A DNA stretch of 64,000 nt, from NCBI GenBank assembly GCA_024397875.1, contig CP073344.1, forward strand, positions 1,355,001 to 1,419,000. Reading direction: 5' to 3'. Positions 1 through 64,000 of the stretch are shown in pieces; within the stretch, counting starts at the first letter, position 1, and each line of letters begins with the position of its first letter. The translations under genes and the position numbers were made by a program. Origin of the DNA: Amphritea atlantica (GTDB taxonomy: Bacteria > Pseudomonadota > Gammaproteobacteria > Pseudomonadales > Balneatricaceae). The notes beneath the pieces were generated by a model. It ran no database searches. It was not told the origin of the DNA and saw nothing but the letters and a program-made list of their open reading frames with translations.

Positions 1-540
1 CGGCGGACCATAGATAACGATGGAGCGGCCGGAATTAAGCGCCGGCCCCAGTTGATCGAGCAGTGAGTCTTTAATGACAATATCCTTAAATGCATCCTGA
101 GTCTGTTGTTGCTTAACCTTGACCAGGTGTACTGACTGGGCGGCGACAACTTTCTCGTATACTGAGACAGGCACCGGTGCAGGCCCGATGTAGCCATTTT
201 TATTGAGTGCCTCATGTGCGGCCACACGACCCAGGTCTGTCAGGCCGTAAAACAGTTCCTGCCCGTGACCTAAACGGGGTAGCACTTCAAGCCGCGCTTC
301 CTGACGCAGGTAACTTAATATCTCCTCGATGATGGCTCCGGACAGGCAGGCCCGGTTGACCAGCTGAGAAATGGTCAGAGCACCGGCATCGTAGAGATGT
401 TTACTGATCAGTTCGGTTAAGAACTGTTTGCTCAGGTGGGTTTCTTCGACCGTTTTGGGGCGCGGTGCCAGCGCGCTGAAGGGCGATACCGGCTGCGGTT
501 CAATGTCCTGCAGGGTCAGGTCGTGTTGTTGTTCACTCAT
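1..540 (-). CDS. AAA-type ATPase, N-terminal part (runs off window)
   Basis: The reading frame starts at the ATG at 540 and is open to the left edge, giving about 180 residues. It begins MSEQQHDLTLQDIEPQ, has a winged-helix-like middle section, and reaches GRSIVIYGPP, the start of a Walker A loop, just as the window ends. That fits the AAA ATPases found beside Flp pilin genes in Tad loci of marine gammaproteobacteria. Its ATG overlaps the TGA of the prepilin peptidase (ATGA), so the two are probably translationally coupled. The ATPase core is outside the window, so the exact subfamily cannot be named. Confidence 0.7.
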   Translation of the reverse strand, partial: MSEQQHDLTLQDIEPQPVSPFSALAPRPKTVEETHLSKQFLTELISKHLYDAGALTISQLVNRACLSGAIIEEILSYLRQEARLEVLPRLGHGQELFYGLTDLGRVAAHEALNKNGYIGPAPVPVSVYEKVVAAQSVHLVKVKQQQTQDAFKDIVIKDSLLDQLGPALNSGRSIVIYGPP

Positions 541-1118
541 AAAACACCTCCGTCGAAGAGAGATCTCAGATAATAGAAATTGAGCTGCGATTGATGAGCG
601 AGTGCCAACAGGGTGCCTGCCATAATGGCAAGCGCGTATGGAAAACGTAATGCAGCGGCATCGCCGGGGTGCGGCTTTTCATAGATCAGCTGTCTGGTTA
701 AGCAGAAAGTTTTCAGTATGCGGTAATAGCGTTTAAACAGATTCGGCAGATCGCCTTTGAGCAGCACCAGTGCCAGGGCAAGCAGGCAGCCTGCGATAAG
801 ACTTAGTCCGGCTGCTAACGTTGCCAGCTGCGGCCCGAGGAGGCTGCCCACGGCAGCCATCAGTTTAACATCGCCCGCGGCCATGCCGCCGGTGATATAA
901 AAAGGGATAAAGATAAAAAAACCGATCAGCAAGCCACTCAGCGCGGTAATGCTGCCTGCCCAGCCGTCCCATATTACATGGTAAATGACTCCACAAATGA
1001 GTATGGCCAAGCTAACGAGATTGGGAATGATGTGCTTAATGATGTCCCATGCGGTAGCAAAAAAGAGCAGGAGCAGTAAAGACAACATCAGTAAATCAGA
1101 TGCGAGTGTTGGTTGCAT
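537..1118 (-). CDS. Prepilin peptidase, TadV/CpaA type
   Basis: A 193-residue A24-type aspartic prepilin peptidase. It is predicted to cleave Flp pilin in the inner membrane. It is hydrophobic throughout (about six membrane segments). The two catalytic aspartates are in FFATAWDIIKHIIPN near the N-terminus and in GGMAAGDVKLMAAVG, the GxxxGDVKL motif of this family. The short form without an N-methyltransferase domain is typical of TadV/CpaA. The start at 1118 is preferred over an upstream one at 1175 because AAAGGAGG lies about 9 bases before it. It lies between the pilin gene and the ATPase. Confidence 0.88.
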   Translation of the reverse strand: MQPTLASDLLMLSLLLLLFFATAWDIIKHIIPNLVSLAILICGVIYHVIWDGWAGSITALSGLLIGFFIFIPFYITGGMAAGDVKLMAAVGSLLGPQLATLAAGLSLIAGCLLALALVLLKGDLPNLFKRYYRILKTFCLTRQLIYEKPHPGDAAALRFPYALAIMAGTLLALAHQSQLNFYYLRSLFDGGVL

Positions 1119-1185
1119 TGTACTGCCCCTCCTTTCAGTTAAATTAGGTAATAGTTCGTAGTAGCATCGATGCAACTGGATCAGA

Positions 1186-1365
1186 CTATGAAATCACGGC
1201 TGTAAGTTCAGCAATAGCTGCCCCGACAGCGGTTCCCAAGTCTGTAAAAGCTGTAACGACGGCCAGACCTACCAAGCTACCGGCAATGGCATATTCCACC
1301 GTTGTCAGGCCCTCTTCATCTTTGATAAAGCGTTTAACCAGTGCTGTGAGTGTTTGAATAGACAT
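1186..1365 (-). CDS. flp: Flp-type pilin subunit
   Basis: A 59-residue Flp/Fap pilin. The short basic leader ends MSIQTLTALVKRFIKDEEG; cleavage is expected after that Gly, leaving LTTVEY with the obligatory Glu at +5 and Tyr at +6. A single hydrophobic helix follows (AIAGSLVGLAVVTAFT). It would be the major subunit of a Tad adhesion pilus, processed by the adjacent peptidase. The gene is first in the visible minus-strand run, 67 bases before the peptidase start, so it probably opens the operon or is expressed in excess from its own promoter in the region upstream of 1365. Confidence 0.9.
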   Translation of the reverse strand: MSIQTLTALVKRFIKDEEGLTTVEYAIAGSLVGLAVVTAFTDLGTAVGAAIAELTAVIS

Positions 1366-1480
1366 GTCTTTGTCTCCGCTGTTAAGTCAAGTGTTACGTC
1401 CGTTTTCCTGAAACCCGAATACATATGTCTTATTCTGGTGACAGGTCGTATATGAAAAGTTAGACATCTGCCTGTAAAAC

Positions 1481-1518
1481 TGATAGGACTTTTTTGATAA
1501 AGATAAGGACTATTTTGA
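1481..1518. promoter_or_regulatory. Imperfect direct repeats between flp and the AraC-type regulator
   Basis: TGATAGGACTTTTTTGA at 1481-1497 recurs as AGATAAGGACTATTTTGA at 1501-1518, about 20 bases (two helical turns) apart. AraC-family regulators usually bind such tandem direct repeats. The pair lies about 115 bases upstream of flp on the minus strand and upstream of the regulator on the plus strand. It is therefore a plausible operator for one or both. The binding assignment is inference. Confidence 0.4.
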
Positions 1519-1531
1519 CTTCTGTTGAGGT

Positions 1532-1541
1532 GGGGGGGGGG
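1532..1541. repeat. G10 homopolymer in the flp/regulator intergenic region
   Basis: Ten consecutive G in an otherwise AT-rich, 326-base non-coding gap (1366-1691). Tracts of this length are prone to slipped-strand change. It lies about 150 bases before the preferred start of the regulator. Apart from this tract and the direct repeats I see no gene in the gap. Confidence 0.6.
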
Positions 1542-1691
1542 AATTATGAAAAATATTCAACTGAATAAATGAGGTATATGACAGGCAATTATCTAAGCTT
1601 ATTAGGACAGGAAATCTGAACAAATCTATTGTTCGTTGCATTCACTTTTAAAAAAGAGGAACCAGGGAAGGTTAAAGTCGAAGGTTACTTT

Positions 1692-2516
1692 ATGTCATTA
1701 AATCATACGCTTAGCTGGATCGATATGAGGGTTTCTGCAGAGCGATCTGAACTATTATCTCGCTTTCAGGAGCGATTTTCGGTGTCCTATTTAAGGCACT
1801 ATCAGCTGAACAGTGGAAACAGCTCGAGCTGTGAAGCTGATATTATATGCTTTGAATATGATTATCCCGATATTCCCAGTCTTAATTTACTACAAGAAGT
1901 CAGGGAAGCATTACCCGGTTGTCCTATTGTAATGTTTACTGAACAGCATTCTGAAGCGTTGGCGGTATGGGCATTTCGCACTGGCGTCTGGGATTATCTT
2001 GTGCTGCCTTTAGCCGACACCGGTATTAATGAAGTTGTAACTTCCATTGAAGCAGCCGCTGAGGTTGGTTTCTCTCAGAGGCCGCAGTTTAATAAATCTG
2101 CACATGTCATGCTGCCGGAGGAGGTTCGTTTCAGGCGTTCCCCGGAAAATGAAAAGCTGCTCAGGCCTGCCATCAGCTATCTGGAGGGGCATTTCCGGGA
2201 AAAAGTGACAGAAGAGCGCCTGGCAGCGCTCTGTAAGATCAATGTGACCCAGTTTAGTCGTACCTTCCGGCAGACTTTTGATGTGACGTTTCAGGAGTAT
2301 CTGGTGAGATTCCGCCTGAATGAGTCAGCACGGTTGCTGCGGAATCCCGGCGCGTCGATCGCAGATGTTGCTTATCTGGTCGGGTTTAATGATCCTTCTT
2401 ACTACGCCCGGGCGTTTAAAAAATATTTTGGCGTGACGCCCTCAAGGTATCGGCAGTGTTTAAAGAATGACCGGGCTTCTATGGTGCAGGATCATCAGGT
2501 CTTGCGCAGCGCCTGA
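1692..2516 (+). CDS. Receiver-like/AraC-family transcriptional regulator
   Basis: A 274-residue regulator. The N-terminal about 130 residues resemble a response-regulator receiver (ADIICFEYDYPDIPSLNLLQEVR, later PIVMFTEQHSEALAVWAFRTG and WDYLVLPL), and the C-terminus is an AraC double helix-turn-helix (EERLAALCKINVTQFSRTF; SIADVAYLVGFNDPSYYARA). The receiver is atypical: no clean acidic pocket plus phospho-Asp is visible, so phosphorylation is doubtful. A TTG at 1629 extends the frame, but ATG 1692 with GAAGG before it is preferred. It is divergent from the Flp pilin gene and probably controls the Tad locus. Confidence 0.8.
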   Translation: MSLNHTLSWIDMRVSAERSELLSRFQERFSVSYLRHYQLNSGNSSSCEADIICFEYDYPDIPSLNLLQEVREALPGCPIVMFTEQHSEALAVWAFRTGVWDYLVLPLADTGINEVVTSIEAAAEVGFSQRPQFNKSAHVMLPEEVRFRRSPENEKLLRPAISYLEGHFREKVTEERLAALCKINVTQFSRTFRQTFDVTFQEYLVRFRLNESARLLRNPGASIADVAYLVGFNDPSYYARAFKKYFGVTPSRYRQCLKNDRASMVQDHQVLRSA

Positions 2517-2828
2517 TTCTATTTTGTTTATAAGAATACCTGAGCAGGCGCTCAGTGCATGAAAGCGATTCAGGTACCCTTCATAGGCGCACAACCCTCT
2601 CACCTGTTTCAGCCAGGCCCTTTCGCTATTCATTGGTTAATGCCTGATAATAGCGCGAGTGCAGCGCTTGAATTGTCACCAGTACCCTGGAGTAAAGTAA
2701 TGCAGCAAACCGTTGGCGCCTTAGTAGCGATCTGACGCGCTGCCGGTAGAAATATTTTGACCTGTATGGATATTTATCACAGTATCATTTTTTATATCTT
2801 AATATGACGTTAAATCGGATAAGAGTCG
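2517..2828. other. 312-base intergenic region
   Basis: No gene of convincing length on either strand. CTGAGC-AGG-CGCTCAG, a short inverted repeat shortly after the regulator's stop, could stop transcription but has no U-tract. A TTGACC hexamer at 2757-2762 in an AT-rich stretch may belong to the promoter of the gene at 2829; no well-spaced -10 box is evident. Confidence 0.4.
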
Positions 2829-3671
2829 ATGGCCAAAGAGCGTACAAAAATATCGACCTCGGCGCTGGCCAAAGCATTAGGCAAGAGCAGTCGTCAGATG
2901 TTTGCTGAGCTTGAAGCTCTGGGCTGGATCAGCCGGGAACAGGAGCAGTGGCGCCTGACCGCTAAAGGGGAGTTTGAGCAGGGCAGCTATTGCGATAGCG
3001 AACGATATGGCCGCTATATTGTCTGGCCGGAAGGTGTAAAAGGTCACAGGGCGCTGGTAAATCCTGAAGACCGGTTTACCGGCGCCAAAGGGCTGGGTTT
3101 GAAAACCGGATTGTCGACGTTGCGAATTAATCAGTTGCTGGCGGAACTGGGGTGGATAAAACCCTGGCTGAAAGGATGGCAGCTGACAGAGGCGGGGCAA
3201 GCGCTGGGTGGGGTGCAGAAAGAGGATACTCATACCGCGATCCCCTATGTGTTATGGCCAAAAACACTGCCTGAAAACATTATTTTTAAACGCACACTGA
3301 GGGCCTTCACTGTGCCTCTGGCAGAGGTGGAACATTACAGAGGTTGTCGTGCGATGGATGGCCATCTGCTGCGTTCGGAAGCGGAAGTGAAGATCGATAA
3401 CTGGCTGTACCTTGCCGGTATCACTCATGCCTGTGACAAAAAGTTGCCGTTAGAGGCATCAGTCAGAGCCGATTTTTACCTGCCTCAGGTGCGCTTGTTT
3501 ATTGAATTCTGGGGTAGTGAAAATGATTCCTCCTATCTGGCGGAGAAGATGCATAAAAAGGCGCTCTATGAGGCTAATAATCTGGCTGTTATTGAGTTGC
3601 AGGAGGGCGATCTGAATCAGCTCGATGAGGTGCTGCCCCGGCAGTTACGACGGTTTGGCCTGGAGTGCTGA
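2829..3671 (+). CDS. Tandem winged-helix protein with PD-(D/E)XK nuclease-like C-terminus
   Basis: A 280-residue protein, no signal peptide. Residues 1-60 (ISTSALAKALGKSSRQMFAE, LEALGWI) and about 75-135 (GLGLKTGLSTLRINQLLAEL, GWIKPWL) look like two copies of one winged-helix module, each followed by a WP motif (IVWPEGV, VLWPKTL). The last about 110 residues carry EAEVKIDNWLYLAGI, then ADFYLPQVRLFIEFWG. The spacing of Glu, Asp and IE-x-W resembles the PD-(D/E)XK/Vsr-like nuclease core, followed by a K-x(3)-Y helix. A DNA-binding nuclease is inferred; substrate unknown. I recall similar proteins being loosely labelled glycerol kinase in databases, which nothing here supports. Confidence 0.65.
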   Translation: MAKERTKISTSALAKALGKSSRQMFAELEALGWISREQEQWRLTAKGEFEQGSYCDSERYGRYIVWPEGVKGHRALVNPEDRFTGAKGLGLKTGLSTLRINQLLAELGWIKPWLKGWQLTEAGQALGGVQKEDTHTAIPYVLWPKTLPENIIFKRTLRAFTVPLAEVEHYRGCRAMDGHLLRSEAEVKIDNWLYLAGITHACDKKLPLEASVRADFYLPQVRLFIEFWGSENDSSYLAEKMHKKALYEANNLAVIELQEGDLNQLDEVLPRQLRRFGLEC

Positions 3672-3736
3672 GAAGGGAGAATTGAGAGGGCGTGCTGGCG
3701 GGGTAAAAGCCCTCTGATAAAAAGCACTGGATTCGC

Positions 3737-4354
3737 TCAGGGAACCGCCATGCCCCGCTGGACAAACTCTATGTGTGACATCCTTTCCATCCAGGCTTTT
3801 ACATTGGGAAACTCTTCCAGGTTAATTTCCTGCCACTCAAAGCGGCACGCCCAGGGGTAGATAGCAAAATCGGCGATACTGAGGTCCGGATCAACAATAA
3901 AGGTATGGCCGTCCAGTCGTTTATTCAGTACTCCCCAGAGTCGCCGGCTTTCTTCGCGATAGCGATTGATTGCATAGGGAACTTTCTCTTTGGCAAAGCG
4001 ATTGAAGTGGTGAGCCTGTCCCAGAAAGGGACCAAAGTTTCCCATCTGCCACATCAGCCATTGCAGGCATTCCAGCCTTTTCATCGGGTCTGTTGGTATA
4101 AAGTTGCCAGTTTTTTCAGCCAGATAAATCAGAATGGCACCACTTTCAAACAGCTGAATCGTTTCACCATCGGGGCCTTCGTCATCGGATATGGCCGGAA
4201 TTTTATTGTTCGGGCTGATGGCCAGAAAGTCCGGCTTATACTGATCACCCGCCTGAATGTTGATTGGGTGAACGATGTAGGGGAGTGCCGTTGCTTCAAG
4301 CATAATTGACACTTTGCGGCCGTTGGGGGTTCCCCAGGTGTACAGATCAATCAT
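3737..4354 (-). CDS. yfcG: Glutathione S-transferase, YfcG/YghU (Nu) class
   Basis: A 205-residue cytosolic GST. The N-terminal thioredoxin-like half has the Nu-class TPNGRK motif (Thr and Asn contact glutathione disulfide), SPNNKIPAI with the cis-proline, and LFESGAILIYLAEKTG. The helical C-terminal half has GPFLGQAHHFNRFA and LSIADFAIYPW. These match E. coli YfcG nearly motif for motif. Expected activity is disulfide-bond reductase rather than classic conjugation. It is encoded 15 bases after the gene at 4370-5146 on the same strand and may be cotranscribed. Confidence 0.88.
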   Translation of the reverse strand: MIDLYTWGTPNGRKVSIMLEATALPYIVHPINIQAGDQYKPDFLAISPNNKIPAISDDEGPDGETIQLFESGAILIYLAEKTGNFIPTDPMKRLECLQWLMWQMGNFGPFLGQAHHFNRFAKEKVPYAINRYREESRRLWGVLNKRLDGHTFIVDPDLSIADFAIYPWACRFEWQEINLEEFPNVKAWMERMSHIEFVQRGMAVP

Positions 4355-4369
4355 TTACGACTCCGGTCA

Positions 4370-5146
4370 CTATTGATGGGCAAAATGGTTGTAAATATCT
4401 ATCAGCTCATCCTGGCTGAAAGTGACAACAATCAGCTCCTGCCCCGGGGTTATCAGATTCGGGTTTTGGCCGAGTATGCCTTTATGATAGTTGTATACAT
4501 AGGTGTCTTTTACCTTCTGATCCAGAATTGTCCCGAGGAATGAGCTGGTGCTATTGGCTAGTCGCTCATCTGCCTCTCTGGGGATATCTGCACTGATCAG
4601 CCTGGTTTTAAGTTGTATCCCTGTAGCGAAAGTATCGATCAGGCCACTCTGAATGATACCCCACAGACCCTGTTTGTCTGTATCAGTGACACCGTGAATA
4701 TAAAATAGTGTTCCGGCGGCATTATCCGGATTGTTGAGCAACTCTTTCAGTCTGATCTGGTCGGCCATGGGTAGCTCGCCGGCAGGTATCGCTTTGTGCT
4801 GAGACGGGACAGAGTTGCCTATCTGCTCCAGATTAATGCCGTAGGTGGTTGCACTACCTTCGCTTACCGCTTCGGTAGCCGCTATCGCCGTGGCGAGATC
4901 TGTTGGTAGTTTGAGTAACTGGTCCTGAGTAACAAAGTTGTTAGCCTTGCCAATCTCAATTGCTTGTTCGGGTTCAGAGGTCAGGTTGTCAATATGCCGT
5001 TGCGCAGCAATTTTTGACAGTTCGTCCGGCTTGATTTCAGGGGGCTGAGTCTGTGTCTGTTTATCTTCCTGCAGAGGAGGATTAAAATACAGATAACCGG
5101 CAACACCGGCGACCGCTAGTATGATTAAAATCAGAAAATTGCGCAT
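4370..5146 (-). CDS. Membrane-anchored protein with LysM-like C-terminus
   Basis: About 258 residues. One N-terminal membrane anchor (MRNFLILIILAVAGVAGYLYF) is followed by a Gln/Pro-rich linker and an uncharacterised periplasmic domain. The C-terminus (YVYNYHKGILGQNPNLITPG, QELIVV) resembles the second half of a LysM repeat, suggesting peptidoglycan contact. The start at 5146 is chosen for its membrane anchor; an in-frame ATG at 5167 adds seven residues. I do not recognise the family. It precedes the GST gene in the same direction. Confidence 0.65.
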   Translation of the reverse strand: MRNFLILIILAVAGVAGYLYFNPPLQEDKQTQTQPPEIKPDELSKIAAQRHIDNLTSEPEQAIEIGKANNFVTQDQLLKLPTDLATAIAATEAVSEGSATTYGINLEQIGNSVPSQHKAIPAGELPMADQIRLKELLNNPDNAAGTLFYIHGVTDTDKQGLWGIIQSGLIDTFATGIQLKTRLISADIPREADERLANSTSSFLGTILDQKVKDTYVYNYHKGILGQNPNLITPGQELIVVTFSQDELIDIYNHFAHQ

Positions 5147-5332
5147 TTTTCCCCCGTTAGAAATCATGACCAGACTTTATATCTCTTAAAAAGAGTGGTT
5201 TATTTTCATAAGGTTCAGACTAAAACAGATTTTAGCGATATAAAAGTTAAATCGTTTGCCAATTGTGGTCAGATATCTTTCTCAGCGGTCGGCAGTTGAA
5301 GCGCTTCTCTTCTATAATGGGGAAGTTGTGAC

Positions 5333-5959
5333 ATGCGTTTAACGGGGTTGTCTATGACTGAGCAGATTGAAGAGATCCTGCAATTCTGGTTTGGTGAGCT
5401 TAAACAGGGCTTCCCGGTGACCAACCGAAAGCCGCTGTGGTGGTTTGGTGATGAGGCGCTGGATCGTCAGCTCGGTGAGCTGTTTGGTCATCAGGTCAGG
5501 CAGGCGCTCTGGGGGCAGCTAGATGACTGGGCCGGACAGCCGCGTGGCAGGCTGGCACTGATTATCCTCCTGGATCAGTTTACACGCAGCATCTATCGAG
5601 GGTCAGCCGATGCCTTTTCCGGTGATTTTCGGGCCGAGCAACTGTGCAGGGAAGGCATTGAAATCGGGCACGATATGGCGCTTGAAGGCAGCGAAAAGTT
5701 ATTTTTCTATATGCCTCTGGAACATGCTGAAGATCTGCGGGCACAGAATCTTTGTATCTCTCAGATTGAGGCAATGCTCTCCACCACTCCCCGGGAACAG
5801 CGGCATCAAATTGATAATGCGCTGGATTTTGCCCATGAACACCGAAATCTTATTGTTCGGTTTGGGCGTTTTCCCTACCGCAATAAAATACTCGGTCGCT
5901 CCTCAACACCCGAAGAGTTAGCTTATCTGAACCAGCCCCATAAACGTTATGGGCAGTAG
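5333..5959 (+). CDS. DUF924 family protein
   Basis: A 208-residue cytoplasmic all-helical protein of the DUF924/TPR-like family. Its conserved features are ILQFWFGEL near the N-terminus, WWFGDEALDRQ, GRLALIILLDQFTRSIYRG and FFYMPLEHAEDL, then FGRFPYRNKILGRSSTPEE. The biochemical role is not established. The ATG at 5333 has GGGGAAG about 9 bases upstream; a second ATG at 5354 (MTEQIEEIL) also has a GGGG and would suit the usual family length. It is a monocistronic-looking gene with an AT-rich leader. Confidence 0.85.
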   Translation: MRLTGLSMTEQIEEILQFWFGELKQGFPVTNRKPLWWFGDEALDRQLGELFGHQVRQALWGQLDDWAGQPRGRLALIILLDQFTRSIYRGSADAFSGDFRAEQLCREGIEIGHDMALEGSEKLFFYMPLEHAEDLRAQNLCISQIEAMLSTTPREQRHQIDNALDFAHEHRNLIVRFGRFPYRNKILGRSSTPEELAYLNQPHKRYGQ

Positions 5960-6028
5960 ATATTTGCATCAATACACAAAAAAGTATTTACTAAACAGAA
6001 ACATGGGTGTCATTTAAGGAATGTGAAG

Positions 6029-6991
6029 GTGATAGATTCCAGGCAGACTAAAGTCCGCAGCCGGGTTCAGACAATTGTGACTCTGGTGGTTTCGATTCTG
6101 GTTTTTATAGTCTTGTTTGTCGGTATTCGTTCCTATGAAGAGCGGGTTGCTGTTCAGGCTATTCGGCTAGCGATTGAGCACAGGGTTGATCAGGTAGATT
6201 ATGAACAGGTGGGTATGGCGAAAGATATCGATACCCTCTGGTCTGCGTATGGTCCGCAGAAGGAAATTACCGAAGAGGATTTTTATCGTCTGGCTGATCC
6301 GATTGTTGATAGTTATCACACTTTTCTGCCGCTGTTTATCGCTCTGATGGGAGGGGTATTGAGCTTTGTGACGCTGGGAATGGGCATTAATGCAGCAGTG
6401 CGTGCCAGACATCTTCGTAAGGTACTTGAGGCGAAGGATGTTGAGCTAAAACGCAGCCAGGAAAAGCTCGCTTCGGTTGCCGTGACTGATGAACCGACAG
6501 GGCTGGCGAATGGACGACACTTTAATCAGGTTCTGTCGACAGAATGTCGCAGAGCGGTGCGGGAGTTTAGTCCGTTAACGCTTATGCTGATCGAGCTTGA
6601 TAAGCCTGAAACCGACCAGCTCCCGGACAATTTTTCTGATCAACAGGCATGTTTGATTGCTGAGGTACTGAAAAGTGCAATTTCACGTCCAGGGGATATG
6701 GCGGCCCGGATAGGTACTGGCCGCTTCGCCATGGTGTTGCCGGCAACCAATGAACAGTCGCCGGTGCTGGCCGATAGGCTCTGTCGTGATATCAATGATA
6801 TTGAGCTTCTGGGGTATAAGTTGAGTGTCAGTATCGGCATCAGTACGCTGCAGCCTTCTGCTCAGCTGACTGCCGAATATATACTGGCGCAGACCGAAGC
6901 GGCCCTGGACGAGGCGATCCAGAACGGTGGCGGACGGGTGCGGGCCGTAAAAGAAGATCCTCTTGATATTCCTGTAACCTTTTCCGGCTAG
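6029..6991 (+). CDS. Membrane protein with degenerate GGDEF domain
   Basis: About 320 residues: two membrane helices (VTLVVSILVFIVLFVGI; LPLFIALMGGVLSFVTLGMG) flank a short periplasmic loop, then a coiled-coil linker and a GGDEF-fold domain (DEPTGLANGRHFNQVL). The signature loop reads GTGRF in ARIGTGRFAMVLP in place of GG(D/E)EF, so the residues needed to bind metal and make cyclic-di-GMP are missing. It is probably a non-catalytic partner or GTP/c-di-GMP sensor. The GTG at 6023 has AAGGA only 2 bases away; the GTG at 6029 is 8 bases away and is preferred. Confidence 0.8.
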   Translation: MIDSRQTKVRSRVQTIVTLVVSILVFIVLFVGIRSYEERVAVQAIRLAIEHRVDQVDYEQVGMAKDIDTLWSAYGPQKEITEEDFYRLADPIVDSYHTFLPLFIALMGGVLSFVTLGMGINAAVRARHLRKVLEAKDVELKRSQEKLASVAVTDEPTGLANGRHFNQVLSTECRRAVREFSPLTLMLIELDKPETDQLPDNFSDQQACLIAEVLKSAISRPGDMAARIGTGRFAMVLPATNEQSPVLADRLCRDINDIELLGYKLSVSIGISTLQPSAQLTAEYILAQTEAALDEAIQNGGGRVRAVKEDPLDIPVTFSG

Positions 6992-7047
6992 ACTATTTCT
7001 GCTAAGCCTGCCTCACGCAGGTTTTATTTTATGACGCAGAGGCAACC

Positions 7048-7854
7048 GTGTGTAATCTATCTGATCGCTCCGAAAAAGATGAAACTGACTCCGAAAGCAG
7101 TCCCATAACCTGTCTCTCTGATCGACTGGTAGCCCATCGGGGTTATGCATCCCGTTATCCGGAAAACTCTTTGCTGGCGATTGAGCGGGCGCTTGCTGCC
7201 GGAGCCAGGTTTGTTGAGGTGGATCTACAACTAACCGCTGATCTCGAGCCGGTGCTCTATCATGATCGGGATATGGCGCGACTTTCCGGTGCCGATAATA
7301 AAATTCAGCTACTCACTTATGATGAACTGGAACGCTTTAGCCTGCATAACCCTGTGGCGTTTAGCGATCGCTTTGAAGATGAGCCGATCTCCCATCTTCA
7401 GCATCTGGTAAATCTGATGTTGCGTTACCCGCGGGTTACCTTTTTTATCGAGTTCAAGCGGGTTGCAATTGAAACATTCGGGGTTGAGAGCTGTGTAGAG
7501 AGGTCGCTACCCCTGTTAGAGCTGGTTAAGTCGCAAGTGGTGTTGATCAGCTACTCCCGGGCTCTGGTTGACCGGGTACTGGCGGATGACTGGCAGGCCG
7601 GTTGGGTATCGGATCAATTTCCGGCCAGCGGCTGGTGGCAGTATTTTATCCGGCCGCCAAACTACCTGATTCTTAACTATACCTGTTTACGTAACGTTGA
7701 TCTGCCCGCTGAAAAACGTCGCTGGCCTGAAGTCAGTGTGGTGCTGTATGAAGTGGCTGACTCTGAGCTTGCACGCACTCTGTTCACTCAGGGAGCTGAC
7801 CTGATTGAGACTTTTGCGATCTCCCCGATGCGCCGGGCGCTGAGTGAGAATTAG
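7048..7854 (+). CDS. Glycerophosphodiester phosphodiesterase, UgpQ-like
   Basis: A 268-residue GDPD-family hydrolase without signal peptide, so cytoplasmic and UgpQ-like. Motifs: VAHRGYASRYPENS (catalytic His and Arg), FVEVDLQLTADLEPVLYHD (metal-binding Glu, Asp and second His) and FFIEFK. The reaction is release of glycerol-3-phosphate from deacylated phospholipids. GTG start with GAGG 6 bases upstream. It converges on an FGGY kinase gene with no base between the two stop codons; together they may serve glycerophosphodiester and polyol salvage. Confidence 0.88.
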   Translation: MCNLSDRSEKDETDSESSPITCLSDRLVAHRGYASRYPENSLLAIERALAAGARFVEVDLQLTADLEPVLYHDRDMARLSGADNKIQLLTYDELERFSLHNPVAFSDRFEDEPISHLQHLVNLMLRYPRVTFFIEFKRVAIETFGVESCVERSLPLLELVKSQVVLISYSRALVDRVLADDWQAGWVSDQFPASGWWQYFIRPPNYLILNYTCLRNVDLPAEKRRWPEVSVVLYEVADSELARTLFTQGADLIETFAISPMRRALSEN

Positions 7855-9276
7855 TTATTCGCTCAGAGAACTCAGATGATCATTAAATGCTTCCAGCCAT
7901 GACTGGTAGCGCTGTTCTAATGGCAAATTTGCTTCAGGATGAAAGGTTGTTTCCGGCTGGATATCCCGGACACTGTTAGGCAATACCTGCCAGGCGGCAC
8001 CCAGTGACGTAATCTCATGCTGCTCATAGCGCTGTACCGGCAGGCCACTCAGATCAGAAACTCGCTGACAGAGGGAGTTGAGTCGGCTGATCCCCCCGCC
8101 AATGACGATCTGCTTTGCCGGAGGCAGTGAGGACATCGCTTTGATGTTTCGGTATATCAGAAAAGCAATACTCTCCATAACGGCCACCAGGCGGGCTTCT
8201 GAATCGTTACAATCGTTGATCCAGCAGGGGCGTTCCAGTGAGTGCCAGTAAGGCGATCCGACACCCCCTACCATATTCATAAACAGCGGTGGGTCGGTGC
8301 ATTTTTCTGCCCAACTGTCGATATCATGGCTCTCAGGACGGCAGATATTAAATGCCCAGTCCAGGGCATTTGCCGCGCCATTGATGGTGGCTTCGGCGCT
8401 GTAAAGCGGTTGTTTATCTGCCAGGATCAGATGATGCAGGATCCGTTCCTGAGGATGAAGTCCCCGTTCGGTCAGCACCCGGTTCATAAAACCGCCACTA
8501 CCCAGATTGATATAGAGGTTATCCTGTGAAGGTTCGCCAAACGCAAACAGTGCTGCGGCCTGATCGCCGCTGACAAAGTTGAGGGGCAGGCTTAAACCGG
8601 GTAGCTTCAGCGTACCAAAATTGTATTTGCTGGGGCGAACTTTAGGCAGAAGTGAGTCGGGTAGTTTAAACAGGTCCAGAAGTTCGGGGTGCCAGTTTCG
8701 GTCTTTCAGAGAGAAAAGCATTGTTCTGGCAGCGTTCACACCGTCAATCAGGTCGGGTTGTTCGTGCACCAGTTGCTTGATAAGCCAGCCGGCGACAGGG
8801 CCTCCGCGGATACGGTGTTTAGCGGTATTAAAGGTCATATGTTCCATGCACCAGCGCAGCTTAGACGCAGGCAAGTGGGCATTGGGATAGAGGCCCGTTA
8901 GTTGGCGCACCATGCTTGCCAGGGGCATCAGATCTTCGATGTAATGAAAGCCCCGCCGGTCTTGCCAGCTGATTATCGGCGTCAGCGGCTGGCCGTTGTC
9001 TGCGTCCCAGCAGAGTATGCTGGAACGCTGAGTAATCAGGGCCGCCGTTCTAAGCTTGGCGCGGTCTTCGCGTTTCAATTTGCTGACCGCTTCCAGTGCC
9101 GCCCGTTTCAGGGATATTACGAGATCATCAGGTTGTTGCTCAGCGCGGTTTGGTTGTGTAAACCGGGTTTTTACCTGTACTTGTCCCTGGCTCAGGCAGT
9201 TACCAAGACGATCAAAAACCATCGCCCGGCTGCTATGGCTACCCTGGTCCATAACAAGGCATAAATCAGAGCGCAT
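7855..9276 (-). CDS. FGGY-family carbohydrate (glycerol-like) kinase
   Basis: A 473-residue sugar kinase. The first ATP-binding loop LVMDQGSHSSRAMVFD is near the N-terminus. ISWQDRRG matches the substrate segment of glycerol kinase. GDQAAALFAFGEP and the C-terminal IVIGGGISRLNSL are the second-domain phosphate and adenosine loops. It is shorter than true glycerol kinase (about 500) and diverges, so the substrate is left open. Stops of this gene and the plus-strand phosphodiesterase abut at 7854/7855, so any read-through makes antisense RNA to the other. Confidence 0.82.
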   Translation of the reverse strand: MRSDLCLVMDQGSHSSRAMVFDRLGNCLSQGQVQVKTRFTQPNRAEQQPDDLVISLKRAALEAVSKLKREDRAKLRTAALITQRSSILCWDADNGQPLTPIISWQDRRGFHYIEDLMPLASMVRQLTGLYPNAHLPASKLRWCMEHMTFNTAKHRIRGGPVAGWLIKQLVHEQPDLIDGVNAARTMLFSLKDRNWHPELLDLFKLPDSLLPKVRPSKYNFGTLKLPGLSLPLNFVSGDQAAALFAFGEPSQDNLYINLGSGGFMNRVLTERGLHPQERILHHLILADKQPLYSAEATINGAANALDWAFNICRPESHDIDSWAEKCTDPPLFMNMVGGVGSPYWHSLERPCWINDCNDSEARLVAVMESIAFLIYRNIKAMSSLPPAKQIVIGGGISRLNSLCQRVSDLSGLPVQRYEQHEITSLGAAWQVLPNSVRDIQPETTFHPEANLPLEQRYQSWLEAFNDHLSSLSE

Positions 9277-9418
9277 CTGTTATCCCCATGCCTTTAAATA
9301 CCTGTGTTTTATGCTCATGATACTGATTTTGCCTCCATACAATGATTTCCCTATTTCCTTATACCCTGACACACAGACCGTGTAAAATTCAACCCGGGTG
9401 AAGTATAAGGATAGAACA

Positions 9419-11389
9419 GTGAACAGCATACAACCGGTTTGCGAAATAATTGAGTCTGTATTGAATAATGTTCAGCAAAGGGAGCACCGACAGCTGGTGC
9501 TGGTCAGTGGCTGTCGAGCGTGGTGTCAGCAGCAGATCTCAGGCCTTACTCGTCCCGCTGCCCGTATACTCTGGATTGGCGATGCCGGGGTGGGGCTGAT
9601 ACCGCCTGCATCGCTTAAACCGGTTAGTGCCAAGCAGACTCACCAACTGTTGGGGCAGGAAAGTGATTGTATTCTGTTTGATTGCTGGAGCGGTTTTAAT
9701 CCGAATGGTTTTGGTCAGGTGGCCGGCACACTGGTGGCGGGGGGGATTTTTGTTTTGATCACTCCTCCTTTATCAGCGTGGCAGCTTTTTAGTGATCCGG
9801 AGTATGACCATATCGCTGTGGAGCCTTACGGTGCGGCAGATGTTGGCCGCCGTTTTATCCGTCACCTGCTGAAAACCATTGCGACTGATAATGATCTGAT
9901 TCAGTTCGCTGAGGATCAGCCTTTCCCGGATCTTTCATCATTGACCGTTGCCTCAATCCCAGATCCCCATTCTGGTGATCAAACACGCTTAGAAAGCCCT
10001 CCTGTTTCGGCGCCGTTCAGAACAGTGGATCAGGAAGTAATGGTTAAACGCTGCCTTGAAGCCGTCCGACAACCGAGGGCCGTGCAGGTGGTGACCGCTG
10101 ACCGGGGGCGGGGGAAGAGTGCTGCGCTGGGGATCCTCGCTGCGGTAATAATGAAAAGGGGATTAGCTGGAACCGGAGCGGCGGGCAAACGTGCTGATGC
10201 TGAGCATTCTGATGATCTTAACAGTCGGGTTGAGATTATCTTAACGGCCCCATCCCGGGGGGCTGTGCAGTCGGTTATTACGATGCTGGAAAGGCTATTG
10301 CCTGCTGGCCTTCTGGAGCACCAGAAGGATCGCTGGGTGTTTGGTCAGACGCGGTTGAGGTTTATGCTTCCCGATCAACTGTTACAGCAGAGACCCGCGG
10401 CCGACCTGTTGCTTATTGATGAGGCGGCTGCAATTCCAGCACCGGTATTACTGGGGCTCCTGGAATATCCGCGGGTTATCTTTGCCTCAACGCTGCATGG
10501 CTATGAGGGAACCGGACAAGGGTTTGCCGTGCGCTTTATGCCCTATCTTGACCGTATTGTCCCCGAACGGCAGTTGCTCACTATGCGGCAGCCTGTGCGC
10601 TGGGCTGAAGGTGATCCCCTTGAACGGTTTACCTATAAAGCACTGTTACTGGATGCGGAGCCTGCAAATCTGACTGAGTGTCCGCAGGACAGTGCCGGTG
10701 TGAGTTTTAGAAGACTGGCCCGGGATCAGCTGGTAACCGATAGCGAAATGCTGAAACAACTGTTTGGCTTGCTGATTCTGGCGCACTACCGGACCACACC
10801 TGGCGATCTGCGTATACTTCTGGATAGCCCCAACATTGAGGTGTGGGCCGGATTTACCGGGACTGAGGGGGAGTCTCAACTGGTCGCAACCGCTTTGCTT
10901 GCCTATGAGGGACCGATTAACACTGGGTTGGCAAACGCGATAATGGATGGTACCCGCCGGCCGAAAGGTCAGTTGATTCCCCAGACACTACTGGCCCATT
11001 GTCATATACCGGAAGCGGCAGAGTGTCGTGGGGTCCGGGTAATGCGCATTGCTGTGCATCCTCAGCTTCAGCGTCGGGGCATCGGTAGTGCTCTGCTGCA
11101 GGCGATCGAACAGGGTTGCCCCGGTATCGACTGGTTAGGCACCAGCTTCGGAGCAACTGCCGATCTGTTGTGCTTCTGGCAACAGTTTGGCTTGCGACTG
11201 CAGCGGCTTGGTCATAACCGGGATAAAGTCAGCGGAACCCATGCCGCCGTTATGTTGCGGGGAATCTCTACTGCAGGGATTCAGTTACAGGAGAAAGGGA
11301 CCCAAAAAGCCAGGCAGCAACTGCAAAGGTTATCGGCTTCGGCAACAGCAACAATCAGTGATGAATTGTTCGATGTATTAGCGTTATGA
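9419..11389 (+). CDS. tmcA: tRNA(Met) cytidine acetyltransferase
   Basis: About 656 residues, close to E. coli TmcA (671). It makes N4-acetylcytidine at the wobble base of elongator tRNA-Met using acetyl-CoA and ATP. Visible parts in order: N-terminal DUF1726-like domain; RNA-helicase-like module with Walker A TADRGRGKSAALG and Walker B LLLIDEAAAIP; GNAT module RIAVHPQLQRRGIGSALLQA; and a helical C-terminus. A GTG at 9398 extends the frame, but the GTG at 9419 has TAAGGA 7 bases upstream. Confidence 0.93.
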   Translation: MNSIQPVCEIIESVLNNVQQREHRQLVLVSGCRAWCQQQISGLTRPAARILWIGDAGVGLIPPASLKPVSAKQTHQLLGQESDCILFDCWSGFNPNGFGQVAGTLVAGGIFVLITPPLSAWQLFSDPEYDHIAVEPYGAADVGRRFIRHLLKTIATDNDLIQFAEDQPFPDLSSLTVASIPDPHSGDQTRLESPPVSAPFRTVDQEVMVKRCLEAVRQPRAVQVVTADRGRGKSAALGILAAVIMKRGLAGTGAAGKRADAEHSDDLNSRVEIILTAPSRGAVQSVITMLERLLPAGLLEHQKDRWVFGQTRLRFMLPDQLLQQRPAADLLLIDEAAAIPAPVLLGLLEYPRVIFASTLHGYEGTGQGFAVRFMPYLDRIVPERQLLTMRQPVRWAEGDPLERFTYKALLLDAEPANLTECPQDSAGVSFRRLARDQLVTDSEMLKQLFGLLILAHYRTTPGDLRILLDSPNIEVWAGFTGTEGESQLVATALLAYEGPINTGLANAIMDGTRRPKGQLIPQTLLAHCHIPEAAECRGVRVMRIAVHPQLQRRGIGSALLQAIEQGCPGIDWLGTSFGATADLLCFWQQFGLRLQRLGHNRDKVSGTHAAVMLRGISTAGIQLQEKGTQKARQQLQRLSASATATISDELFDVLAL

Positions 11390-11402
11390 ACGGGCCTTTT
11401 AA

Positions 11403-12230
11403 CTATTCAGGAAGGTATTTTTGTGGCTGACCAGTTTCTAATATTTCGACAGGATCATTAATACTGATGATCCCGCTCTTCAGCGGGATCATGTTTTGCC
11501 CGAAATGGGCTTCACCATCGCTGCCTTTACGGTATCTCTTTAAGACGCTCAGGGGCTCCCGGTCTGGATTGCGTTCCAGGGTTGTCGGGTTTGTCGTGGT
11601 AAGGATACAGCGGCCGCAGGGCTTGACCAGGGAAAATTCGGCAGTGCCTATTCTTATCTTTGTCCAGCTATCCTCTTCATAGGCGGCAGTGCCGCGGACT
11701 ACCAGGTTGGGACGCATCTGATCCATCTGCACCGGGTTGCGGCAGCGGCTGCTGAGATCTGCGAGGGATGCTTCTGAGATCAGTAACAGCGGATAACCAT
11801 CGGCAAAGGCTGTCTGATGGTGTGGGAAATGTTTCAGTGGCCGGTTTGATGCAGCACCAAAAAACAGTAACCGGCAATCCTGACCAAGATAGTCAGCGAA
11901 CCAGCGATCAGCGATAGCGGAACAGTGTTGTGCTTCAATATGATCCTGCCATACCGTGATCGTTTGATAATCGTGGCTGAACTCATGATAGTTCAATTGC
12001 AGATCCGTTTGACCCGGAGCCGAAACGATCAGCCCCGCGGCTGTAAGCGAGGCCCTGATATGCAGTAACTGAGGCCGGGTACGCGCGGTTAAGAACTTTC
12101 CCTCAGTGGTACACAGTACAAAACGACGGTCAAATTCCAGCCCGAAACCGGTTACCGTGGCGCGGGACAGGTGTAAACCTGCGGTCGATTTAATTGGATA
12201 AACAATAATATCGGATAGTTGTGTGTGCAT
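11403..12230 (-). CDS. MOSC domain protein, YcbX-like
   Basis: A 275-residue protein with an N-terminal MOSC beta-barrel (LSDIIVYPIKSTAGLHLSRA, FDRRFVL) and C-terminal MOSC domain with KPCGRCILTTT. The cysteine there is the expected molybdenum-cofactor sulfur ligand. It resembles the YcbX/mARC group, which reduces N-hydroxylated compounds with an electron-transfer partner, but it lacks the C-terminal 2Fe-2S ferredoxin domain of E. coli YcbX. It would need a separate donor. It lies 19 bases downstream of the O-antigen-ligase-like gene on the same strand. Confidence 0.82.
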   Translation of the reverse strand: MHTQLSDIIVYPIKSTAGLHLSRATVTGFGLEFDRRFVLCTTEGKFLTARTRPQLLHIRASLTAAGLIVSAPGQTDLQLNYHEFSHDYQTITVWQDHIEAQHCSAIADRWFADYLGQDCRLLFFGAASNRPLKHFPHHQTAFADGYPLLLISEASLADLSSRCRNPVQMDQMRPNLVVRGTAAYEEDSWTKIRIGTAEFSLVKPCGRCILTTTNPTTLERNPDREPLSVLKRYRKGSDGEAHFGQNMIPLKSGIISINDPVEILETGQPQKYLPE

Positions 12231-12249
12231 TGGTATTTATATTCTGGGC

Positions 12250-13551
12250 TCAGGCAGGTGTATTACGAGCTTTATTTAAGCTGTTACTTTCCTGTAATGA
12301 CAACAGGATTGCAATGGCTGCAGTAAATAAGAACAGGGGTTGGGCAAAATAAAGTGCCCCGGAGGTGAGGCTCAGGAGGCAAAGGCTGAATAGTATCAGT
12401 GATGAGGTTAACGCGTGTACCAGTCTGTCATTCTGATAGTGTATTACGCTATAGATGATCTGTCGGCATAGAGCTGAAAATAGCAATAGCGCTATTATCA
12501 GTCCCACTAAGCCGGTTTCCAAAAATAATTGAATAAGGCTGTTGTGAGGATGCATAAATTGACTGCTGTCGCCTCCGGAGCGAATAAAGGAAGCCTCCAT
12601 ACCTTTGCCAAACCAGGGAGACTGTTTCCCTGCGTTGATTGCATCACGCCATAGGGTGGCACGTCCGCTAGACAAATCAGGGGCAGTATCCTGCTTCAGT
12701 TGCGCTGCTTTGACTTCCTGAAACTGGTGCTGGATCCGGTTCGGACCGTTCCAGTCGTAAACCGAGCCAGCGGTTGCGAGTATGATTGCCAGGCACGCTG
12801 AGACTAGCAACCTACTGCCAGTCTTAGCGAGTTTTTTTCTGTTTGCAATCATCACCAGTAGCACCAGTCCGATCATTGTCACCACGATTCCTGTCCTGCT
12901 TCCAAGCCAGATCAGAAAGCTGAAGTTGAGAATAAAGGCGAAGGTCATCAGATTTGTTTTAACCGGACTGCTGGAATGTATTAACAGCAGAGCGGCCGAG
13001 GTCAGCGTGGCTGTCGCTACAGTAAAACCCGTATGGCGAATATTGGCAGCGAATAATGCATTTTTGATCATATAGTCAGGCCCGACATGAAGAATCAGGG
13101 CGTAGAAATAGTACAACAGCGCAATAACCGAGCTTGAAATCAATAATGTGTAACAGAAAAAAAGCACACCGTATGCAGAGACCCTGAGGAAAATTAAAAG
13201 CACCAGCAGGTAGAGAAGGTGGATATACAGAGAGGCTGTTTTAATAACTGAAAAATCGGCAAAGGGGCGTTCATAATACCAGCGATCCAGTGCAGCCAGT
13301 GTCGGAATAGATAAAAACAACAGGGTTAAAATAAGAATGCCGGAAGGTATGCGCAGTCGCATACTACAGCCTTGACGAAACAGGAAAAACAACGCACAGA
13401 CGATAAAGATGATTTCAAAGGTAGATACCTGTAACAGGCTGACGAACACCTTAGAACTACCGCTGAAGCAAACGGCTGCAGTGGTAACACAGAAAACAGC
13501 GGTGAGAAACTGATCGCACTGTTTGTCAGCTAGTTGCTGAATTGAGGCCAT
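12250..13551 (-). CDS. O-antigen ligase/polymerase-like membrane protein
   Basis: 433 residues with about ten to twelve membrane segments. The large periplasmic loop contains DAINAGKQSPWFGKGMEASF and FMHPHNSLIQLFLETG, the Wzy_C signature (Arg/His-rich loop, HNxxxQ) of WaaL ligases and Wzy polymerases. The role is transfer or polymerisation of undecaprenyl-linked glycans at the periplasmic face of the inner membrane. No other lipopolysaccharide gene is adjacent, so the acceptor is unknown. PglL-type protein glycosyltransferases share this fold and are an alternative. Confidence 0.75.
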   Translation of the reverse strand: MASIQQLADKQCDQFLTAVFCVTTAAVCFSGSSKVFVSLLQVSTFEIIFIVCALFFLFRQGCSMRLRIPSGILILTLLFLSIPTLAALDRWYYERPFADFSVIKTASLYIHLLYLLVLLIFLRVSAYGVLFFCYTLLISSSVIALLYYFYALILHVGPDYMIKNALFAANIRHTGFTVATATLTSAALLLIHSSSPVKTNLMTFAFILNFSFLIWLGSRTGIVVTMIGLVLLVMIANRKKLAKTGSRLLVSACLAIILATAGSVYDWNGPNRIQHQFQEVKAAQLKQDTAPDLSSGRATLWRDAINAGKQSPWFGKGMEASFIRSGGDSSQFMHPHNSLIQLFLETGLVGLIIALLLFSALCRQIIYSVIHYQNDRLVHALTSSLILFSLCLLSLTSGALYFAQPLFLFTAAIAILLSLQESNSLNKARNTPA

Positions 13552-13709
13552 AGTGAGTTATCCGATATCAGACTATTCGCAGTCATCCTTTGAAAAACGT
13601 ATGCAAGCTCAGAATCGTTTTCTACCAGTAAAAGCGCTTATGGCAGACCTTATTTTCACTATAGTGTAGTAGAATTCAGCCATTAAAATTTTGCCTGATC
13701 AGGACATCA

Positions 13710-13934
13710 ATGGAAATTACACCGCAACGTCTGGAAAAGCTGGCCAATATGCCGATGCCCTTTGGTAAATACAAAGGACGGATTCTGATGGATCTTCCTG
13801 AACCTTATCTGGTGTGGTTTGCGGGTAAGGGGTTTCCTGAGGGCGAGATTGGAATTCTGCTGCAGATTCTCTATGAGGTTAAACTTAATGGCCTGGAAGA
13901 TGTTCTCAGGCCGTTGAAGCGTTCGTATACATGA
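13710..13934 (+). CDS. DUF3820 family protein
   Basis: A 74-residue protein with the full family signature: MPFGKYKGRILMDLPEPYLV, then WFAGKGFP and a C-terminal helix. DUF3820 resembles the exonuclease-associated QXE-like module and is found as a small stand-alone protein in many gammaproteobacteria. Function unknown. It is probably monocistronic, with about 150 bases of leader after the divergent gene and about 90 bases before the next. Confidence 0.85.
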   Translation: MEITPQRLEKLANMPMPFGKYKGRILMDLPEPYLVWFAGKGFPEGEIGILLQILYEVKLNGLEDVLRPLKRSYT

Positions 13935-14024
13935 TGTTTGTTCAATTCAGCTCCTGCTGCGCTGAGGTTGCTGCTCCCGGGTTTGTAGCTCATACTTTCT
14001 ACAGACATTTTCTGGGAGGCCCCG

Positions 14025-14564
14025 ATGAAAATACTGACTTTTTTACTCACCCTGTCTCTTCTGGCTTTTCTGCCCGATAGTTCAAACGCAGCATCTGCAC
14101 AAGAGATCGACGCAAAAGTTAATCAGGCTCTGAAAGAGTTTTATCACCACAGTCCGGCAGGAAAAGAGCTTGCCAGTAAAGCCGCTGGGGTGCTGGTCTT
14201 CCCCGATGTGATTAAAGCGGGAATCGGTATCGGTGGCGAGTATGGCGAAGGCGCTTTGCGGGTTGGGGGTAAAACAGCCGCTTATTATAATGTGGCATCA
14301 GCGTCGGTTGGTTTTCAGCTGGGGGCACAGATTAAATCAGAGGTTCTGCTGTTTATGAGCCGTGAGGCACTGGACAAATTTCAAAAAAGTGATGGCTGGG
14401 AAGCGGGCGTTGATGGCAGTGTTGCGCTTGTGACAGTGGGGGCAGGAGGGAAGATAGATTCAAATACGGTGCAGCAGCCGATTATCGGTTTTATCTTTTC
14501 CAACAAAGGCTTGATGTATAATCTCAGCATCGAGGGTTCGAAAATAACCCTGATTGATCGATAA
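14025..14564 (+). CDS. SYLF (Ysc84-like) domain lipid-binding exported protein
   Basis: 179 residues. A signal peptide ends near SSNAAS. The mature part is a SYLF/Ysc84 domain: ASKAAGVLVFPDVIKAGIGI, GGEYGEGALRVGGKTAAYYN and SVGFQLGAQIKSEVLLFMS. Such domains bind phosphoinositides in eukaryotes; the bacterial exported forms are uncharacterised but likely contact lipid. It is well placed with an in-line RBS (GGGAGGCC) and lies 37 bases before the CigR-like gene, suggesting a two-gene envelope unit. Confidence 0.85.
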   Translation: MKILTFLLTLSLLAFLPDSSNAASAQEIDAKVNQALKEFYHHSPAGKELASKAAGVLVFPDVIKAGIGIGGEYGEGALRVGGKTAAYYNVASASVGFQLGAQIKSEVLLFMSREALDKFQKSDGWEAGVDGSVALVTVGAGGKIDSNTVQQPIIGFIFSNKGLMYNLSIEGSKITLIDR

Positions 14565-14601
14565 CAGGACTTAACAATTCAGTTTCAGGCAGGAGCTTCC
14601 T

Positions 14602-15153
14602 ATGCGTAAGAGTATGATCACTTTTCTTGTAGCGACGACATTAGTCGCTGCCCCGGTGTCTGTATTAGCCAAAAAGCCGGAGGGGGTAGGAAATGGTGAG
14701 CCCCGTAACGAGTATAAGTTGGAGCATCAACAGTCGGGTTCACAAAATGAACATCGCCAGCAGGAAAAGCATTCTGACCGGGTTAGCCAGGAGGATCGTC
14801 GGCGTATTCAGGAGTACTATCTGAGTAAAGACAGGGACAGTAAGGAGGTAAACCCTGGCGGTGGCAAAGGCAAAGATAAACAAAGAGCTTTGCCTCAGGG
14901 ATTGCAGAAAAAGCTGGATCGGGGTGGTCAGTTACCTCCGGGATGGGAAAAGAAAGTCGTTGCGGGCGAAGTGCTGGATTATGAACTCTATCGACATTCT
15001 GAACGTCTGCCTTACGATCTGGACAGAGAATTAGGCCGGGCGGCAGGTGAGGAATATCGACGGGTAGGTAATAAGGTTGTAAGAATGCTGGAAGGCGATG
15101 CAACCGTTATCGATGTTATTGATATTCTTGATACCACTGGCGTGTTGCAATAA
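14602..15153 (+). CDS. CigR/RcnB-family periplasmic protein
   Basis: 183 residues. A signal peptide ends at VSVLA-KK, and a long charged, low-complexity central region (many Lys, Glu, Gln, Asp) follows. The conserved C-terminus has LPQGLQKKLDRGGQLPPGWE and RVGNKVVRMLEGDATVIDVI, as in the CigR/RcnB family. Members include Salmonella CigR (an anti-virulence regulator) and RcnB (periplasmic Ni/Co homeostasis). Which role applies cannot be told. It follows the SYLF gene and lies 7 bases before ybaK. Confidence 0.8.
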   Translation: MRKSMITFLVATTLVAAPVSVLAKKPEGVGNGEPRNEYKLEHQQSGSQNEHRQQEKHSDRVSQEDRRRIQEYYLSKDRDSKEVNPGGGKGKDKQRALPQGLQKKLDRGGQLPPGWEKKVVAGEVLDYELYRHSERLPYDLDRELGRAAGEEYRRVGNKVVRMLEGDATVIDVIDILDTTGVLQ

Positions 15154-15160
15154 TTAGACT

Positions 15161-15634
15161 ATGACTCCAGCAATTGAACTGGCCAAAAAGGCTAACATCA
15201 GTTTTAGCGTACATGAGTATCAGCATGACCCTAAAACTGATTCTTATGGTGAAGAGGCATCTGTTGCACTCAATGTCAGCCCTGATCGGGTTTATAAAAC
15301 CTTGATGGTGGCCGTTAATGGGGATAATCGACAGCTCGCTGTTGCGATTGTCCCTGTGTCGGGCCAGTTGAACCTTAAGGCGGCTTCGAGTGCTTTGAAA
15401 ACTAAGAAACTAGCCATGGCTGATCCGAAACAGGCGCAACGCAGTAGTGGCTATCTGGTGGGTGGCATAAGCCCTCTGGGACAGAAAAAACCGTTGCCGA
15501 CCCTGCTGGATGATTCTGCCGGTCAGTTTGAAACGATCTTCGTGAGTGCAGGAAAACGGGGGCTGGAGATTGAATTAAGCCCCGCTGACCTGTTGCGGCT
15601 GACCAATGGGTCAATGGCAGGCATCGGTCGCTAG
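15161..15634 (+). CDS. ybaK: Cys-tRNA(Pro)/Cys-tRNA(Cys) deacylase YbaK
   Basis: A 157-residue YbaK/EbsC editing domain that hydrolyses Cys-tRNA(Pro) made in error by prolyl-tRNA synthetase. It begins MTPAIELAKKANISFSVHEY, and has VYKTLMVAVNG with the catalytic Lys of the family, KLAMADPKQAQRSSGYLVGG and ISPLGQKKPLPTLLD. It is tightly spaced after the CigR-like gene and ended by the hairpin terminator at 15707-15736, which also serves the oncoming glrR operon. Confidence 0.92.
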   Translation: MTPAIELAKKANISFSVHEYQHDPKTDSYGEEASVALNVSPDRVYKTLMVAVNGDNRQLAVAIVPVSGQLNLKAASSALKTKKLAMADPKQAQRSSGYLVGGISPLGQKKPLPTLLDDSAGQFETIFVSAGKRGLEIELSPADLLRLTNGSMAGIGR

Positions 15635-15706
15635 CGGCTCAAGCCAATAGTGTGCTTTCTGCAAGCGGATCGTTATCTGTTGTTTCAGTGTGTTTTTCTT
15701 ACCTGT

Positions 15707-15736
15707 AAAAAAGGCCATCAATGATGGCCTTTTTTA
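15707..15736. terminator. Bidirectional rho-independent terminator
   Basis: GGCCAT and ATGGCC arms around a CAATG loop, flanked by an A-run on the left and a T-run on the right, so the hairpin has a U-tract in both directions. It separates the convergent ybaK and glrR transcription units. Confidence 0.9.
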
Positions 15737-15748
15737 ATCCGTTAAAGT

Positions 15749-17122
15749 TTACCCGGCTTTTTGTTGATCGATGTACTCATGGGCTTTACGCCCGGGTTTA
15801 AACTGGGATGCCTCTAAATCGTGCTTGTTCAGCAATTTATAAAAGTCGGTCCGGTTTCGCTGGGCAATTTTTGCTGCCTGGGTCACGTTCCCCGCAGTGA
15901 TATGCATTACTTTGCTGAGATAACTTCTCTCAAAGCTGGACCGGGCTTCGTTGAATGACGGAATTACCCGGTCCTGATTGGCGATTGCCTGATTTACCAG
16001 GCCTTCGCTTATTATCGGAGCACCGGACAGCGCAACGGTCTGCTCAACTACATTTTCCAGTTGACGAACATTGCCGGGCCAGGCCGCCTGAGCAAGGATA
16101 TGCAGAGCGCCTGGCGAGATACCTTTGACTTTGGGGTTGTGTCTTTTCGCGGACTGTTCAACAAAGTAACGGGCCAGCAGTGGAATATCTTCCGGACGAT
16201 CCCGCAGAGGAGGAAGATCCAGATTCACGACATTAAGTCGGTAGTAGAGGTCTTCGCGGAATTCGCCATCCTCCATTGCCAGCTCAAGGTTGCGGTGGGT
16301 AGCGGATATTACCCGGACATCAATCTCGATAGAGCGGGTTGAGCCTACAGGGCGTATTGTACGCTCCTGAATAGCCCGGAGCAGTTTTACCTGGAGGGGA
16401 GGGGGCATATCGCCAATCTCATCCAGGAACAACGTCCCACCTTCCGCTGACTGAAACAGCCCTTCATGCTGAGTGACTGCACCGGTAAATGCGCCTTTTG
16501 CATGGCCAAACAGCTCTGACTCGAGCAACTGTTCCGGTAGTGCGCCACAGTTGATTGCCACAAAGGGTTTATCGCAGCGATCGCTGGCATTGTGGATCGC
16601 CTTTGCCATCAGTTCCTTACCGGTACCGCTGGGGCCGGTGATCAGAACACTTACATTAGACTTGGCAACCCGTTCAGCCTGACTCAGACGCTCATTCATC
16701 AACTGGCTCTGGGTCACGATAGCGCTGCGCCAGCTATCATCCTGTGCATGAGCAGAATCCAGCGCTGAGTTGATAGTGCTGAGTAACTGTTCTTTATCGA
16801 TAGGCTTTGTCAGAAAACCGAAAATACCTTTCTGAGTCGCGTCGACGGCATCCGGAATGGATCCGTGAGCAGTAATAATCACAACGGGCAGGGCCGGGTG
16901 GTCTTCCTGGATGGCTGAAAAAAGTGCCATCCCATCCATGCCGTCCATGCGCAGATCGCTGAGCACGAGGTCCGGGGTTTCATTTTTAATCCGCTGCAGT
17001 GCTTCAGCACCGGAGTTGGCGGTATCAATACGATAGCCAGAGGCACTCAGGCGTAAGCTCAGGACTTTCAGGATACCCGGATCATCATCCACGATAAGGA
17101 TACGTTGCTGAGTAGACTTCAT
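15749..17122 (-). CDS. glrR: Sigma-54-dependent response regulator GlrR (QseF)
   Basis: 457 residues. Receiver domain with acidic pocket VDDDPG and phospho-Asp56 (LVLSDLRM); AAA+ domain with GPSGTGKE (Walker A), GAFTGA (sigma-54 contact) and GGTLFLDEIGDMP (Walker B); C-terminal Fis-type helix-turn-helix (NVTQAAKIAQRNRTDFYKLL). It activates RpoN promoters when phosphorylated by GlrK. It is third in the glrK-qseG-glrR operon, the same order as in Enterobacteriaceae, where it drives the glmY sRNA and rpoE. No target promoter is recognised nearby. Confidence 0.92.
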   Translation of the reverse strand: MKSTQQRILIVDDDPGILKVLSLRLSASGYRIDTANSGAEALQRIKNETPDLVLSDLRMDGMDGMALFSAIQEDHPALPVVIITAHGSIPDAVDATQKGIFGFLTKPIDKEQLLSTINSALDSAHAQDDSWRSAIVTQSQLMNERLSQAERVAKSNVSVLITGPSGTGKELMAKAIHNASDRCDKPFVAINCGALPEQLLESELFGHAKGAFTGAVTQHEGLFQSAEGGTLFLDEIGDMPPPLQVKLLRAIQERTIRPVGSTRSIEIDVRVISATHRNLELAMEDGEFREDLYYRLNVVNLDLPPLRDRPEDIPLLARYFVEQSAKRHNPKVKGISPGALHILAQAAWPGNVRQLENVVEQTVALSGAPIISEGLVNQAIANQDRVIPSFNEARSSFERSYLSKVMHITAGNVTQAAKIAQRNRTDFYKLLNKHDLEASQFKPGRKAHEYIDQQKAG

Positions 17123-17148
17123 AGTTGTTCTCCTCTCTGTCTTTCTTT

Positions 17149-17622
17149 CTATCGAGACAGATCATTCTCAATGCGGGTTAATGCTTCAATCTGTTGCTTG
17201 AGCTTATCGCGTTCGGCGGCAAGTGCTTTGCGCTCAAGGTCTACAGTATTCAGAGCGCGCTGTAACGTCATAACAGCTTGTGTGTACTGATAGCGCACCC
17301 GCAGGTATTGTTCTGCATCACATTGGGGTGTTTTATCCAGATCAAACTGTTCAAACAGCTCTATGGATCGCTTTAACTGGGCGGTTGTATTTTCGGGTTG
17401 GCTGAGAAGCATTGCCTGGATGATTATTTGATTGTCATCTTCTGCTTGCTTCAGCATAGCCACTTTTTCCTCTGGTCGGGATTGCTGATATTGCTGCTCC
17501 AGCTTCACCCATTCACCCATATCTCCAGTAATACAGGTAAAGTCATTGGCAGGCAGTAACTGCGTCATCTGGCAGCCGCTGAGGGTGATAACTGTAAATA
17601 CTGCTAACAGCGCTTTACTCAT
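17149..17622 (-). CDS. qseG: QseG-like outer-membrane lipoprotein of the GlrKR system
   Basis: 157 residues. A lipobox LSGC near residue 16 (VITLSGCQMTQ) marks a lipoprotein, and the C-terminal third is a strong coiled coil (LERKALAAERDKLKQQIEAL). Its position between glrK and glrR, with an 8-base overlap with glrK, is the established location of QseG. QseG binds GlrK/QseE and modulates it. Sequence similarity is low in this family, so the name rests mostly on synteny plus architecture. Confidence 0.78.
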   Translation of the reverse strand: MSKALLAVFTVITLSGCQMTQLLPANDFTCITGDMGEWVKLEQQYQQSRPEEKVAMLKQAEDDNQIIIQAMLLSQPENTTAQLKRSIELFEQFDLDKTPQCDAEQYLRVRYQYTQAVMTLQRALNTVDLERKALAAERDKLKQQIEALTRIENDLSR

Positions 17623-19036
17623 CTGAGACGTGTCCTTGATTCGGTATACTGATCATAAAACTAACATAACCATCCCGATTGTTGTGAAGTTCAAGATTAC
17701 CTCCCATTGCTCTAATCGCTTCCCGGGCAATACTCAGACCGATACCGGACCCTTTTACTGACCCTTGGCGTTTATTTACGCCCTGGTAGAAGGGGTCAAA
17801 TAGCTGATCAAGGTCAGTCACTGGTATCTCGGGCCCGGTGTTGCCGATCTCTATTCTCAGGTTTTCATTTTCTGTCGCCAGGGTTATCTTCAGCAGGCCG
17901 TGTTCGCTGCCGTAAACCGACGCATTAGATATCAGGTTACTCAGTGCCCGCTGTAATAATCCCTTTTCGATTGCCCATGTGTAGTCCTGTTTAGGTAGTT
18001 TTACCTCGATCTCTTTCTGTTTCAGCAGCAACTGATGAGAAGCCAGCGATTCCTTGATGACCGGCAGGATAGATTGAGCTTGCAGATCATGCTCGCCTCC
18101 ATGCTGTAACCGGTTGTAATCAAGTAACTGCTCAATCAATGATTGCAGCGAAAGGCTGTTTTCCTGCATCAGGTTGATGATTTCTCTTTGACTCTCGGTC
18201 AGGGGGCCGGCAAGCTCCTCGGCCAGTAGGTCGGTCCCTTCTCTTAGTGTCGTCAGCGGTGTTTTTAGTTCATGAGACATATGCCGTAAAAACGCTTGTT
18301 TCTCCTGTTCAAGCAGCTGGAGATGGGTTTCCAGCCATTCCAATTGCTGGTTAAGAGCAAGAAACTCCTTAGGTCCACTGAAGGGCTCTGACATATCCAA
18401 CTGGCCATGTCCCAATGCTTTTATTCGCAGCATGAGCTGTTTGACCGGTTGAGTTATCCGGATACTGAAAAACAGGATCAGGATAGTAGACAACGTGATC
18501 AGTAGTCCCGCCTGGAGCCAGAGCAGATTTTGCTGCTCTTCTGCTTTAGCATTGAGAAACTCCAGCCGTTGGTCGAGTTTTTTGCGTGTGTCGTCATAGA
18601 GTGTCTGAGTCAGAGGGACCAGCTCAGTAACTTTTTCGCCGGTGGCTTTATCCAGTGGCGACTCTTCAAGCTGTGCGATCAGTGCAAAAATTGTTTCTAT
18701 ATTACCAGAATCGATCAGAAAGCTGTGTAGCTGTAGAAGTTCTTTATACTCAGAGAGCTGGAAACGGAAACGCTCTTCAATTTCGATCTTTTGGAGTACG
18801 TCATACTGTCGCGCAGAGCGGACAAGATCACCCGACAGTTCTCTCAGATGCTGGCTACGGCTAAAAAAGTCCAGGGCTTCTTTGGCGTGCTCGCGCCCCT
18901 GGCGCGATAGAGTCACCATAGAGTCTGTTGCCTGGTAGATGAGAATTCCAAGCGGCGCAACTACCAAAAAAAACGCCAGAACCACCAGTTGCATCAATGA
19001 TCGGGTCTGCAGCGAGGAAACCTTCTCAGTATTCAA
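17615..19036 (-). CDS. glrK: Sensor histidine kinase GlrK (QseE)
   Basis: 473 residues with two membrane helices (about 15-37 and 172-192), a helical periplasmic domain between them, a HAMP linker, then HMSHELKTPLTTL with phospho-acceptor His255, N-box LSNLISNASVYG, and G-box GSGIGLSIAREA. It phosphorylates GlrR. The start is a TTG without a good RBS; an internal ATG at residue 15 would still precede the first helix and is possible. First gene of the operon. Confidence 0.88.
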   Translation of the reverse strand: MNTEKVSSLQTRSLMQLVVLAFFLVVAPLGILIYQATDSMVTLSRQGREHAKEALDFFSRSQHLRELSGDLVRSARQYDVLQKIEIEERFRFQLSEYKELLQLHSFLIDSGNIETIFALIAQLEESPLDKATGEKVTELVPLTQTLYDDTRKKLDQRLEFLNAKAEEQQNLLWLQAGLLITLSTILILFFSIRITQPVKQLMLRIKALGHGQLDMSEPFSGPKEFLALNQQLEWLETHLQLLEQEKQAFLRHMSHELKTPLTTLREGTDLLAEELAGPLTESQREIINLMQENSLSLQSLIEQLLDYNRLQHGGEHDLQAQSILPVIKESLASHQLLLKQKEIEVKLPKQDYTWAIEKGLLQRALSNLISNASVYGSEHGLLKITLATENENLRIEIGNTGPEIPVTDLDQLFDPFYQGVNKRQGSVKGSGIGLSIAREAIRAMGGNLELHNNRDGYVSFMISIPNQGHVSDE

Positions 19037-19076
19037 GTTATTTATAGCGTAACGTTTCCTGAGCTATTGTATGAAA

Positions 19077-19442
19077 TTAGATAATTCTCAGTGCCGTAAG
19101 TGTCAGAATATTCCTCAGTCCTTTGATCTCTTCCTGCAGTGGCTGGATCTCTTGCTGGTTCAGAACCCCGTCATTGTTGATATCCAGCTTGTGAAAACTG
19201 CTTGCCAGTGACGGATGCTGCCGCATCTCTGCCAGTGAAACCTCATTGTCGCGATTCCTGTCCAGAGACTCAAACATAGAGAGTGAACGGGTTCTCTTAA
19301 CAGACGTATTGTCTTCAGGAAGTTCTGAACGGATATGTTCAATAACTTCTGTGTTGGAGAGCCGCTCCAATGATCTTTCAGGTTCAGCATGAACCAGTGT
19401 TGCAGTAAAGGTCATTGATAATAGTACAGTTGCCACACGCAT
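19077..19442 (-). CDS. Exported EF-hand calcium-binding protein
   Basis: About 121 residues with a signal peptide (MRVATVLLSMTFTATLVHA). Two EF-hand loops are visible, DRNRDNEVSLAE and DINNDGVLNQQE, each with acidic or Asn residues at positions 1, 3, 5 and 12, so it should bind two Ca2+ in the periplasm. The start at 19442 has AGGAG 7 bases upstream; an in-frame ATG further upstream spoils the signal peptide. It precedes glrK in the same direction by 40 bases and might affect that sensor, but this is only proximity. Confidence 0.8.
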   Translation of the reverse strand: MRVATVLLSMTFTATLVHAEPERSLERLSNTEVIEHIRSELPEDNTSVKRTRSLSMFESLDRNRDNEVSLAEMRQHPSLASSFHKLDINNDGVLNQQEIQPLQEEIKGLRNILTLTALRII

Positions 19443-19657
19443 CTCGATCTCCTGGAAATTGCTGGTTATCTGTTGATAAGCAATTACCAAGCCGGCTAAC
19501 TAAAAATCATTATAAAACAATAAGTTAGTTTTATTCTGCCACCTATTTAGCTAACTATAGTATGAACTAACTTTGAAATATTGTCTCTTAAAAGAGACTC
19601 TGAAAAGGCTTAAGTTTATAAATTGCATATAAAACAATAGCTTATGTGGTTATGAAT

Positions 19658-20542
19658 TTAAGACAGGGGGTGTTTACTAATAAAGCTATTGCGCTCTGGT
19701 TCCTGTCGAACCGGGTTAGTTAATCGGCCGATCCCTTCAATCTCTATGGTGACCTGGTCGCCGGGTTTCATATAACCTCTTGGTTTCATTTTGACACCCA
19801 CTCCGCTACAGGTTCCTGTGGCGATCACATCCCCGGGTTTAAGGGTGCAGACGGATGACAGTGTGGCGACCAGTTGATAGCAGTCGAAGATCAGGTTACG
19901 GGTGTTGGAGTGTTGGCGCAGTTCATCATTCAACCAGGTTCTCAGCTCCAGATTGTGAGGATCCAGGCTATCTGATGTCACAATCCAGGGGCCCATAGGG
20001 CCGTGGCTGTCAAATGACTTTCCCAGTGTCCAGGTAGGCGATTTGATCTGCCAGTCCCGGACGGAGACATCGTTGACGATGGTGTATCCGGCAATGGCCC
20101 GGGGTGCATCCGCTTCACTAACGTTACGGCAGTATTGCCCTATCACCAGTGCCAGCTCGCCTTCATAATCCAGCTTATCAGAAATGTTGGGCCGGTAGAT
20201 GGGAGCGCCCGGATCGGTGACGCAGCTGGACTGTTTATTGAACAGAGTAGGAAACTCCGGTGTTTCAAGGCCGGTTTCTGCAACATGGTCAGCATAGTTG
20301 AGACCCACGCCGATAAATTTTTCCGGTTGAGGAATAGGCGCAAGCAGGACGACCTGATCCAGATTCAGGGATTCTTGTATGTTGTTTTCAAGTTGTTCCA
20401 GTCTGGGTTTTAGCTCATCCAGGCGGCACAGCAGGTCGGGCATAGAGTCTGAAAAATCGGCGACCGGTATGGGGATTATCTGTTGCTCTTTAACTATACC
20501 CAGCTGTTCTTTTCCAGAATGAAGAAACCGTGCGAGTTTCAT
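19658..20542 (-). CDS. Fumarylacetoacetate hydrolase family protein
   Basis: 294 residues. The FAH fold C-terminal domain has FIGVGLNYADHVAETG, PTLFNKQSSC, LDYEGELALVIG (metal-binding Glu pair), GYTIVNDVSVRDWQ, KSFDSHGPMGPWIV and GDVIATGTCSGVG. Such enzymes hydrolyse or decarboxylate 2-oxo acids (acylpyruvases, 2-hydroxyhepta-2,4-diene-dioate isomerases). Substrate cannot be fixed from sequence. It stands alone, with an AT-rich 215-base gap to its left that holds no recognised gene. Confidence 0.88.
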   Translation of the reverse strand: MKLARFLHSGKEQLGIVKEQQIIPIPVADFSDSMPDLLCRLDELKPRLEQLENNIQESLNLDQVVLLAPIPQPEKFIGVGLNYADHVAETGLETPEFPTLFNKQSSCVTDPGAPIYRPNISDKLDYEGELALVIGQYCRNVSEADAPRAIAGYTIVNDVSVRDWQIKSPTWTLGKSFDSHGPMGPWIVTSDSLDPHNLELRTWLNDELRQHSNTRNLIFDCYQLVATLSSVCTLKPGDVIATGTCSGVGVKMKPRGYMKPGDQVTIEIEGIGRLTNPVRQEPERNSFISKHPLS

Positions 20543-20683
20543 TAAGCGCTATTCCTGAGTGTCTGAAAGAGATCGTTATTTTAACAGAGTTTAAACCTAT
20601 AGTTCAGTGCCCGTCATGCTTTTAGAGAGAGCCGTTGCAGAGTATGCTAGGGCTCTTTTATTTATCGATGAATTGCTACGCTG

Positions 20684-21949
20684 ATGATCCGAAATACCCT
20701 TTCTATAGCTGTTTTTATGATACTCGCCGGGTGTGCGGTAGAAAAGCCGCAGCCTTTATCGGCGCCGGTTTCGTTACAGTCGCTCGCCGGGGTTATCGTC
20801 GAACGGGCAGGAGATCTGTGGTTTCAGCCTTGTTATGAAAGGCTCTGGTGGCAGGTAGAGGATAATACTCAGCAGCAGGAGCTGACTGGTTACTATCGTC
20901 AGTTTTCCATGCTCAGCAATGAAGAGCTTTATGTTCAGTTGCAGGGGGAGATTAATCCGCAGCAGAGTAATAAACTCCGGGTACACGCTGTCGATACCGT
21001 CGGTGGTACAGCGCAGACCTGTAACTTCCGTCTCGAAGGGCTTCAGTACAGGGCCGCGAGTAGTGATCCTATCTGGGTGGCCGACATCATGGCAGACCAG
21101 GTGATTGTAAAAAGTGTAAATCCTCCCGGTAGTTATCGTTTCCATACGGTAAACGAATCAGAAAAAGCCAATGATCCGTCAAGTCAATTAGCGACTGCAA
21201 CGAATGGTGACGCAGAGGACACTGATCGTTCAGGCGGAGGCTCTGATTCGGCAGTGGTTGCGCTATACCGGGAAACAGCGTCGGCTAAGAGTCCGCTGCA
21301 GATCAAAATTATCCAAACGCGCTGCGTCGATTCCAAAACCGGTACGCTATTACCTTTTACCGCTGAGATGAGTTTATTCGGTCGGCTTTATCAGGGGTGT
21401 GCCAGAAAAGGGCATCCGGTCAGCAGTGAGATAAACGGTTTTTACTGGTATCAGCCTGATGGCGGATCACAGGTGATGTTTAAACTTTCTTCCGGACAGC
21501 GGGTTCAGATGGTGACCCGTGACGCCAGAGGCAAGACAGTGGCGGAGCGTGGCCGCTGGCAATATCTTCAATCGGGTAAGCTGATTTTCAGTATGCGCGA
21601 TGCCGAGCAGCAGGAGTACCTGATGTTATTCACACGGGAGTCTGATGGTCGGCTGGTATTGCAAACCGGCTCTGAGCATCTGGTCAGCTACGGCGCTGCT
21701 TTTAAACTATGGAGGCCATCCGGGTTGAGTGGCGGTCAGTTGCTGACGAACCTTCCAACCGGCGGGAAAGCGCCGCGCTCGTTAACACAATCGCCTGTAG
21801 CCGACGCTGCTTCAGCGGTGCCGCAACTGCAGGCACCATCAGGGATGACAACGTCGGTGCTGGCAGACTCACGGGTTCAGGCCGCGGACATCGATGATGA
21901 GTTGCTGAATGAAATTAACGTTCATGAAGCTGATCAGCCCCGGGATTAA
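20684..21949 (+). CDS. Uncharacterised lipoprotein
   Basis: 421 residues. Lipobox LAGC at residue 17 (VFMILAGCAVEKP). An N-terminal beta-rich domain is followed by a polar linker and a middle segment with paired Cys (TRCVDSKTG ... RLYQGCARKG), as in the COG3650-type membrane-lipoprotein domain. A further NlpE/META-like beta domain follows (MFKLSSGQRVQMVTRDARGK, TGSEHLVSYGAAFKLWRP). The C-terminus is low-complexity. Likely an outer-membrane lipoprotein of unknown role. It converges on the DnaJ-like gene with a 14-base gap. Confidence 0.72.
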   Translation: MIRNTLSIAVFMILAGCAVEKPQPLSAPVSLQSLAGVIVERAGDLWFQPCYERLWWQVEDNTQQQELTGYYRQFSMLSNEELYVQLQGEINPQQSNKLRVHAVDTVGGTAQTCNFRLEGLQYRAASSDPIWVADIMADQVIVKSVNPPGSYRFHTVNESEKANDPSSQLATATNGDAEDTDRSGGGSDSAVVALYRETASAKSPLQIKIIQTRCVDSKTGTLLPFTAEMSLFGRLYQGCARKGHPVSSEINGFYWYQPDGGSQVMFKLSSGQRVQMVTRDARGKTVAERGRWQYLQSGKLIFSMRDAEQQEYLMLFTRESDGRLVLQTGSEHLVSYGAAFKLWRPSGLSGGQLLTNLPTGGKAPRSLTQSPVADAASAVPQLQAPSGMTTSVLADSRVQAADIDDELLNEINVHEADQPRD

Positions 21950-21963
21950 CCGGTAATAAAGGC

Positions 21964-22680
21964 TTATGACAGCTTTTTCAGCAGAAGGTCTTTAGCCTGG
22001 TTTATCTCTGCTGCCAGATAGTCGCTGCCGCCCCGGTCGGGATGCATTTTTTGCATCAGTCGGCGATGCGCCTCAATGACCTGTTTTTTTGATGCTCCAG
22101 GTTCAAGCCCCAGAATCTGATATGCTTTTTCGGTGTCTGAGAGTTCTGAATTACCACTCTCCTGGCCTTTTGTGTCATCTTTGCGCCAGCTATCGCCAAA
22201 CCGCTTATCCAGATAGGTCTCCAGTAAGCGCGCTGACTGCTCATCGGTTTTACGACAGTAGTTCAGCAGTTCGATAAACTCTGATTCACTGAGGCTGGAC
22301 AGTTGTCGTCCTTGCAGGGGGCCTTCAATCACCTCACCCTCGAGAGCGCTGGTGTCATGATCCAGTTGCATCTTCAGGATACGGCTGTTCACTTCAGATG
22401 TATTACCTCTGCCGTGCTGCTTATTCTGGTAATGTTGAAAGAGTTTTGCCACAAATGGCAACAGGGGAATAAGTCGCCGCGCAAACGGCAGTGAAATAGC
22501 CAGCAATGCACCGATCAGATTGAGTTTGCCCGTCACCAGCAGATAGAGGATCGCCGCCGCTAACACCCCTATGAGTAGCATTATGTTGGCTTTGCGCTGA
22601 TCCGCAGGTGATTTGCGGCGCAGCCAGAGAATCCAGCCCAGCACAATTAATCCGAGCAGTATTAGAACGATTGGGTTCAA
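21964..22680 (-). CDS. Membrane-anchored J-domain protein
   Basis: 238 residues. Two N-terminal membrane segments ([34 protein letters not shown]) precede a cytoplasmic linker and a C-terminal J domain with the HPD motif in [14 protein letters not shown]. Placing the J domain last after a membrane anchor recalls mitochondrial Pam18/Tim14. It probably recruits DnaK to the membrane. The start is TTG at 22680 with AAGGA 8 bases upstream. It follows the VWA gene by 14 bases and the two are probably cotranscribed. Confidence 0.85.
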
Positions 22681-22694
22681 GAGGTTGATCCTTA

Positions 22695-23393
22695 CTATTT
22701 AAGCTGATGGGTGAGTTTCAGAATATCCGGATTCCCCTTTTTTGCATATTCGAGCAGCGCCCGCCGCCCTCCGGTTGCATATACAGCCACCGCACTGAGT
22801 AAGGCTTTCAGGGTGGCAGCGCTGCTATTATCGAAACGGCAATAGGCCCCGCCCGATAGTTTGGCCATCTGTTTGAATGCATGGGCGGCGGTAATGTCAT
22901 GTCCCTCCTGAAAAATAAACAGAGGAGTCGAGTGGATCCCCAGCTTGCCTGCCAACTGACAGAGAAAATCAACGGGCTCTTCAACACAATCACCGATAAA
23001 TATGATTGCCTGAACCGGGTGTTGCCGGGTTTGTTTCAGGCTGTGTTCCAGCAGGCGGGCTATCTGGGTATGCCCGCCGAGACACTTAACGCTATTCATA
23101 CGGTTCAGCAGGCTGTTGGTATCCTGCAGCCATTCGCTGGCACTGAACTGGTTCAGACCGCCATAGTGGCAGAGCTGTACGGAAAGTTTTCCCAGCTCCC
23201 GGGTTTGCAAAAACATTTCGCTTTGAAGGTGGCAGGCATGATCCCAGGTTCTTTCACGGCTTGCGGTAGCATCCAGAGAAAAGATCAGCCGGGCGTCACC
23301 AGGGGCAGGTGCAGTGAGTTGCTGTGCCTGTTTCAGGAATTCTTCGATCTCCTGATTACTGGATACCGTACTGACGGGGTGTTTATCTCTCAT
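22695..23393 (-). CDS. VWA-domain protein
   Basis: 232 residues, essentially one von Willebrand A domain. MIDAS residues: DATAS (DxTxS) in [14 protein letters not shown], a Thr in [15 protein letters not shown], and Asp in [10 protein letters not shown]. No signal peptide, so cytoplasmic. The C-terminal tail ([20 protein letters not shown]) is conserved-looking. VWA proteins often scaffold chaperones or AAA machines, and its partner gene here encodes a membrane J-domain protein. The exact function is unknown. Confidence 0.78.
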
Positions 23394-23454
23394 ATAGTTT
23401 CAGACCTGATGTTTTTTTGTTAGAACCGAGGTGGCTTCTTTTCAAAGTCTGGCA

Positions 23455-23480
23455 GAAAAAAAGGGGCCTTGCAGCCCCTT
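23455..23480 (-). terminator. Rho-independent terminator of the olsF-like gene
   Basis: AAGGGGC at 23461-23467 pairs with GCCCCTT at 23474-23480 around a 6-base loop. On the minus strand the hairpin is followed by a T-run. It lies 23 bases beyond the stop of the acyltransferase gene. Confidence 0.9.
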
Positions 23481-23502
23481 GTTGTATCGAAAACTAAATT
23501 GC

Positions 23503-25218
23503 TTAGTTCAATAGGCCGATATAGCGGGCCCGTTTTTTCGCTTTCAGGTAGTTCATATCCACCAGAACCAGTCCATCAACACAGAAGTTAAAGTCAGCAT
23601 CTACGCCGAAATCAAGGAAGCGAACCCCTCCCTCTTCACAGACATCAGCATACTGCTTGTACAGGGTGGGCACAGCGCAGTTGAGAAAATCCATCTGCTG
23701 CTTCAATATTTTGAAATCCTCTTTATAGTCGGAACCACAAAACAGTTGTTGCAGATCTGTGATGGTCTCTGGTTTAAGAGCATAGGGAGTGAATGATTTT
23801 CCCAGTTCATCTCTGTCCGGGAAGTAGAGTCGGTAAAAATAGACCAGCAGGTCCTTAGCGTGTTGTGGATAGCTATTGCTCAGGCTTACCGGACCGAACA
23901 TATAGCGGACTTCCGGATGACGTTTAAGGTAGGCGCCAATGCCATACCAGAGATAATCAAGGCTGCGCTTGCCCCAGTATTTTGGTTGCACAAAACTGCG
24001 GCCCAGTTCGATTCCCTGTTCAAAAAATTGTTGCATCGCCGGGCTGTAATTGAACAGTGTCGAGCTGTATAGCTGATCATCTTCGTTGTTATTCATCTTC
24101 CAGGCTTCCGCCAGACGGTAGGCACCGACGATCTCCAGCTCCTCCTCATCCCAGAGAATCAGGTGGCGATAGTGAGAGTCATAGCGATCGAGATCGAGCT
24201 TTTCACCGGTACCTTCACCCACGCAGCGGAATGAGACCTCCCGAAGCCGGCCAACTTCACGCATCACTGCAGAATCTGCCTGATAGTCAAACAGGTAGAT
24301 TCGCTTACCATCGGCGGTTTCCCCCAGCAGTTCTGACTTCTTGAGCTCTTGTTTCAGTGCTTTTCGATCCTGAGGGCGGGCAATGGTTTTCTCAGTTTTG
24401 AATAGCGGGTTTTTGTCTCTGGCCAGGCGATACAGGTGTTTGCGTACCATCTTGCATTTTTCAGGCCCTGAAACCGGTAGTTTATCCAGCTGGCTATAGG
24501 GTATCGGTTCACCGATTTTAAACTTCAGGTTCATGGAATGTTTATTAAACATCTCCCGGGGCAGTAACAGTGCTGCCAGTGTACGGTTGATGCCGGAGAT
24601 GGTGTAGAACAGAGAGGAGTTTTTCCCGCCAATGAAAACTGGCAGGATCGGGCTGTTAGTTTTTTTGGCAAAGTGCAGGAAGCCCTGATTCCAGTTACTG
24701 TCTTTGATGCCGGTTGCACCGGCCCGGGAAACCTCACCTGCGGGGAAGACGATGACCGCTTCTTCGTTATGTAGCGCGTTATTGATATTGGCAATATCCT
24801 GCTTGCGGGTCGCCCGGTTCAGGTTATCAACGGGTAGCAGCAAAGGGCTCAGCTGTGAAAAGGATGACAGCATGTCGTTGGCAACAATGCGTACATCCTT
24901 ACGGATCTCGCCAATCATTTTTAGCAGTGCCAGACCATCAAGAGCGCCCAGAGGATGATTCGCGATGATCAGAACCCGGCCGCTGGAGGGGATGTTCATC
25001 AGGTCTTTATTGGACAGGCTGTAAGTGAAATTGAAGTAGTCCAGCACCTGATCAATAAACTCAAACCCCTGGTAGTTATTGTTATCCTCAAGAAATGCGT
25101 TGACCTCCTGCTCATGAAACAAACGACGCAGCATAAATAGCGCTGTGTTTCGGATGATCGATGGCTTAGAGGCAAAAGTGGGGTATTTTTCGGTGATGAC
25201 CTGTTCGACGTTGACCAC
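23503..25218 (-). CDS. olsF: Bifunctional acyltransferase, OlsF-like ornithine lipid synthase
   Basis: 571 residues in two domains. The N-terminal half is a PlsC-type glycerolipid acyltransferase with ANHPLGALDG (catalytic His88 and Asp94) and VIVFPAGEVSRAGATG. The C-terminal half is an OlsB-like GNAT (VGRLREVSFRCVGEGTG, HLILWDEEELEIVGAYRLAE, ELGRSFVQPKYWGKRSLDYL). This order is that of OlsF, which N- and O-acylates ornithine to make the phosphate-free membrane lipid used under phosphate stress. A haemolysin-like acyltransferase of unknown substrate is the alternative. GTG start with AAAGG upstream, own terminator. Confidence 0.8.
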   Translation of the reverse strand: MVNVEQVITEKYPTFASKPSIIRNTALFMLRRLFHEQEVNAFLEDNNNYQGFEFIDQVLDYFNFTYSLSNKDLMNIPSSGRVLIIANHPLGALDGLALLKMIGEIRKDVRIVANDMLSSFSQLSPLLLPVDNLNRATRKQDIANINNALHNEEAVIVFPAGEVSRAGATGIKDSNWNQGFLHFAKKTNSPILPVFIGGKNSSLFYTISGINRTLAALLLPREMFNKHSMNLKFKIGEPIPYSQLDKLPVSGPEKCKMVRKHLYRLARDKNPLFKTEKTIARPQDRKALKQELKKSELLGETADGKRIYLFDYQADSAVMREVGRLREVSFRCVGEGTGEKLDLDRYDSHYRHLILWDEEELEIVGAYRLAEAWKMNNNEDDQLYSSTLFNYSPAMQQFFEQGIELGRSFVQPKYWGKRSLDYLWYGIGAYLKRHPEVRYMFGPVSLSNSYPQHAKDLLVYFYRLYFPDRDELGKSFTPYALKPETITDLQQLFCGSDYKEDFKILKQQMDFLNCAVPTLYKQYADVCEEGGVRFLDFGVDADFNFCVDGLVLVDMNYLKAKKRARYIGLLN

Positions 25219-25338
25219 TGTGTCTGACCTTTCCTGTTACTGTTCACATGTTGAATTTATGTGATTTTAATGACAGTAGGTTGGCAGAAAGGTGACGATC
25301 TGGTTACAGGTGCTTTTGTGTGTGAGTAGAAGGAGAGA

Positions 25339-25527
25339 TCAATCTAATTCAAGTGAATCTTTCCAGGGATCTTTATCCTCTTTGCGTCGGCCATGGTTTT
25401 TACGCCGGCACGTTTCAAAACGAATCATGTCCCTGCGATCTTTCCTTTTGCGACGATCAGTACCCGATCGTTTCTCAGTATATAGCTCATCATGCTCAGA
25501 TTTTTGTGTGGTCTGGTCTGTGTCCAT
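25339..25527 (-). CDS. Small highly charged protein
   Basis: 62 residues, more than half charged. Two Arg-rich stretches (KRSGTDRRKRKDRRDM; CRRKNHGRRKEDKDPWKDS) recall short conserved proteins seen beside lipid and stress genes in marine gammaproteobacteria. No membrane helix or signal. RBS is weak. It may bind nucleic acid or acidic lipid; function unknown. It lies about 120 bases upstream of the OlsF-like gene on the same strand. Confidence 0.6.
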   Translation of the reverse strand: MDTDQTTQKSEHDELYTEKRSGTDRRKRKDRRDMIRFETCRRKNHGRRKEDKDPWKDSLELD

Positions 25528-25756
25528 ATGAATCTGCTCTGCTAAATGTACTCTGCTAAAGAGTGAACCGGTTATATATGAGTTTTATCTTAGAGGTGTT
25601 TTTATGTTTTTTCGAGAACTAGCTGACCAGAATGGGGATTAGTGTTATTCAGATTGATCTTTTTAGGTTTTCAGCTTGACGCTAAACACTATAATCTTCT
25701 AAGTTAGCGGTTAGGAATTTTAAGGTTCAAGTGCATCTAAGGGAATAGGCGTTTTT

Positions 25757-26044
25757 ATGGAAAGTCTGAACACGACATTTGCCCGTCGGCTTCTTATCTC
25801 TCATCTTATTACCACTGTTGAGCGTCCCAGCGTACCTGTTTTAATGGCGAAAACAGGCTGGCCGCGTCGTACCATTCAGGATGTGATCAAAGCGATTCCC
25901 GGTATGGGGGTTAACATCTATTTCAAACAGGACGGCCGGCGTAATAACGATGGCTATTATGTTATCGATCACTGGGGGGCGATCAATCCCGACTGGTTGC
26001 GTCAGAATATTGATGATGTGAAGAGTACGCTGGAATTCAATTAA
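25757..26044 (+). CDS. Small winged-helix protein
   Basis: 95 residues. The body is a winged helix: ARRLLISHLITTVERPSVPV, then MAKTGWPRRTIQDVIKAIPG as the recognition helix, and a wing with VNIYFKQDGRRNNDGYYVI. No other domain. It probably binds DNA. Its stop codon abuts the LexA box of dinB, so it lies just upstream of an SOS-controlled gene in the same direction. Target unknown. Confidence 0.75.
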   Translation: MESLNTTFARRLLISHLITTVERPSVPVLMAKTGWPRRTIQDVIKAIPGMGVNIYFKQDGRRNNDGYYVIDHWGAINPDWLRQNIDDVKSTLEFN

Positions 26045-26060
26045 CTGTTTTTTTATACAG
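26045..26060. promoter_or_regulatory. LexA (SOS) box upstream of dinB
   Basis: CTGTTTTTTTATACAG has the full CTGT-N8-ACAG frame of the gammaproteobacterial LexA operator with an AT-only centre. It ends 59 bases before the dinB start and begins at the base after the wHTH stop codon. Confidence 0.88.
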
Positions 26061-26119
26061 TATTTCGTAGTAGGCTTAGAATAAACGCAATCACCCTCAG
26101 CGTTAATCCGGGCCTGGCA

Positions 26120-27190
26120 GTGACAGAGACACTTCAACGAAAAATAATCCATTGCGACTGTGATTGCTTCTTTGCTGCAGTCGAGATGCGGGATGACCCC
26201 TCGCTCAGAGACATACCGCTGGCCATTGGTGGCTCCTCTGATCGCCGTGGGGTGATCTCTACCTGTAACTATTCGGCGCGAAAATTTGGTATCCACTCCG
26301 CCATGGCGACGGCTCAGGCGCTTAAACTGTGTCCGGGCCTGAAAGTGATTCCGGGGAATATGGAAAAGTATCGCCAGGCTTCGGCTGCCATTATGGCGAT
26401 CTATGAGGACTATACTGATCAAATTGAGCCACTGTCGCTGGATGAAGCCTATCTTGATGTGACCGGCACCACGATAAAGGGCGGCAGTGCCACCCTGATC
26501 GCAGAGGAGATTCGACAGCGGGTTAAGCAGACGGTTGGCATCACTATCTCGGCAGGGGTCGCGCCGAATAAGTTTATTGCTAAAATCGCCAGCGACTGGA
26601 ATAAACCCGACGGCCTGTGTGTGATCACTCCGGATCAGCTGGAGTCGTTTGTACTGCAGTTGCCGGTCAGTAAAATCTACGGTGTCGGCAAGGTTACCAC
26701 GGCGAAGCTGCATCAGATGGGGATTGATACCTGTGCCGATCTGCGGACGTTTAGTATGGCACAGCTGGTAGACCGCTTTGGCCGTTTTGGTAAGCGGCTC
26801 TATGAGCTGAGCAGGGGAGAGGATGATCGGCCGGTCAGAACCAGCAGGGAGCGTAAATCGATCAGCGTGGAGCACACTTTCCCGGCGGATCTGCCGGATC
26901 TGGCAAGTTGTCTGGAGCAACTGCCGACTATGCTGAGTGAACTTGAGTCGCGTTTTTTGAAATATACGGATCAGCGGGAGATAGCCGGAGGTGTGATTAA
27001 GCTGAAGTTTTCAGACTTTAGTCAGACAACGGTGGAGCAGAGTGGGACGGAGTGTCCATTGGCGCTTTACCAGCACCTGTGTCGGGAAGCCTGGGAGCGG
27101 GGCAAGAAAACAGTACGGTTGATTGGTGTTGGTTATCGGCTCAAACCAAAGAACCAGCAGATGGCGGTACAGTTAAAGCTACTTGAATGA
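26120..27190 (+). CDS. dinB: DNA polymerase IV
   Basis: 356 residues, GTG start. Y-family translesion polymerase: IIHCDCDCFFAAVEMRDDP (metal-binding Asp13 and steric-gate region), PLSLDEAYLDVTG with the catalytic Asp-Glu pair, VAPNKFIAKIASDWNKPDG, helix-hairpin-helix in VSKIYGVGKVTTAKLHQMG, and a little-finger domain. The extreme C-terminus shows no clear beta-clamp motif (AVQLKLLE, with QLKL the nearest). Under LexA control from the box at 26045. The long minus-strand reading frame opposite it is a shadow. Confidence 0.95.
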   Translation: MTETLQRKIIHCDCDCFFAAVEMRDDPSLRDIPLAIGGSSDRRGVISTCNYSARKFGIHSAMATAQALKLCPGLKVIPGNMEKYRQASAAIMAIYEDYTDQIEPLSLDEAYLDVTGTTIKGGSATLIAEEIRQRVKQTVGITISAGVAPNKFIAKIASDWNKPDGLCVITPDQLESFVLQLPVSKIYGVGKVTTAKLHQMGIDTCADLRTFSMAQLVDRFGRFGKRLYELSRGEDDRPVRTSRERKSISVEHTFPADLPDLASCLEQLPTMLSELESRFLKYTDQREIAGGVIKLKFSDFSQTTVEQSGTECPLALYQHLCREAWERGKKTVRLIGVGYRLKPKNQQMAVQLKLLE

Positions 27191-27217
27191 TTTAACCGGC
27201 GGGGGATAAGGTTTCTG

Positions 27218-27835
27218 ATGGACAATACTGATAAAGCAAACCCCGCCGCAACGGGTGTTGATACCGCAGCCTTTATACGGCGTATCGATCAGCTGCGTCC
27301 CGATCCGGATTATCGCGACGACTCTCATGGTCTCCATTGCTGCCGTCTGGCGCTGGATGCGCTGGAGCAGGGAAATTACGGCGTTGCCGCGATTCTGACT
27401 GATCCGCAGGGGGAGGTGGTGGCGCAGTCAGAGAACCGGGTTTTCAGCTCAGGCCGTAATGACAGGGGTCAGAGTGAGCGGGCCTACCACAGCAGTGCTC
27501 ATGCTGAGATGTTGCTGATTGATCAGTTAGAAGAACAGCAGATACCTTATCCGCCTGAGCAGCTGACAATGCTGGTTACTCTGGAGCCCTGTCCGATGTG
27601 TCTGGCGCGTCTGCTGTTATCCGGAATCGGTTCAGTTCGATATATTGCCCGTGACCTCGAAGGAGGGATGCTTAGCCATCTGGATAAGCTGCCGCCGGCC
27701 TGGCGAAACCTGTCCCAGTTACAGAACCATTATCAGGCCCATGTTTCAGAACCTGTCCGCCAGTTGGCCATGGATATCGGCTCAACCAATCTTCCTGCGT
27801 TGAGGGCTAAACTGCTAAAGCAGATCCGTCCCTGA
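27218..27835 (+). CDS. CMP/dCMP-type nucleoside deaminase family protein
   Basis: 205 residues. Zinc site of the cytidine-deaminase superfamily: HAEMLLIDQLEEQ (His and catalytic Glu) and LVTLEPCPMCLARLLLSG (PCxxC). The 40-residue N-terminal extension and the C-terminus are not typical of TadA or guanine deaminase, so the base or nucleoside substrate is open. It starts 27 bases after dinB with an AAGG RBS and may be cotranscribed with it, hence possibly SOS-linked. Confidence 0.82.
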   Translation: MDNTDKANPAATGVDTAAFIRRIDQLRPDPDYRDDSHGLHCCRLALDALEQGNYGVAAILTDPQGEVVAQSENRVFSSGRNDRGQSERAYHSSAHAEMLLIDQLEEQQIPYPPEQLTMLVTLEPCPMCLARLLLSGIGSVRYIARDLEGGMLSHLDKLPPAWRNLSQLQNHYQAHVSEPVRQLAMDIGSTNLPALRAKLLKQIRP

Positions 27836-27842
27836 CCCTGTT

Positions 27843-27867
27843 TTGTGCGGCTGCACAATGCTATAAT
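27843..27867 (+). promoter_or_regulatory. Inverted repeat and -10 box before the SulP gene
   Basis: TTGTGC-GGCT-GCACAA at 27843-27858 is a perfect 6-base inverted repeat, followed 3 bases later by a consensus TATAAT at 27862-27867. A repressor or activator site overlapping the promoter of the transporter gene is inferred; no good -35 hexamer is seen, which would suit an activated promoter. Confidence 0.45.
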
Positions 27868-27914
27868 CGCGCTTTTTTGTCGCCAGTTCTCTATTTCAGG
27901 AAAAGTGTCCCCGT

Positions 27915-29477
27915 ATGCTGCAATTGATTTATAAGCGTTCTCAAAGCATGAAATCCGACGTGTTGTCCGGTCTGACCGTCGCGCTGGCGCTGGTGCCGGA
28001 GGCTGTAGCCTTTGCCTTTGTCGCCGGGGTTGAGCCTCTGGTCGGTCTTTATGCCGCTTTTATGGTGGGTCTGATTACCGCTACGATTGGTGGTCGCCCA
28101 GGTATGATCTCCGGTGCAACCGGTGCGCTGGCGGTGGTGATGGTCAGCCTGGTGGCACAACATGGTATTGAATATCTGTTTGCCACGGTGGTTCTGATGG
28201 GAATATTTCAGATTCTCGCGGGTACTTTTCGCCTGGGTAAATTTATCCGTATGGTGCCTCACCCGGTGATGCTGGGGTTTGTAAATGGTCTGGCGATTGT
28301 TATTTTTCTGGCGCAGATGAAGCAATTTCAGGTTGCAGATGCCGATGGCGTGCTGGACTGGATGCAGGGGGCGCAGCTGGGAGTCATGCTGGGACTGGTT
28401 GTACTGACGATGGCGATTATCCATTATCTGCCTAAGTTAACGAATGCTGTTCCGTCGACGCTGGTGGCTATTCTGGTGGTGACCGGAATCGTTATCGGTC
28501 TGGATATTGATTCAGCCCGCAGTGTACAGGACGTTCTGATTGATATGACCGGTAATCCTGCTGCAAGCATCGCCGGTGGTCTGCCACAGTTTCATATTCC
28601 GATGGTGGATATCAACCTCGAAACACTGAAGATTATCGTACCTTACGCATTAATTCTGGCAGCGATAGGACTGATTGAATCACTGCTGACACTGACGTTA
28701 ATTGATGAAATCACGGAAACCCGTGGTCGTGGTAATAAAGAGTGTGTGGGGCAGGGAGTTGCTAATGTGGCGACCGGCTTCTTCGGCGGCATGGGTGGCT
28801 GTGCCATGATCGGTCAGAGCATGATTAATATCAGCTCTGGTGGTACCGGTCGGGCGTCAGGTATCTCTGCTGCGCTGTTCCTGTTGCTTTTCATTCTGGT
28901 CGGTTCCAGCTGGATCGAGATGATTCCAGTGGCGGCACTGGTCGGAGTTATGTTTATTGTGGTGATCGGCACCTTCGAATGGGCCAGTATCAACCTGATG
29001 CGTAAGATTCCACCCTCGGATGCCATTGTGGTGGTCACCGTAACGGTGGTGACTGTGCTCACCGATCTGGCGATTGCGGTTATTGTGGGTGTTATTGTGT
29101 CTGCTCTGGTGTTTGCCTGGAAGCATGCCAAGCATATGCGGATTGATACCAGTATTGAGCAGAACGGCTTTCTCAAGGTTTACAGACCCCATGGCCCGCT
29201 ATTCTTTGGCTCAGTACAGGCATTCCGGGATAATTTCACCCCTAAGTTTGATCCTCAGGAGGTGATTATCGATTTTGCTAACTGCCGGGTGATGGATCAT
29301 TCCGGTGTTGAAGTAATCGATTCATTGGTGGAACGATATGAGAAGGCGGGTATTGATATCCATATTCGTCATCTGAGTAATGAGTGTATTCGACTGCTTG
29401 AGAAAGCGGAAAGTGCGGTTGAGATCAACCGGGAAGAAGACCCGGATTATAAAGTGGCTGACGATAAGCTGGCCTGA
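27915..29477 (+). CDS. SulP family anion transporter
   Basis: 520 residues. About 12-14 membrane segments with the SulP N-terminal signature ([51 protein letters not shown]), ending in a cytoplasmic STAS domain ([20 protein letters not shown]). Substrate could be sulfate, bicarbonate or a dicarboxylate; the following TauE gene makes sulfur oxyanions attractive but does not prove it. A hairpin terminator at 29501 separates the two. Confidence 0.88.
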
Positions 29478-29500
29478 TCTGCTACTTGTTATATCCTGAA

Positions 29501-29528
29501 AAACCGCGACAATAGTCGCGGTTTTTTA
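29501..29528 (+). terminator. Rho-independent terminator after SulP gene
   Basis: AAACCGCGAC (29501-29510) and GTCGCGGTTT (29515-29524) pair perfectly around AATA, followed by a T-run. Confidence 0.93.
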
Positions 29529-29546
29529 TTTTATATGGATTAGGAA

Positions 29547-30347
29547 ATGGATATTACTCTGATTATCGCGTTTATTATGCTGGGAACCGTGGTTGGTTTT
29601 CTCGCGGGCCTGTTAGGCATCGGTGGAGGTCTGGTGATGGTGCCGGTACTGACATCCCTGTTTATCTGGCAGGGTATTCCTCAGGAGCAGGTGGTACATC
29701 TGGCGCTGGGCACCTCCATGGCCTCGATTGTGATTACCTCAATCTCCAGTATGCGTGCCCATCATAAAAAAGGCGGAGTGTTGTGGCCGGTGGTCAGGCT
29801 GATCGCGCCCGGTATTGTTGCCGGTGCTTTTCTGGCGACGTTTCTGGCTTCGGTTCTGAGCTCTGCAACGCTTGGGATATTTTTTGCGTGCTTCCTGGTT
29901 TATGCATCCATTCAGATGTTTATGAATATCAAGCCAAAGCCTTCCCGGAACCTTCCCGGAACTCCGGGTCTGTTTGCCGCGGGTGGTGTGATAGGCAGCA
30001 TCTCGGCACTGGTTTCCATCGGCGGCGGTACTCTGACGGTGCCTTATCTGAGCTGGCACAATATCGATGTTAAGAAAGCGATCGGCACTTCTGCCGCAAT
30101 CGGTTTACCTATCTCCGTTGCAGGGTCACTTGGCTATCTTGTGAATGGCTTATCTGCGGATATGCAGATCGATTATGTGTTTGGTTTTATCTATCTGCCC
30201 GGTGTGGCTCTGATCTCGCTGATGAGCTATTTTATGGCGCCTGTCGGAGCTCATGTTGCTCACCGGCTGCCAGTGCCGGTGCTGAAAAAAGTATTTGCAG
30301 TCTTGTTGTTAGGGTTGGCGATCAAGATGATCAGTTCGGTGATCTGA
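29547..30347 (+). CDS. TauE/SafE family sulfite/sulfonate exporter
   Basis: 266 residues, about eight membrane segments in two repeats. Each repeat carries the family motif: FLAGLLGIGGGLVMVPVLTS and SALVSIGGGTLTVPYLSWHN. Also HLALGTSMASIVITSISSMR and KKAIGTSAAIGLPISVAGSL. Predicted inner-membrane exporter of sulfite, sulfoacetate or similar anions. Separate unit from SulP because of the intervening terminator. Confidence 0.9.
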   Translation: MDITLIIAFIMLGTVVGFLAGLLGIGGGLVMVPVLTSLFIWQGIPQEQVVHLALGTSMASIVITSISSMRAHHKKGGVLWPVVRLIAPGIVAGAFLATFLASVLSSATLGIFFACFLVYASIQMFMNIKPKPSRNLPGTPGLFAAGGVIGSISALVSIGGGTLTVPYLSWHNIDVKKAIGTSAAIGLPISVAGSLGYLVNGLSADMQIDYVFGFIYLPGVALISLMSYFMAPVGAHVAHRLPVPVLKKVFAVLLLGLAIKMISSVI

Positions 30348-30374
30348 AACCGAAGCGATTCATTCCGCAGGCAT

Positions 30375-30638
30375 AAAAAAAGAGCTACAGGTTGTCCCTG
30401 AGCTCTTCTTTTAACTGTTCTTGCTTTTGCCAGCCTGTGTTAAAGCAGGTCAGTACTGTAACCTCTTCGTAATCCCGGAAGAGGCTTCCCATCCATGGAA
30501 ACTTATTGCGAAATACCCGTCAGCGTCCTGCCAGTAGGTAATCTCCTTGTCGCGTTTATACTTCCGTGTCCTCCAGGCTGTTCTTCAAATCCGTGAAGAG
30601 CGTCGATCCAACGGAGGCCAGTATCCTCATGTTGTCGC
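30375..30638 (-). ncRNA. Candidate CsrB/RsmZ-type CsrA-sequestering sRNA
   Basis: The gap between the TauE and HopJ-like genes has no convincing protein. Read on the minus strand it has 11 GGA triplets between 30626 and 30473, plus one in the terminator (about 4 expected by chance). Many are AGGA or ANGGA, and several sit in small hairpin loops: TTCA-CGGATT-TGAA, CCTCTTC-CGGGATTAC-GAAGAGG, and TTTCC-ATGGAT-GGGAA. The RNA would end in a strong terminator (AGCTCTT arm, then seven T on that strand). These are the hallmarks of CsrB/RsmY/RsmZ RNAs, which titrate CsrA/RsmA. About 264 bases. Confidence 0.72.
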
Positions 30639-30644
30639 TGTGTG

Positions 30645-30719
30645 AATATAGGAAAAAGTCTTAATTTAGTCTTAACTGTGCGACTAGAGTGACTGGGCAG
30701 GTGTCTGAAGCAGATGACA
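30645..30719 (-). promoter_or_regulatory. Candidate promoter and GacA/UvrY-like site of the sRNA
   Basis: On the minus strand TATATT (30650-30645) is a -10 box placing the start near 30638. About 70 bases upstream, TGTCTGAAGCAGATGACA at 30702-30719 is a near-palindrome with TGT/ACA ends and 6-base centre, resembling the GacA box (TGTAAG-N6-CTTACA) with 4 of 6 matches in each arm. GacA boxes sit at similar distances upstream of rsmY/rsmZ. The match is partial. Confidence 0.45.
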
Positions 30720-30735
30720 GGCTGTCCGGCCGGTT

Positions 30736-31086
30736 TCAGGTCAGGCTTTTCGCTGTTAATGCGGCTTGTCCGAAGTTGATTCCTGACCAGCCATGCAGCA
30801 TAAAGTTACGGATGTTACCGTGGTCACTACCCTGAGGCTTCTCTAGTACATCCTGACGGTAGAAACGACCAAAGCAGTTAAGGGTCTGTTGTTCTGACAG
30901 CTGATTTATCTGGGCGAAAGCAAAGATTTTACAGGAGCCCTCATTGGTTCCTGCGTCATTGACCAGATCGCCGTTGGTAAAGCGGGTTGGAGTGTAGTCA
31001 TAGTGAGCTGTAATAATGGCCATCGTGTCTTCAAAATCAAAACCACTATTGCTATCAAGTTGCTCAATAAAATGCTGAAGATCCAT
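30736..31086 (-). CDS. HopJ-family protein
   Basis: 116 residues of the HopJ (HopPmaJ) family: FEDTMAIITAHYDYTPTRFT, NGDLVNDAGTNEGSCKIFAF, CFGRFYRQDVL, and DHGNIRNFMLHGWSGINF. The name derives from a Pseudomonas type III effector, but the family is widespread in free-living bacteria, including those without type III secretion. No secretion genes are in the window. Cytoplasmic; function unknown. The sRNA candidate lies downstream on the same strand. Confidence 0.88.
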   Translation of the reverse strand: MDLQHFIEQLDSNSGFDFEDTMAIITAHYDYTPTRFTNGDLVNDAGTNEGSCKIFAFAQINQLSEQQTLNCFGRFYRQDVLEKPQGSDHGNIRNFMLHGWSGINFGQAALTAKSLT

Positions 31087-31144
31087 TCGGTATTCCTGTT
31101 TGTCACTATTTTAAGAGATTTAAAGGTATTGAATAAAAAGAGGG

Positions 31145-32083
31145 TTATTCCTGCTGTTGCAGCAATGCATGCACAAGCTCGGTATTGGGTACCTCGATGT
31201 TGAGCTGGACCGCGCGCTGTATCACGGCACCGCTGATGCCGTTCAGTTCCAGTGGTCGTCCCTTCTCTTTGTCGACCAGCATCGATGTTTTGATGGCGTC
31301 AAAACTGCTGATCAGCTCAAACATCTCATCTACATCCTGCTGACTGAGTGCCACATCATCCGCTTTGGATACTGCGGCGACCTCCTGCATCATGCGGTAT
31401 ACGGTTTTACCGTAGACCGGGTGTGATGTCAGTGTACGGGTGTCCAGTCCGGTTAAAGCGGAAAGCGGATTTACGCCATTATTGATCAGCAGTTTGCGCC
31501 ACAGTTCGTGACGGATATCCGCACTGAGCCGGGCAGGGATACCCGACTGATTCAGTGCCTCTGCAAATGGCTCTAATGCCGCAGGGCTGAAAATCTGCTC
31601 ACTGTTATGGTTTGGCCAGCTACCCATCATCACCTGAGCGGGGCCTGTGGCCTCAATCCTGCCCGGGGCGATGATATGACCACCGATTCTCACTGCCAGT
31701 CCTCCCAGGGTACGAGAGCGCCCCAGCGTCTGTTCGATCAATGGCTCGTTATCGACACCGTTTTGCAGGGATAAAACCGGCACTTCAGCGGCTTTTAGCC
31801 AGGTATTTAGCTGTTGCAGGATCGGGGCGGTGGCGCCCGCTTTGAGTGTCAGCAGAATAAGGTCGAAATCAGCGCACCGGTAATGGTTTTGCAGCGTATC
31901 AATATCGACAGCGTCGACGGCTTGGTTAAAGCTGAGGTCAGGATGCGTCACCTGCAGCCCGTTCTGCTGCAGCGCCTGAAGGTGCTCGCCCCGGGCCAGG
32001 TAGCATACCTGATGGCCCTGAAGCTGAAGTCTGGCGCCGTAATAGCAACCGATTCCACCGGCACCGATGAAAAGAAAACGCAT
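31145..32083 (-). CDS. panE: 2-dehydropantoate 2-reductase
   Basis: 312 residues. NADPH-binding Rossmann motif MRFLFIGAGGIGCYYGARLQ at the N-terminus, LLTLKAGATAPILQQLNTWL, LQNGVDNE, and helical C-terminal domain with ELWRKLLINNGVNPLSALTG (catalytic Lys) and LELNGISGAVIQRA. It reduces ketopantoate to pantoate in pantothenate synthesis. Several panE paralogues occur in proteobacteria, so another 2-oxo acid substrate is possible. Confidence 0.85.
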   Translation of the reverse strand: MRFLFIGAGGIGCYYGARLQLQGHQVCYLARGEHLQALQQNGLQVTHPDLSFNQAVDAVDIDTLQNHYRCADFDLILLTLKAGATAPILQQLNTWLKAAEVPVLSLQNGVDNEPLIEQTLGRSRTLGGLAVRIGGHIIAPGRIEATGPAQVMMGSWPNHNSEQIFSPAALEPFAEALNQSGIPARLSADIRHELWRKLLINNGVNPLSALTGLDTRTLTSHPVYGKTVYRMMQEVAAVSKADDVALSQQDVDEMFELISSFDAIKTSMLVDKEKGRPLELNGISGAVIQRAVQLNIEVPNTELVHALLQQQE

Positions 32084-32193
32084 AGTGCTACCTGCTCATA
32101 TCAGTTTCTGGATGAGGATAGCACTTTACCTGAAAAGGTGACGATTTCCACCCGGGTAGCGGTTGAGAATGGCGAATTTAATCGTGGGAAACG

Positions 32194-33687
32194 TTAACCG
32201 CGGGATATGCCAGGTTTACCGCGAGCCGGACGACGATTGCCTGGCTTTGCGGGGCTGTTTCCGCCGCTGGTGGATCGACCACCACGGTTCGCCGGTTGCT
32301 GGCTGTTGCCTGAGGCGCTGCCTTGTGCGGCTTTAGCCGGTGCCGGTTTCCGCTGAGCGGGTTTGCCTGCAGTTGAAGCGGGCTCCTGACGGTTTCCGCC
32401 GCTGGCGCGGTGGCGCTTGTTTTTACCTGTCGGTTTGTGGCCCCGGGCAACATCAGCCGAGCGCTGCCCATCCTTGTGCTCACTCTGGGGCTTGGCGCGT
32501 TTAGGCTTGTTCGGCTTGCGCTTACGGCTGTTCAGACTGGATTCGGGCAGGTTGTGCAGCGGCTGGAAACCCAGCACCTCTTCCCGGTCAAGTATCCGGC
32601 CAATCAGATGCTCGATATCGGACAGCTGATCAAATTCATCGGCACTGACCAGTGAGATCGCCTGACCGCTGGCACCGGCACGACCGGTACGACCGATCCG
32701 GTGAACATAGTCTTCCGGGACATTGGGCAGATCAAAGTTGACAACCTGTGGCAACTGGTCGATATCCAGACCGCGCGCGGCAATATCGGTCGCTACTAAT
32801 ACCTGTACCTTGCCCTGCTTGAACTCTAACAGTGCTTTGGTGCGGGCGCCCTGACTTTTGTTGCCGTGAATGGCTGCAGCATTCACGCCACCGCTATCCA
32901 GGTGTTTGCATAGCTGGTTTGCGCCCCGTTTAGTGCGGGTAAATACCAGTACCTGATGCCATTGGTGTTCTTCCAGCAGGGCACTGAATAGCGCAGACTT
33001 CTGTTTCTTATCAACCGGGCAGATCCACTGTTTTACTTTAGTGGCAGTGGTGTTGCGTGGAGTGACGGAGATTTCGATCGGGTCGTTGACCAGCCCTTTG
33101 GCCAGGTTGCGGATCGAGTCAGAAAAAGTGGCTGAGAACATCAGGTTCTGGCGCTGTTTAGGCAGCAGGTTGATGATCTTTTTGATGTCGTGGATAAAGC
33201 CCATATCCAGCATCCGGTCCGCTTCATCCAGTACCAGTACTTCAACTTTGTTAAATTTAACCGCGTTCTGATTATAAAGATCCATCAGACGGCCCGGTGT
33301 GGCGATAAGGATATCGACACCTTTGCGCAGCTGCATCATCTGCGGGTTAATGCTGACACCGCCAAAGACGACTGCTGAGCGCAGCGGCAGATGCTTACCA
33401 TAGTCCCTGACGCTTTCAGCAACCTGAGCAGCCAGTTCCCGGGTCGGGGTCAGAATCAGTGCGCGGATCTGATTGCCCTGGGCACGTTCACCACGGCTTA
33501 GCAGTTCCAGAAGAGGCAGAGTAAAACCGGCGGTTTTACCGGTGCCGGTCTGGGCGGCGGCCATCAGATCCTTGCCCTCCAGCACGGCCGGAATCGCCTG
33601 AGCCTGAATCGGGGAAGGGGTCTCGTAACCTTTATCGGTAACGGCATCAAGTATCGGTGCCGACAGGCCCAGATCAGTAAATTTCAT
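32194..33687 (-). CDS. rhlE: DEAD-box RNA helicase RhlE
   Basis: 497 residues. Q motif with [20 protein letters not shown], motif [53 protein letters not shown] and [12 protein letters not shown]. The C-terminal about 120 residues are a basic, Pro/Ala/Arg-rich disordered tail ([16 protein letters not shown]), as expected of RhlE for RNA binding. Roles in ribosome assembly and mRNA turnover. Monocistronic. Confidence 0.92.
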
Positions 33688-33762
33688 GCACTCTCTCTAT
33701 AAACAGGATTGTCAAAATGACGAGCGCGAAGGATACAGGAAAGGCGGATAGAATGGCAGTGA

Positions 33763-34578
33763 TTATGCCTTTGCGATACAACTCAGTTGCCAGACCTCTA
33801 CCGCGCCCTCATTGAGGTTGGCGATAACATTTACGCCCATCTGACGGAAGCTGTCACCGAAAATCTGCAGGGGAGAAACTGATACCGTATTTTTACCGGA
33901 ATGTTCTTTAGAGGCCTGTCGCTGACGCCATTGCAGTGCGGCTTCTGACCAGTTCTCTGCAGTGTTCAGCTCAAAGCCATTCTGTTGCAGAACATCGGTT
34001 AACTGCGCAAAGGTCAGAATATGTGATTGTGTGGCTGATCGTGCCCAGGGTACAGGGTAATGCATCCGTTCCGGGTTGGCTCCCTCGAGTACTTCGTGCA
34101 GCAGTAGCGAACCCTCATTATCCAGTACTCTCAGACACTCCTGCAGACAGCGGTCAGTATGCGGAATATTGAGTAAACTATGCTGGAAGATAATGCAGTC
34201 AAAGCTGTTGCTTGCAAAGGGGAGTTGCTGGGCGTCGCCGGTAATAATAAGCGATGCCGGTAGATGGGTCAGTTGAGTGAGCGCGCTGTTCAGGGCATTA
34301 AATCGGTGGGTGATATCAATGCCGACGATCTCAGCACTGCAGCGGTTGCTGATCATTCGCATCAGTCCACCCGCTCCGCTGCCGATTTCCAGAATGCGCT
34401 TGGGTTGGATCAGATCCAGTTGTTGCAGTAGCTTTTCGGAGGCTTTGATACCGCCGATATGCAGCTGATCTATGGGTGCCAGCTGATAGAGAGTCGGGCC
34501 TTCGGGATAACGTTGCCGAAGTTGCGCCAGCAGGCCGGTTTCTTCCATGTGATCGCTATAGTGCTGATCTATATCCAT
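33763..34578 (-). CDS. Class I SAM-dependent methyltransferase
   Basis: 271 residues. Motif I ILEIGSGAGGLMRMI, motif II AEIVGIDITHRFN, and SFDCIIFQHSLLNIPHTDRC as post-motif II. The opening QHYSDHMEETGLLAQLRQRY and YQLAPIDQLHIGG resemble glycine-betaine-type (sarcosine/dimethylglycine) and ubiquinone-type small-molecule methyltransferases. The acceptor cannot be named. It follows the terminator of the liu operon, so it probably has its own promoter. Confidence 0.8.
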   Translation of the reverse strand: MDIDQHYSDHMEETGLLAQLRQRYPEGPTLYQLAPIDQLHIGGIKASEKLLQQLDLIQPKRILEIGSGAGGLMRMISNRCSAEIVGIDITHRFNALNSALTQLTHLPASLIITGDAQQLPFASNSFDCIIFQHSLLNIPHTDRCLQECLRVLDNEGSLLLHEVLEGANPERMHYPVPWARSATQSHILTFAQLTDVLQQNGFELNTAENWSEAALQWRQRQASKEHSGKNTVSVSPLQIFGDSFRQMGVNVIANLNEGAVEVWQLSCIAKA

Positions 34579-34599
34579 GTTTATTCCAAAGGGTTAAAC

Positions 34600-34663
34600 A
34601 AAAAAGGGCTCAGCTATTTTTTAACCTCAAGCTTATAACCTGAAGTTAACCCGCGCTGAGCCC
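34600..34663 (-). terminator. Terminator at the end of the liu operon
   Basis: GGGCTCAGC (34606-34614) pairs with GCTGAGCCC (34655-34663); the loop holds a second, imperfect TTAAC/GTTAA stem. On the minus strand a run of six T follows. It closes transcription from the acyl-CoA synthetase gene. Confidence 0.9.
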
Positions 34664-34690
34664 CTGTGATTTTAGCGTGTAAACGGCCCG

Positions 34691-36385
34691 TCAGATATCA
34701 TCCAGCCCCAGTTCTTTGATCGAGATTTCGCGCATCTTGAATTTCTGAATCTTACCTGTCACGGTCATCGGAAATTCGTCGACAAACTTAAAGTAGCGCG
34801 GGATCTTGAAGTGGGTGATCTGACCCTTACAGAAATCTCTGAGCTGTTCCTCGGTAACACTTTCTGAGTCGGCCGAGAGTTTCACCCAGGCGATCAGTTC
34901 CTCGCCGTACTTTTTGTCCGGCACTCCGGTGACCTGAACATCGATGATATTCGGGTGGGTGTAGAGAAACTCTTCGATCTCCTTCGGATAGACGTTCTCG
35001 CCGCCACGGATCACCATATCTTTGATCCGGCCAACGATCTGGATATAGCCCTCGTCATCCATCGTCGCCAGATCGCCGGTATGCATCCAGTGCTGCTCGT
35101 CGATAGCGCCTTTGGTGCCGTCTTCGTTGTTCCAGTATTTGATCATTACACTGTAACCGCGGGTGCACAGTTCGCCGATCTCGCCCCGGGGTAATATCCG
35201 TCCAGTGAGCGGGTCAATAATTTTGCTTTCCAGATGTGGTTGAGTGCGGCCAACGGTGGTGACCTGTTTCTCAAACGGGTCATCCGCCCGGGTCTGGGTG
35301 GAGACCGGGCTGGTCTCAGTCATGCCGTAAGCGATCTGCACCTCTTGCATATGCATTTTGGAGTTGACCGCTTTCATCACCTCGGCCGGGCAGATTGAGC
35401 CCGCCATAATACCGGTGCGCAGGCTGGAAAGGTCGTAGTTATCGAAGTCCGGATGTTCCAGTTCGGCAATAAACATCGTCGGTACACCGTACAGCGCGGT
35501 GGCTTTCTCCATCTCTACCGCTTCCAGCACCGCTTTCGGCTCAAAGCCTTCGGTTGGGTAGATCATGGTTGCACCATGAGTCATGCAGCCCAGGTTGCCC
35601 ATTACCATGCCGAAACAGTGGTACAGCGGCACCGGTATAACCAGCCGGTCCTGATCGGTAAAACTCTGACTTTCGGCGACAAAGAAACCGTTATTCAGAA
35701 TATTATGGTGACTCAGGGTCGCCCCTTTCGGGAAACCGGTGGTGCCGGAGGTGTATTGAATATTGATTGGGTCATCAAACTGCAGCGTTGCCTGAATATC
35801 TTTAACCTGCTGCAGGTCAACTTTGTCGGCTTGTTTGACAAAGGCGTTCCAGCGCCACATCCCCGGATGCTGTTCATCTGACAGATTGATAATGCATTCC
35901 AGGGTTTTCAGCTTGGCTGATCTGAGCTGGCCGATTTCGCAGCTGTTCAGTTCCGGTGCCAGCTCCAGAAGCATCGCTGTGTAGTTGGATGATTTGAAAC
36001 TGTCTGCGGTGACCAGAAACTTAGTGCCGGACTGATTCAGTGCATATTCCAGCTCATGCAGGCGGTAGGCCGGGTTGATATTCACCAGAATGGCGCCAAC
36101 CTTTGCCGTGGCAAACTGGGTTATTGTCCACTGGGCTGTGTTGGGAGACCACATACCGATGCGGTCTCCGGGCTGAACGCCCACGGCCAGCAGGGCCCGG
36201 GCACATTGCTCAACTTTTTCTTTTAGTTCGGCGTAGGTCCAGCGAATATCCTGATAGTGAACGATCAGCGCATCATTATCAGGGTAAGTGGCGCAGATAT
36301 CATCAAATTTATCGCCGATCGTCATGCCCAGCAGGGGAGTGTTGCTGGTGCCACTGGTATAACTGGGTTGTGCATTATTGCTCAT
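34691..36385 (-). CDS. Acyl-CoA synthetase (AMP-forming)
   Basis: 564 residues of the ANL superfamily. AMP-binding loop [19 protein letters not shown]5 region [11 protein letters not shown]; hinge [21 protein letters not shown]-terminal catalytic Lys in [12 protein letters not shown]. Medium-chain fatty-acyl-CoA synthetase-like. As last gene of a leucine/isovalerate operon it may activate isovalerate, another short or branched acid, or acetoacetate; the residue set does not decide this. Confidence 0.88.
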
Positions 36386-36507
36386 TGCTTCATCCCTTCA
36401 TTATTTTTATACGTTGAGGGTTGTAAGGTGCCGGTGTGTCAATCAGTCGGATCAGTCCGACACCTGCTTATCTCAGTTTTGTTCTGGCATCGCTCTCTGT
36501 CTGTCAG

Positions 36508-37086
36508 TTAGCGGGCCTGTGAGTGGTATTCAGGGTTTGGTTGCATATCCACCGCACCTGCTACCCGGTTAGTCATGTTGTAGAATCCTGCTATGTTAGC
36601 GATATCCCAGATATCCCGGTCGCTGAAATCGGCATCGCGAAGCGCCTGGCGGTCACTTTCTTCGATACAGTCGGGTGATACGGTCATTTTGACGGCGAAG
36701 TCCAGCATCGCCCGATGACGTTGTGACAGTTCAGCTGCGCGGTAGTTAATAGCGATCAGTTCGCCCAGCGCCGGGTCACCCGAGTAATTTCTGACGGCTG
36801 CGCCGTGGGCTGCGATGCAGTAAAAACAGTGATTTTGAGATGACACGGCTACCGCAATCATCTCCCGCTCAAGAGTGGTCAGGTTACTGTCGCCGAACAT
36901 CATCTCATTATAGAAGCGGGAGAATACCTCCAGCTGAGCGAGATTCTGGCTATAGGCTTTGAGCACATTAGGGATCATTCCCAGCTTCTCATCGCAGACA
37001 TCGAAATATTTTTTAACGTCGTCGGGTAGTTCTTCCCGCGACGGATAGTGCAGGTCCAGCGCGGTAATATGATCAGGTTGAGACAT
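36508..37086 (-). CDS. AhpD-like peroxidase-related protein
   Basis: 192 residues of the carboxymuconolactone decarboxylase/AhpD fold. The redox motif is SSQNHCFYCIAAHGAAVRNY (CxxC...H), inside the usual helix pair LTTLEREMIAVAVSSQNHC. It matches the group called uncharacterised peroxidase-related enzyme. It likely handles peroxide or thiol redox chemistry in the cytoplasm. It sits between liuE and the acyl-CoA synthetase gene, an uncommon member of this operon. Confidence 0.82.
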   Translation of the reverse strand: MSQPDHITALDLHYPSREELPDDVKKYFDVCDEKLGMIPNVLKAYSQNLAQLEVFSRFYNEMMFGDSNLTTLEREMIAVAVSSQNHCFYCIAAHGAAVRNYSGDPALGELIAINYRAAELSQRHRAMLDFAVKMTVSPDCIEESDRQALRDADFSDRDIWDIANIAGFYNMTNRVAGAVDMQPNPEYHSQAR

Positions 37087-37242
37087 TGTAGTACTCCATA
37101 TTATTTTTGTCCGTCAGAGCCGATAAGCAGAGGTTCATAACCTTGACGCTGAATATGTATCCTATATTAGGGTAAACCCCTACTTTCTTTCAAGAGGAAA
37201 GTATTAAGATAACAATTCACCCCTGCATCGTACCTTTCGTAT

Positions 37243-38145
37243 TTACTTACAGCCGATGGCCAGAGCCACTTTAGAACCACTGGTGCGACCCAGTTGTTCG
37301 GTGATCCAGTGGCCGGTTTGGGCCAGTTTGTTCAGATCGACACCGGTTTCGATACCCAGACCATTCAGCATGTACAGGACGTCTTCCGTTGCCACGTTGC
37401 CGGAAGCGCCTTTGGCGTAAGGGCAACCCCCCAGACCCGCAACGGATGCATCGATGACCGCGATACCTTCCTCCACGACTGCATACAGATTAGCCAGGGC
37501 CTGACCGTAGGTGTCGTGAAAATGGGCGGCGAGCTTAGCGACGGGTACTTGCTTACTCACCGCCTCCAGCATCCGCTTCGCTTTCATCGGAGTGCCGACG
37601 CCAATGGTGTCGCCCAGCGATATCTCATAGCAGCCCATATCCAGCAACTCACGGCTGACCGCTGCCACCTGCGCCGGGTCAATCTCGCCCTCATAGGGAC
37701 AGCCCATGACGGTGGAAACATAACCGCGTACCCGGATATTGTTAGCTTGCGCCAGCTCAATGACTGGCGCAAAACGTTCCAGGCTCTCGCTGATAGAACA
37801 GTTGATATTCTTTTGTGTAAAGGCTTCTGAGGCCGCACCAAATACCGCCACCTCATCAGCTCCCGCGGCAATGGCACCCTCAAGCCCTTTCAGGTTGGGG
37901 GTCAGTGCCGAGTAGGTAACGCCGGGTTTACGTGTGATGCCGCTCATTACCGCACTGGCATCGCCCATCTGTGGCACCCATTTCGGTGATACAAAGCTGG
38001 CCGCTTCAATATGGGTCAGGCCGGTTTCACTGAGCCGGTTAATCAGCTCAATTTTTATCGCTGTATCAATCACGGCGCCGGGTTCGTTCTGCAAACCGTC
38101 ACGGGCTCCCATTTCGAACAGACGCAGGTGTTTGGGAAATGCCAT
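37243..38145 (-). CDS. liuE: Hydroxymethylglutaryl-CoA lyase
   Basis: 300 residues, TIM barrel. [13 protein letters not shown] at the N-terminus, [39 protein letters not shown] (metal-binding His pair) and [20 protein letters not shown] with the active-site Cys loop. It cleaves HMG-CoA to acetoacetate and acetyl-CoA, the last step of leucine degradation. It starts 2 bases after the liuD stop. A small CTTTC/GAAAG hairpin lies in the 156-base gap downstream. Confidence 0.94.
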
Positions 38146-38147
38146 AC

Positions 38148-40139
38148 CTATGCCTCCGCTATATCCAGAGAGATAAGATCGGCACCGTCTTCAACCAGAT
38201 CACCTTCGGCGAAGTAGATCTCAGCAACTGTGCCGTCATGAGGTGCTTTCAGGCTGTGCTCCATCTTCATCGCTTCCATAATGACCAGGGTTTCTCCCGC
38301 TTTAACTGCTTGTCCCGCTTCAACCAGCACCGCTACTACCGCGCCGTTCATCGGAGCCGTCAGACTGTTGTCGCCGGCATGGTCATCACTACCAAAGGTT
38401 TGCCGGTGCTGCTCACAGATAAACTGCTCACCTTCGTGGAACAGCGTCAGATGGTCACCCTCGTTGTACAGATGCACGCTGAGTCTGTGGCCGTTGATCA
38501 CCACATTCAGCAGATCATCATTCAGCTGAGCGGTTACCTGATAGCTGGCATCGTCGATCTGAACCAGATACTGACCTTTGGCGCCACTTTCGAGAACACT
38601 GAGTTGATAGTCCGTGTCAGCGTGGATCAGTGTCAGCGGGCGGGCATACTCTGAGTTAAGCCGCCAGCTGTTCTGGTAGCCAAACGGTGAGTAAGGGTCA
38701 TCCGGGTTATTCGCTTGCTGCTTGCTCTTCTCGCTGAAGAAACAGGCGGCCATTACCAGACAGAAGGCGCTGTTCAGATTGCTCGCAGGAAACAGTAAAG
38801 CTTCATGTTTCTCAATAAAACCGGTGTCCAGATCGAGTGCTTTGAAGGGTGCACTGCCGGCAAGGTTGCGCAGGAATCGCAGGTTGGTTTTCAGACCGCT
38901 GATACGGTATTCCTCCAGAGCCTGTTCCATCCGGGCGATGGCGCGGTCGCGATTATCATCCCAGACGATCAGTTTGGCGATCATCGGATCATAGAATACG
39001 CTGACCTCGTCGCCTTCAACGACGCCGGTATCAACCCGGACGTGCTGACTCTCCTGTGGCGTACGCAGATAGCGCAGGGTGCCGGTCGCCGGGAGGAAGT
39101 CGTTATCAGGGTCTTCCGCATATACCCGGGCTTCCAGGGCGTGGCCGTGGATACGGATTTCATTCTGCTGTAACGGCAGTGGCTCGCCGCTGGCGATCCG
39201 TAGTTGCCATTCCACCAGATCCTGTCCGGTAATCATCTCGGTAACCGGATGTTCAACCTGCAGACGGGTGTTCATCTCCATAAAATAGAAAGAGCCATCG
39301 ACGTCATAGAGAAACTCGACGGTGCCGGCACCGACATAATCGATCGCCTGAGCGGCACGGACGGCCGCTTCACCCATCGCTTTACGGGTTTCATCTGAGA
39401 GGTTGGGAGCCGGCGCTTCTTCGATCACTTTCTGATGGCGGCGCTGCACCGAGCAGTCACGCTCTGCCAGATAGACACCGTTACCCTGCTTGTCACAGAA
39501 CACCTGGATCTCAACATGACGGGGTTGGGTCAGATAGCGTTCGATCAGCATATCCGGGTTGCCAAAGGCATTTTTCGCCTCACGGCAGGCGGATTTAAGT
39601 GCCTCATCAAACTCGTCGATCGAGTTGACCACCCGCATCCCTTTACCACCACCGCCGGCAACCGCTTTCAACAGTTGGGGGAAGCCGCAACGCACAGATT
39701 CCTCTTTCAGCAGTGCCGGGGTCTGGTCTTCGCCATGATAGCCCGGTACCAGCGGCACCGCTGCGTGAGACATAATCTCTTTGGCTGCGGATTTGGAGCC
39801 CATCGCTTCAATCGCGCTGGTGGGTGGCCCGATAAACTCGATACCGTTATCGAAACAGGAGCGGGCAAATTCGGCGTTCTCTGAGAGGAAACCATAACCC
39901 GGGTGGATTGCCTGGGCGCCTGATTGTTTGGCGATCTCCAGAATCTTGTCACCACGCAGGTAACTTTCATTGCTTGGCGCAGGGCCCAGCAAAAATGCTT
40001 CATCGGCCATCGCCACGTGACGGGCGTTTTTATCGGCCTCAGAGTAGACAGCGACACAACGGATACCCAGGCGGTGAGCAGTCTGAATAACCCGGCAGGC
40101 AATCTCCCCCCGGTTAGCTATAAGAATTTTATTAAACAT
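38148..40139 (-). CDS. liuD: Methylcrotonyl-CoA carboxylase, alpha (biotin) subunit
   Basis: 663 residues. Biotin carboxylase domain ([50 protein letters not shown]), a linker, and a C-terminal biotinyl domain with [15 protein letters not shown], in which the Lys of AMKM carries biotin. With LiuB it carboxylates 3-methylcrotonyl-CoA. Placement next to liuB/C/E separates it from propionyl- and acetyl-CoA carboxylases. Confidence 0.94.
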
Positions 40140-40144
40140 GCCGC

Positions 40145-40948
40145 TTACTCCTGAATCCAGTTCGGTTTACGCTTCTGCAGGAAGGAGCTGAGTCCTTCCT
40201 GACCTTCGTCGCTGACGCGGATATCTGCGATGCGACGGGCAGTGTCATCAATCACCTCAGTGGTGATCTCTTTCTGGCTGACGGCATAGATAAGCTGTTT
40301 AGCGGCTTTCATCCCCTGGGGACTGTTTTTTTGTAGCGAGGCGACAAAACGGTCGCAGGCCTCGTCCAGTTGTTCAACGTTTTCCACGACTTCATGCACC
40401 AGACCAAACTGCTGTGCAGCACGGGCGCTGAACAGCTCTGCCGTGAGGAAATAACGGCGTGACTGACGCTCGCCAATGGCACGTACCACATAGGGGCTGA
40501 TCACCGCAGGAATCAGACCGATTTTGACTTCTGAGAGACAGAATGAGCTGCTTTCAGCGGCAATAACAATATCGCAGCAGGCGGCCAGGCCGACCGCACC
40601 ACCATAGGCGGCTCCCTGAATCAGGGCGATGGTGGGTTTGCTGTGGTTGTTCAGCAGTTCCATCAGTTTTGCCAGGAGCCCAGCATCCACCATGTTCTCT
40701 TCATGGGTATTGCTGGCCATTCGTTTCATCCAGCCCAGGTCAGCCCCTGCGGAAAAGTTCTTGCCCCGGGAACGTAATACCAGCACCCGGACTTCCGGGT
40801 CTTCGCTGGTCGCTTCCAGGTTGCTGATCAGTTGCTCAATCACGCCATCGTCGAAGGCATTGTGTACCTCAGGACGATTGATTATCAGTTCGGCAACACC
40901 GTTGGCGCTTTTTTCCAACAGGACCAGTTGTTGTGTATTAATAGTCAT
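40145..40948 (-). CDS. liuC: Methylglutaconyl-CoA hydratase
   Basis: 267 residues of the crotonase family. SRGKNFSAGADLGWMKRMAS is the first oxyanion-hole segment, and IALIQGAAYGGAVGLAACCD the second; SEVKIGLIPAVISPYV is the expected active-site stretch. It hydrates 3-methylglutaconyl-CoA to HMG-CoA. The start at 40948 is chosen because GGAGG lies 8 bases before it; the frame opens at 40966, overlapping the liuB stop, so coupling is likely. Confidence 0.9.
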   Translation of the reverse strand: MTINTQQLVLLEKSANGVAELIINRPEVHNAFDDGVIEQLISNLEATSEDPEVRVLVLRSRGKNFSAGADLGWMKRMASNTHEENMVDAGLLAKLMELLNNHSKPTIALIQGAAYGGAVGLAACCDIVIAAESSSFCLSEVKIGLIPAVISPYVVRAIGERQSRRYFLTAELFSARAAQQFGLVHEVVENVEQLDEACDRFVASLQKNSPQGMKAAKQLIYAVSQKEITTEVIDDTARRIADIRVSDEGQEGLSSFLQKRKPNWIQE

Positions 40949-40962
40949 CTTCTGATCCTCCA

Positions 40963-42570
40963 TCACATCCGGAATACGCCGAACTGGGTGTCACCCACAG
41001 GCTTATTGAGTGCGGCAGACAGACTCATGCCGATAACATCACGGGTTTGTTTTGGATCGATGACGCCATCATCCCAAAGCCGGGCAGAGGCATAATAGGG
41101 GTGACCCTGATGTTCATAGGTATCGATGATGGGCTTTTTGAATACCGCTTCATCTTCAGCAGACCACTCTTCACCGGTGCGGTTCATGTTATCCCGCTTA
41201 ACGGTCGCCAGAACCCCGGCAGCCTGTTCGCCACCCATGACTGAGATACGTGCGTTCGGCCACATGAACATCAGATTAGGACTGTAGGCCCGGCCACACA
41301 TACCGTAGTTACCGGCACCGAAACTACCGCCGATCAGCACTGTAAATTTCGGCACATCGGCACAGGCAACGGCCATCACCATCTTGGCCCCGTGCTTGGC
41401 GATACCCTCTGATTCATACTTCTGACCCACCATAAAGCCGGTGATGTTTTGCAGGAACAGCAGGGGGATTTTGCGCTGACAGCACAGCTCGATAAAGTGC
41501 GCGCCTTTCTGGGCGGATTCACCGAAGAGAATGCCGTTGTTGGCGATAATACCCACCGGATAACCGTGAATATGGGCAAAACCGGTGACCAGTGTGGTGC
41601 CGTAGAGTTTCTTGAACTCATCAAACTCAGAGCCATCGACGATGCGGGCGATCACTTCGCGAACATCGTAGGGTTTTCTCAGGTCGGTACCGACAATGCC
41701 GTACAGTTCATCCATAGGATAAAGAGGCTCTTTCGGCGTCTGAGTTTTAATATTGATCTCTTTGCGGCGGTTCAGATTTGCCACACAGGTGCGGGCGATC
41801 TCCAGCGCATGGTGATCGTTTTCAGCGTAATGGTCAGCAACACCAGACACTTTACAGTGCACATCAGCACCGCCCAGATCTTCCGCGCTGACGACTTCGC
41901 CGGTCGCGGCTTTTACCAGTGGGGGTCCTGCCAGAAAGATAGTGCCCTGATTACGCACGATGATCGATTCATCCGCCATCGCCGGCACATATGCGCCGCC
42001 CGCTGTACAGAGGCCCATCACCACTGCGATCTGGGGAATCCCTTTGGCAGACATGCGTGCCTGGTTATAGAAAATGCGGCCGAAATGGTCGCGATCCGGG
42101 AATACATCATCCTGTTGCGGCAGGTTGGCACCGCCGGAATCTACCAGATAGATACAGGGCAGGTGATTCTGTTCGGCGATCTCCTGAGCCCGCAGATGTT
42201 TCTTCACGGTCAGCGGGAAATAGGTGCCGCCCTTAACGGTGGCATCGTTGGCAATAATCATGCACTCAATACCGCTGACACGGCCGATACCGGTAATGAT
42301 CCCGGCGGCAGGCACATCGTCATCGTAGACTTTATAGGCTGCCAGTTGTGAAAGCTCTAACAGGGGCGAACCTTCATCCAACAGGGTATTGATTCGCTCT
42401 CTGGGGAGGAGTTTGCCACGGGAAAGGTGGCGTTCCTGATATTTGCTGCCACCGCCGTGATGGATCTGTGCCGCTTTATCACGCAGGTCCGTGACCACGG
42501 AGGCCATGGAATCATAGTTAGCGCGAAACTCTTCTGCACGTGGATTGATTTTTGTTTTTATCGTTGCCAT
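40963..42570 (-). CDS. liuB: Methylcrotonyl-CoA carboxylase, beta subunit
   Basis: 535 residues, carboxyltransferase subunit. [40 protein letters not shown] (matches MCC-beta), [17 protein letters not shown] and [20 protein letters not shown]. Pairs with LiuD. The two crotonase-fold halves that bind acyl-CoA and carboxybiotin are complete. Its stop overlaps the open frame of liuC. Confidence 0.94.
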
Positions 42571-42757
42571 TGCTTCTCTCCGGCGTCACGCGTTAATGCA
42601 ATTCTCAGAACAGTTGGTTGTCTCGTTTGCCGATAGACAACTGTCCCGTTGATTGCTGTTAAAACAACGCCTTGTCTGAATTCGTCATTATTCACAGTGA
42701 AAAAGTGGGGGGGTGCAGAACACCGTTCCCCCTAAAGTCCACTGATGGAAAACGGGT

Positions 42758-43924
42758 TTACTTATTCAGGAACAGCTCACGGCCGATCAGCATCCGGCGA
42801 ATCTCAGAGGTGCCCGCACCGATCTCGTACAATTTTGCATCGCGCAGCAGACGACCAGTAGGAAACTCATTGATATAACCGTTGCCGCCGAGCAGCTGTA
42901 TCGCATCCAGAGCGATTTTAGTCGCCATCTCTGCGGTATACAGAATGACCGCTGCGCAGTCCTTACGGGACGTTTCACCGCGCATCGCCGCCTGAGCAAC
43001 GGTGTAGGCGTAGGCCTTGGATGCATTCATCAGGGTGTACATATCGGCAACTTTGCCCTGCACCATTTCGAACTCACCGATCGCTTTGCCAAATTGCACC
43101 CGGTCGCGGGTATAAGGGATGGTGATATCCATCGCTGCCTGCATAATACCCAGCGGACCGCCGGCGAGAACCAGGCGCTCATAATCGAGGCCGGACATCA
43201 ATACCTTAACGCCGCCGTTCAGTTCACCGAGAATGTTCTCTTTTGGCACCGGGCAGTCCTGAAATACCAGTTCACAGGTATTGGAACCACGCATTCCCAG
43301 CTTATCCAGTTTTTGATGACGGGAGAATCCAGGGTAATCACGTTCAACGATAAAGGCGGTTATGCCTTTAGGGCCGGCACTCACATCGGTTTTCGCATAG
43401 ATCACATAGGTGTTGGCGTCCGGACCGTTGGTGATCCACATCTTATTACCGTTCAACAGGTAATGATCACCGTTGTCGCGGGCTGTCAGCTTCATTGAAA
43501 CGACATCGGAACCGGCATTCGGCTCGGACATTGCCAGTGCGCCAATATGTTCACCGCTGATCAGTTTTGGCAGGTACTTTGTCTTCTGCTCATGGGTACC
43601 GTTACGGTTGATCTGGTTAACACAGAGATTAGAGTGTGCACCGTAAGACAAGCCAACAGAGGCGGATGCCCGGCTGATCTCTTCCATGGCAATCATGTGC
43701 GCCAGATAACCCATATCAACGCCGCCGTACTCCTCTTTCACGGTGATGCCCAGCAGCCCCATATCGCCGAATTTACGCCACAGATCGTTAGGAAATTCAT
43801 TGTCATGATCGACCTGCTCGGCGCGTGGAGCAATCTCTTGTGCTGCAAAACTGTTTACATGCTCTCGCAGCATATCCAGAGTTTCACCGAGTCCGAAATT
43901 TAGTGAGCTGTACTGTGCAATCAT
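42758..43924 (-). CDS. liuA: Isovaleryl-CoA dehydrogenase
   Basis: 388 residues of the acyl-CoA dehydrogenase family. FAD and substrate motifs [19 protein letters not shown] and [40 protein letters not shown] places the catalytic Glu in the helix position special to isovaleryl-CoA dehydrogenase; [20 protein letters not shown] is near the C-terminus. Start at 43924 has AGGTGG 7 bases upstream. It feeds electrons to ETF. A 187-base gap separates it from liuB. Confidence 0.93.
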
Positions 43925-44058
43925 TTTCTGTCCACCTGGCTTAGGGAAGCGGAAGGGCATGTTGTGACTGTTTGCCTTTGCCGTTTCCGGTTTACGATTA
44001 TTGTTGTTGGTCGTTTAATAGTTGTTGTTCGGTAATGTGGCGGTAGGGTCGCTACTAG

Positions 44059-44469
44059 CTATACCGACTTCTCTGTTTTTGTCGTTTCTGTCAGATCATC
44101 CATTGCCTCCCGGCAACGGCTTTCTGCGCTGTCCAGTTCCAGCTGAAGCATAGCAATGTCATTTAATTGCTGCTCCAGGGCCTGTTTTTTCTCTTCTATC
44201 TTGGCCATCAGCAGTTGTAGCTGTTTCATACTGCCTGTCGGGGTTTCATCCCAGAGCGCGAATAGTTCGCGGGTTTCAGCGAGTGAAAAGCCCAGTCGCT
44301 TGCCCCGCAGAATCAGTTTTAACCGAACCCGGTCCTGAGCGCTGTAGATCCGGGTCTGCCCGCGGCGGGTAGGGAATAACAGCTGCTGGTCTTCATAAAA
44401 GCGGATGCTGCGAGTCGTTACATCAAACTCGCTGGCCAGCTCACTGATCGAAAAAGTACGTGTGTTCAT
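44059..44469 (-). CDS. liuR: MerR-family regulator LiuR
   Basis: 136 residues. MerR helix-turn-helix at the N-terminus (FSISELASEFDVTTRSIRFY, EDQQLLFPTRR), then a dimerisation coiled coil (KIEEKKQALEQQLNDIAMLQ). No metal-binding Cys cluster. First gene of the leucine/isovalerate operon, as LiuR is in many gammaproteobacteria. A palindromic operator lies 42 bases upstream, consistent with autoregulation and control of the cluster. Confidence 0.9.
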   Translation of the reverse strand: MNTRTFSISELASEFDVTTRSIRFYEDQQLLFPTRRGQTRIYSAQDRVRLKLILRGKRLGFSLAETRELFALWDETPTGSMKQLQLLMAKIEEKKQALEQQLNDIAMLQLELDSAESRCREAMDDLTETTKTEKSV

Positions 44470-44510
44470 AATCTGCTTCCTGACGCTGATGTTATTTAAT
44501 TTAGCGGAAG

Positions 44511-44526
44511 TTTACGTAAACGTAAA
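44511..44526. promoter_or_regulatory. LiuR-type operator
   Basis: TTTACGTAAACGTAAA has perfect 7-base inverted arms (TTTACGT/ACGTAAA) around AA. It resembles the reconstructed LiuR motif of gammaproteobacteria and lies just upstream of liuR. It might also influence the divergent transporter operon starting at 44755. Confidence 0.75.
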
Positions 44527-44754
44527 GCTGATTTTAAAAACGGTTGCAAATGTTACATTTCGTAAGATTGCAGTTAACTGTTTGATATTTAGTCGTTAAT
44601 TAAGAATAGAAGCTTTGACTGACAGGCTTGTTATACTAAAGTAGTACTTGTTATCCTGTAAGGGAAATTGCTAACTTGGTTGGCAGCTGATTTGGGTAAT
44701 CACAATTTTTGCCCATCCCATAATAAAAACAAATATATGTGAGGCTGGTTCTGC

Positions 44755-45579
44755 ATGAGTGCCGACTACGTTCTCGAAACCAGGAATCTGGTTAAGGAAT
44801 TCAAGGGCTTTACCGCCGTTGACGATGTAAATCTACAGGTTGAGCGGGGAACAATACACGCGCTGATCGGGCCTAATGGGGCCGGTAAGACGACTGTATT
44901 TAATCTGCTGACAAAATTTCTTACACCCACCCGAGGCACCATTCTCTTCAACGGTAATGATATTACCTATATGAAATCCGCTGCGATTGCCAGAAAGGGC
45001 ATTGTACGCTCGTTTCAGATCTCTGCTGTTTTTCCACACCTCTCTGTTATTGAGAATGTGCGTATCGCCCTGCAGCGTAAAGAGGGTAATAGCTTCCATT
45101 TCTGGAAGTCTGAAAAGGTGCTGGACAAACTGAATGACCGTGCTGTTGAGCTGCTTGATGAGGTGGGTCTGAAAGACTATGCCCAGGCTGTCACAGTCGA
45201 TCTGCCTTATGGCCGTAAACGGGCGCTGGAAATTGCTACCACCCTGGCGCTGGATCCGGAAATGTTACTGCTGGATGAGCCGACTCAGGGGATGGGCCAC
45301 GAAGATGTGAGTGTGGTTGCGGATCTGATCAAGAAAGTGTCTGCGAACCGTACCATTCTGATGGTTGAGCATAACCTGCATGTGGTTGCTCAGCTGGCCG
45401 ACAAGATTACGGTATTACAGCGCGGCGCCATCCTGACCGAAGGTGATTACGCAACGGTCTCTCAGGATCCGCGTGTGCGTGAAGCCTATATGGGGGTTGA
45501 AGCCGATGATGAGGTAGCGAATGCCATCGCTGCCAAAGCCGCTGTCGCCAATGCTGCGAAAAAGGAGGATGTTGCATGA
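44755..45579 (+). CDS. livG: Branched-chain amino acid-type ABC transporter ATPase LivG
   Basis: 274 residues. Walker A LIGPNGAGKTTVFNLLTKFL, Q-loop IVRSFQISAVFPHLSVIENV, a signature region that is degenerate as in many LivG (DLPYGRKRALEIATTLA), Walker B MLLLDEPTQGMGHED, and switch His in ILMVEHNLHVV. An Ala-rich C-terminal tail (NAIAAKAAVANAAKKEDVA) is unusual. It overlaps livF by 4 bases. The system lies next to the liu operon, making leucine or a related amino acid the likely cargo. Confidence 0.9.
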   Translation: MSADYVLETRNLVKEFKGFTAVDDVNLQVERGTIHALIGPNGAGKTTVFNLLTKFLTPTRGTILFNGNDITYMKSAAIARKGIVRSFQISAVFPHLSVIENVRIALQRKEGNSFHFWKSEKVLDKLNDRAVELLDEVGLKDYAQAVTVDLPYGRKRALEIATTLALDPEMLLLDEPTQGMGHEDVSVVADLIKKVSANRTILMVEHNLHVVAQLADKITVLQRGAILTEGDYATVSQDPRVREAYMGVEADDEVANAIAAKAAVANAAKKEDVA

Positions 45580-46286
45580 CCTCAACAGGTGAAAAGCTGC
45601 GTATCAGTGATCTGCACGCTTACTACGGCGAATCGCATATTCTTCATGGCATCGATATGACCATTATGCAGGGCGAACTGGTGACGCTGCTGGGACGCAA
45701 CGGTGCGGGTCGCTCGACAACCCTCAAAGCGGTTATGAATATGGTGGGGCGTCGCACCGGCAAGATCAATATCAATGGTAATGAAACCATCGGTATGCCA
45801 GCCCATAAGATCGCCCATCTGGGGGTCGGTTACTGCCCTGAAGAGCGGGGTATCTTCTCCAGCCTGAATGTAGAAGAGAACCTGATGCTGCCGCCCAATG
45901 TGCGGTCCGATGGCATGAGCATTGAAGAGATCTATGACATTTTCCCCAACCTGGCAGAGCGTCGCTATAGCCAGGGGACTCGTCTTTCCGGCGGGGAACA
46001 GCAGATGCTGGCGATGGCACGTATTCTGCGGACCGGCGCCAATATTCTGTTGCTCGATGAGATTACTGAGGGTCTGGCCCCGGTCATCGTACAAAAACTG
46101 GCTGAGGTTCTGGTCATGCTCAAGGAACGGGGCCTGACAGTTTTGCTGGTTGAGCAGAATTTCCGTTTTGCTGCGCCCATCGCAGACCGCCATTACGTTA
46201 TGGAACATGGCCATATCGTTGAGGAGGTCAGGAAAGATGAGTTGCAGGCAAAAACGGAACTGTTGAATACCTATCTGGGGGTTTAA
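45576..46286 (+). CDS. livF: Branched-chain amino acid-type ABC transporter ATPase LivF
   Basis: 236 residues. Canonical signature LSGGEQQMLAMARIL, Walker B ILLLDEITEGLAP, switch VLLVEQNFRFA. The Walker A loop is LLGRNGAGRSTTLKAVMNM: the expected Lys is Arg46, codon CGC. From memory, Arg also occurs at this place in some other LivF-like proteins, so it may be tolerated because LivG supplies a normal site. It overlaps livG (ATGA type) and is followed 80 bases on by livK. Confidence 0.9.
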   Translation: MTSTGEKLRISDLHAYYGESHILHGIDMTIMQGELVTLLGRNGAGRSTTLKAVMNMVGRRTGKININGNETIGMPAHKIAHLGVGYCPEERGIFSSLNVEENLMLPPNVRSDGMSIEEIYDIFPNLAERRYSQGTRLSGGEQQMLAMARILRTGANILLLDEITEGLAPVIVQKLAEVLVMLKERGLTVLLVEQNFRFAAPIADRHYVMEHGHIVEEVRKDELQAKTELLNTYLGV

Positions 46287-46366
46287 AACCCGGATAAACC
46301 TTGAAGTAAAAAGCTCTATAAATGACGTTCGATAAAAATAAAAAGTTCTCAAGCAGGAGTGACAAA

Positions 46367-47569
46367 ATGAAAGTAATCAAGAAGACCCTACTGGCAGCCG
46401 CGATGAGTGTGGCCGCAGCCACTGGTGTTCAGGCCGCAGGTATCTCTGGAGATGCGGTTAAGATCGGTGTGCTGGCAGATATGGGCGGTGTCTATGCCGA
46501 TATCTGTGGTCAGGGCTGTGTAACGGCTGTTGAGATGGCGGTCGAGGATTTTGGCGGCACCGTTCTCGGTAAGCCTATCGAAATTGTCAGCGCTGATGAC
46601 CAGAACAAGCCTGATGTAGGCTCTGCGAAAGTACGTCAGTGGATTGAAGATGAAAATGTTGATGTGGTTACCGGCCTGGTAGCGTCCTCGGTAACCGGTG
46701 CAGTCACCAAAGTGCTGACCGATGCCAAGAAGATTGCGCTGATCTCGGCCTCTGCCAGTAATGCCTTCACCACTAAGGCCTGTTCTCCCTACAACGCTCA
46801 CTGGACCTATAACGTAGCGGCACTGGCCAACGGTACCGTTAAGCAGATGGTGAATTCAGGTAAGAAGAAATGGTTCTTCATTACGGCTGACTATGCCTTT
46901 GGTCACGCACTGGAAGGTATTGCCACTAAGGTTATCGAGTCCAGCGGCGGTGAAGTGGTCGGTGCGGTTCGTGCGCCTCTGGGAACTACCGATTTCTCCT
47001 CTTATGTACTTCAGGCTCAGGCTTCTGGCGCTGATGTGGTTGGTCTGGCAAACGCCGGTGCTGACTTTGTTAACTCACTGAAAACATCAGCAGAATTTGG
47101 TCTGACTGAGACCGCGGATGTTGCCGGCTTGCTGGTATTCACGCCTAACGCTCAGGCACTTGATCCTGCTATTGCGGCGGGTATGAAGGCCACGACTGGT
47201 TTCTACTGGGATATGGATGACCAGACCCGTGAATGGTCTGCCCGTTTCAAGGCGCGTCACGGTTCTATCCCTGCAATGCCGCACGCGGGTGCTTACTCTA
47301 TGACGATGCACTACCTGAATGCCATTAAGGCCGCCGGTACTGATGATTCAGATGCGGTTATGAAGCAGATGAAGGCCAGCAAGCCTGATGACTTCTTCGC
47401 CCGTAACGCTTACCTGCGTAACGATGGCCGGATGGTACATGACATGCTGCTGGTCAGCATTAAAGATGCCGCCAGCCGTAAGTCTGCTGATGATATCTAC
47501 AAGATTGAAAGTGTTATCCCAGGCGATGAGGCATTCAATCCGATGCTGCCTGAGTGTGATTTCAAGTAA
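46367..47569 (+). CDS. livK: ABC transporter substrate-binding protein, LivK-like
   Basis: 400 residues. Signal peptide MKVIKKTLLAAAMSVAAATG, cut near VQA-AG. Type I periplasmic binding fold of the branched-chain amino acid/amide family: KIGVLADMGGVYADICGQGC, VSADDQNKPDVGSAKVRQWI, LISASASNAFTTKACSPYNA, and FFITADYAFGHALEGIATKV. Start at 46367 has AGGAG 8 bases upstream. Ligand specificity is not certain; urea, amides and aromatic acids also use this family. Confidence 0.88.
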   Translation: MKVIKKTLLAAAMSVAAATGVQAAGISGDAVKIGVLADMGGVYADICGQGCVTAVEMAVEDFGGTVLGKPIEIVSADDQNKPDVGSAKVRQWIEDENVDVVTGLVASSVTGAVTKVLTDAKKIALISASASNAFTTKACSPYNAHWTYNVAALANGTVKQMVNSGKKKWFFITADYAFGHALEGIATKVIESSGGEVVGAVRAPLGTTDFSSYVLQAQASGADVVGLANAGADFVNSLKTSAEFGLTETADVAGLLVFTPNAQALDPAIAAGMKATTGFYWDMDDQTREWSARFKARHGSIPAMPHAGAYSMTMHYLNAIKAAGTDDSDAVMKQMKASKPDDFFARNAYLRNDGRMVHDMLLVSIKDAASRKSADDIYKIESVIPGDEAFNPMLPECDFK

Positions 47570-47596
47570 CGCTTAAGTAAGCGCTTGGCCTGAAAC

Positions 47597-47632
47597 CCGG
47601 AGGGTAGTGGTGTACTGCTACCTACCCTCCGG
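47597..47632 (+). promoter_or_regulatory. Strong stem-loop between livK and livH
   Basis: CCGGAGGGTAG at 47597-47607 pairs perfectly over 11 bases with CTACCCTCCGG at 47622-47632, without a following U-tract. It is well placed to protect the livK mRNA 3' end or attenuate read-through into livH, giving excess binding protein over permease. Confidence 0.8.
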
Positions 47633-47636
47633 TCTT

Positions 47637-47686
47637 ATCTGAAAAGATAGTCTGAAAGGATAGTCTGAAAAGGTTATCTGAAAGGT
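47637..47686 (+). repeat. Short tandem repeats upstream of livH
   Basis: Four imperfect copies of a 10-15-base unit (TATCTGAAAAG, TAGTCTGAAAGGA, TAGTCTGAAAAGG, TATCTGAAAGG) lie directly after the stem-loop. No function is assigned; copy number may vary between strains. Confidence 0.7.
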
Positions 47687-47748
47687 GTGTATGGATCGGC
47701 TTGAAGGGGACGATTGCATACACCACCTTTGCTTCTCTGGGTGATGTT

Positions 47749-48636
47749 ATGGCGACGATATTTGGTATAAATCTGTTTGCGCTGTCGGGACAGCTGCTGG
47801 TAGGGCTGATCAATGGCTCATTCTACGCACTGCTGAGTCTCGGTCTGGCGATTATTTTTGGTCTTTTAAAAATTATTAACTTCGCGCAGGGCGCGATGTA
47901 TATGCTTGGCGCCTTCTTTGCCTGGATGGCCCTGAACTACATGGGCATCAACTACTGGTGGGCGTTGATTCTGGTGCCGCTGGCTGTCGGTGTTCTGGCA
48001 ATCCTGATGGAACGCTTTCTGGTGCGTCCCATCGCTAATGAGGATCACCTCTATAGCCTGCTGCTGACCTTTGGTATCGCACTGGTGCTACAGGGTTTAT
48101 TTACCCATATTTATGGTTCTTCCGGCCTGCCTTATCAGATTCCGGCTGAACTCAAAGGTGGTACTAAGCTGCCGTTTATGTATCTGCCCAACTACCGTGC
48201 GTGGATTATCGTCAGCTCGCTGGTGGTGTGTTTCAGTACCTGGTGGGTGATCGAAAAAACCAAACTGGGCGCTTATTTGCGGGCCGGTACGGAAAACCCA
48301 CAGCTGATGCAGGGGTTCGGTATCAATGTACCGCTGATTACGACGCTGACCTTTGGTTTTGGTGTGGCGCTGGCTGCTTTTGCCGGTGTGCTGGCGGCTC
48401 CCGTGTATTCGGTGAGTCCGGAGATGGGCTCCAATATTCTGATCGTGGTATTTGCGATTGTCGTTATCGGCGGTATGGGGTCAATTGGTGGTGCGATTCT
48501 GACCGGACTGCTGATGGGTGTGGTTGAAGGCCTGACCAAGTTCTTTTATCCGGAAGCATCGACCACCGTCATCTTCCTGTTCATGGTGATCGTGCTACTG
48601 GTTAAGCCTGCCGGTCTGTTTGGTAAAGAAGCATGA
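47749..48636 (+). CDS. livH: Branched-chain amino acid-type ABC permease LivH
   Basis: About 295 residues with eight or so membrane helices. LivH signatures: LLVGLINGSFYALLSLGLAI, FGLLKIINFAQGAMYMLGAF and VVIGGMGSIGGAILTGLLMG. A TTG at 47701 opens the frame earlier, but the ATG at 47749 gives the normal LivH length and N-terminus. The cytoplasmic loop near the end is the ATPase-coupling (EAA-like) region. Inner membrane. Confidence 0.9.
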   Translation: MATIFGINLFALSGQLLVGLINGSFYALLSLGLAIIFGLLKIINFAQGAMYMLGAFFAWMALNYMGINYWWALILVPLAVGVLAILMERFLVRPIANEDHLYSLLLTFGIALVLQGLFTHIYGSSGLPYQIPAELKGGTKLPFMYLPNYRAWIIVSSLVVCFSTWWVIEKTKLGAYLRAGTENPQLMQGFGINVPLITTLTFGFGVALAAFAGVLAAPVYSVSPEMGSNILIVVFAIVVIGGMGSIGGAILTGLLMGVVEGLTKFFYPEASTTVIFLFMVIVLLVKPAGLFGKEA

Positions 48637-48661
48637 GCCATCTTGTAGGAGTAATGACACG

Positions 48662-49588
48662 ATGAAAATTAATAAACTCTATCTGTTACTGATCTTAGTG
48701 GCTTTGGTTGCACCGAGTCTCGTGTATCCGGTGTTTCTGATGAAACTGCTGTGTTTCGCGCTGTTTGCCTGTGCCTTTAACCTGTTGCTGGGTTTTGTGG
48801 GTCTGCTGTCGTTTGGTCATGCGGTTTTTCTGGGCACCGGTGGTTATATTACCGGTTACCTGATGCTGAATACCGGACTGACGCCGGAACTGGGTGTTCT
48901 GGCCGGTACCGTCGGTGCTGGCTTACTCGGTGCTATCTACGGCAAGCTGGCCGTCAAGCGCGAGGGAATCTACTTTGCCATGGTCACCCTGGCACTGGCG
49001 CAGCTGGCATTCTTTTTCTATCTTCAGGCACCGTTTACCGGCGGTGAAGACGGGCTGCAGGGTGTCCCCCGCGGAGAGCTGTTTGGTCTGATCGATCTGA
49101 ATGATAACTTTGCCATGTACTACTTTGTCTTGGCGATCTTTATCTTCGGTTTCTGGATGGTTCACCGGACGGTGCATTCACCCTTCGGACAGATCCTGAA
49201 AGCGATCCGTGAAAATGAACCCCGTGCGGTATCGCTGGGTTATAACGTCAATGATTATAAGTGGGTCGCTTTTATCATCTCTTCTGCGCTGGCGGGCCTG
49301 GCCGGTTCCACCAAGACGCTGGTATTCCAGCTGGCGTCGCTGACCGATGTGCACTGGCATATGTCCGGTGAGGTCGTGCTGATGACCCTGCTGGGCGGTA
49401 TGGGAACTATTTTTGGCCCGCTGGTCGGTGCCGGGGTGGTGATCTCCATTCAGAACATGTTGTCCGGTGGTGAACTGGGTAACTATATCCATATCATTAT
49501 GGGGATCATCTTTATTGTCTGTGTACTGGCATTCCGCAGCGGTATTGTCGGTGAGTTCCAGAAACTGGTTAAGAAAAACTTCGGCTGA
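48662..49588 (+). CDS. livM: Branched-chain amino acid-type ABC permease LivM
   Basis: About 308 residues, nine or so membrane helices. Motifs: CAFNLLLGFVGLLSFGHAVF, REGIYFAMVTLALAQLAFFF, AIRENEPRAVSLGYNVNDYK, and LLGGMGTIFGPLVGAGVVIS. Start at 48662 preceded by TAGGAG. Last gene of the five-gene transporter; the hairpin at 49603 terminates the unit. Confidence 0.9.
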   Translation: MKINKLYLLLILVALVAPSLVYPVFLMKLLCFALFACAFNLLLGFVGLLSFGHAVFLGTGGYITGYLMLNTGLTPELGVLAGTVGAGLLGAIYGKLAVKREGIYFAMVTLALAQLAFFFYLQAPFTGGEDGLQGVPRGELFGLIDLNDNFAMYYFVLAIFIFGFWMVHRTVHSPFGQILKAIRENEPRAVSLGYNVNDYKWVAFIISSALAGLAGSTKTLVFQLASLTDVHWHMSGEVVLMTLLGGMGTIFGPLVGAGVVISIQNMLSGGELGNYIHIIMGIIFIVCVLAFRSGIVGEFQKLVKKNFG

Positions 49589-49602
49589 TGGCGATTAAAT
49601 TG

Positions 49603-49632
49603 AAAAGGGACGCAACCCAGCGTCCCTTTTTC
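49603..49632 (+). terminator. Rho-independent terminator after livM
   Basis: AAAAGGGACGC and GCGTCCCTTTT arms around AACCCA, followed by T residues. Confidence 0.93.
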
Positions 49633-49686
49633 ATGTCAAAGCTTTAGCGTATTGAAGAATTGGTTTTGCAGGATTGGAGTAGAAAA

Positions 49687-50868
49687 ATGAGTCAGGATTC
49701 AATTGTAATTGTCAGCGCCGCACGTACCCCGATGGGGGGCATGATGGGGGCGCTGAGTGAGGTGCGTTCTCCTGATCTGGGCGCCACTGCGATTAAAGCC
49801 GCGATTGAGCGTGCCGGTTTACAGGGCAGTGATATTGATGAAGTGATTATGGGTTGCGTGCTGCCAGCAGGGCTGGGGCAGGCACCGGCGCGTCAGGCGG
49901 CGCGCGGGGCAGGCATCGCCGATGCTGCAGGCGCGACCACCGTTAACAAAATGTGTGGCTCGGGCATGAAAGCGGTGATGCTGGCGCATGATCAGATCGC
50001 CGCCGGGCAGGTGGATATCATGGTGGCCGGCGGCATGGAGAACATGAGTCTGGCACCTTATCTGTTACCCAAGGCCCGTGCTGGTATGCGTATGGGGCAC
50101 CAGCAGGTAATCGACCATATGTTCTTTGATGGCCTGGAAGACGCCTACGAAGGCGGCTTGATGGGGAGCTTCGCCCAGAAGAGCGCCGATGATTTCAATG
50201 TCACCCGCGAAGCGATGGATGATTTTGCCATCGGCTCTCTGGATAAAGCGCTGGCCGCCATTGAGAGCGGTGCTTTCAAAGATGAGATCGCCGCTGTCAC
50301 GGTTACAACCCGTCAGGGGGAAACCGTTGTTGATACCGACGAACAGCCGGGTAATGCACGTAAAGACAAGATTCGTCAGCTGAAACCTGCGTTCAAGAAA
50401 GACGGTACCATCACTGCAGCGAACTCAAGCTCCATCTCCGATGGTGGCTCGGCACTGGTGCTGATGCGTGAGTCCGAAGCACAGCAGCGCGGCCTGAAAC
50501 CCCTGGCCCGAATTGTCGCCCATTCAACCCATGCCCAGCTACCGGCCGAGTTTACCATCGCGCCGATAGGTGCGATCGATAAAGTGCTGACCCGCGCGGG
50601 TTGGAGCAAAGACGATGTTGACCTGTACGAGATCAACGAAGCCTTTGCCGTGGTCTCCATGCTCGCCATCAGCGAACTGGGGCTGGATGCGTCTAAAGTC
50701 AACGTCAATGGCGGCGCCTGTGCACTGGGTCACCCAATCGGATCATCCGGTTCCCGCATTCTGGTAACGCTGCTGTATGCATTGAAAAATCAGGGTAAGC
50801 AAAAAGGTGTTGCCTCGCTCTGTATCGGTGGTGGTGAAGCCACAGCGGTTGCTGTCGAGATGCTTTGA
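49687..50868 (+). CDS. Acetyl-CoA C-acetyltransferase (thiolase)
   Basis: 393 residues, biosynthetic-type thiolase. The nucleophile Cys is in VNKMCGSGMKAVM, NEAFAVVSM carries the conserved His-loop partner, and GGACALGHPIGSSGSRILVT and CIGGGEATAVAVE hold the other catalytic His and Cys regions. It interconverts acetoacetyl-CoA and two acetyl-CoA. It fits the nearby liu operon, whose end product is acetoacetate. Start at 49687 with GGAG 8 bases upstream. Confidence 0.92.
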   Translation: MSQDSIVIVSAARTPMGGMMGALSEVRSPDLGATAIKAAIERAGLQGSDIDEVIMGCVLPAGLGQAPARQAARGAGIADAAGATTVNKMCGSGMKAVMLAHDQIAAGQVDIMVAGGMENMSLAPYLLPKARAGMRMGHQQVIDHMFFDGLEDAYEGGLMGSFAQKSADDFNVTREAMDDFAIGSLDKALAAIESGAFKDEIAAVTVTTRQGETVVDTDEQPGNARKDKIRQLKPAFKKDGTITAANSSSISDGGSALVLMRESEAQQRGLKPLARIVAHSTHAQLPAEFTIAPIGAIDKVLTRAGWSKDDVDLYEINEAFAVVSMLAISELGLDASKVNVNGGACALGHPIGSSGSRILVTLLYALKNQGKQKGVASLCIGGGEATAVAVEML

Positions 50869-50894
50869 TGGTTTGAATTAAGCCTGGATGTTTG

Positions 50895-50928
50895 AAAAGG
50901 CCGATACAGAGATGTGTCGGCCTTTTTT
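50895..50928 (+). terminator. Rho-independent terminator after the thiolase gene
   Basis: AAAAGGCCGA (50895-50904) pairs with TCGGCCTTTT (50917-50926) and is followed by more T. It marks the left edge of the accessory region. Confidence 0.93.
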
Positions 50929-51161
50929 GTTTTGAAAAGCCGAATAAGTCGTAGTTCGTCGTTCGAACGTCACAAAAAGCGTGACTTGCTCGTCGCTCGC
51001 AAGAGCCTGTTTAAGATATTCCGTGGTAATGGGGTAAAATCACTCTGTGCCCTCGGTGGTGAAAAACTCTTCCTCGCTGCACAAACCCAGAATCGAACCT
51101 TGCTACAAATTAGTTTCTTATTATTGTCTCTTATCCGCTGTGGATAATTCCCTCTGTTTTT

Positions 51162-51177
51162 CTGACTATATATACAG
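51162..51177. promoter_or_regulatory. LexA-like box in the left flank
   Basis: CTGACTATATATACAG keeps the ACAG half and AT-rich centre of a LexA operator, but has CTGA in place of CTGT. Integron integrase promoters are often LexA-controlled, yet no intI gene flanks this site. Confidence 0.35.
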
Positions 51178-51328
51178 TTAATTGGGATAAATCAGAAATG
51201 ATGGCACGCTTTGTCACTCACAGATCTGAAAAAAGCGCGTTTTGTCACTGGTATAACCCTTTAAAGTGGTGCAATATCAGACAGATAAGGATATCAACAG
51301 GTGAGATTATTTGCCGGTTGAAAGTAAC

Positions 51329-51348
51329 AAAACGCGCATGCGCGTTTT
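51329..51348. repeat. Perfect 20-base palindrome
   Basis: AAAACGCGCATGCGCGTTTT is its own reverse complement. The preceding bases read GTAAC, so it could be the R'' side of an attC-like structure ending at 51464, with the related CAAAACGCGCACGC at 51431 on the other side. That reading is uncertain. Confidence 0.6.
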
Positions 51349-51457
51349 CAGGGGATGAAAAACGACGTGCTTCAGAATTACTCTTTTAGTTCAGATAGAT
51401 ACAACTTCCCTATCCGCAGTCTTGCGGTGTCAAAACGCGCACGCACACAATTAAAAT

Positions 51458-51467
51458 GTTAGCTGCC
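51458..51467 (+). other. Cassette boundary (attC R' core) opening cassette 1
   Basis: GTTAGCTGCC here is the exact reverse complement of GGCAGCTAAC at 51905-51914, at the end of the same cassette's gene. That pairing of the first bases of an integrated cassette with the R'' box of its own attC is the signature of integron cassettes. Confidence 0.75.
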
Positions 51468-51478
51468 AAAGAGGTTCT

Positions 51479-51913
51479 ATGGAAATTAAGCAAATTCAGG
51501 GATATCGAATAGTCTCACTTATTACTCTTATTGTTTCGTTGGCAGCAGCGTATCCAATAGTCGACTCAGAAAACTTAAAGATTGCTGGATTTATCAGCGG
51601 CGCACTTGGTTCGTTTTTACTTGGACTAGCTGCATTCAGTGTCACCTTGAGATACGTTTGTCATCTGTTCTCAAAAATAAATCATCTTGGCTTTGTTCGT
51701 TTTGTCTCAGGCCTAGTTCTAATGCTGGCGGTTGTCTTCGCTTGGTTTTTTGCCGTAATGAAATTAGCGGTAGTTCCCGCTGTTAATGGTGAGGTTAATT
51801 CCGAGTTCGTATTGCCTGCCCTGTTGGGGGTGGTCAATGGTGGCTCAGGTGTTTTATATTTCTATTTCATCTGGCCATTTAAACAAAAGTTTGTGTTAGT
51901 TCATGGCAGCTAA
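51479..51913 (+). CDS. Cassette gene 1: small four-helix membrane protein
   Basis: 144 residues with about four membrane helices (VSLITLIVSLAAAYPIV; AGFISGALGSFLLGLAAFSV; FVSGLVLMLAVVFAWFFAV; LPALLGVVNGGSGVLYFYFI). No recognised family. It starts 21 bases after the cassette boundary with AGAGG as RBS, and its TAA lies inside the R'' box, as is typical of compact integron cassettes. Codon usage is more AT-rich than flanking chromosomal genes. Confidence 0.75.
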   Translation: MEIKQIQGYRIVSLITLIVSLAAAYPIVDSENLKIAGFISGALGSFLLGLAAFSVTLRYVCHLFSKINHLGFVRFVSGLVLMLAVVFAWFFAVMKLAVVPAVNGEVNSEFVLPALLGVVNGGSGVLYFYFIWPFKQKFVLVHGS

Positions 51914-52009
51914 CAAAACAATCTTGTTCAGCCAGCAAGCTGGCTTGGGACTAGTACTCGCTGGCTTCGCCAATGCGCTCGCACTAGCCCCAAATTGTAT
52001 GCGTTACAT
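51907..52009 (+). other. attC recombination site between cassettes 1 and 2
   Basis: About 103 bases. The left end CAGCTAACAAAACAAT pairs imperfectly with the right end ATTGTATGCGTTAC (R''-L'' with L'-R'), and internal arms TTGGGACTAGT and ACTAGCCCCAA pair with one mismatch. The long imperfect palindrome with extrahelical bases and a terminal GTTA is the attC pattern. The R' core GTTACAT departs from the GTTRRRY consensus at one position. Confidence 0.75.
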
Positions 52010-52036
52010 GCACAACAAGTAGGAAGCATTGAAGTA

Positions 52037-52492
52037 ATGAAGAAGTTTTTTAAATATTTAGGATTTGGCTTTTTAAGCGTTGTTGTCTTTTTTATAGCCA
52101 TTATCGTTATTACAAGTATTGGCGGCATCGACAAAGAAGAGACTTTTCCACCATATATTACTGAGGCTGTTCCAAAGCTGACCACTTGGGATATCGAACA
52201 ATACAAACTATTGATGTCCGAGCAGGGTATTGAGGCGGCCACTCCGGAACAGTGGGCGCTTTACCTTGAGATGTTTAAAAAGCTTGGTCAGCTTCAATCA
52301 GTTGGTGTGCCAGAACTACAAAATTCGCGTGTAGCATCAACGGTTGCCACGGGTAACACCACCTATGCTGTTTATTTGGTGCCACTAACCTTTGATACAG
52401 GGGAAGCTCATGTACAGCTAGGGCTTCAGCATAATGATGGAAAAGTGGAAATTAATAGTGTTCGTTTCCTTTCAGATTTGCTGCTCAAGTGA
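52037..52492 (+). CDS. Cassette gene 2: membrane-anchored protein of unknown function
   Basis: 151 residues from ATG 52037. One N-terminal membrane helix (FGFLSVVVFFIAIIVITSIG) precedes a soluble domain with TTWDIEQYKLLMSEQGIEAA and a beta-rich end (TYAVYLVPLTFDTGEAHVQL). No recognised family. The frame is open upstream to 51995, but that would start inside attC. Cassette begins GTTACATGC (52003-52011); GCATGTAAC at 52494-52502, two bases after the stop, is its exact reverse complement. Confidence 0.7.
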   Translation: MKKFFKYLGFGFLSVVVFFIAIIVITSIGGIDKEETFPPYITEAVPKLTTWDIEQYKLLMSEQGIEAATPEQWALYLEMFKKLGQLQSVGVPELQNSRVASTVATGNTTYAVYLVPLTFDTGEAHVQLGLQHNDGKVEINSVRFLSDLLLK

Positions 52493-52493
52493 A

Positions 52494-52502
52494 GCATGTA
52501 AC
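52494..52502 (+). other. R'' box of attC 2, separated from the rest by the IS
   Basis: GCATGTAAC complements the cassette start at 52003-52011 exactly. The IS RE begins immediately after it; the remainder of this attC resumes at about 54084 on the far side of the IS. Confidence 0.75.
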
Positions 52503-52959
52503 ACATATGAGCCTTCCCGAAGTCAATAAACAATAACGCTCTTATCTGGCCGCGAAGCGGCCAGTGCTTTTCAATAAATCAGTCAGCCAGTTGTCTTCGT
52601 CTGTCATCGTGGTTGCCAAAACGAATTTGCAACAAACACATATTGAGACTCTCTTACCCCGTGCTCAACGGGTGCCAGCCTATTTATCGTCCCTGAAGCA
52701 GGCGGGGGTACTAGACATTCATCGGTTAACCTGAGAAAGGCGCTATTCAAAACTGTGGAATAGATTTCCAGTTAGTATCAGGCTCAGTTCAGGTGCAAAC
52801 CGCTTTACTGATTATTCATGCACGCCAGTGAAGCGTCTAATCAAGGCCAGGGGCTAATGTGCCCGGACCAGAAGATCGATACTTCTGTTTAGTGATTACC
52901 CGATCTTCGACGGTCTCTGATATTTCCAGTTAGGTCTTCAGCTCACTCCACTGCGTGAC
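52503..52959 (-). ncRNA. Candidate bridge-RNA region of the IS
   Basis: 457 non-coding bases lie downstream of the transposase stop, against only 82 upstream of its start. In the IS1111 subgroup the bridge RNA that pairs with target and donor is encoded in this 3' segment. It contains a perfect 8-base stem with a 3-base loop (CTGGCCGC-GAA-GCGGCCAG, 52546-52564), conserved in weaker form in the relative at 55940-55965. The exact RNA ends are not determined. Confidence 0.45.
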
Positions 52960-54003
52960 TCACCCGGTTAAAAATTTTTGTTCATCAAATACCTGCTGGT
53001 TTTTAAGCATAAAATAAACACAACGCCCCAGTTTATGGGCCAGGGCGGTGAGCGCCTTCGCTTTACCCATACGTTTATGTAAGCGGGCCAGATATGACTG
53101 TGCTTTCTCATTTCCTCTTAGATAACCCACGGCGACTTCGCCAAAAGCCCATCTCAGGTGTGCGTTACCGATCTTATTACCCTGAGTACCGTAAATCTTC
53201 CCGGCGGACTCAGCCCGGCATTTGATCAATCGGCTGTAAGAGGCAAACTTCTGAACACTGTCAAAGCGGGTAATATCTCCAATCTCATACAGGATCGTGA
53301 GTGCCAGTATGCGTCCCATGCCGGGTAAGCTGGTTAAAATATGATAATCCCGGCCATTGTGATGTTTGGCGTGTTTTTCGATATAGCACTCGATAGAGCT
53401 GAGCTGCCGATGGTAAAAATCGATAATGTTAAGATCCAGATCGATACTTTTCTGCACGGACTCATCAGAGAACGTATGCCTCATCTGCTCTCGAGCACTG
53501 GGATAGCGTAGATTCAGGTTGTTCGGTGGCAGGTTGTACTGGCTGGTCGTGTTTTTAACATGGGCTTTCAGATCGGCACCGTGTTGTACAACCCGAGTTC
53601 GTCGGCGGAGCAGGTCGCGGGTTGCCCTCATCTCAGCAGGATAGACATAGGCTAAGGGGAAGTTTCCTCCCCGGATAAGATGTGCAATTTTGTAGGAATC
53701 GATCCGATCGTTCTTGGCTTTACCCCCATGGATCGCTTTCATATACAGGGCGTGACCCAGGATAAAATCGATGTTATGTTCATGGCAGAAATCTGAAATC
53801 CAGTACCAGCAATGCATGCATTCGACACCGACAACCACATTACCGAGGTAGGGTGTCAGCAGGTCTAACAGGGGTTCTGGTCTGGCTTTGATCTCTTTAT
53901 GAAGCGCAGTTTGCCCATCATCATCTAAAATACAGACGTACAGGGAACGTGCATGCAGGTCGATACCGCAGTAAAAAGGATGATTATCAGTGTAAAATCT
54001 CAT
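52960..54003 (-). CDS. IS110-family DEDD transposase/recombinase
   Basis: 347 residues, intact. N-terminal RuvC-like DEDD domain: Asp15 in YCGIDLHARSLYVCI, Glu61 in VVGVECMHCWYWI, Asp99 and Asp102 in KNDRIDSYKIAHLI. C-terminal Tnp_20 domain: ILTSLPGMGRILALTILYEI, YSRLIKCRAESAGKIYGTQG (conserved Ser region) and KIGNAHLRWAFGEVA. No frameshift, so it may be active. It acts with a bridge RNA in this family. Confidence 0.93.
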   Translation of the reverse strand: MRFYTDNHPFYCGIDLHARSLYVCILDDDGQTALHKEIKARPEPLLDLLTPYLGNVVVGVECMHCWYWISDFCHEHNIDFILGHALYMKAIHGGKAKNDRIDSYKIAHLIRGGNFPLAYVYPAEMRATRDLLRRRTRVVQHGADLKAHVKNTTSQYNLPPNNLNLRYPSAREQMRHTFSDESVQKSIDLDLNIIDFYHRQLSSIECYIEKHAKHHNGRDYHILTSLPGMGRILALTILYEIGDITRFDSVQKFASYSRLIKCRAESAGKIYGTQGNKIGNAHLRWAFGEVAVGYLRGNEKAQSYLARLHKRMGKAKALTALAHKLGRCVYFMLKNQQVFDEQKFLTG

Positions 54004-54085
54004 GGGTCTTCTCCTTTTGGTTTGGTCGCCTTCCAGCTTAGTGTGAAAACGGTAAGCTGGGGGGAGAAGGCTCTATGAGTATCAA

Positions 54086-54151
54086 GTCAATCAACTACGC
54101 GCCTTCGGCGCCGGACGCGCTAACGCGCGCCGGTTATTGAGGGGTTAGTGC
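54086..54151 (+). other. Right part of attC 2 and start of cassette 3
   Basis: TCAATCAACTACGCGC pairs, with bulges, with GCGCGCCGGTTATTGA, enclosing a GC-rich apex, and the site ends GGGGTTAGTGC. Joined to 52494-52502 it restores a normal attC beginning GTAACAAGTCAATC. GTTAGTGC at 54144-54151 opens cassette 3. Confidence 0.75.
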
Positions 54152-54168
54152 AAAAGGGAGGTTAAGCA

Positions 54169-54645
54169 GTGCCTATTGAGACAGAGCATAGAGGGATTGA
54201 CGGATACATATATCTGACCGCATGCAAATACTATCGGGCTGCTGGTTACATACCCAGTGAAGATCGGGGTGCGCCATATTACGTTAACCTTGCGTTCGCT
54301 ATAGAGCTGTTCATTAAATGTTTAGACGTTACAACTAAGACAGTATTTGAAAGCGAAGCTCCATTTCAGATGATTTCCCACGAACAGAAGATACACGCTA
54401 GAGTTCGAGGCCATTCCTTAAAGGGTATGTTTGAAAGTCTTCCTGAAGAGACCAGAAATTCGATTGCTCAAGCATATGTAACTACTGCGGGTAGCAATAT
54501 CCTTGATGACCTTGAGCAAATTAAAGATGTCTTTGTAGATTGGAGATATCATTTTGAACAGGTAGAAATATCTATCCCAATTGATGTTCTCGAAAAAATA
54601 TCTGGATTTTTAAAAGATTACATTGATCATGCATGTAGGCACTAA
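54169..54645 (+). CDS. Cassette gene 3: putative HEPN-like protein
   Basis: 158 residues, all helical. Opens EHRGIDGYIYLTACKYYRAA, then VNLAFAIELFIKCLDVTTKT, RGHSLKGMFESLPEETRN and VFVDWRYHFEQVEI. This order (ELxxKxLL, GHxLxxLF, then a WRY segment) recalls stand-alone HEPN proteins of defence and toxin-antitoxin systems. The RNase motif RX4-6H is not present, so catalysis is not predicted. GTG start with GGAGG 8 bases before. Its TAA lies inside GCACTAAC (54639-54646), the exact reverse complement of the cassette's first bases. Confidence 0.6.
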   Translation: MPIETEHRGIDGYIYLTACKYYRAAGYIPSEDRGAPYYVNLAFAIELFIKCLDVTTKTVFESEAPFQMISHEQKIHARVRGHSLKGMFESLPEETRNSIAQAYVTTAGSNILDDLEQIKDVFVDWRYHFEQVEISIPIDVLEKISGFLKDYIDHACRH

Positions 54646-54674
54646 CAAGTGACTGTGGTGTTCTGTCAATAATA
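54639..54674 (+). other. Truncated attC 3 after cassette gene 3
   Basis: R'' GCACTAAC followed by AAGTGACTGTGG, the expected opening of an attC, then replaced by insertion-sequence remnants. The other half is not recognisable next to it. Confidence 0.55.
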
Positions 54675-54921
54675 TCAGGCTGATTTTTCATTCCAGCGCT
54701 CCTCATTTTTCAGCATAGTATTAAGGATGACGATCAGTTTTCTCATGCCGGCGATCAGGGCCACTTTAGGGAGCTTTCCTACGGCCTTCAGGTGCTCGTA
54801 GTGGCGTTTAAAAACAGGATTGCACTGTAAAGAGAGCATTGCCATAAACATACACAGTGTATATGCGATGGCAGCCACCCCGGATACGACGTTTCTCGAT
54901 AACTGGGGCCGTGTAAAAACT
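54675..54921 (-). pseudogene. Fragment of a second, different IS110-family transposase
   Basis: Only the C-terminal end remains: CNPVFKRHYEHLKAVGKLPK, VALIAGMRKLIVILNTMLKN, EERWNEKSA. This is the conserved tail of the IS110/IS116/IS902 group and differs from the intact IS here. Just upstream IEKRRIRGG is in another frame from AAIAYTLCMFMAML, so there is a frameshift as well as truncation. Confidence 0.8.
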
Positions 54922-55179
54922 TAAATAATTCTACGCTGATCCCACTTATTACAGAAAACCTGATAAGGCTTTAGGCCTGGCTTTAATCTCTTTATGAAGC
55001 ACAGTTTGTCCATCATCATCTAAAATACAGACATACAGGGCACGTGCATGCAGGTCGAAACTGCAGAAAAAGGGATGTTTGTTGGTGTGAAATCTCAAGG
55101 ACCTTATTCTGTTGGTTTATTTGCCTTCCGCTTAGTGTGAAAACAGTAGCCCGGGGGGAGAAGGCTCTGTGAGTATCAA
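54922..55179 (-). mobile_element. Left-end remnant of the IS1111-like element (copy 2)
   Basis: Matches the left end of the intact IS from the transposase N-terminus to GAGTATCAA. It encodes about 43 residues (RFHTNKHPFFCSFDLHARAL, YVCILDDDGQ) but the start codon is TTG in a changed context and the body is missing. The part from GTGTAAAAACTTAAATAAT (about 54910) to the junction at about 54968 is shared with copy 3. Confidence 0.8.
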
Positions 55180-55231
55180 TCGTATGCAGCCAGCCCCCAC
55201 AGAGCTGGGCCGCTGATGCGAGGCGTAAGGC
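55180..55231 (+). other. Right part of an attC opening cassette 4
   Basis: TCGTATGCAGC pairs with GCTGATGCGA with one extra base, inner CCAGC/GCTGG arms pair, and the site ends GAGGCGTAAGGC. The R' core GTAAGGC is one base short of GTTAAGGC or GTTAGGC, so it may be decayed. The left half is replaced by the IS left end. Confidence 0.6.
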
Positions 55232-55244
55232 GGAGGGAGTAAAC

Positions 55245-55898
55245 GTGGATAAGAGCCAACTTCGTACAGTAACAGCGCAACTCGCCAATCCAAGTGGAGA
55301 GCTGGGTGCTGAAATATCGATTAAAATGAATGATACCAACGCGTTCATTACCGCCCGTACAATCGAAGCGCTTGCTCCATCCTCCGGTGATTGCATCGTC
55401 GAGATCGGTCCGGGTAACGGAGCTTTATCATGCGGGCTCGTGCAGACTATAGGTGCTGAAGGACGCTATCTTGGTATAGAAATTTCTGAGGAGATGGCTC
55501 AAGTTTGCGAAAAAATGCTTCGCGACATCAGCGAAGCCCGAATCGATGTGCATGCGGGTGATTGCGACACCGCATCAGTGGCGAATGCAAGCATAACCGG
55601 ACTGATGGCAGTCAATGTGCTGTATTTCGTCGAAGATCTGGATGGGCTGCTGGCTCGCATCCGGCCGTGGTTTAAACCTCATGGGCGATGTGTTTTTGGT
55701 ATTCGTCCCGCCCGGACTCTGGAAAGTTTACGCTTTCACGATTTTGGCTATCACATACGCTCCCCCGGGGAGATCATAGACGCGATGCAGGCACAGGGCT
55801 TTGGTGAGATTTCAATGACACACTATGATGAAGGGGAGGGGCGTTTGGGTGACATAGCCTTTCCCAATGGATCAATTATTATCAAGGCTTCAGTATGA
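55245..55898 (+). CDS. Cassette gene 4: class I SAM-dependent methyltransferase
   Basis: 217 residues. Motif I DCIVEIGPGNGALSCGLVQT, acidic motif II YLGIEISEEMA, HAGDCDTASV and LMAVNVLYFVEDLDGLLARI. Similar to small-molecule (UbiE-like) methyltransferases; acceptor unknown. GTG start with GGAGGG 8 bases upstream. After the TGA comes GAGCCTAC, a degenerate partner of the cassette start GTAAGGC, then an IS right end. Confidence 0.75.
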   Translation: MDKSQLRTVTAQLANPSGELGAEISIKMNDTNAFITARTIEALAPSSGDCIVEIGPGNGALSCGLVQTIGAEGRYLGIEISEEMAQVCEKMLRDISEARIDVHAGDCDTASVANASITGLMAVNVLYFVEDLDGLLARIRPWFKPHGRCVFGIRPARTLESLRFHDFGYHIRSPGEIIDAMQAQGFGEISMTHYDEGEGRLGDIAFPNGSIIIKASV

Positions 55899-55904
55899 GC
55901 CTAC

Positions 55905-56359
55905 ATATATGAGCCGTCACGGAGTCAATCGACAATAACGCTCTTATATGGCTGTGAAATGGCCATTGCATTTCTTTCAATCAATCAGCCTGTTGTCTTC
56001 TTCTTCTTCTTCTTCTTCTTCTTCCATGGTTACTGTCAAAACGAGTTTGCAACACACAGATATTGAGACGCGCTTACCCCTGGGTATTTTCGGTCAGTGT
56101 AAAAACTTAAATAATGCTACGCTGAGCCCGTATTACATAAAACCTGATAAGGCTTCAGGCCTGGCTTTAATCTCTTTATGAAGCACAATTTGTCCACCAT
56201 CTGAGAGACGACGTACAGGGCGCGTGTATGCAAGTCGATACCGCAGTACAAAGGGTCATTATCAGTGTAATATCTCATGGGTCTTCTCCTTTGGGTTTGG
56301 TCGCCTGCCAGCTTTGTGTGAAAACAGTAAACCGGGGGGGCACGACCTATGAGTATCAA
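55905..56359 (-). mobile_element. Internally deleted, MITE-like derivative of the IS (copy 3)
   Basis: About 455 bases with both ends of the IS: right end homologous to 52503-52660 (CGACAATAACGCTCTTATATGG region) and left end homologous to 54000-54085. The transposase is reduced to about 45 N-terminal codons (RYYTDNDPLYCGIDLHTRAL) with a frameshift. The junction AAAACCTGATAAGGCTTCAG is shared with copy 2, so one deletion event gave rise to both. It could be mobilised only in trans. Confidence 0.78.
55996..56024. repeat. (TCT)n microsatellite inside IS copy 3
   Basis: About nine and two-thirds TCT units in a row. The corresponding place in the intact IS (near 52596) has only TCTTCGTCTGTC, so the array expanded in this copy alone. 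Confidence 0.9.
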
Positions 56360-56399
56360 AGCGTTGCGCCGGACAAATCGGTGAACAGGGCGTTATAAC
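56360..56399 (+). other. Right part of an attC opening cassette 5
   Basis: After the IS left end, a short imperfect hairpin (CGCCG...CGGTG) ends GGGCGTTATAAC. GTTATAAC at 56392-56399 would open the next cassette. No exact R'' partner is seen after the lipoprotein gene, so the array probably decays here. Confidence 0.5.
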
Positions 56400-56427
56400 A
56401 TCTCAAACAATTATTTGAAGGTTATAC

Positions 56428-56640
56428 ATGAAATCAAAATTCTTTAGCTTATTTATATGCACAGCATCTTTGTTCATATTAACTGCGTGTGCTGAATTAA
56501 AAGATAGTGGCAGAACTATCGGTCATGCAGCAAAGGATGTAACGACATCAATAGGGCACGCTAGTCGGGATACGGCTAAATCTATAGGAGAGAATACCAA
56601 GAGCGTCGTGAACGATGTAACAAATAGTGTGGGTGAATAA
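56428..56640 (+). CDS. Cassette gene 5: small entericidin-like lipoprotein
   Basis: 70 residues. Signal with lipobox LTAC (FICTASLFILTACAELKDSG). The mature part is built of about 11-residue amphipathic repeats (TIGHAAKDVTT, SIGHASRDTAK, SIGENTKSVVN), like entericidin-type and LEA-like surface lipoproteins. Membrane-associated stress or toxin role is only a guess. RBS GAAGG 7 bases before ATG. Followed by a terminator-like hairpin at 56669. Confidence 0.7.
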   Translation: MKSKFFSLFICTASLFILTACAELKDSGRTIGHAAKDVTTSIGHASRDTAKSIGENTKSVVNDVTNSVGE

Positions 56641-56649
56641 ATTCCCTTA

Positions 56650-56688
56650 TAAAAGTAAAAGTAAAAGTAAAAGGGGTAAAGCCCTTTT
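56650..56688 (+). terminator. AAAAGT tandem repeat and terminator hairpin
   Basis: Three copies of AAAAGT run into AAAAGGG-GTAAAG-CCCTTTT (56669-56688), a hairpin lacking a long U-tract. It marks the right edge of the accessory region. The next about 165 bases hold no gene; near 56700-56740 is the segment resembling 51045-51070. Confidence 0.6.
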
Positions 56689-56855
56689 ACGTGCAACTGC
56701 TTCCTCGGTGCTCTTTGTGTACTCTGTGGTAAAAACCCCCTTTTGAATCAATGGCGTCAGAGACACTGATGCTTAGCGGCATTCGCTCGTAAGTTCCTGT
56801 TACGCCTGTTTTCATCTACTATTCAGTCAAATTATCGACAACCAAAGGAAAACCT

Positions 56856-57206
56856 ATGACCAGCCGTGTGTATGTTTTAGCCCAATTCAAGCCTAAGCAG
56901 GGCAAGGAAGCAGAACTGTTTGAGGTGCTAAAGGCGCTTGAGCCTGATTCCTACCGGGAAGAGGGTTGTATTCAATATATGCTCACACGACAGATTGATC
57001 ACCCGAGTGCGTCGCGAAATGAATACCCGATCGTATTTAACGAAATCTGGGAAGATGCCGACGCCTGGTCAGCTCATGGTCGCAGGAAGCAGATTCAGCA
57101 TTTCTTTGAAACCCAGGTTAAGGCTGAAACCGGATTGGTTGCAGATGCTTTAGTCACCGCGTATAGCGATGAAGGTTATGATTTCGACGCGCCTGTATTT
57201 GAGTGA
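56856..57206 (+). CDS. Antibiotic-biosynthesis-monooxygenase-like (ABM) protein
   Basis: 116 residues, dimeric ferredoxin-like ABM fold: RVYVLAQFKPKQGKEAELFE, GCIQYMLTRQIDHPSASRNE, YPIVFNEIWEDADAWSAHGR. Members include YgiN-type quinol monooxygenases and LsrG. Substrate not predictable. Strong RBS region (CAAAGGAAAACC) before the ATG. First chromosomal-type gene after the cassette array. Confidence 0.85.
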   Translation: MTSRVYVLAQFKPKQGKEAELFEVLKALEPDSYREEGCIQYMLTRQIDHPSASRNEYPIVFNEIWEDADAWSAHGRRKQIQHFFETQVKAETGLVADALVTAYSDEGYDFDAPVFE

Positions 57207-57279
57207 TCTGGGCTTTGAGTGAATAAGGTTTTGGGCAAATAGAAGTCTCAATACCTGAGAAGAATGATACTCAGTTGAA

Positions 57280-57327
57280 TCCCTCTGTGGTTAACCGTGC
57301 CGGAAGACGATTGATAACCCAGAGGGA
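57280..57327. terminator. Hairpin between convergent genes
   Basis: TCCCTCTGTGGTTA pairs with TAACCCAGAGGGA with one bulge, loop about 20 bases. No U-tract. It lies between the ends of the ABM and XRE-cupin genes and probably ends or protects one transcript. Confidence 0.5.
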
Positions 57328-57367
57328 GCAGGGCGCCTGCTATAACAAACGCGCTATAGCCAATCCC

Positions 57368-57964
57368 TCAGCTCTTATCATCATAATGAATAATCGATAG
57401 CAGCTGGATCGGCACCTCAAGCAGTTCTTCCGGGCCGTGAGGAATTTCTGCATCAAAGGTAAGACTGTCGCCGGCTTCCATGTTGTAGAGATGGTTACCG
57501 TGCCGATAGAGGATTTTACCCTTGAGTATATGGATAAACTCTTCGCCGGGATGGGAGAAGGTGGGAAATACCTCTGCCAGGTCATCCATGGTTATCAGAA
57601 AGGGTTCGAAGGTTTTCTTACCACCGCGCTGGTAGGTGAGCAGCTGATAGGTATGGCCTTTATCGGTCCCCCGTCTGACCACTTCCAGACCGGTACCCGC
57701 TTTGGTGAACTGGGCGCCACCCTCAGGACGGTCAAAGTCATTAAACAGTTTAGATATCGGCATTCCCAGTGCCGAGCAGAGCCGGCTCAGGGTTTCCAGG
57801 CTGGTGGATACCTGTGCGTTTTCAATCTTACTGACCATCCCCTGACTGATGCCCGAGATCCGCGCGACATCGGTTATTTTCAACCCCTCTTCTAGCCGGG
57901 CTTTTTTCACCTTCATGCCGATGTAGTGATCGAGTTCAAACTTCTGACCTTTCTTTTCTGTCAT
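57368..57964 (-). CDS. XRE-family regulator with cupin domain
   Basis: 198 residues. Helix-turn-helix at residues about 12-65 (GMKVKKARLEEGLKITDVAR, ISGISQGMVSKIENAQVSTS, SALGMPISKLF), and a C-terminal cupin (FSHPGEEFIHILKGKILYRH, NMEAGDSLTFDAEIPHGPEE) with HxxxEFIHxLxG metal or ligand residues. This class often regulates amine and glutamine-like catabolism (PuuR-like). It is divergent from gmaS and is the best candidate regulator of the methylamine cluster. Start 57964 has AAGGG 7 bases upstream. Confidence 0.88.
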   Translation of the reverse strand: MTEKKGQKFELDHYIGMKVKKARLEEGLKITDVARISGISQGMVSKIENAQVSTSLETLSRLCSALGMPISKLFNDFDRPEGGAQFTKAGTGLEVVRRGTDKGHTYQLLTYQRGGKKTFEPFLITMDDLAEVFPTFSHPGEEFIHILKGKILYRHGNHLYNMEAGDSLTFDAEIPHGPEELLEVPIQLLSIIHYDDKS

Positions 57965-58103
57965 CTTGATGCCCTTTTCTGGGGCGCTGTGAACCAGCTT
58001 TGTGCGCCTGTCCATGCGGCCTGTGACTATTCTTGATAGCCAATATATTCCCACAAAGAAATTTTTTTTACCAGGTCCATATAAATCAATAAGTTATCCT
58101 ATC

Positions 58104-58150
58104 AGGAAAATAATATTCCTAAAGATCGGTTTTTTGGCATACGTATTGCT
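58104..58150 (+). promoter_or_regulatory. Candidate sigma-54 promoter and operator before gmaS
   Basis: TTGGCATACGTATTGCT at 58134-58150 has the GG and GC doublets with the 10-base spacing of an RpoN -24/-12 promoter (12 of 14 defined positions, misses between the boxes). Upstream AGGAA-N7-TTCCT (58104-58120) is an inverted repeat that could bind the divergent XRE regulator. Both in a 274-base divergent gap with no gene. Confidence 0.5.
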
Positions 58151-58238
58151 TTCTTCTTAAGCATAAAAAATTACTGACAAGAAACTCATGTGTCTGTACT
58201 CTACCGGGGCAGACTTCAGAAGAAGACGGAGGGCTACC

Positions 58239-59570
58239 ATGCCGCAGGATTTAGAGAAATTTATTACCGATAACGACATTAAGTATGTACTGGCTCAGTT
58301 TGTTGATATCCATGGTGTAGCAAAAACTAAATCAGTGCCGGCTAACTGCCTGATGGACGTTGTTGAAACCGGAGCGGGTTTTGCGGGTTTTGCTGTATGG
58401 GGAATGGGGATGGAGCCGCATGGGCCTGACTTCATGGCCCGGGGCGATCTGAGCACTCTGTCTCTTGTACCCTGGCAACCAGGGTATGCCCGGATTGTCT
58501 GTGACGGATACGTAAATGGTGCACCGCATCCCTACGACAGCCGGGTGGTGCTGAAGCGTCAGCTGAAACTTCTGGATGAGAAGGGCTGGACGCTGAATAC
58601 CGGACTCGAACCCGAGTTTTACCTGTTCGAGCGTGACAGTAACGGTGGTCTGGTGACGGTGGATGACACGGATACCCTGACTAAGCCTTGCTATGACTAC
58701 AAAGGTTTATCCCGTTCAAGAGGTTTTCTGGAAACCCTGGTCGAGTCTCTGCAGGCGGTGGATTTCGATGTCTATCAGATCGACCATGAGGATGCCAACG
58801 GTCAGTTTGAGATCAATTACACCTACGGTAACGCACTGGAGTCTGCGGATCGTTTCACCTTTGTACGTATGGCAGCCGGTGAGATCGCCAATGATATGGG
58901 AATGGTCTGCTCTTTCATGCCTAAGCCTGCTTCTGATCGCACCGGTAATGGCATGCATTTCCACCTGTCGATCACCAATGACGAAGGCAAAAACCTGTTC
59001 AATGATGACAGCGATGTGAATGGCATGGGCTTGTCGAAGATGGCCTATCACTTTACGGCGGGCATACTGCATCACGCTAAGGCGCTGTGTGCGTTTGCTG
59101 CACCGACGGTTAACTCTTATAAGCGTCTGGTTGTCGGTGGCTCTGCTTCCGGTGCGACCTGGGCGCCTGCCTATATCGCTTACGGCGATAACAACCGTTC
59201 AGCGATGGTGCGCGTGCCTTACGGACGTCTTGAATTCCGCCTGCCGGACTCAGGTTGTAACCCTTATCTGGTGCACGCCGCCATTATCGCTGCAGGTCTT
59301 GACGGCATTGAACGGGAGCTGGATCCGGGCGCGCCTGTCAACCTCAATCTGTATGCCATGACTGAAGAGCAGCGCAAGGCAAAAGGGATCGAGATTCTGC
59401 CTCAGAATCTGAATGAAGCCATCACTGCTCTCGAAGCGGATACCGTTCTGACCGAGCGAATGGGTAAAGAGATTGTTGCCGAATTTATCAAGATTAAACG
59501 CGATGAATGGATTGATTACAGCCGGCATGTGTCCGACTGGGAAGTTAACCGTTACGCAGAATTCTTCTAA
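58239..59570 (+). CDS. gmaS: Gamma-glutamylmethylamide synthetase (glutamine synthetase family)
   Basis: 443 residues from ATG 58239 (GGAGG 6 bases before). Glutamine-synthetase fold: [11 protein letters not shown] (metal Glu), [29 protein letters not shown], and [20 protein letters not shown]. Opening [20 protein letters not shown] and [20 protein letters not shown] match the GmaS/type III GlnT group. It condenses glutamate and methylamine with ATP. The mgsABC genes directly downstream favour GmaS over a plain glutamine synthetase. Confidence 0.85.
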
Positions 59571-59610
59571 GCCTGGAAGGCTTACATTGTCGATTTAAGA
59601 GGACATAACT

Positions 59611-60528
59611 ATGTGTGGAATTGTTGGCCTTTATCTGAAGAACAAGGCTCTGGAAAGTCAGCTGGGTGCGCTGTTTGAACCGATGCTGATTGCGATGACT
59701 GATCGCGGCCCTGACAGTGCCGGGTTTGCTATCTACGGTGACGAAGTTGCAGATGACAGCATCAAGCTGACCCTGCGTCATGCTGATGAGAATTATGACT
59801 GGGCAGCGCTGGCCGAAAAGGCGCAGACAGAACTGAACACCGGTGTTGAATGGTTTAAAAACAGCAAGGTTGCAGTATTTAAAATTCAGACCAGTGCCGC
59901 AATTGCCGAGGCGTTTGTTGCTGAGGCTGCACCGGATGTGTTGATCCTCAGTGCCGGTCAGTCAATCGAGATTCTCAAAGAGGTGGGGCTGCCGGAAAAT
60001 ATTGCTGAAACCTTCAGCCTGAAAGGGATGAAAGGCAGCCATATTATCGGGCATACCCGGATGGCGACTGAATCTGCCGTCACGATGGAAGGCAGCCACC
60101 CATTCTCTACCGGAATGGATCTCTGTCTGGTGCATAACGGTTCCCTGTCCAACCATAACCGCCTGCGTGAAGAGCTTAAGCGTGAAGGGATTGTATTTGA
60201 AACCGAAAATGATTCTGAAGTTGCGGCCGGTTATCTGACCTGGCGTCTACAGCAGGGCGACAGCCTCAATGAGGCGCTGACCAACTCGCTGAAAGATCTG
60301 GACGGTTTCTTCACCTTTACGGTTGGCACCCGCGATGGCTTTGCCGTGATGCGTGACCCGATCGCCTGTAAACCTGCCGTGATGGCTGAAACCGATGACT
60401 ACGTTGCGATGGCTTCTGAGTATCAGGCGCTGACAACGCTGCCGGGTATCGAAAACGCCAGAATCTGGGAACCCGAACCCGCCACTATCTATGTCTGGGA
60501 ACGCAACAGCCAGGAAGGAGCGAAATAA
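59611..60528 (+). CDS. mgsA: N-methylglutamate synthase subunit A (class II amidotransferase)
   Basis: 305 residues. The Ntn-type glutaminase: MCGIVGLYLKN with nucleophile Cys2, TDRGPDSAGFAIYGDE, HIIGHTRMATESAVTMEGSH, PFSTGMDLCLVHNGSLSNHN. Equivalent to the N-terminal domain of glutamate synthase and to GlxB. It would cleave gamma-glutamylmethylamide, channelling methylamine. TAA overlaps mgsB start (TAATG). Confidence 0.85.
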   Translation: MCGIVGLYLKNKALESQLGALFEPMLIAMTDRGPDSAGFAIYGDEVADDSIKLTLRHADENYDWAALAEKAQTELNTGVEWFKNSKVAVFKIQTSAAIAEAFVAEAAPDVLILSAGQSIEILKEVGLPENIAETFSLKGMKGSHIIGHTRMATESAVTMEGSHPFSTGMDLCLVHNGSLSNHNRLREELKREGIVFETENDSEVAAGYLTWRLQQGDSLNEALTNSLKDLDGFFTFTVGTRDGFAVMRDPIACKPAVMAETDDYVAMASEYQALTTLPGIENARIWEPEPATIYVWERNSQEGAK

Positions 60529-61211
60529 TGAAAACAATTAATTTAACAGAACAGACCGTCCGCGACCTGAACCAGGCTTTGCATGCTCAGGCTGTCGAAT
60601 GTACCGAGCGTGAATGGGAAGTACTCGAGCCAAAAGGACAACACAACATAGCCTGTGGCCTGGATCAGAATCTCTCGGTCGATATTAAAGGTCCGACCGG
60701 TTACTACTGTGCCGGTATGAATAAGAAAGCCCATGTCACGATTCACGGTAATGCCGGTCAGGGTGTGGCTGAAAATATGATGTCAGGGACTGTCCGGGTT
60801 AAGGGCGACGCCTCGCAGGCTGCCGGTGCCACGGCTCATGGTGGTCTGCTGGTTATCGAAGGTAATGCGGCTGCCCGCTGCGGAATCTCTATGAAGGGCG
60901 TGGATATTGTTGTTAAAGGCAATGTCGGCCATATGAGCTGCTTTATGGGGCAGGCCGGGGCTCTGGTCGTGTGTGGTGATGCCGGTGATGCGCTGGGCGA
61001 TTCCATATACGAAACGCACATCTATGTGAAGGGCGAGGTGAAGTCTCTGGGAGCCGACTGTATTGAAAAGGAAGTGCGGGAAGAGCACATCGAAGAGCTG
61101 ACCGAACTGCTGAACCGTGCCGGAGTGGATGAAGACCCAGCAGCGTTCAAGCGTTACGGCTCTGCCCGTCAGTTGTACAACTTTAAAGTGGACAACACTT
61201 CCGCTTACTAA
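60528..61211 (+). CDS. mgsB: N-methylglutamate synthase subunit B (GXGXG domain)
   Basis: 227 residues. Right-handed beta-helix like the glutamate-synthase C-terminal domain: GPTGYYCAGMNKKAHVTIHG, NAGQGVAENMMSGTVRVKGD, GHMSCFMGQAGALVVCGDAG, with regularly spaced Gly. GlxC is the alternative name. AAGGAG 8 bases before its ATG; overlaps mgsA by one base. Confidence 0.85.
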   Translation: MKTINLTEQTVRDLNQALHAQAVECTEREWEVLEPKGQHNIACGLDQNLSVDIKGPTGYYCAGMNKKAHVTIHGNAGQGVAENMMSGTVRVKGDASQAAGATAHGGLLVIEGNAAARCGISMKGVDIVVKGNVGHMSCFMGQAGALVVCGDAGDALGDSIYETHIYVKGEVKSLGADCIEKEVREEHIEELTELLNRAGVDEDPAAFKRYGSARQLYNFKVDNTSAY

Positions 61212-61230
61212 GGCTGATTTCGAGGACAAA

Positions 61231-62562
61231 ATGATGAGTGAAGATATTAAAGTAAAAGATGGTCTGCGTGAGTCAGCGACATTCGACCGCACCACTATGA
61301 CCGAGATCCGCCGTGCCGCCGAGACCGGTATTTATGATATTCGCGGTTTCGGTGCTAAGCGTAAGTTGCCCCATTTCGATGATCTGCTGTTTCTGGGGGC
61401 GAGTATGTCCCGCTACCCGTTAGAAGGCTACCGCGAGAAATGTAATACCTCAGTGACCCTGGGCACACGCTTTGCCAAGAAACCGATCGTGCTGGATATT
61501 CCGGTGACGATTGCGGGTATGAGTTTCGGTGCATTGTCGGCAAATGCCAAGGAAGCGCTGGGACGCGGTGCATCCCTGATGGGGACATCCACCACCACCG
61601 GTGATGGCGGTATGACCCCTGAAGAGCGTGGTCAGTCGACCAAGTTGGTATATCAGTATCTGCCATCCCGTTACGGTATGAACCCGGATGATCTGCGTAA
61701 AGCCGATGCGATTGAAGTGGTTCTGGGACAAGGCGCTAAGCCTGGCGGTGGCGGTATGCTGCTGGGCCAGAAGATCACTGACCGGGTTGCGAAGATGCGA
61801 ACCCTGCCGATGGGGGTGGATCAGCGTTCTGCCTGCCGTCACCCGGACTGGACCGGCCCTGATGATCTGGCGATTAAGATTCAGGAGCTGCGTGAGATTA
61901 CCGACTGGCAGGTGCCTATCTATATCAAAGTGGGTGCCACCCGGACCTACTATGATGTCAAACTGGCGGTCAAAGCCGGTGCGGATGTGATCGTGGTTGA
62001 TGGTATGCAGGGCGGTACTGCGGCAACTCAGGATGTCTTTATCGAGCACGTCGGTATCCCGACGCTGGCAGCGATCCCTCAGGCCGTGCGTGCCCTGCAG
62101 GAAATGGGTATGCACCGCAAGGTTCAGTTGATCGTGTCCGGCGGTATCCGTAACGGTGCTGATGTTGCCAAGTGTATGGCCCTGGGGGCCGATGCGGTGG
62201 CGATCGGTACAGCGGCGCTGGTTGCGCTGGGCTGCAACCACCCGATGTATGACGAAGAGTTCAAGAAGATCGGTTCCGCCGCAGGCTTCTACGATGACTA
62301 TCACGAAGGCAAAGACCCGGCGGGTATCTCTACTCAGGATCCGGAGCTGATGAAGCGACTGGACCCGGTCGATGGTGGACGCCGTCTGGCGAACTACCTC
62401 AATGTACTGACCCTCGAAGCTCAGACTCTGGCCCGTGCCTGTGGTAAGAATGATCTGCGCAATCTGGAGCCTGAAGACCTGGTAGCCCTGACTGTAGAGT
62501 CGGCGGCAATGGCTAATGTGCCGCTGGCGGGTACCAGCTGGATTCCAGGCAAGGGCTTCTGA
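61231..62562 (+). CDS. mgsC: N-methylglutamate synthase subunit C (FMN glutamate-synthase domain)
   Basis: About 443 residues from ATG 61231 (GAGGA upstream; a second ATG follows at once). FMN/TIM-barrel glutamate-synthase domain: ITIAGMSFGALSANAKEALG, GTSTTTGDGGMTPEERGQST, GQGAKPGGGGMLLGQK, VDGMQGGTAATQDVFIEHVG, and VSGGIRNGADVAKCMALGAD. It makes N-methylglutamate from 2-oxoglutarate and methylamine. GlxD of other clusters is close. Confidence 0.88.
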   Translation: MMSEDIKVKDGLRESATFDRTTMTEIRRAAETGIYDIRGFGAKRKLPHFDDLLFLGASMSRYPLEGYREKCNTSVTLGTRFAKKPIVLDIPVTIAGMSFGALSANAKEALGRGASLMGTSTTTGDGGMTPEERGQSTKLVYQYLPSRYGMNPDDLRKADAIEVVLGQGAKPGGGGMLLGQKITDRVAKMRTLPMGVDQRSACRHPDWTGPDDLAIKIQELREITDWQVPIYIKVGATRTYYDVKLAVKAGADVIVVDGMQGGTAATQDVFIEHVGIPTLAAIPQAVRALQEMGMHRKVQLIVSGGIRNGADVAKCMALGADAVAIGTAALVALGCNHPMYDEEFKKIGSAAGFYDDYHEGKDPAGISTQDPELMKRLDPVDGGRRLANYLNVLTLEAQTLARACGKNDLRNLEPEDLVALTVESAAMANVPLAGTSWIPGKGF

Positions 62563-62693
62563 AAAGAGCGTTGTAACAGTATTTAAGAAATCCAGATCAA
62601 GCAGGACCGCCATGGGATGCCCCGGTATCCCGTGCAAGGCTCCTCTTGTCTGAACAAATGTATAACAAACCGGAGACTATGGAGTCTGCCATC

Positions 62694-63563
62694 ATGAATA
62701 AGTACGAAGCAGATAACGAGATTGTATTAAAAGCCAGCTGTGTAGCGGGTAGTGGAATTGTGGCCAAAGTAACGACTTTTCTCGCTGACCGTGGCTGCTA
62801 TATCAGTGAACTGGCGCAGTTTGATGATGAAGACAGCGGCAACTTTTTTATGCGTGCCCGCTTTCATGTTGAGAACGGCGGATACCAGATCAGCGATCTG
62901 CAGAATGAATTTCCTGAAGTGGCTACCAGCTTTGACATGAAGTGGGAGATGGTTTCTGTCAAAGCACCGATGAAAACCCTGATTATGGTCAGTAAGTTCG
63001 ACCACTGTCTCGATGATCTTCTGTATCGCCTGCATAAAGGCGAGATCAATATGGAGGTTACGGCGATTGTCTCTAACCACAAAGATCTGCGGCCAATGGC
63101 TGAGCGGGAAGGGATTCGTTTTGTTCACCTGCCAGTGACGAAAGAGAACAAGCTGGAGCAGGAAGCCGCGCTGATGGAGATTGTCGAAGAGACCGGCTCT
63201 GAACTGATTGTGCTGGCGCGTTACATGCAGATCCTCAGTAATGATCTGTGTAAGCAACTGAGTGGCCGGGCGATCAATATCCATCACTCATTCCTGCCCG
63301 GCTTTAAAGGTGCCAAGCCTTACCACCAGGCTCACGCCCGCGGCGTTAAGCTCATCGGTGCAACGGCTCACTATGTGACGTCTGATCTGGATGAAGGTCC
63401 GATTATCGAACAATCGGTTCAGCCGGTAGATCACACCTTCAACGCGGATGCGCTGGTGGCTGTTGGACGGGATACCGAAACCGTGGCACTGGCCCGGGCG
63501 GTGAAACTTCATACTGAGCACCGGGTCTTCCAGGATGATAATAAGACCGTTGTTTTTAAATAG
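62694..63563 (+). CDS. purU: Formyltetrahydrofolate deformylase
   Basis: About 289 residues. N-terminal ACT domain (VLKASCVAGSGIVAKVTTFL, ADRGCYISELAQF, SGNFFMRARFHVENGG), then formyltransferase-type catalytic domain (HHSFLPGFKGAKPYHQAHAR; GATAHYVTSDLDEGPIIEQS, with the catalytic Asn/His/Asp set). It hydrolyses 10-formyl-THF to formate and THF, ending C1 oxidation from methylamine. Start at 62694 chosen by GGAG 9 bases before; in-frame TTG/ATG at 62646, 62658 and 62679 are less likely. Confidence 0.9.
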   Translation: MNKYEADNEIVLKASCVAGSGIVAKVTTFLADRGCYISELAQFDDEDSGNFFMRARFHVENGGYQISDLQNEFPEVATSFDMKWEMVSVKAPMKTLIMVSKFDHCLDDLLYRLHKGEINMEVTAIVSNHKDLRPMAEREGIRFVHLPVTKENKLEQEAALMEIVEETGSELIVLARYMQILSNDLCKQLSGRAINIHHSFLPGFKGAKPYHQAHARGVKLIGATAHYVTSDLDEGPIIEQSVQPVDHTFNADALVAVGRDTETVALARAVKLHTEHRVFQDDNKTVVFK

Positions 63564-63572
63564 GTACTGACT

Positions 63573-64000
63573 ATGACCCGTTTAATCGATGGAAAAAAGA
63601 TCTCAGCCTCAGAGGTGGAACAGCTGGCGGTCGATACCCGCCAGTTTATCGCCGAATCCAGTGTAACACCGGGTCTGGCGGTCGTACTGGTGGGTGATGA
63701 TCCTGCCAGTCAGGTGTATGTGCGCAATAAAGTGAAACAGGCCACCGCGGCCGGGTTTAACTCTACAGAGCATCGTTTACCTGAAGAGACCGGTCAGGCG
63801 CAACTGAATGCACTGGTAGAGCAACTGAACAGTGATCCCTCGGTACACGGGATCCTGGTTCAGCTGCCGCTGCCGGCACAACTCAGTGAACCGGAGATAA
63901 TCCGCCTGATTGCACCGGAAAAAGATGTCGATGGTTTTCATCCGCAAAACGTGGGTGCTCTGGCGGCAGGCAATGCCGAGCTGATTCCCTGCACACCGAT
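63573..64000 (+). CDS. folD: Methylene-THF dehydrogenase/cyclohydrolase, partial
   Basis: 142 residues to the window edge. Family signatures: GLAVVLVGDDPASQVYVRNK (with Tyr and catalytic Lys following), VHGILVQLPLPAQL and EKDVDGFHPQNVGALAAG. It converts 5,10-methylene-THF to 10-formyl-THF, the substrate of PurU encoded 9 bases upstream. A second, catabolic folD beside methylamine genes is usual; whether another housekeeping copy exists is not visible. Confidence 0.93.
   Translation, partial: MTRLIDGKKISASEVEQLAVDTRQFIAESSVTPGLAVVLVGDDPASQVYVRNKVKQATAAGFNSTEHRLPEETGQAQLNALVEQLNSDPSVHGILVQLPLPAQLSEPEIIRLIAPEKDVDGFHPQNVGALAAGNAELIPCTP

Follow-up and report, generated by a model that had tools for sequence, protein, structure and literature searches.

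In a 64,000-nucleotide stretch of the Amphritea atlantica chromosome (the window), positions 51458-56399 are occupied by an integron cassette array with no integrase gene (intI) next to it. The original prediction, which had called the array CALIN-like, was borne out in that no intI neighbours it; the array is not headless, as it begins at a recognisable attI of a dispersed family, and it is more than a CALIN.

The cassettes and their attC sites

The array is composed of the following elements.

51459-52003, plus strand: cassette 1 (gene 51479-51913, 144 aa)
51905-52011, plus strand: attC1, intact, with R'/R'' pair and fold
52004-54144, plus strand: cassette 2 (gene 52037-52492, 151 aa), with an insertion sequence (IS) in its attC
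54084-54151, plus strand: right half of attC2, running to the core GTTAGTGC
54145-55225, plus strand: cassette 3 (gene 54169-54645, 158 aa), its attC broken up by IS remnants
55226-55904, plus strand: cassette 4 (gene 55245-55898), encoding a SAM-dependent methyltransferase domain (PF08241, 8e-11)
56358-56399, plus strand: right half of the last attC, terminating in GGGCGTTATAAC, with a fold at the level of shuffled sequence

The three self-complementary pairs quoted in the prediction were all found in the sequence: GTTAGCTGCC at 51458 with GGCAGCTAAC at 51905-51914, GTTACATGC at 52003 with GCATGTAAC at 52494-52502, and GTTAGTGC at 54144 with GCACTAAC at 54639-54646. A comparable search at 459 GTTR positions from three other stretches of the A. 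atlantica genome found an exact 8-base reverse complement within 1.6 kb at only 8 of them, a 9-base one at 2 and a 10-base one at none. The bottom-strand hairpin of attC1 folded with z = -3.5 relative to 200 shuffles, and attC2, with its flanks joined across the IS, gave z = -1.9. The joined attC3 (z = 0.1) and attC4 (z = 0.6) folded no better than shuffles, and the core sites of cassette 4 are degenerate (GTAAGGC and GCCTAC). An Rfam search at the gathering threshold gave no match. Scans combining a core motif with a fold filter were too loose for counting attC sites and could serve as a guide only: at the cut applied, one of them gave 3.2 matches for each 10 kb and strand of shuffled controls, and two others overlooked attC1 of the window.

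The product of cassette 1 resembles a membrane protein by eye, and no family above cut-off was found for it or for the products of cassettes 2 and 3. Five plus-strand genes had been predicted to be cassettes; no recognisable attC lies behind the fifth (56428-56640), and its status as a cassette is unsupported. Comparison of the eight arrays of the A. atlantica genome (ORFs of at least 70 aa) identified no cassette gene in common, except for a duplicate inside the array at 2.737 Mb. Two other arrays in this genome, at 632 kb and 3.606 Mb, hold attC sites and the same IS as the window, and no recognisable attI head was found within the stretches fetched for them.

An insertion sequence in attC2 and its remnants

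The original prediction was silent on the IS in attC2 and on the remnants at the two attC sites after it. They are as follows.

52503-54083, minus strand: IS of the IS1111-attC type, about 1.58 kb, directly behind R'' (TAAC) of attC2; ends to within a few bases
52960-54003, minus strand: DEDD transposase, 347 aa (PF01548 and PF02371)
52503-52959, minus strand: non-coding region 3' of the transposase gene, the expected place of the seekRNA, with conserved blocks over 54 elements
54647-55177, minus strand: IS remnants in the attC of cassette 3, two pieces from different elements
55903-56357, minus strand: internally deleted remnant of the IS found in attC2

The transposase scored 217 bits with NF033542 (IS110 family RNA-guided transposase), for which the cut-off is 140. 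All four full copies of the IS in the A. atlantica genome are placed after CAnnTAAC. Its relatives occupy the same kind of place, as 60 of 81 elements end in ...TCATA.. followed by GTTA; this count is 66 pattern matches minus six that are not at an IS end (L041, L049, L073, L074, L081 and L087), and the 15 elements without a pattern match include some cut short by contig ends. The repeat GAGCCTTC is present at both IS ends and is a candidate for the subterminal inverted repeats, with 7 and 3 bp extensions, of the IS1111-attC group. Comparison of seekRNA guide segments from the non-coding region with the target gave no convincing match. In the attC of cassette 3, the piece at 54642-54894 belongs to another IS110-type element (typed by eye; 92.6% to C1:1519395-1519648), and the piece from 54974 is the 5' end of the IS found in attC2. 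As far as the available text of PMC11187229 describes the IS1111-attC group (ISKpn4, ISPst6), the element shares with it the DEDD transposase, the insertion at one attC end and the downstream non-coding region; the window IS differs in belonging to a lineage found in many marine gammaproteobacteria, its nearest named relative being 93% identical.

The array begins at an orphan attI

Cassette 1 is preceded on its left by 389 bp of a dispersed repeat, which breaks off at the G/TT junction of that cassette (the slash marks the crossover). The true left start of the feature lies about 320 bp upstream of the first cassette, at the attI.

51138-51458, plus strand: orphan attI with remains of the intI promoter side; best conserved at 51236-51458, crossover G at 51458
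51162-51177, plus strand: LexA-box-like sequence CTGACTATATATACAG
51329-51348, no strand: perfect 20-bp palindrome AAAACGCGCATGCGCGTTTT within attI
51355-51462, plus strand: short ORF within attI, 35 codons, MKNDVLQNYS...TQLKC

The repeat is present in 8 of 17 genomes of the genus, and most copies end at the same G. The A. atlantica genome holds four clear orphan copies, plus one adjoining a stop-interrupted intI. In integrons of Amphritea's genus and of other genera, the repeat lies between intI and the first cassette. A first profile of the repeat had included three intI-linked attI sequences and L191; in a second, built without them from 42 orphan copies only, the attI place was matched at 8 of 11 intI loci, and no match at E 1 or better was obtained in 118,289 bases of negatives. 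As a profile of orphan copies alone recognises the attI of most intI loci and leaves the negatives unmatched, the repeat left of cassette 1 is, by homology, an attI.

A cassette-like gene starts at the same G/TT next to most attI copies looked at. GTT directly follows attI in 18 of 24 copies from the genus (24 of the 25 loci fetched, L153 being omitted) and in 22 of 25 from other genera (25 of 30 loci; L189, L190, L197, L208 and L213 were dropped beforehand, as no core was recognised). In 11 of the 24 genus copies, the bases that open the sequence after attI recur within 1.6 kb as an exact reverse complement of at least 8 bases, against 8 of the 459 control positions (Fisher test, p = 2e-11), and 13 of the 24 failed this test. 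It was passed by 9 of the 25 copies in other genera, and by 4 of 12 copies outside the training set of the model.

In a census of 116 genomes of the family, 119 attI matches with E < 1e-12 were spread over 40 genomes, and intI went undetected within 1.5 kb for 110 of these 119. Fifteen of the 40 attI-bearing genomes had no intI match at 1e-60. Twelve matches were intI-linked among the 150 listed (down to 1.8e-10), three of them just past the E < 1e-12 threshold and thus omitted by it. The census model (R1) consisted of 46 sequences, five of which were intI-linked (L141, L166, L167, L169 and L191) and matched by construction; 12 attI places outside its training set were checked separately. Under strict motif criteria, none of 14 genomes, 13 from other genera plus G003 (a G followed by digits denotes a genome compared), gave a match. 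With a 63-base query, each of the 13 from other genera did, all of them having been preselected by an earlier match.

The LexA-box-like sequence CTGACTATATATACAG, which we take to be perhaps a remnant of an integrase promoter, has an aligned counterpart, CTGTATATATAGACAG, in the G009 copy that adjoins an intact intI. A motif related to the palindrome recurs in other genera. The stop codon (TAG) of the short ORF comes from the cassette core GTTAG. The ORF was searched for in 26 attI sequences, four without a start motif being set aside, and selection at the codon level is weakly supported (median dN/dS 0.78). A sigma-70 promoter scan of attI found none. The arrangement is similar to attI1/ORF-11 of class 1 integrons, where, in the available part of PMC8876359, a short ORF likewise crosses the crossover point and takes its stop from the cassette core; the window ORF, in contrast, has 35 codons and a different predicted peptide.

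Integrase genes and the locus in relatives

A search for intI within the window gave no match, in agreement with the prediction, and no intI adjoins the attI as it does in a complete integron. The description 'without an integrase' holds locally but not for the chromosome, where an intact intI is encoded at a distance of about 617 kb and a stop-interrupted one, the nearest to the array, at about 103 kb. The interrupted gene, intI-B, carries a TGA in frame and belongs to the clade with this attI type; the intact one, intI-A, falls into a different clade (about 50% identity) that lacks this attI type. In the sister species G009, an attI of the same type lies directly beside an intact intI. The four orphan attI copies of A. 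atlantica share 68-92% identity with this intI-linked attI and 44-51% with the attI of intI-B.

Fixed neighbourhood of these genes in relatives, together with failure of attC models at all five boundaries, had been named as evidence against an array; it was looked for, and none of 11 relative stretches encodes the cassette genes of the window. Both chromosomal neighbours, a thiolase and a monooxygenase-like gene, are kept in five relatives, and no clean empty site was found between them, as the relatives compared carry other inserts. The window and a second sister species, G006, match over 1.36 kb of left flank (86%) and, at 93% over 389 bp, across a junction that is unbroken and has no intI; this junction showed no similarity to the intI DNA of G009. 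The cassettes differ. Since the junction is shared and the cassettes are not, the cassettes at this locus have likely turned over after intI loss, and probably in trans.

The window/G006 comparison is the one clean locus for this argument. At the 844-kb locus, G009 retains intI, and G000 and G016 have attI only. The latter two have about 130 bp in common without intI, and because the bases adjoining attI differ, separate intI losses are possible; the locus fits turnover, less clearly than that of the window. For the gene that borders the 844-kb array on the right, a search at 1e-80 found no match in the rest of the genus; of the 2.737-Mb locus, the neighbourhood alone is shared. Within the attI subfamily of the window, the intI-less sequence left of attI is common to separate loci, including C12a and C12b of G006 (75% over 151 nt).

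Origin of the array

These observations are best accounted for, with reasonable though not full confidence, by an array that starts at an attI copy without its own integrase gene and whose cassettes were likely brought in, in trans, by an integrase with its gene at another place. Orphan attI sites would arise by in-place loss of intI, as suggested at the 844-kb locus, and possibly also by spread of an intI-less unit, as suggested by the subfamily of the window. A trans-acting IntI would then recombine circular cassettes, via the folded attC, into the orphan attI. With its stop codon contributed by whichever cassette comes in, the short ORF is predicted to aid translation of the first cassette. 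An element of the IS110/IS1111 type would later have inserted into attC2, leaving remnants behind at the two attC sites that follow, and the cassettes concerned would thereby be frozen.

That each orphan array is instead a former complete integron whose intI was lost on the spot and whose cassettes have not changed from then on, the differences in cassettes predating the loss, is possible although we consider it doubtful. G009 keeps intI where G000 and G016, perhaps after independent losses at this 844-kb locus, have attI only; a 22-aa N-terminal remnant of intI lies left of one attI copy in G011, intI-B carries an interrupting stop, and CALINs have been proposed, in the available text of PMC9024848, to be degraded integrons. 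However, the window and G006 share an intI-less junction with a different cassette at attI, so that the change at attI postdates intI loss, and the subfamily of the window has its intI-less left sequence at several loci, two of them within G006. The differing cassettes at the orthologous site could also have come with another array, imported by homologous recombination between strains over the conserved attI and its flanks, with no action of IntI on the orphan site. A conserved, multi-copy attI is a suitable anchor for such exchange, and the five relatives that retain both thiolase and monooxygenase gene vary in what lies between the two; we nonetheless regard this as unlikely, because the junctions are exact at G/TT at many unrelated loci, which requires IntI at least in the donor, and no intI-bearing donor was found at the window locus among the relatives compared.

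The two accounts in which the repeat is no attI fare far worse. It is very improbable that the repeat is the end of a mobile element or a promoter repeat with no part in cassette capture: it is dispersed and multi-copy, and part of its left flank recurs too, but in integrons of several genera its place is between intI and the first cassette, it is followed by GTT in most copies, and it had no match in plasmid or phage collections. Landing at an ordinary secondary chromosomal site (attG) is, if anything, still harder to credit. Such sites can be used by IntI, according to the available parts of PMC12444791 and PMC12901181, but the landing site here is a 220-390 bp repeat homologous to intI-linked attI rather than a random sequence.

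Relation to known systems and significance

With CALINs, which by definition have at least two attC sites as scored by a covariance model, the array of the window shares putative attC-bearing cassettes without an adjoining intI, but unlike them it is headed by an identifiable attI of a dispersed family. It resembles a sedentary chromosomal integron (intI-attI-cassettes) in its attI type, G/TT core and attC cassettes, but lacks intI at this locus; for 110 of the 119 strong attI matches of the family, none was detected within 1.5 kb. The Delta-attI-type cassettes of mobile integrons (PMC12901181) also carry attI sequence away from its own intI; there, as far as the available text goes, attI fragments lie within unusual cassettes, whereas attI here heads arrays at dispersed chromosomal loci. 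Xanthomonas CALINs likewise occupy several conserved loci away from the integron, but no attI head is described for them in the available part of PMC12444791.

According to the available text of PMC9024848, CALINs and complete integrons are about equally common in sequenced genomes (2961 versus 2760), and IntegronFinder detects no attI outside class 1. The head of the CALIN-type array described here can be found by sequence: it is a dispersed attI, of a kind missed by this standard tool; the natural function of attI away from an integrase, and the origin and continued activity of CALINs, therefore become testable. A sequence model of an attI outside class 1 is gained as well, as is a further example of an attI leader ORF that borrows the stop codon of a cassette. 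More tentatively, as a reading that we consider slightly less likely than not, the family may run split integrons. A single intI, lost and regained many times, would then serve scattered orphan attI sites, up to about six in a genome, and each site would have a small array and a leader ORF to itself. If so, cassettes would be captured and expressed at many chromosomal places simultaneously, and CALINs, so far read as debris, would be working satellite arrays.

The cassette array and the insertion sequence in attC2

The array consists of small genes with attC-like sites between them. Its principal features, and the integrase gene discussed with it, are:

Window 51458-56399 (C1:1406458-1411399 of a 4.55-Mb, two-contig genome), plus-strand genes: cassette array
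Window ~52503-54083: insertion sequence (IS) inside attC2
G000:C1:1514670-1515608 (also in stretch L024): intI-B, the second integrase gene of this genome, with one in-frame TGA

The original prediction of a cassette array without an integrase held as an observation: the array is real, and sequence checking showed all three proposed self-complementary pairs to be exact. Its interpretation was half right. It began the array at the first cassette and overlooked both the IS and a 389-bp repeat to the left. Three other stretches of the same genome served as a control for the R'/R'' test (an exact reverse complement of the first cassette bases): of their 459 GTTR positions, 8 gave a match at 8 bases, 2 at 9 and none at 10. 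The bottom-strand fold was good for attC1 (z −3.5 against shuffles) and moderate for attC2 with its flanks joined across the insertion (z −1.9); attC3 and attC4 folded no better than shuffles. The core sites of cassette 4 are degenerate, and no attC was recognisable 3' of gene five. The methyltransferase cassette (55245-55898) gave a PADLOC mads_2 match (1.2e-12, 45.5 bits) over the methyltransferase part only, which probably reflects merely a common fold.

The IS product matched PF01548 and PF02371, and scored 217 bits (cut-off, 140) against the NCBIfam IS110 family RNA-guided transposase. Each of the four full copies of the IS in the genome lies directly 3' of CAnnTAAC, which corresponds to the R'' side of an attC. 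Among 81 elements (80 relatives from named genomes and that of the window), the IS end abutted GTTA in 60, a count obtained from 66 pattern matches minus six not at the IS end; the 15 elements without a pattern match include some cut by contig ends. This is the same IS1111-attC target habit as that known for ISKpn4 and ISPst6 (PMC11187229). The next two attC sites are broken by remnants of the same IS, one of which is joined to a piece of another element, IS110-type by eye.

The array is headed by an attI

Comparison of the thiolase–monooxygenase interval among relatives revealed 389 bp common to the window and species G006 at 93% identity. The shared piece stops exactly at 51458, the G that precedes the TT of cassette 1, and beyond it the two sequences diverge. 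The 389-bp piece is a dispersed repeat with matches in 8 of 17 genus genomes, and four clear copies and one short partial copy were present in the A. atlantica genome itself. GTT lies directly 3' of the repeat in 18 of the 24 genus copies examined. An exact reverse complement of the first bases, at least 8 bases long, lies within 1.6 kb in 11 of the 24 (control, 8/459; p 2e-11), and each of these partners is no more than ~20 nt from the stop codon of the following ORF. In G009, where an intact intI and the first cassette flank the repeat, a 9-base partner was found 4.8 kb away, beyond the reach tested.

Of 11 intI loci, 8 were matched at the attI place by a profile derived solely from 42 repeat copies, none adjoining intI: six loci within the genus (G009, G005, G003, G015, G016b and intI-B) and two outside it (G062 and G023). 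In 118,289 bases of other sequence from this genome, the profile had no match with an E value of 1 or less. No match was obtained at the intI loci of G008, G016a and intI-A (the intact integrase gene of this genome), whose products differ from those of the other eight loci at about half of the residues. Judged by sequence, the 389-bp repeat is an attI. The four orphan copies of this genome share 68–92% identity with the G009 attI and 44–51% with that of intI-B.

A perfect 20-bp palindrome lies within the attI at 51329-51348, and other genera carry a strongly conserved close variant, AAAACGCGCATGCTCGTTTT; the palindrome is perhaps a protein-binding site. In a survey of 26 attI sequences for a leader ORF, a start motif was present in 22, located 104 nt before the crossover in 17 (16 ATG, one AAG) and, as ATG, 98 nt before it in one. 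In 9 of the 22, the reading frame is closed by the cassette itself, with the TAA or TAG of its GTTAR as first stop. The leader frame is open over 34 codons in 12 of 16 equal-length copies; of these 12, none is open in one of the alternative frames and one is open in the other. Codon selection is weak (median dN/dS, 0.78). The design is that of ORF-11 of attI1, which lifts first-cassette translation (PMC8876359), and the window leader ORF is predicted to help translation of the first cassette.

Orphan attI sites in the family

A sequence-only model (R1) was searched against 116 genomes of the family, yielding 236 matches with E values of at most 1e-4, spread over 70 genomes, and 119 at E < 1e-12 in 40. 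An intI lay within 1.5 kb of 9 of the 119 strong matches; 110 had none detected, including four that start <1.2 kb from a contig start, where the gene could be cut off. Among the 150 matches listed, 12 were intI-linked. Two or more strong attI were found in 34 genomes, and 15 genomes with a strong attI, including the single-contig G041 and G049, had no intI match at 1e-60. Copies in other genera were followed by GTT in 22 of 25 cases and passed the R'/R'' test in 9; for copies outside the R1 training set the figures were 11/12 and 4/12. That more than half of the copies examined fail the test within reach counts against working orphan sites; such failures would be expected from decayed arrays or arrays with insertions, but also if some of the genes after the attI are not cassettes.

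Also on the negative side, two further arrays of the A. atlantica genome, at 632 kb and 3.606 Mb, had no recognisable attI head in the stretches examined; both are small and contain the IS of attC2 along with short attC-like sites. An array also follows an attI at 610994-611251 in L172 (G000:C1:600001-612500), where the first cassette precedes an opposite-strand 450-aa ORF. By eye, this ORF looks like the reverse transcriptase of a group II intron, and such an intron may occupy the attC there. In the 2.737-Mb orphan array (L170, G000:C1:2726001-2738500), one cassette gene is present twice, at ~92–93% identity. The orphan arrays of G004:C233 and G011:C34 (L157, L158) have different first cassettes, but their second cassette regions are 98% identical at the DNA level.

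Probable cassette change and loss of intI

The window and G006 have 1.36 kb of left flank in common (86%), and their intI-less junction is unbroken (93% over 389 bp); it showed no resemblance to the intI DNA of G009. Because this junction is common to both and the cassettes are not, the simplest reading is that a change took place at the attI after intI was lost. The most likely agent of such a change would be IntI supplied in trans. The integrases of the genome itself count against present-day service of this kind: intI-B, of the matching clade, is broken by its in-frame stop, and the intact intI-A falls in a different clade. Alternatively, the whole array may have been imported by homologous recombination. 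Behind intI-B lie several attC-like sites and, typed by eye, a further IS110-type element and two identical copies of an IS3-type-looking element.

At the 844-kb locus, the left flanks of this genome and G016 correspond over 1.26 kb, and G009 retains intI at the same place, from which we infer that intI was lost in place in the former two. They also have ~130 bp of intI-less sequence in common, with different first cassettes; because the attI-adjoining bases differ, separate losses are possible. The surroundings of the 2.737-Mb locus recur in G016 and include an attI there, but its cassettes are different and its left junction is not shared. In the window subfamily, intI-less sequence left of attI is common to separate loci and occurs twice in G006 (75% over 151 nt), which hints at the spread of an intI-less unit.

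The array and the IS are both of known kinds; the novelty is the attI. The titles and abstracts listed, from a library without most subscription journals, included none on orphan or dispersed attI sites at the head of CALINs, a limited negative. The attI set spans the family and is mostly parted from the integrase gene, and at least one orphan attI has likely changed cassettes after this parting.
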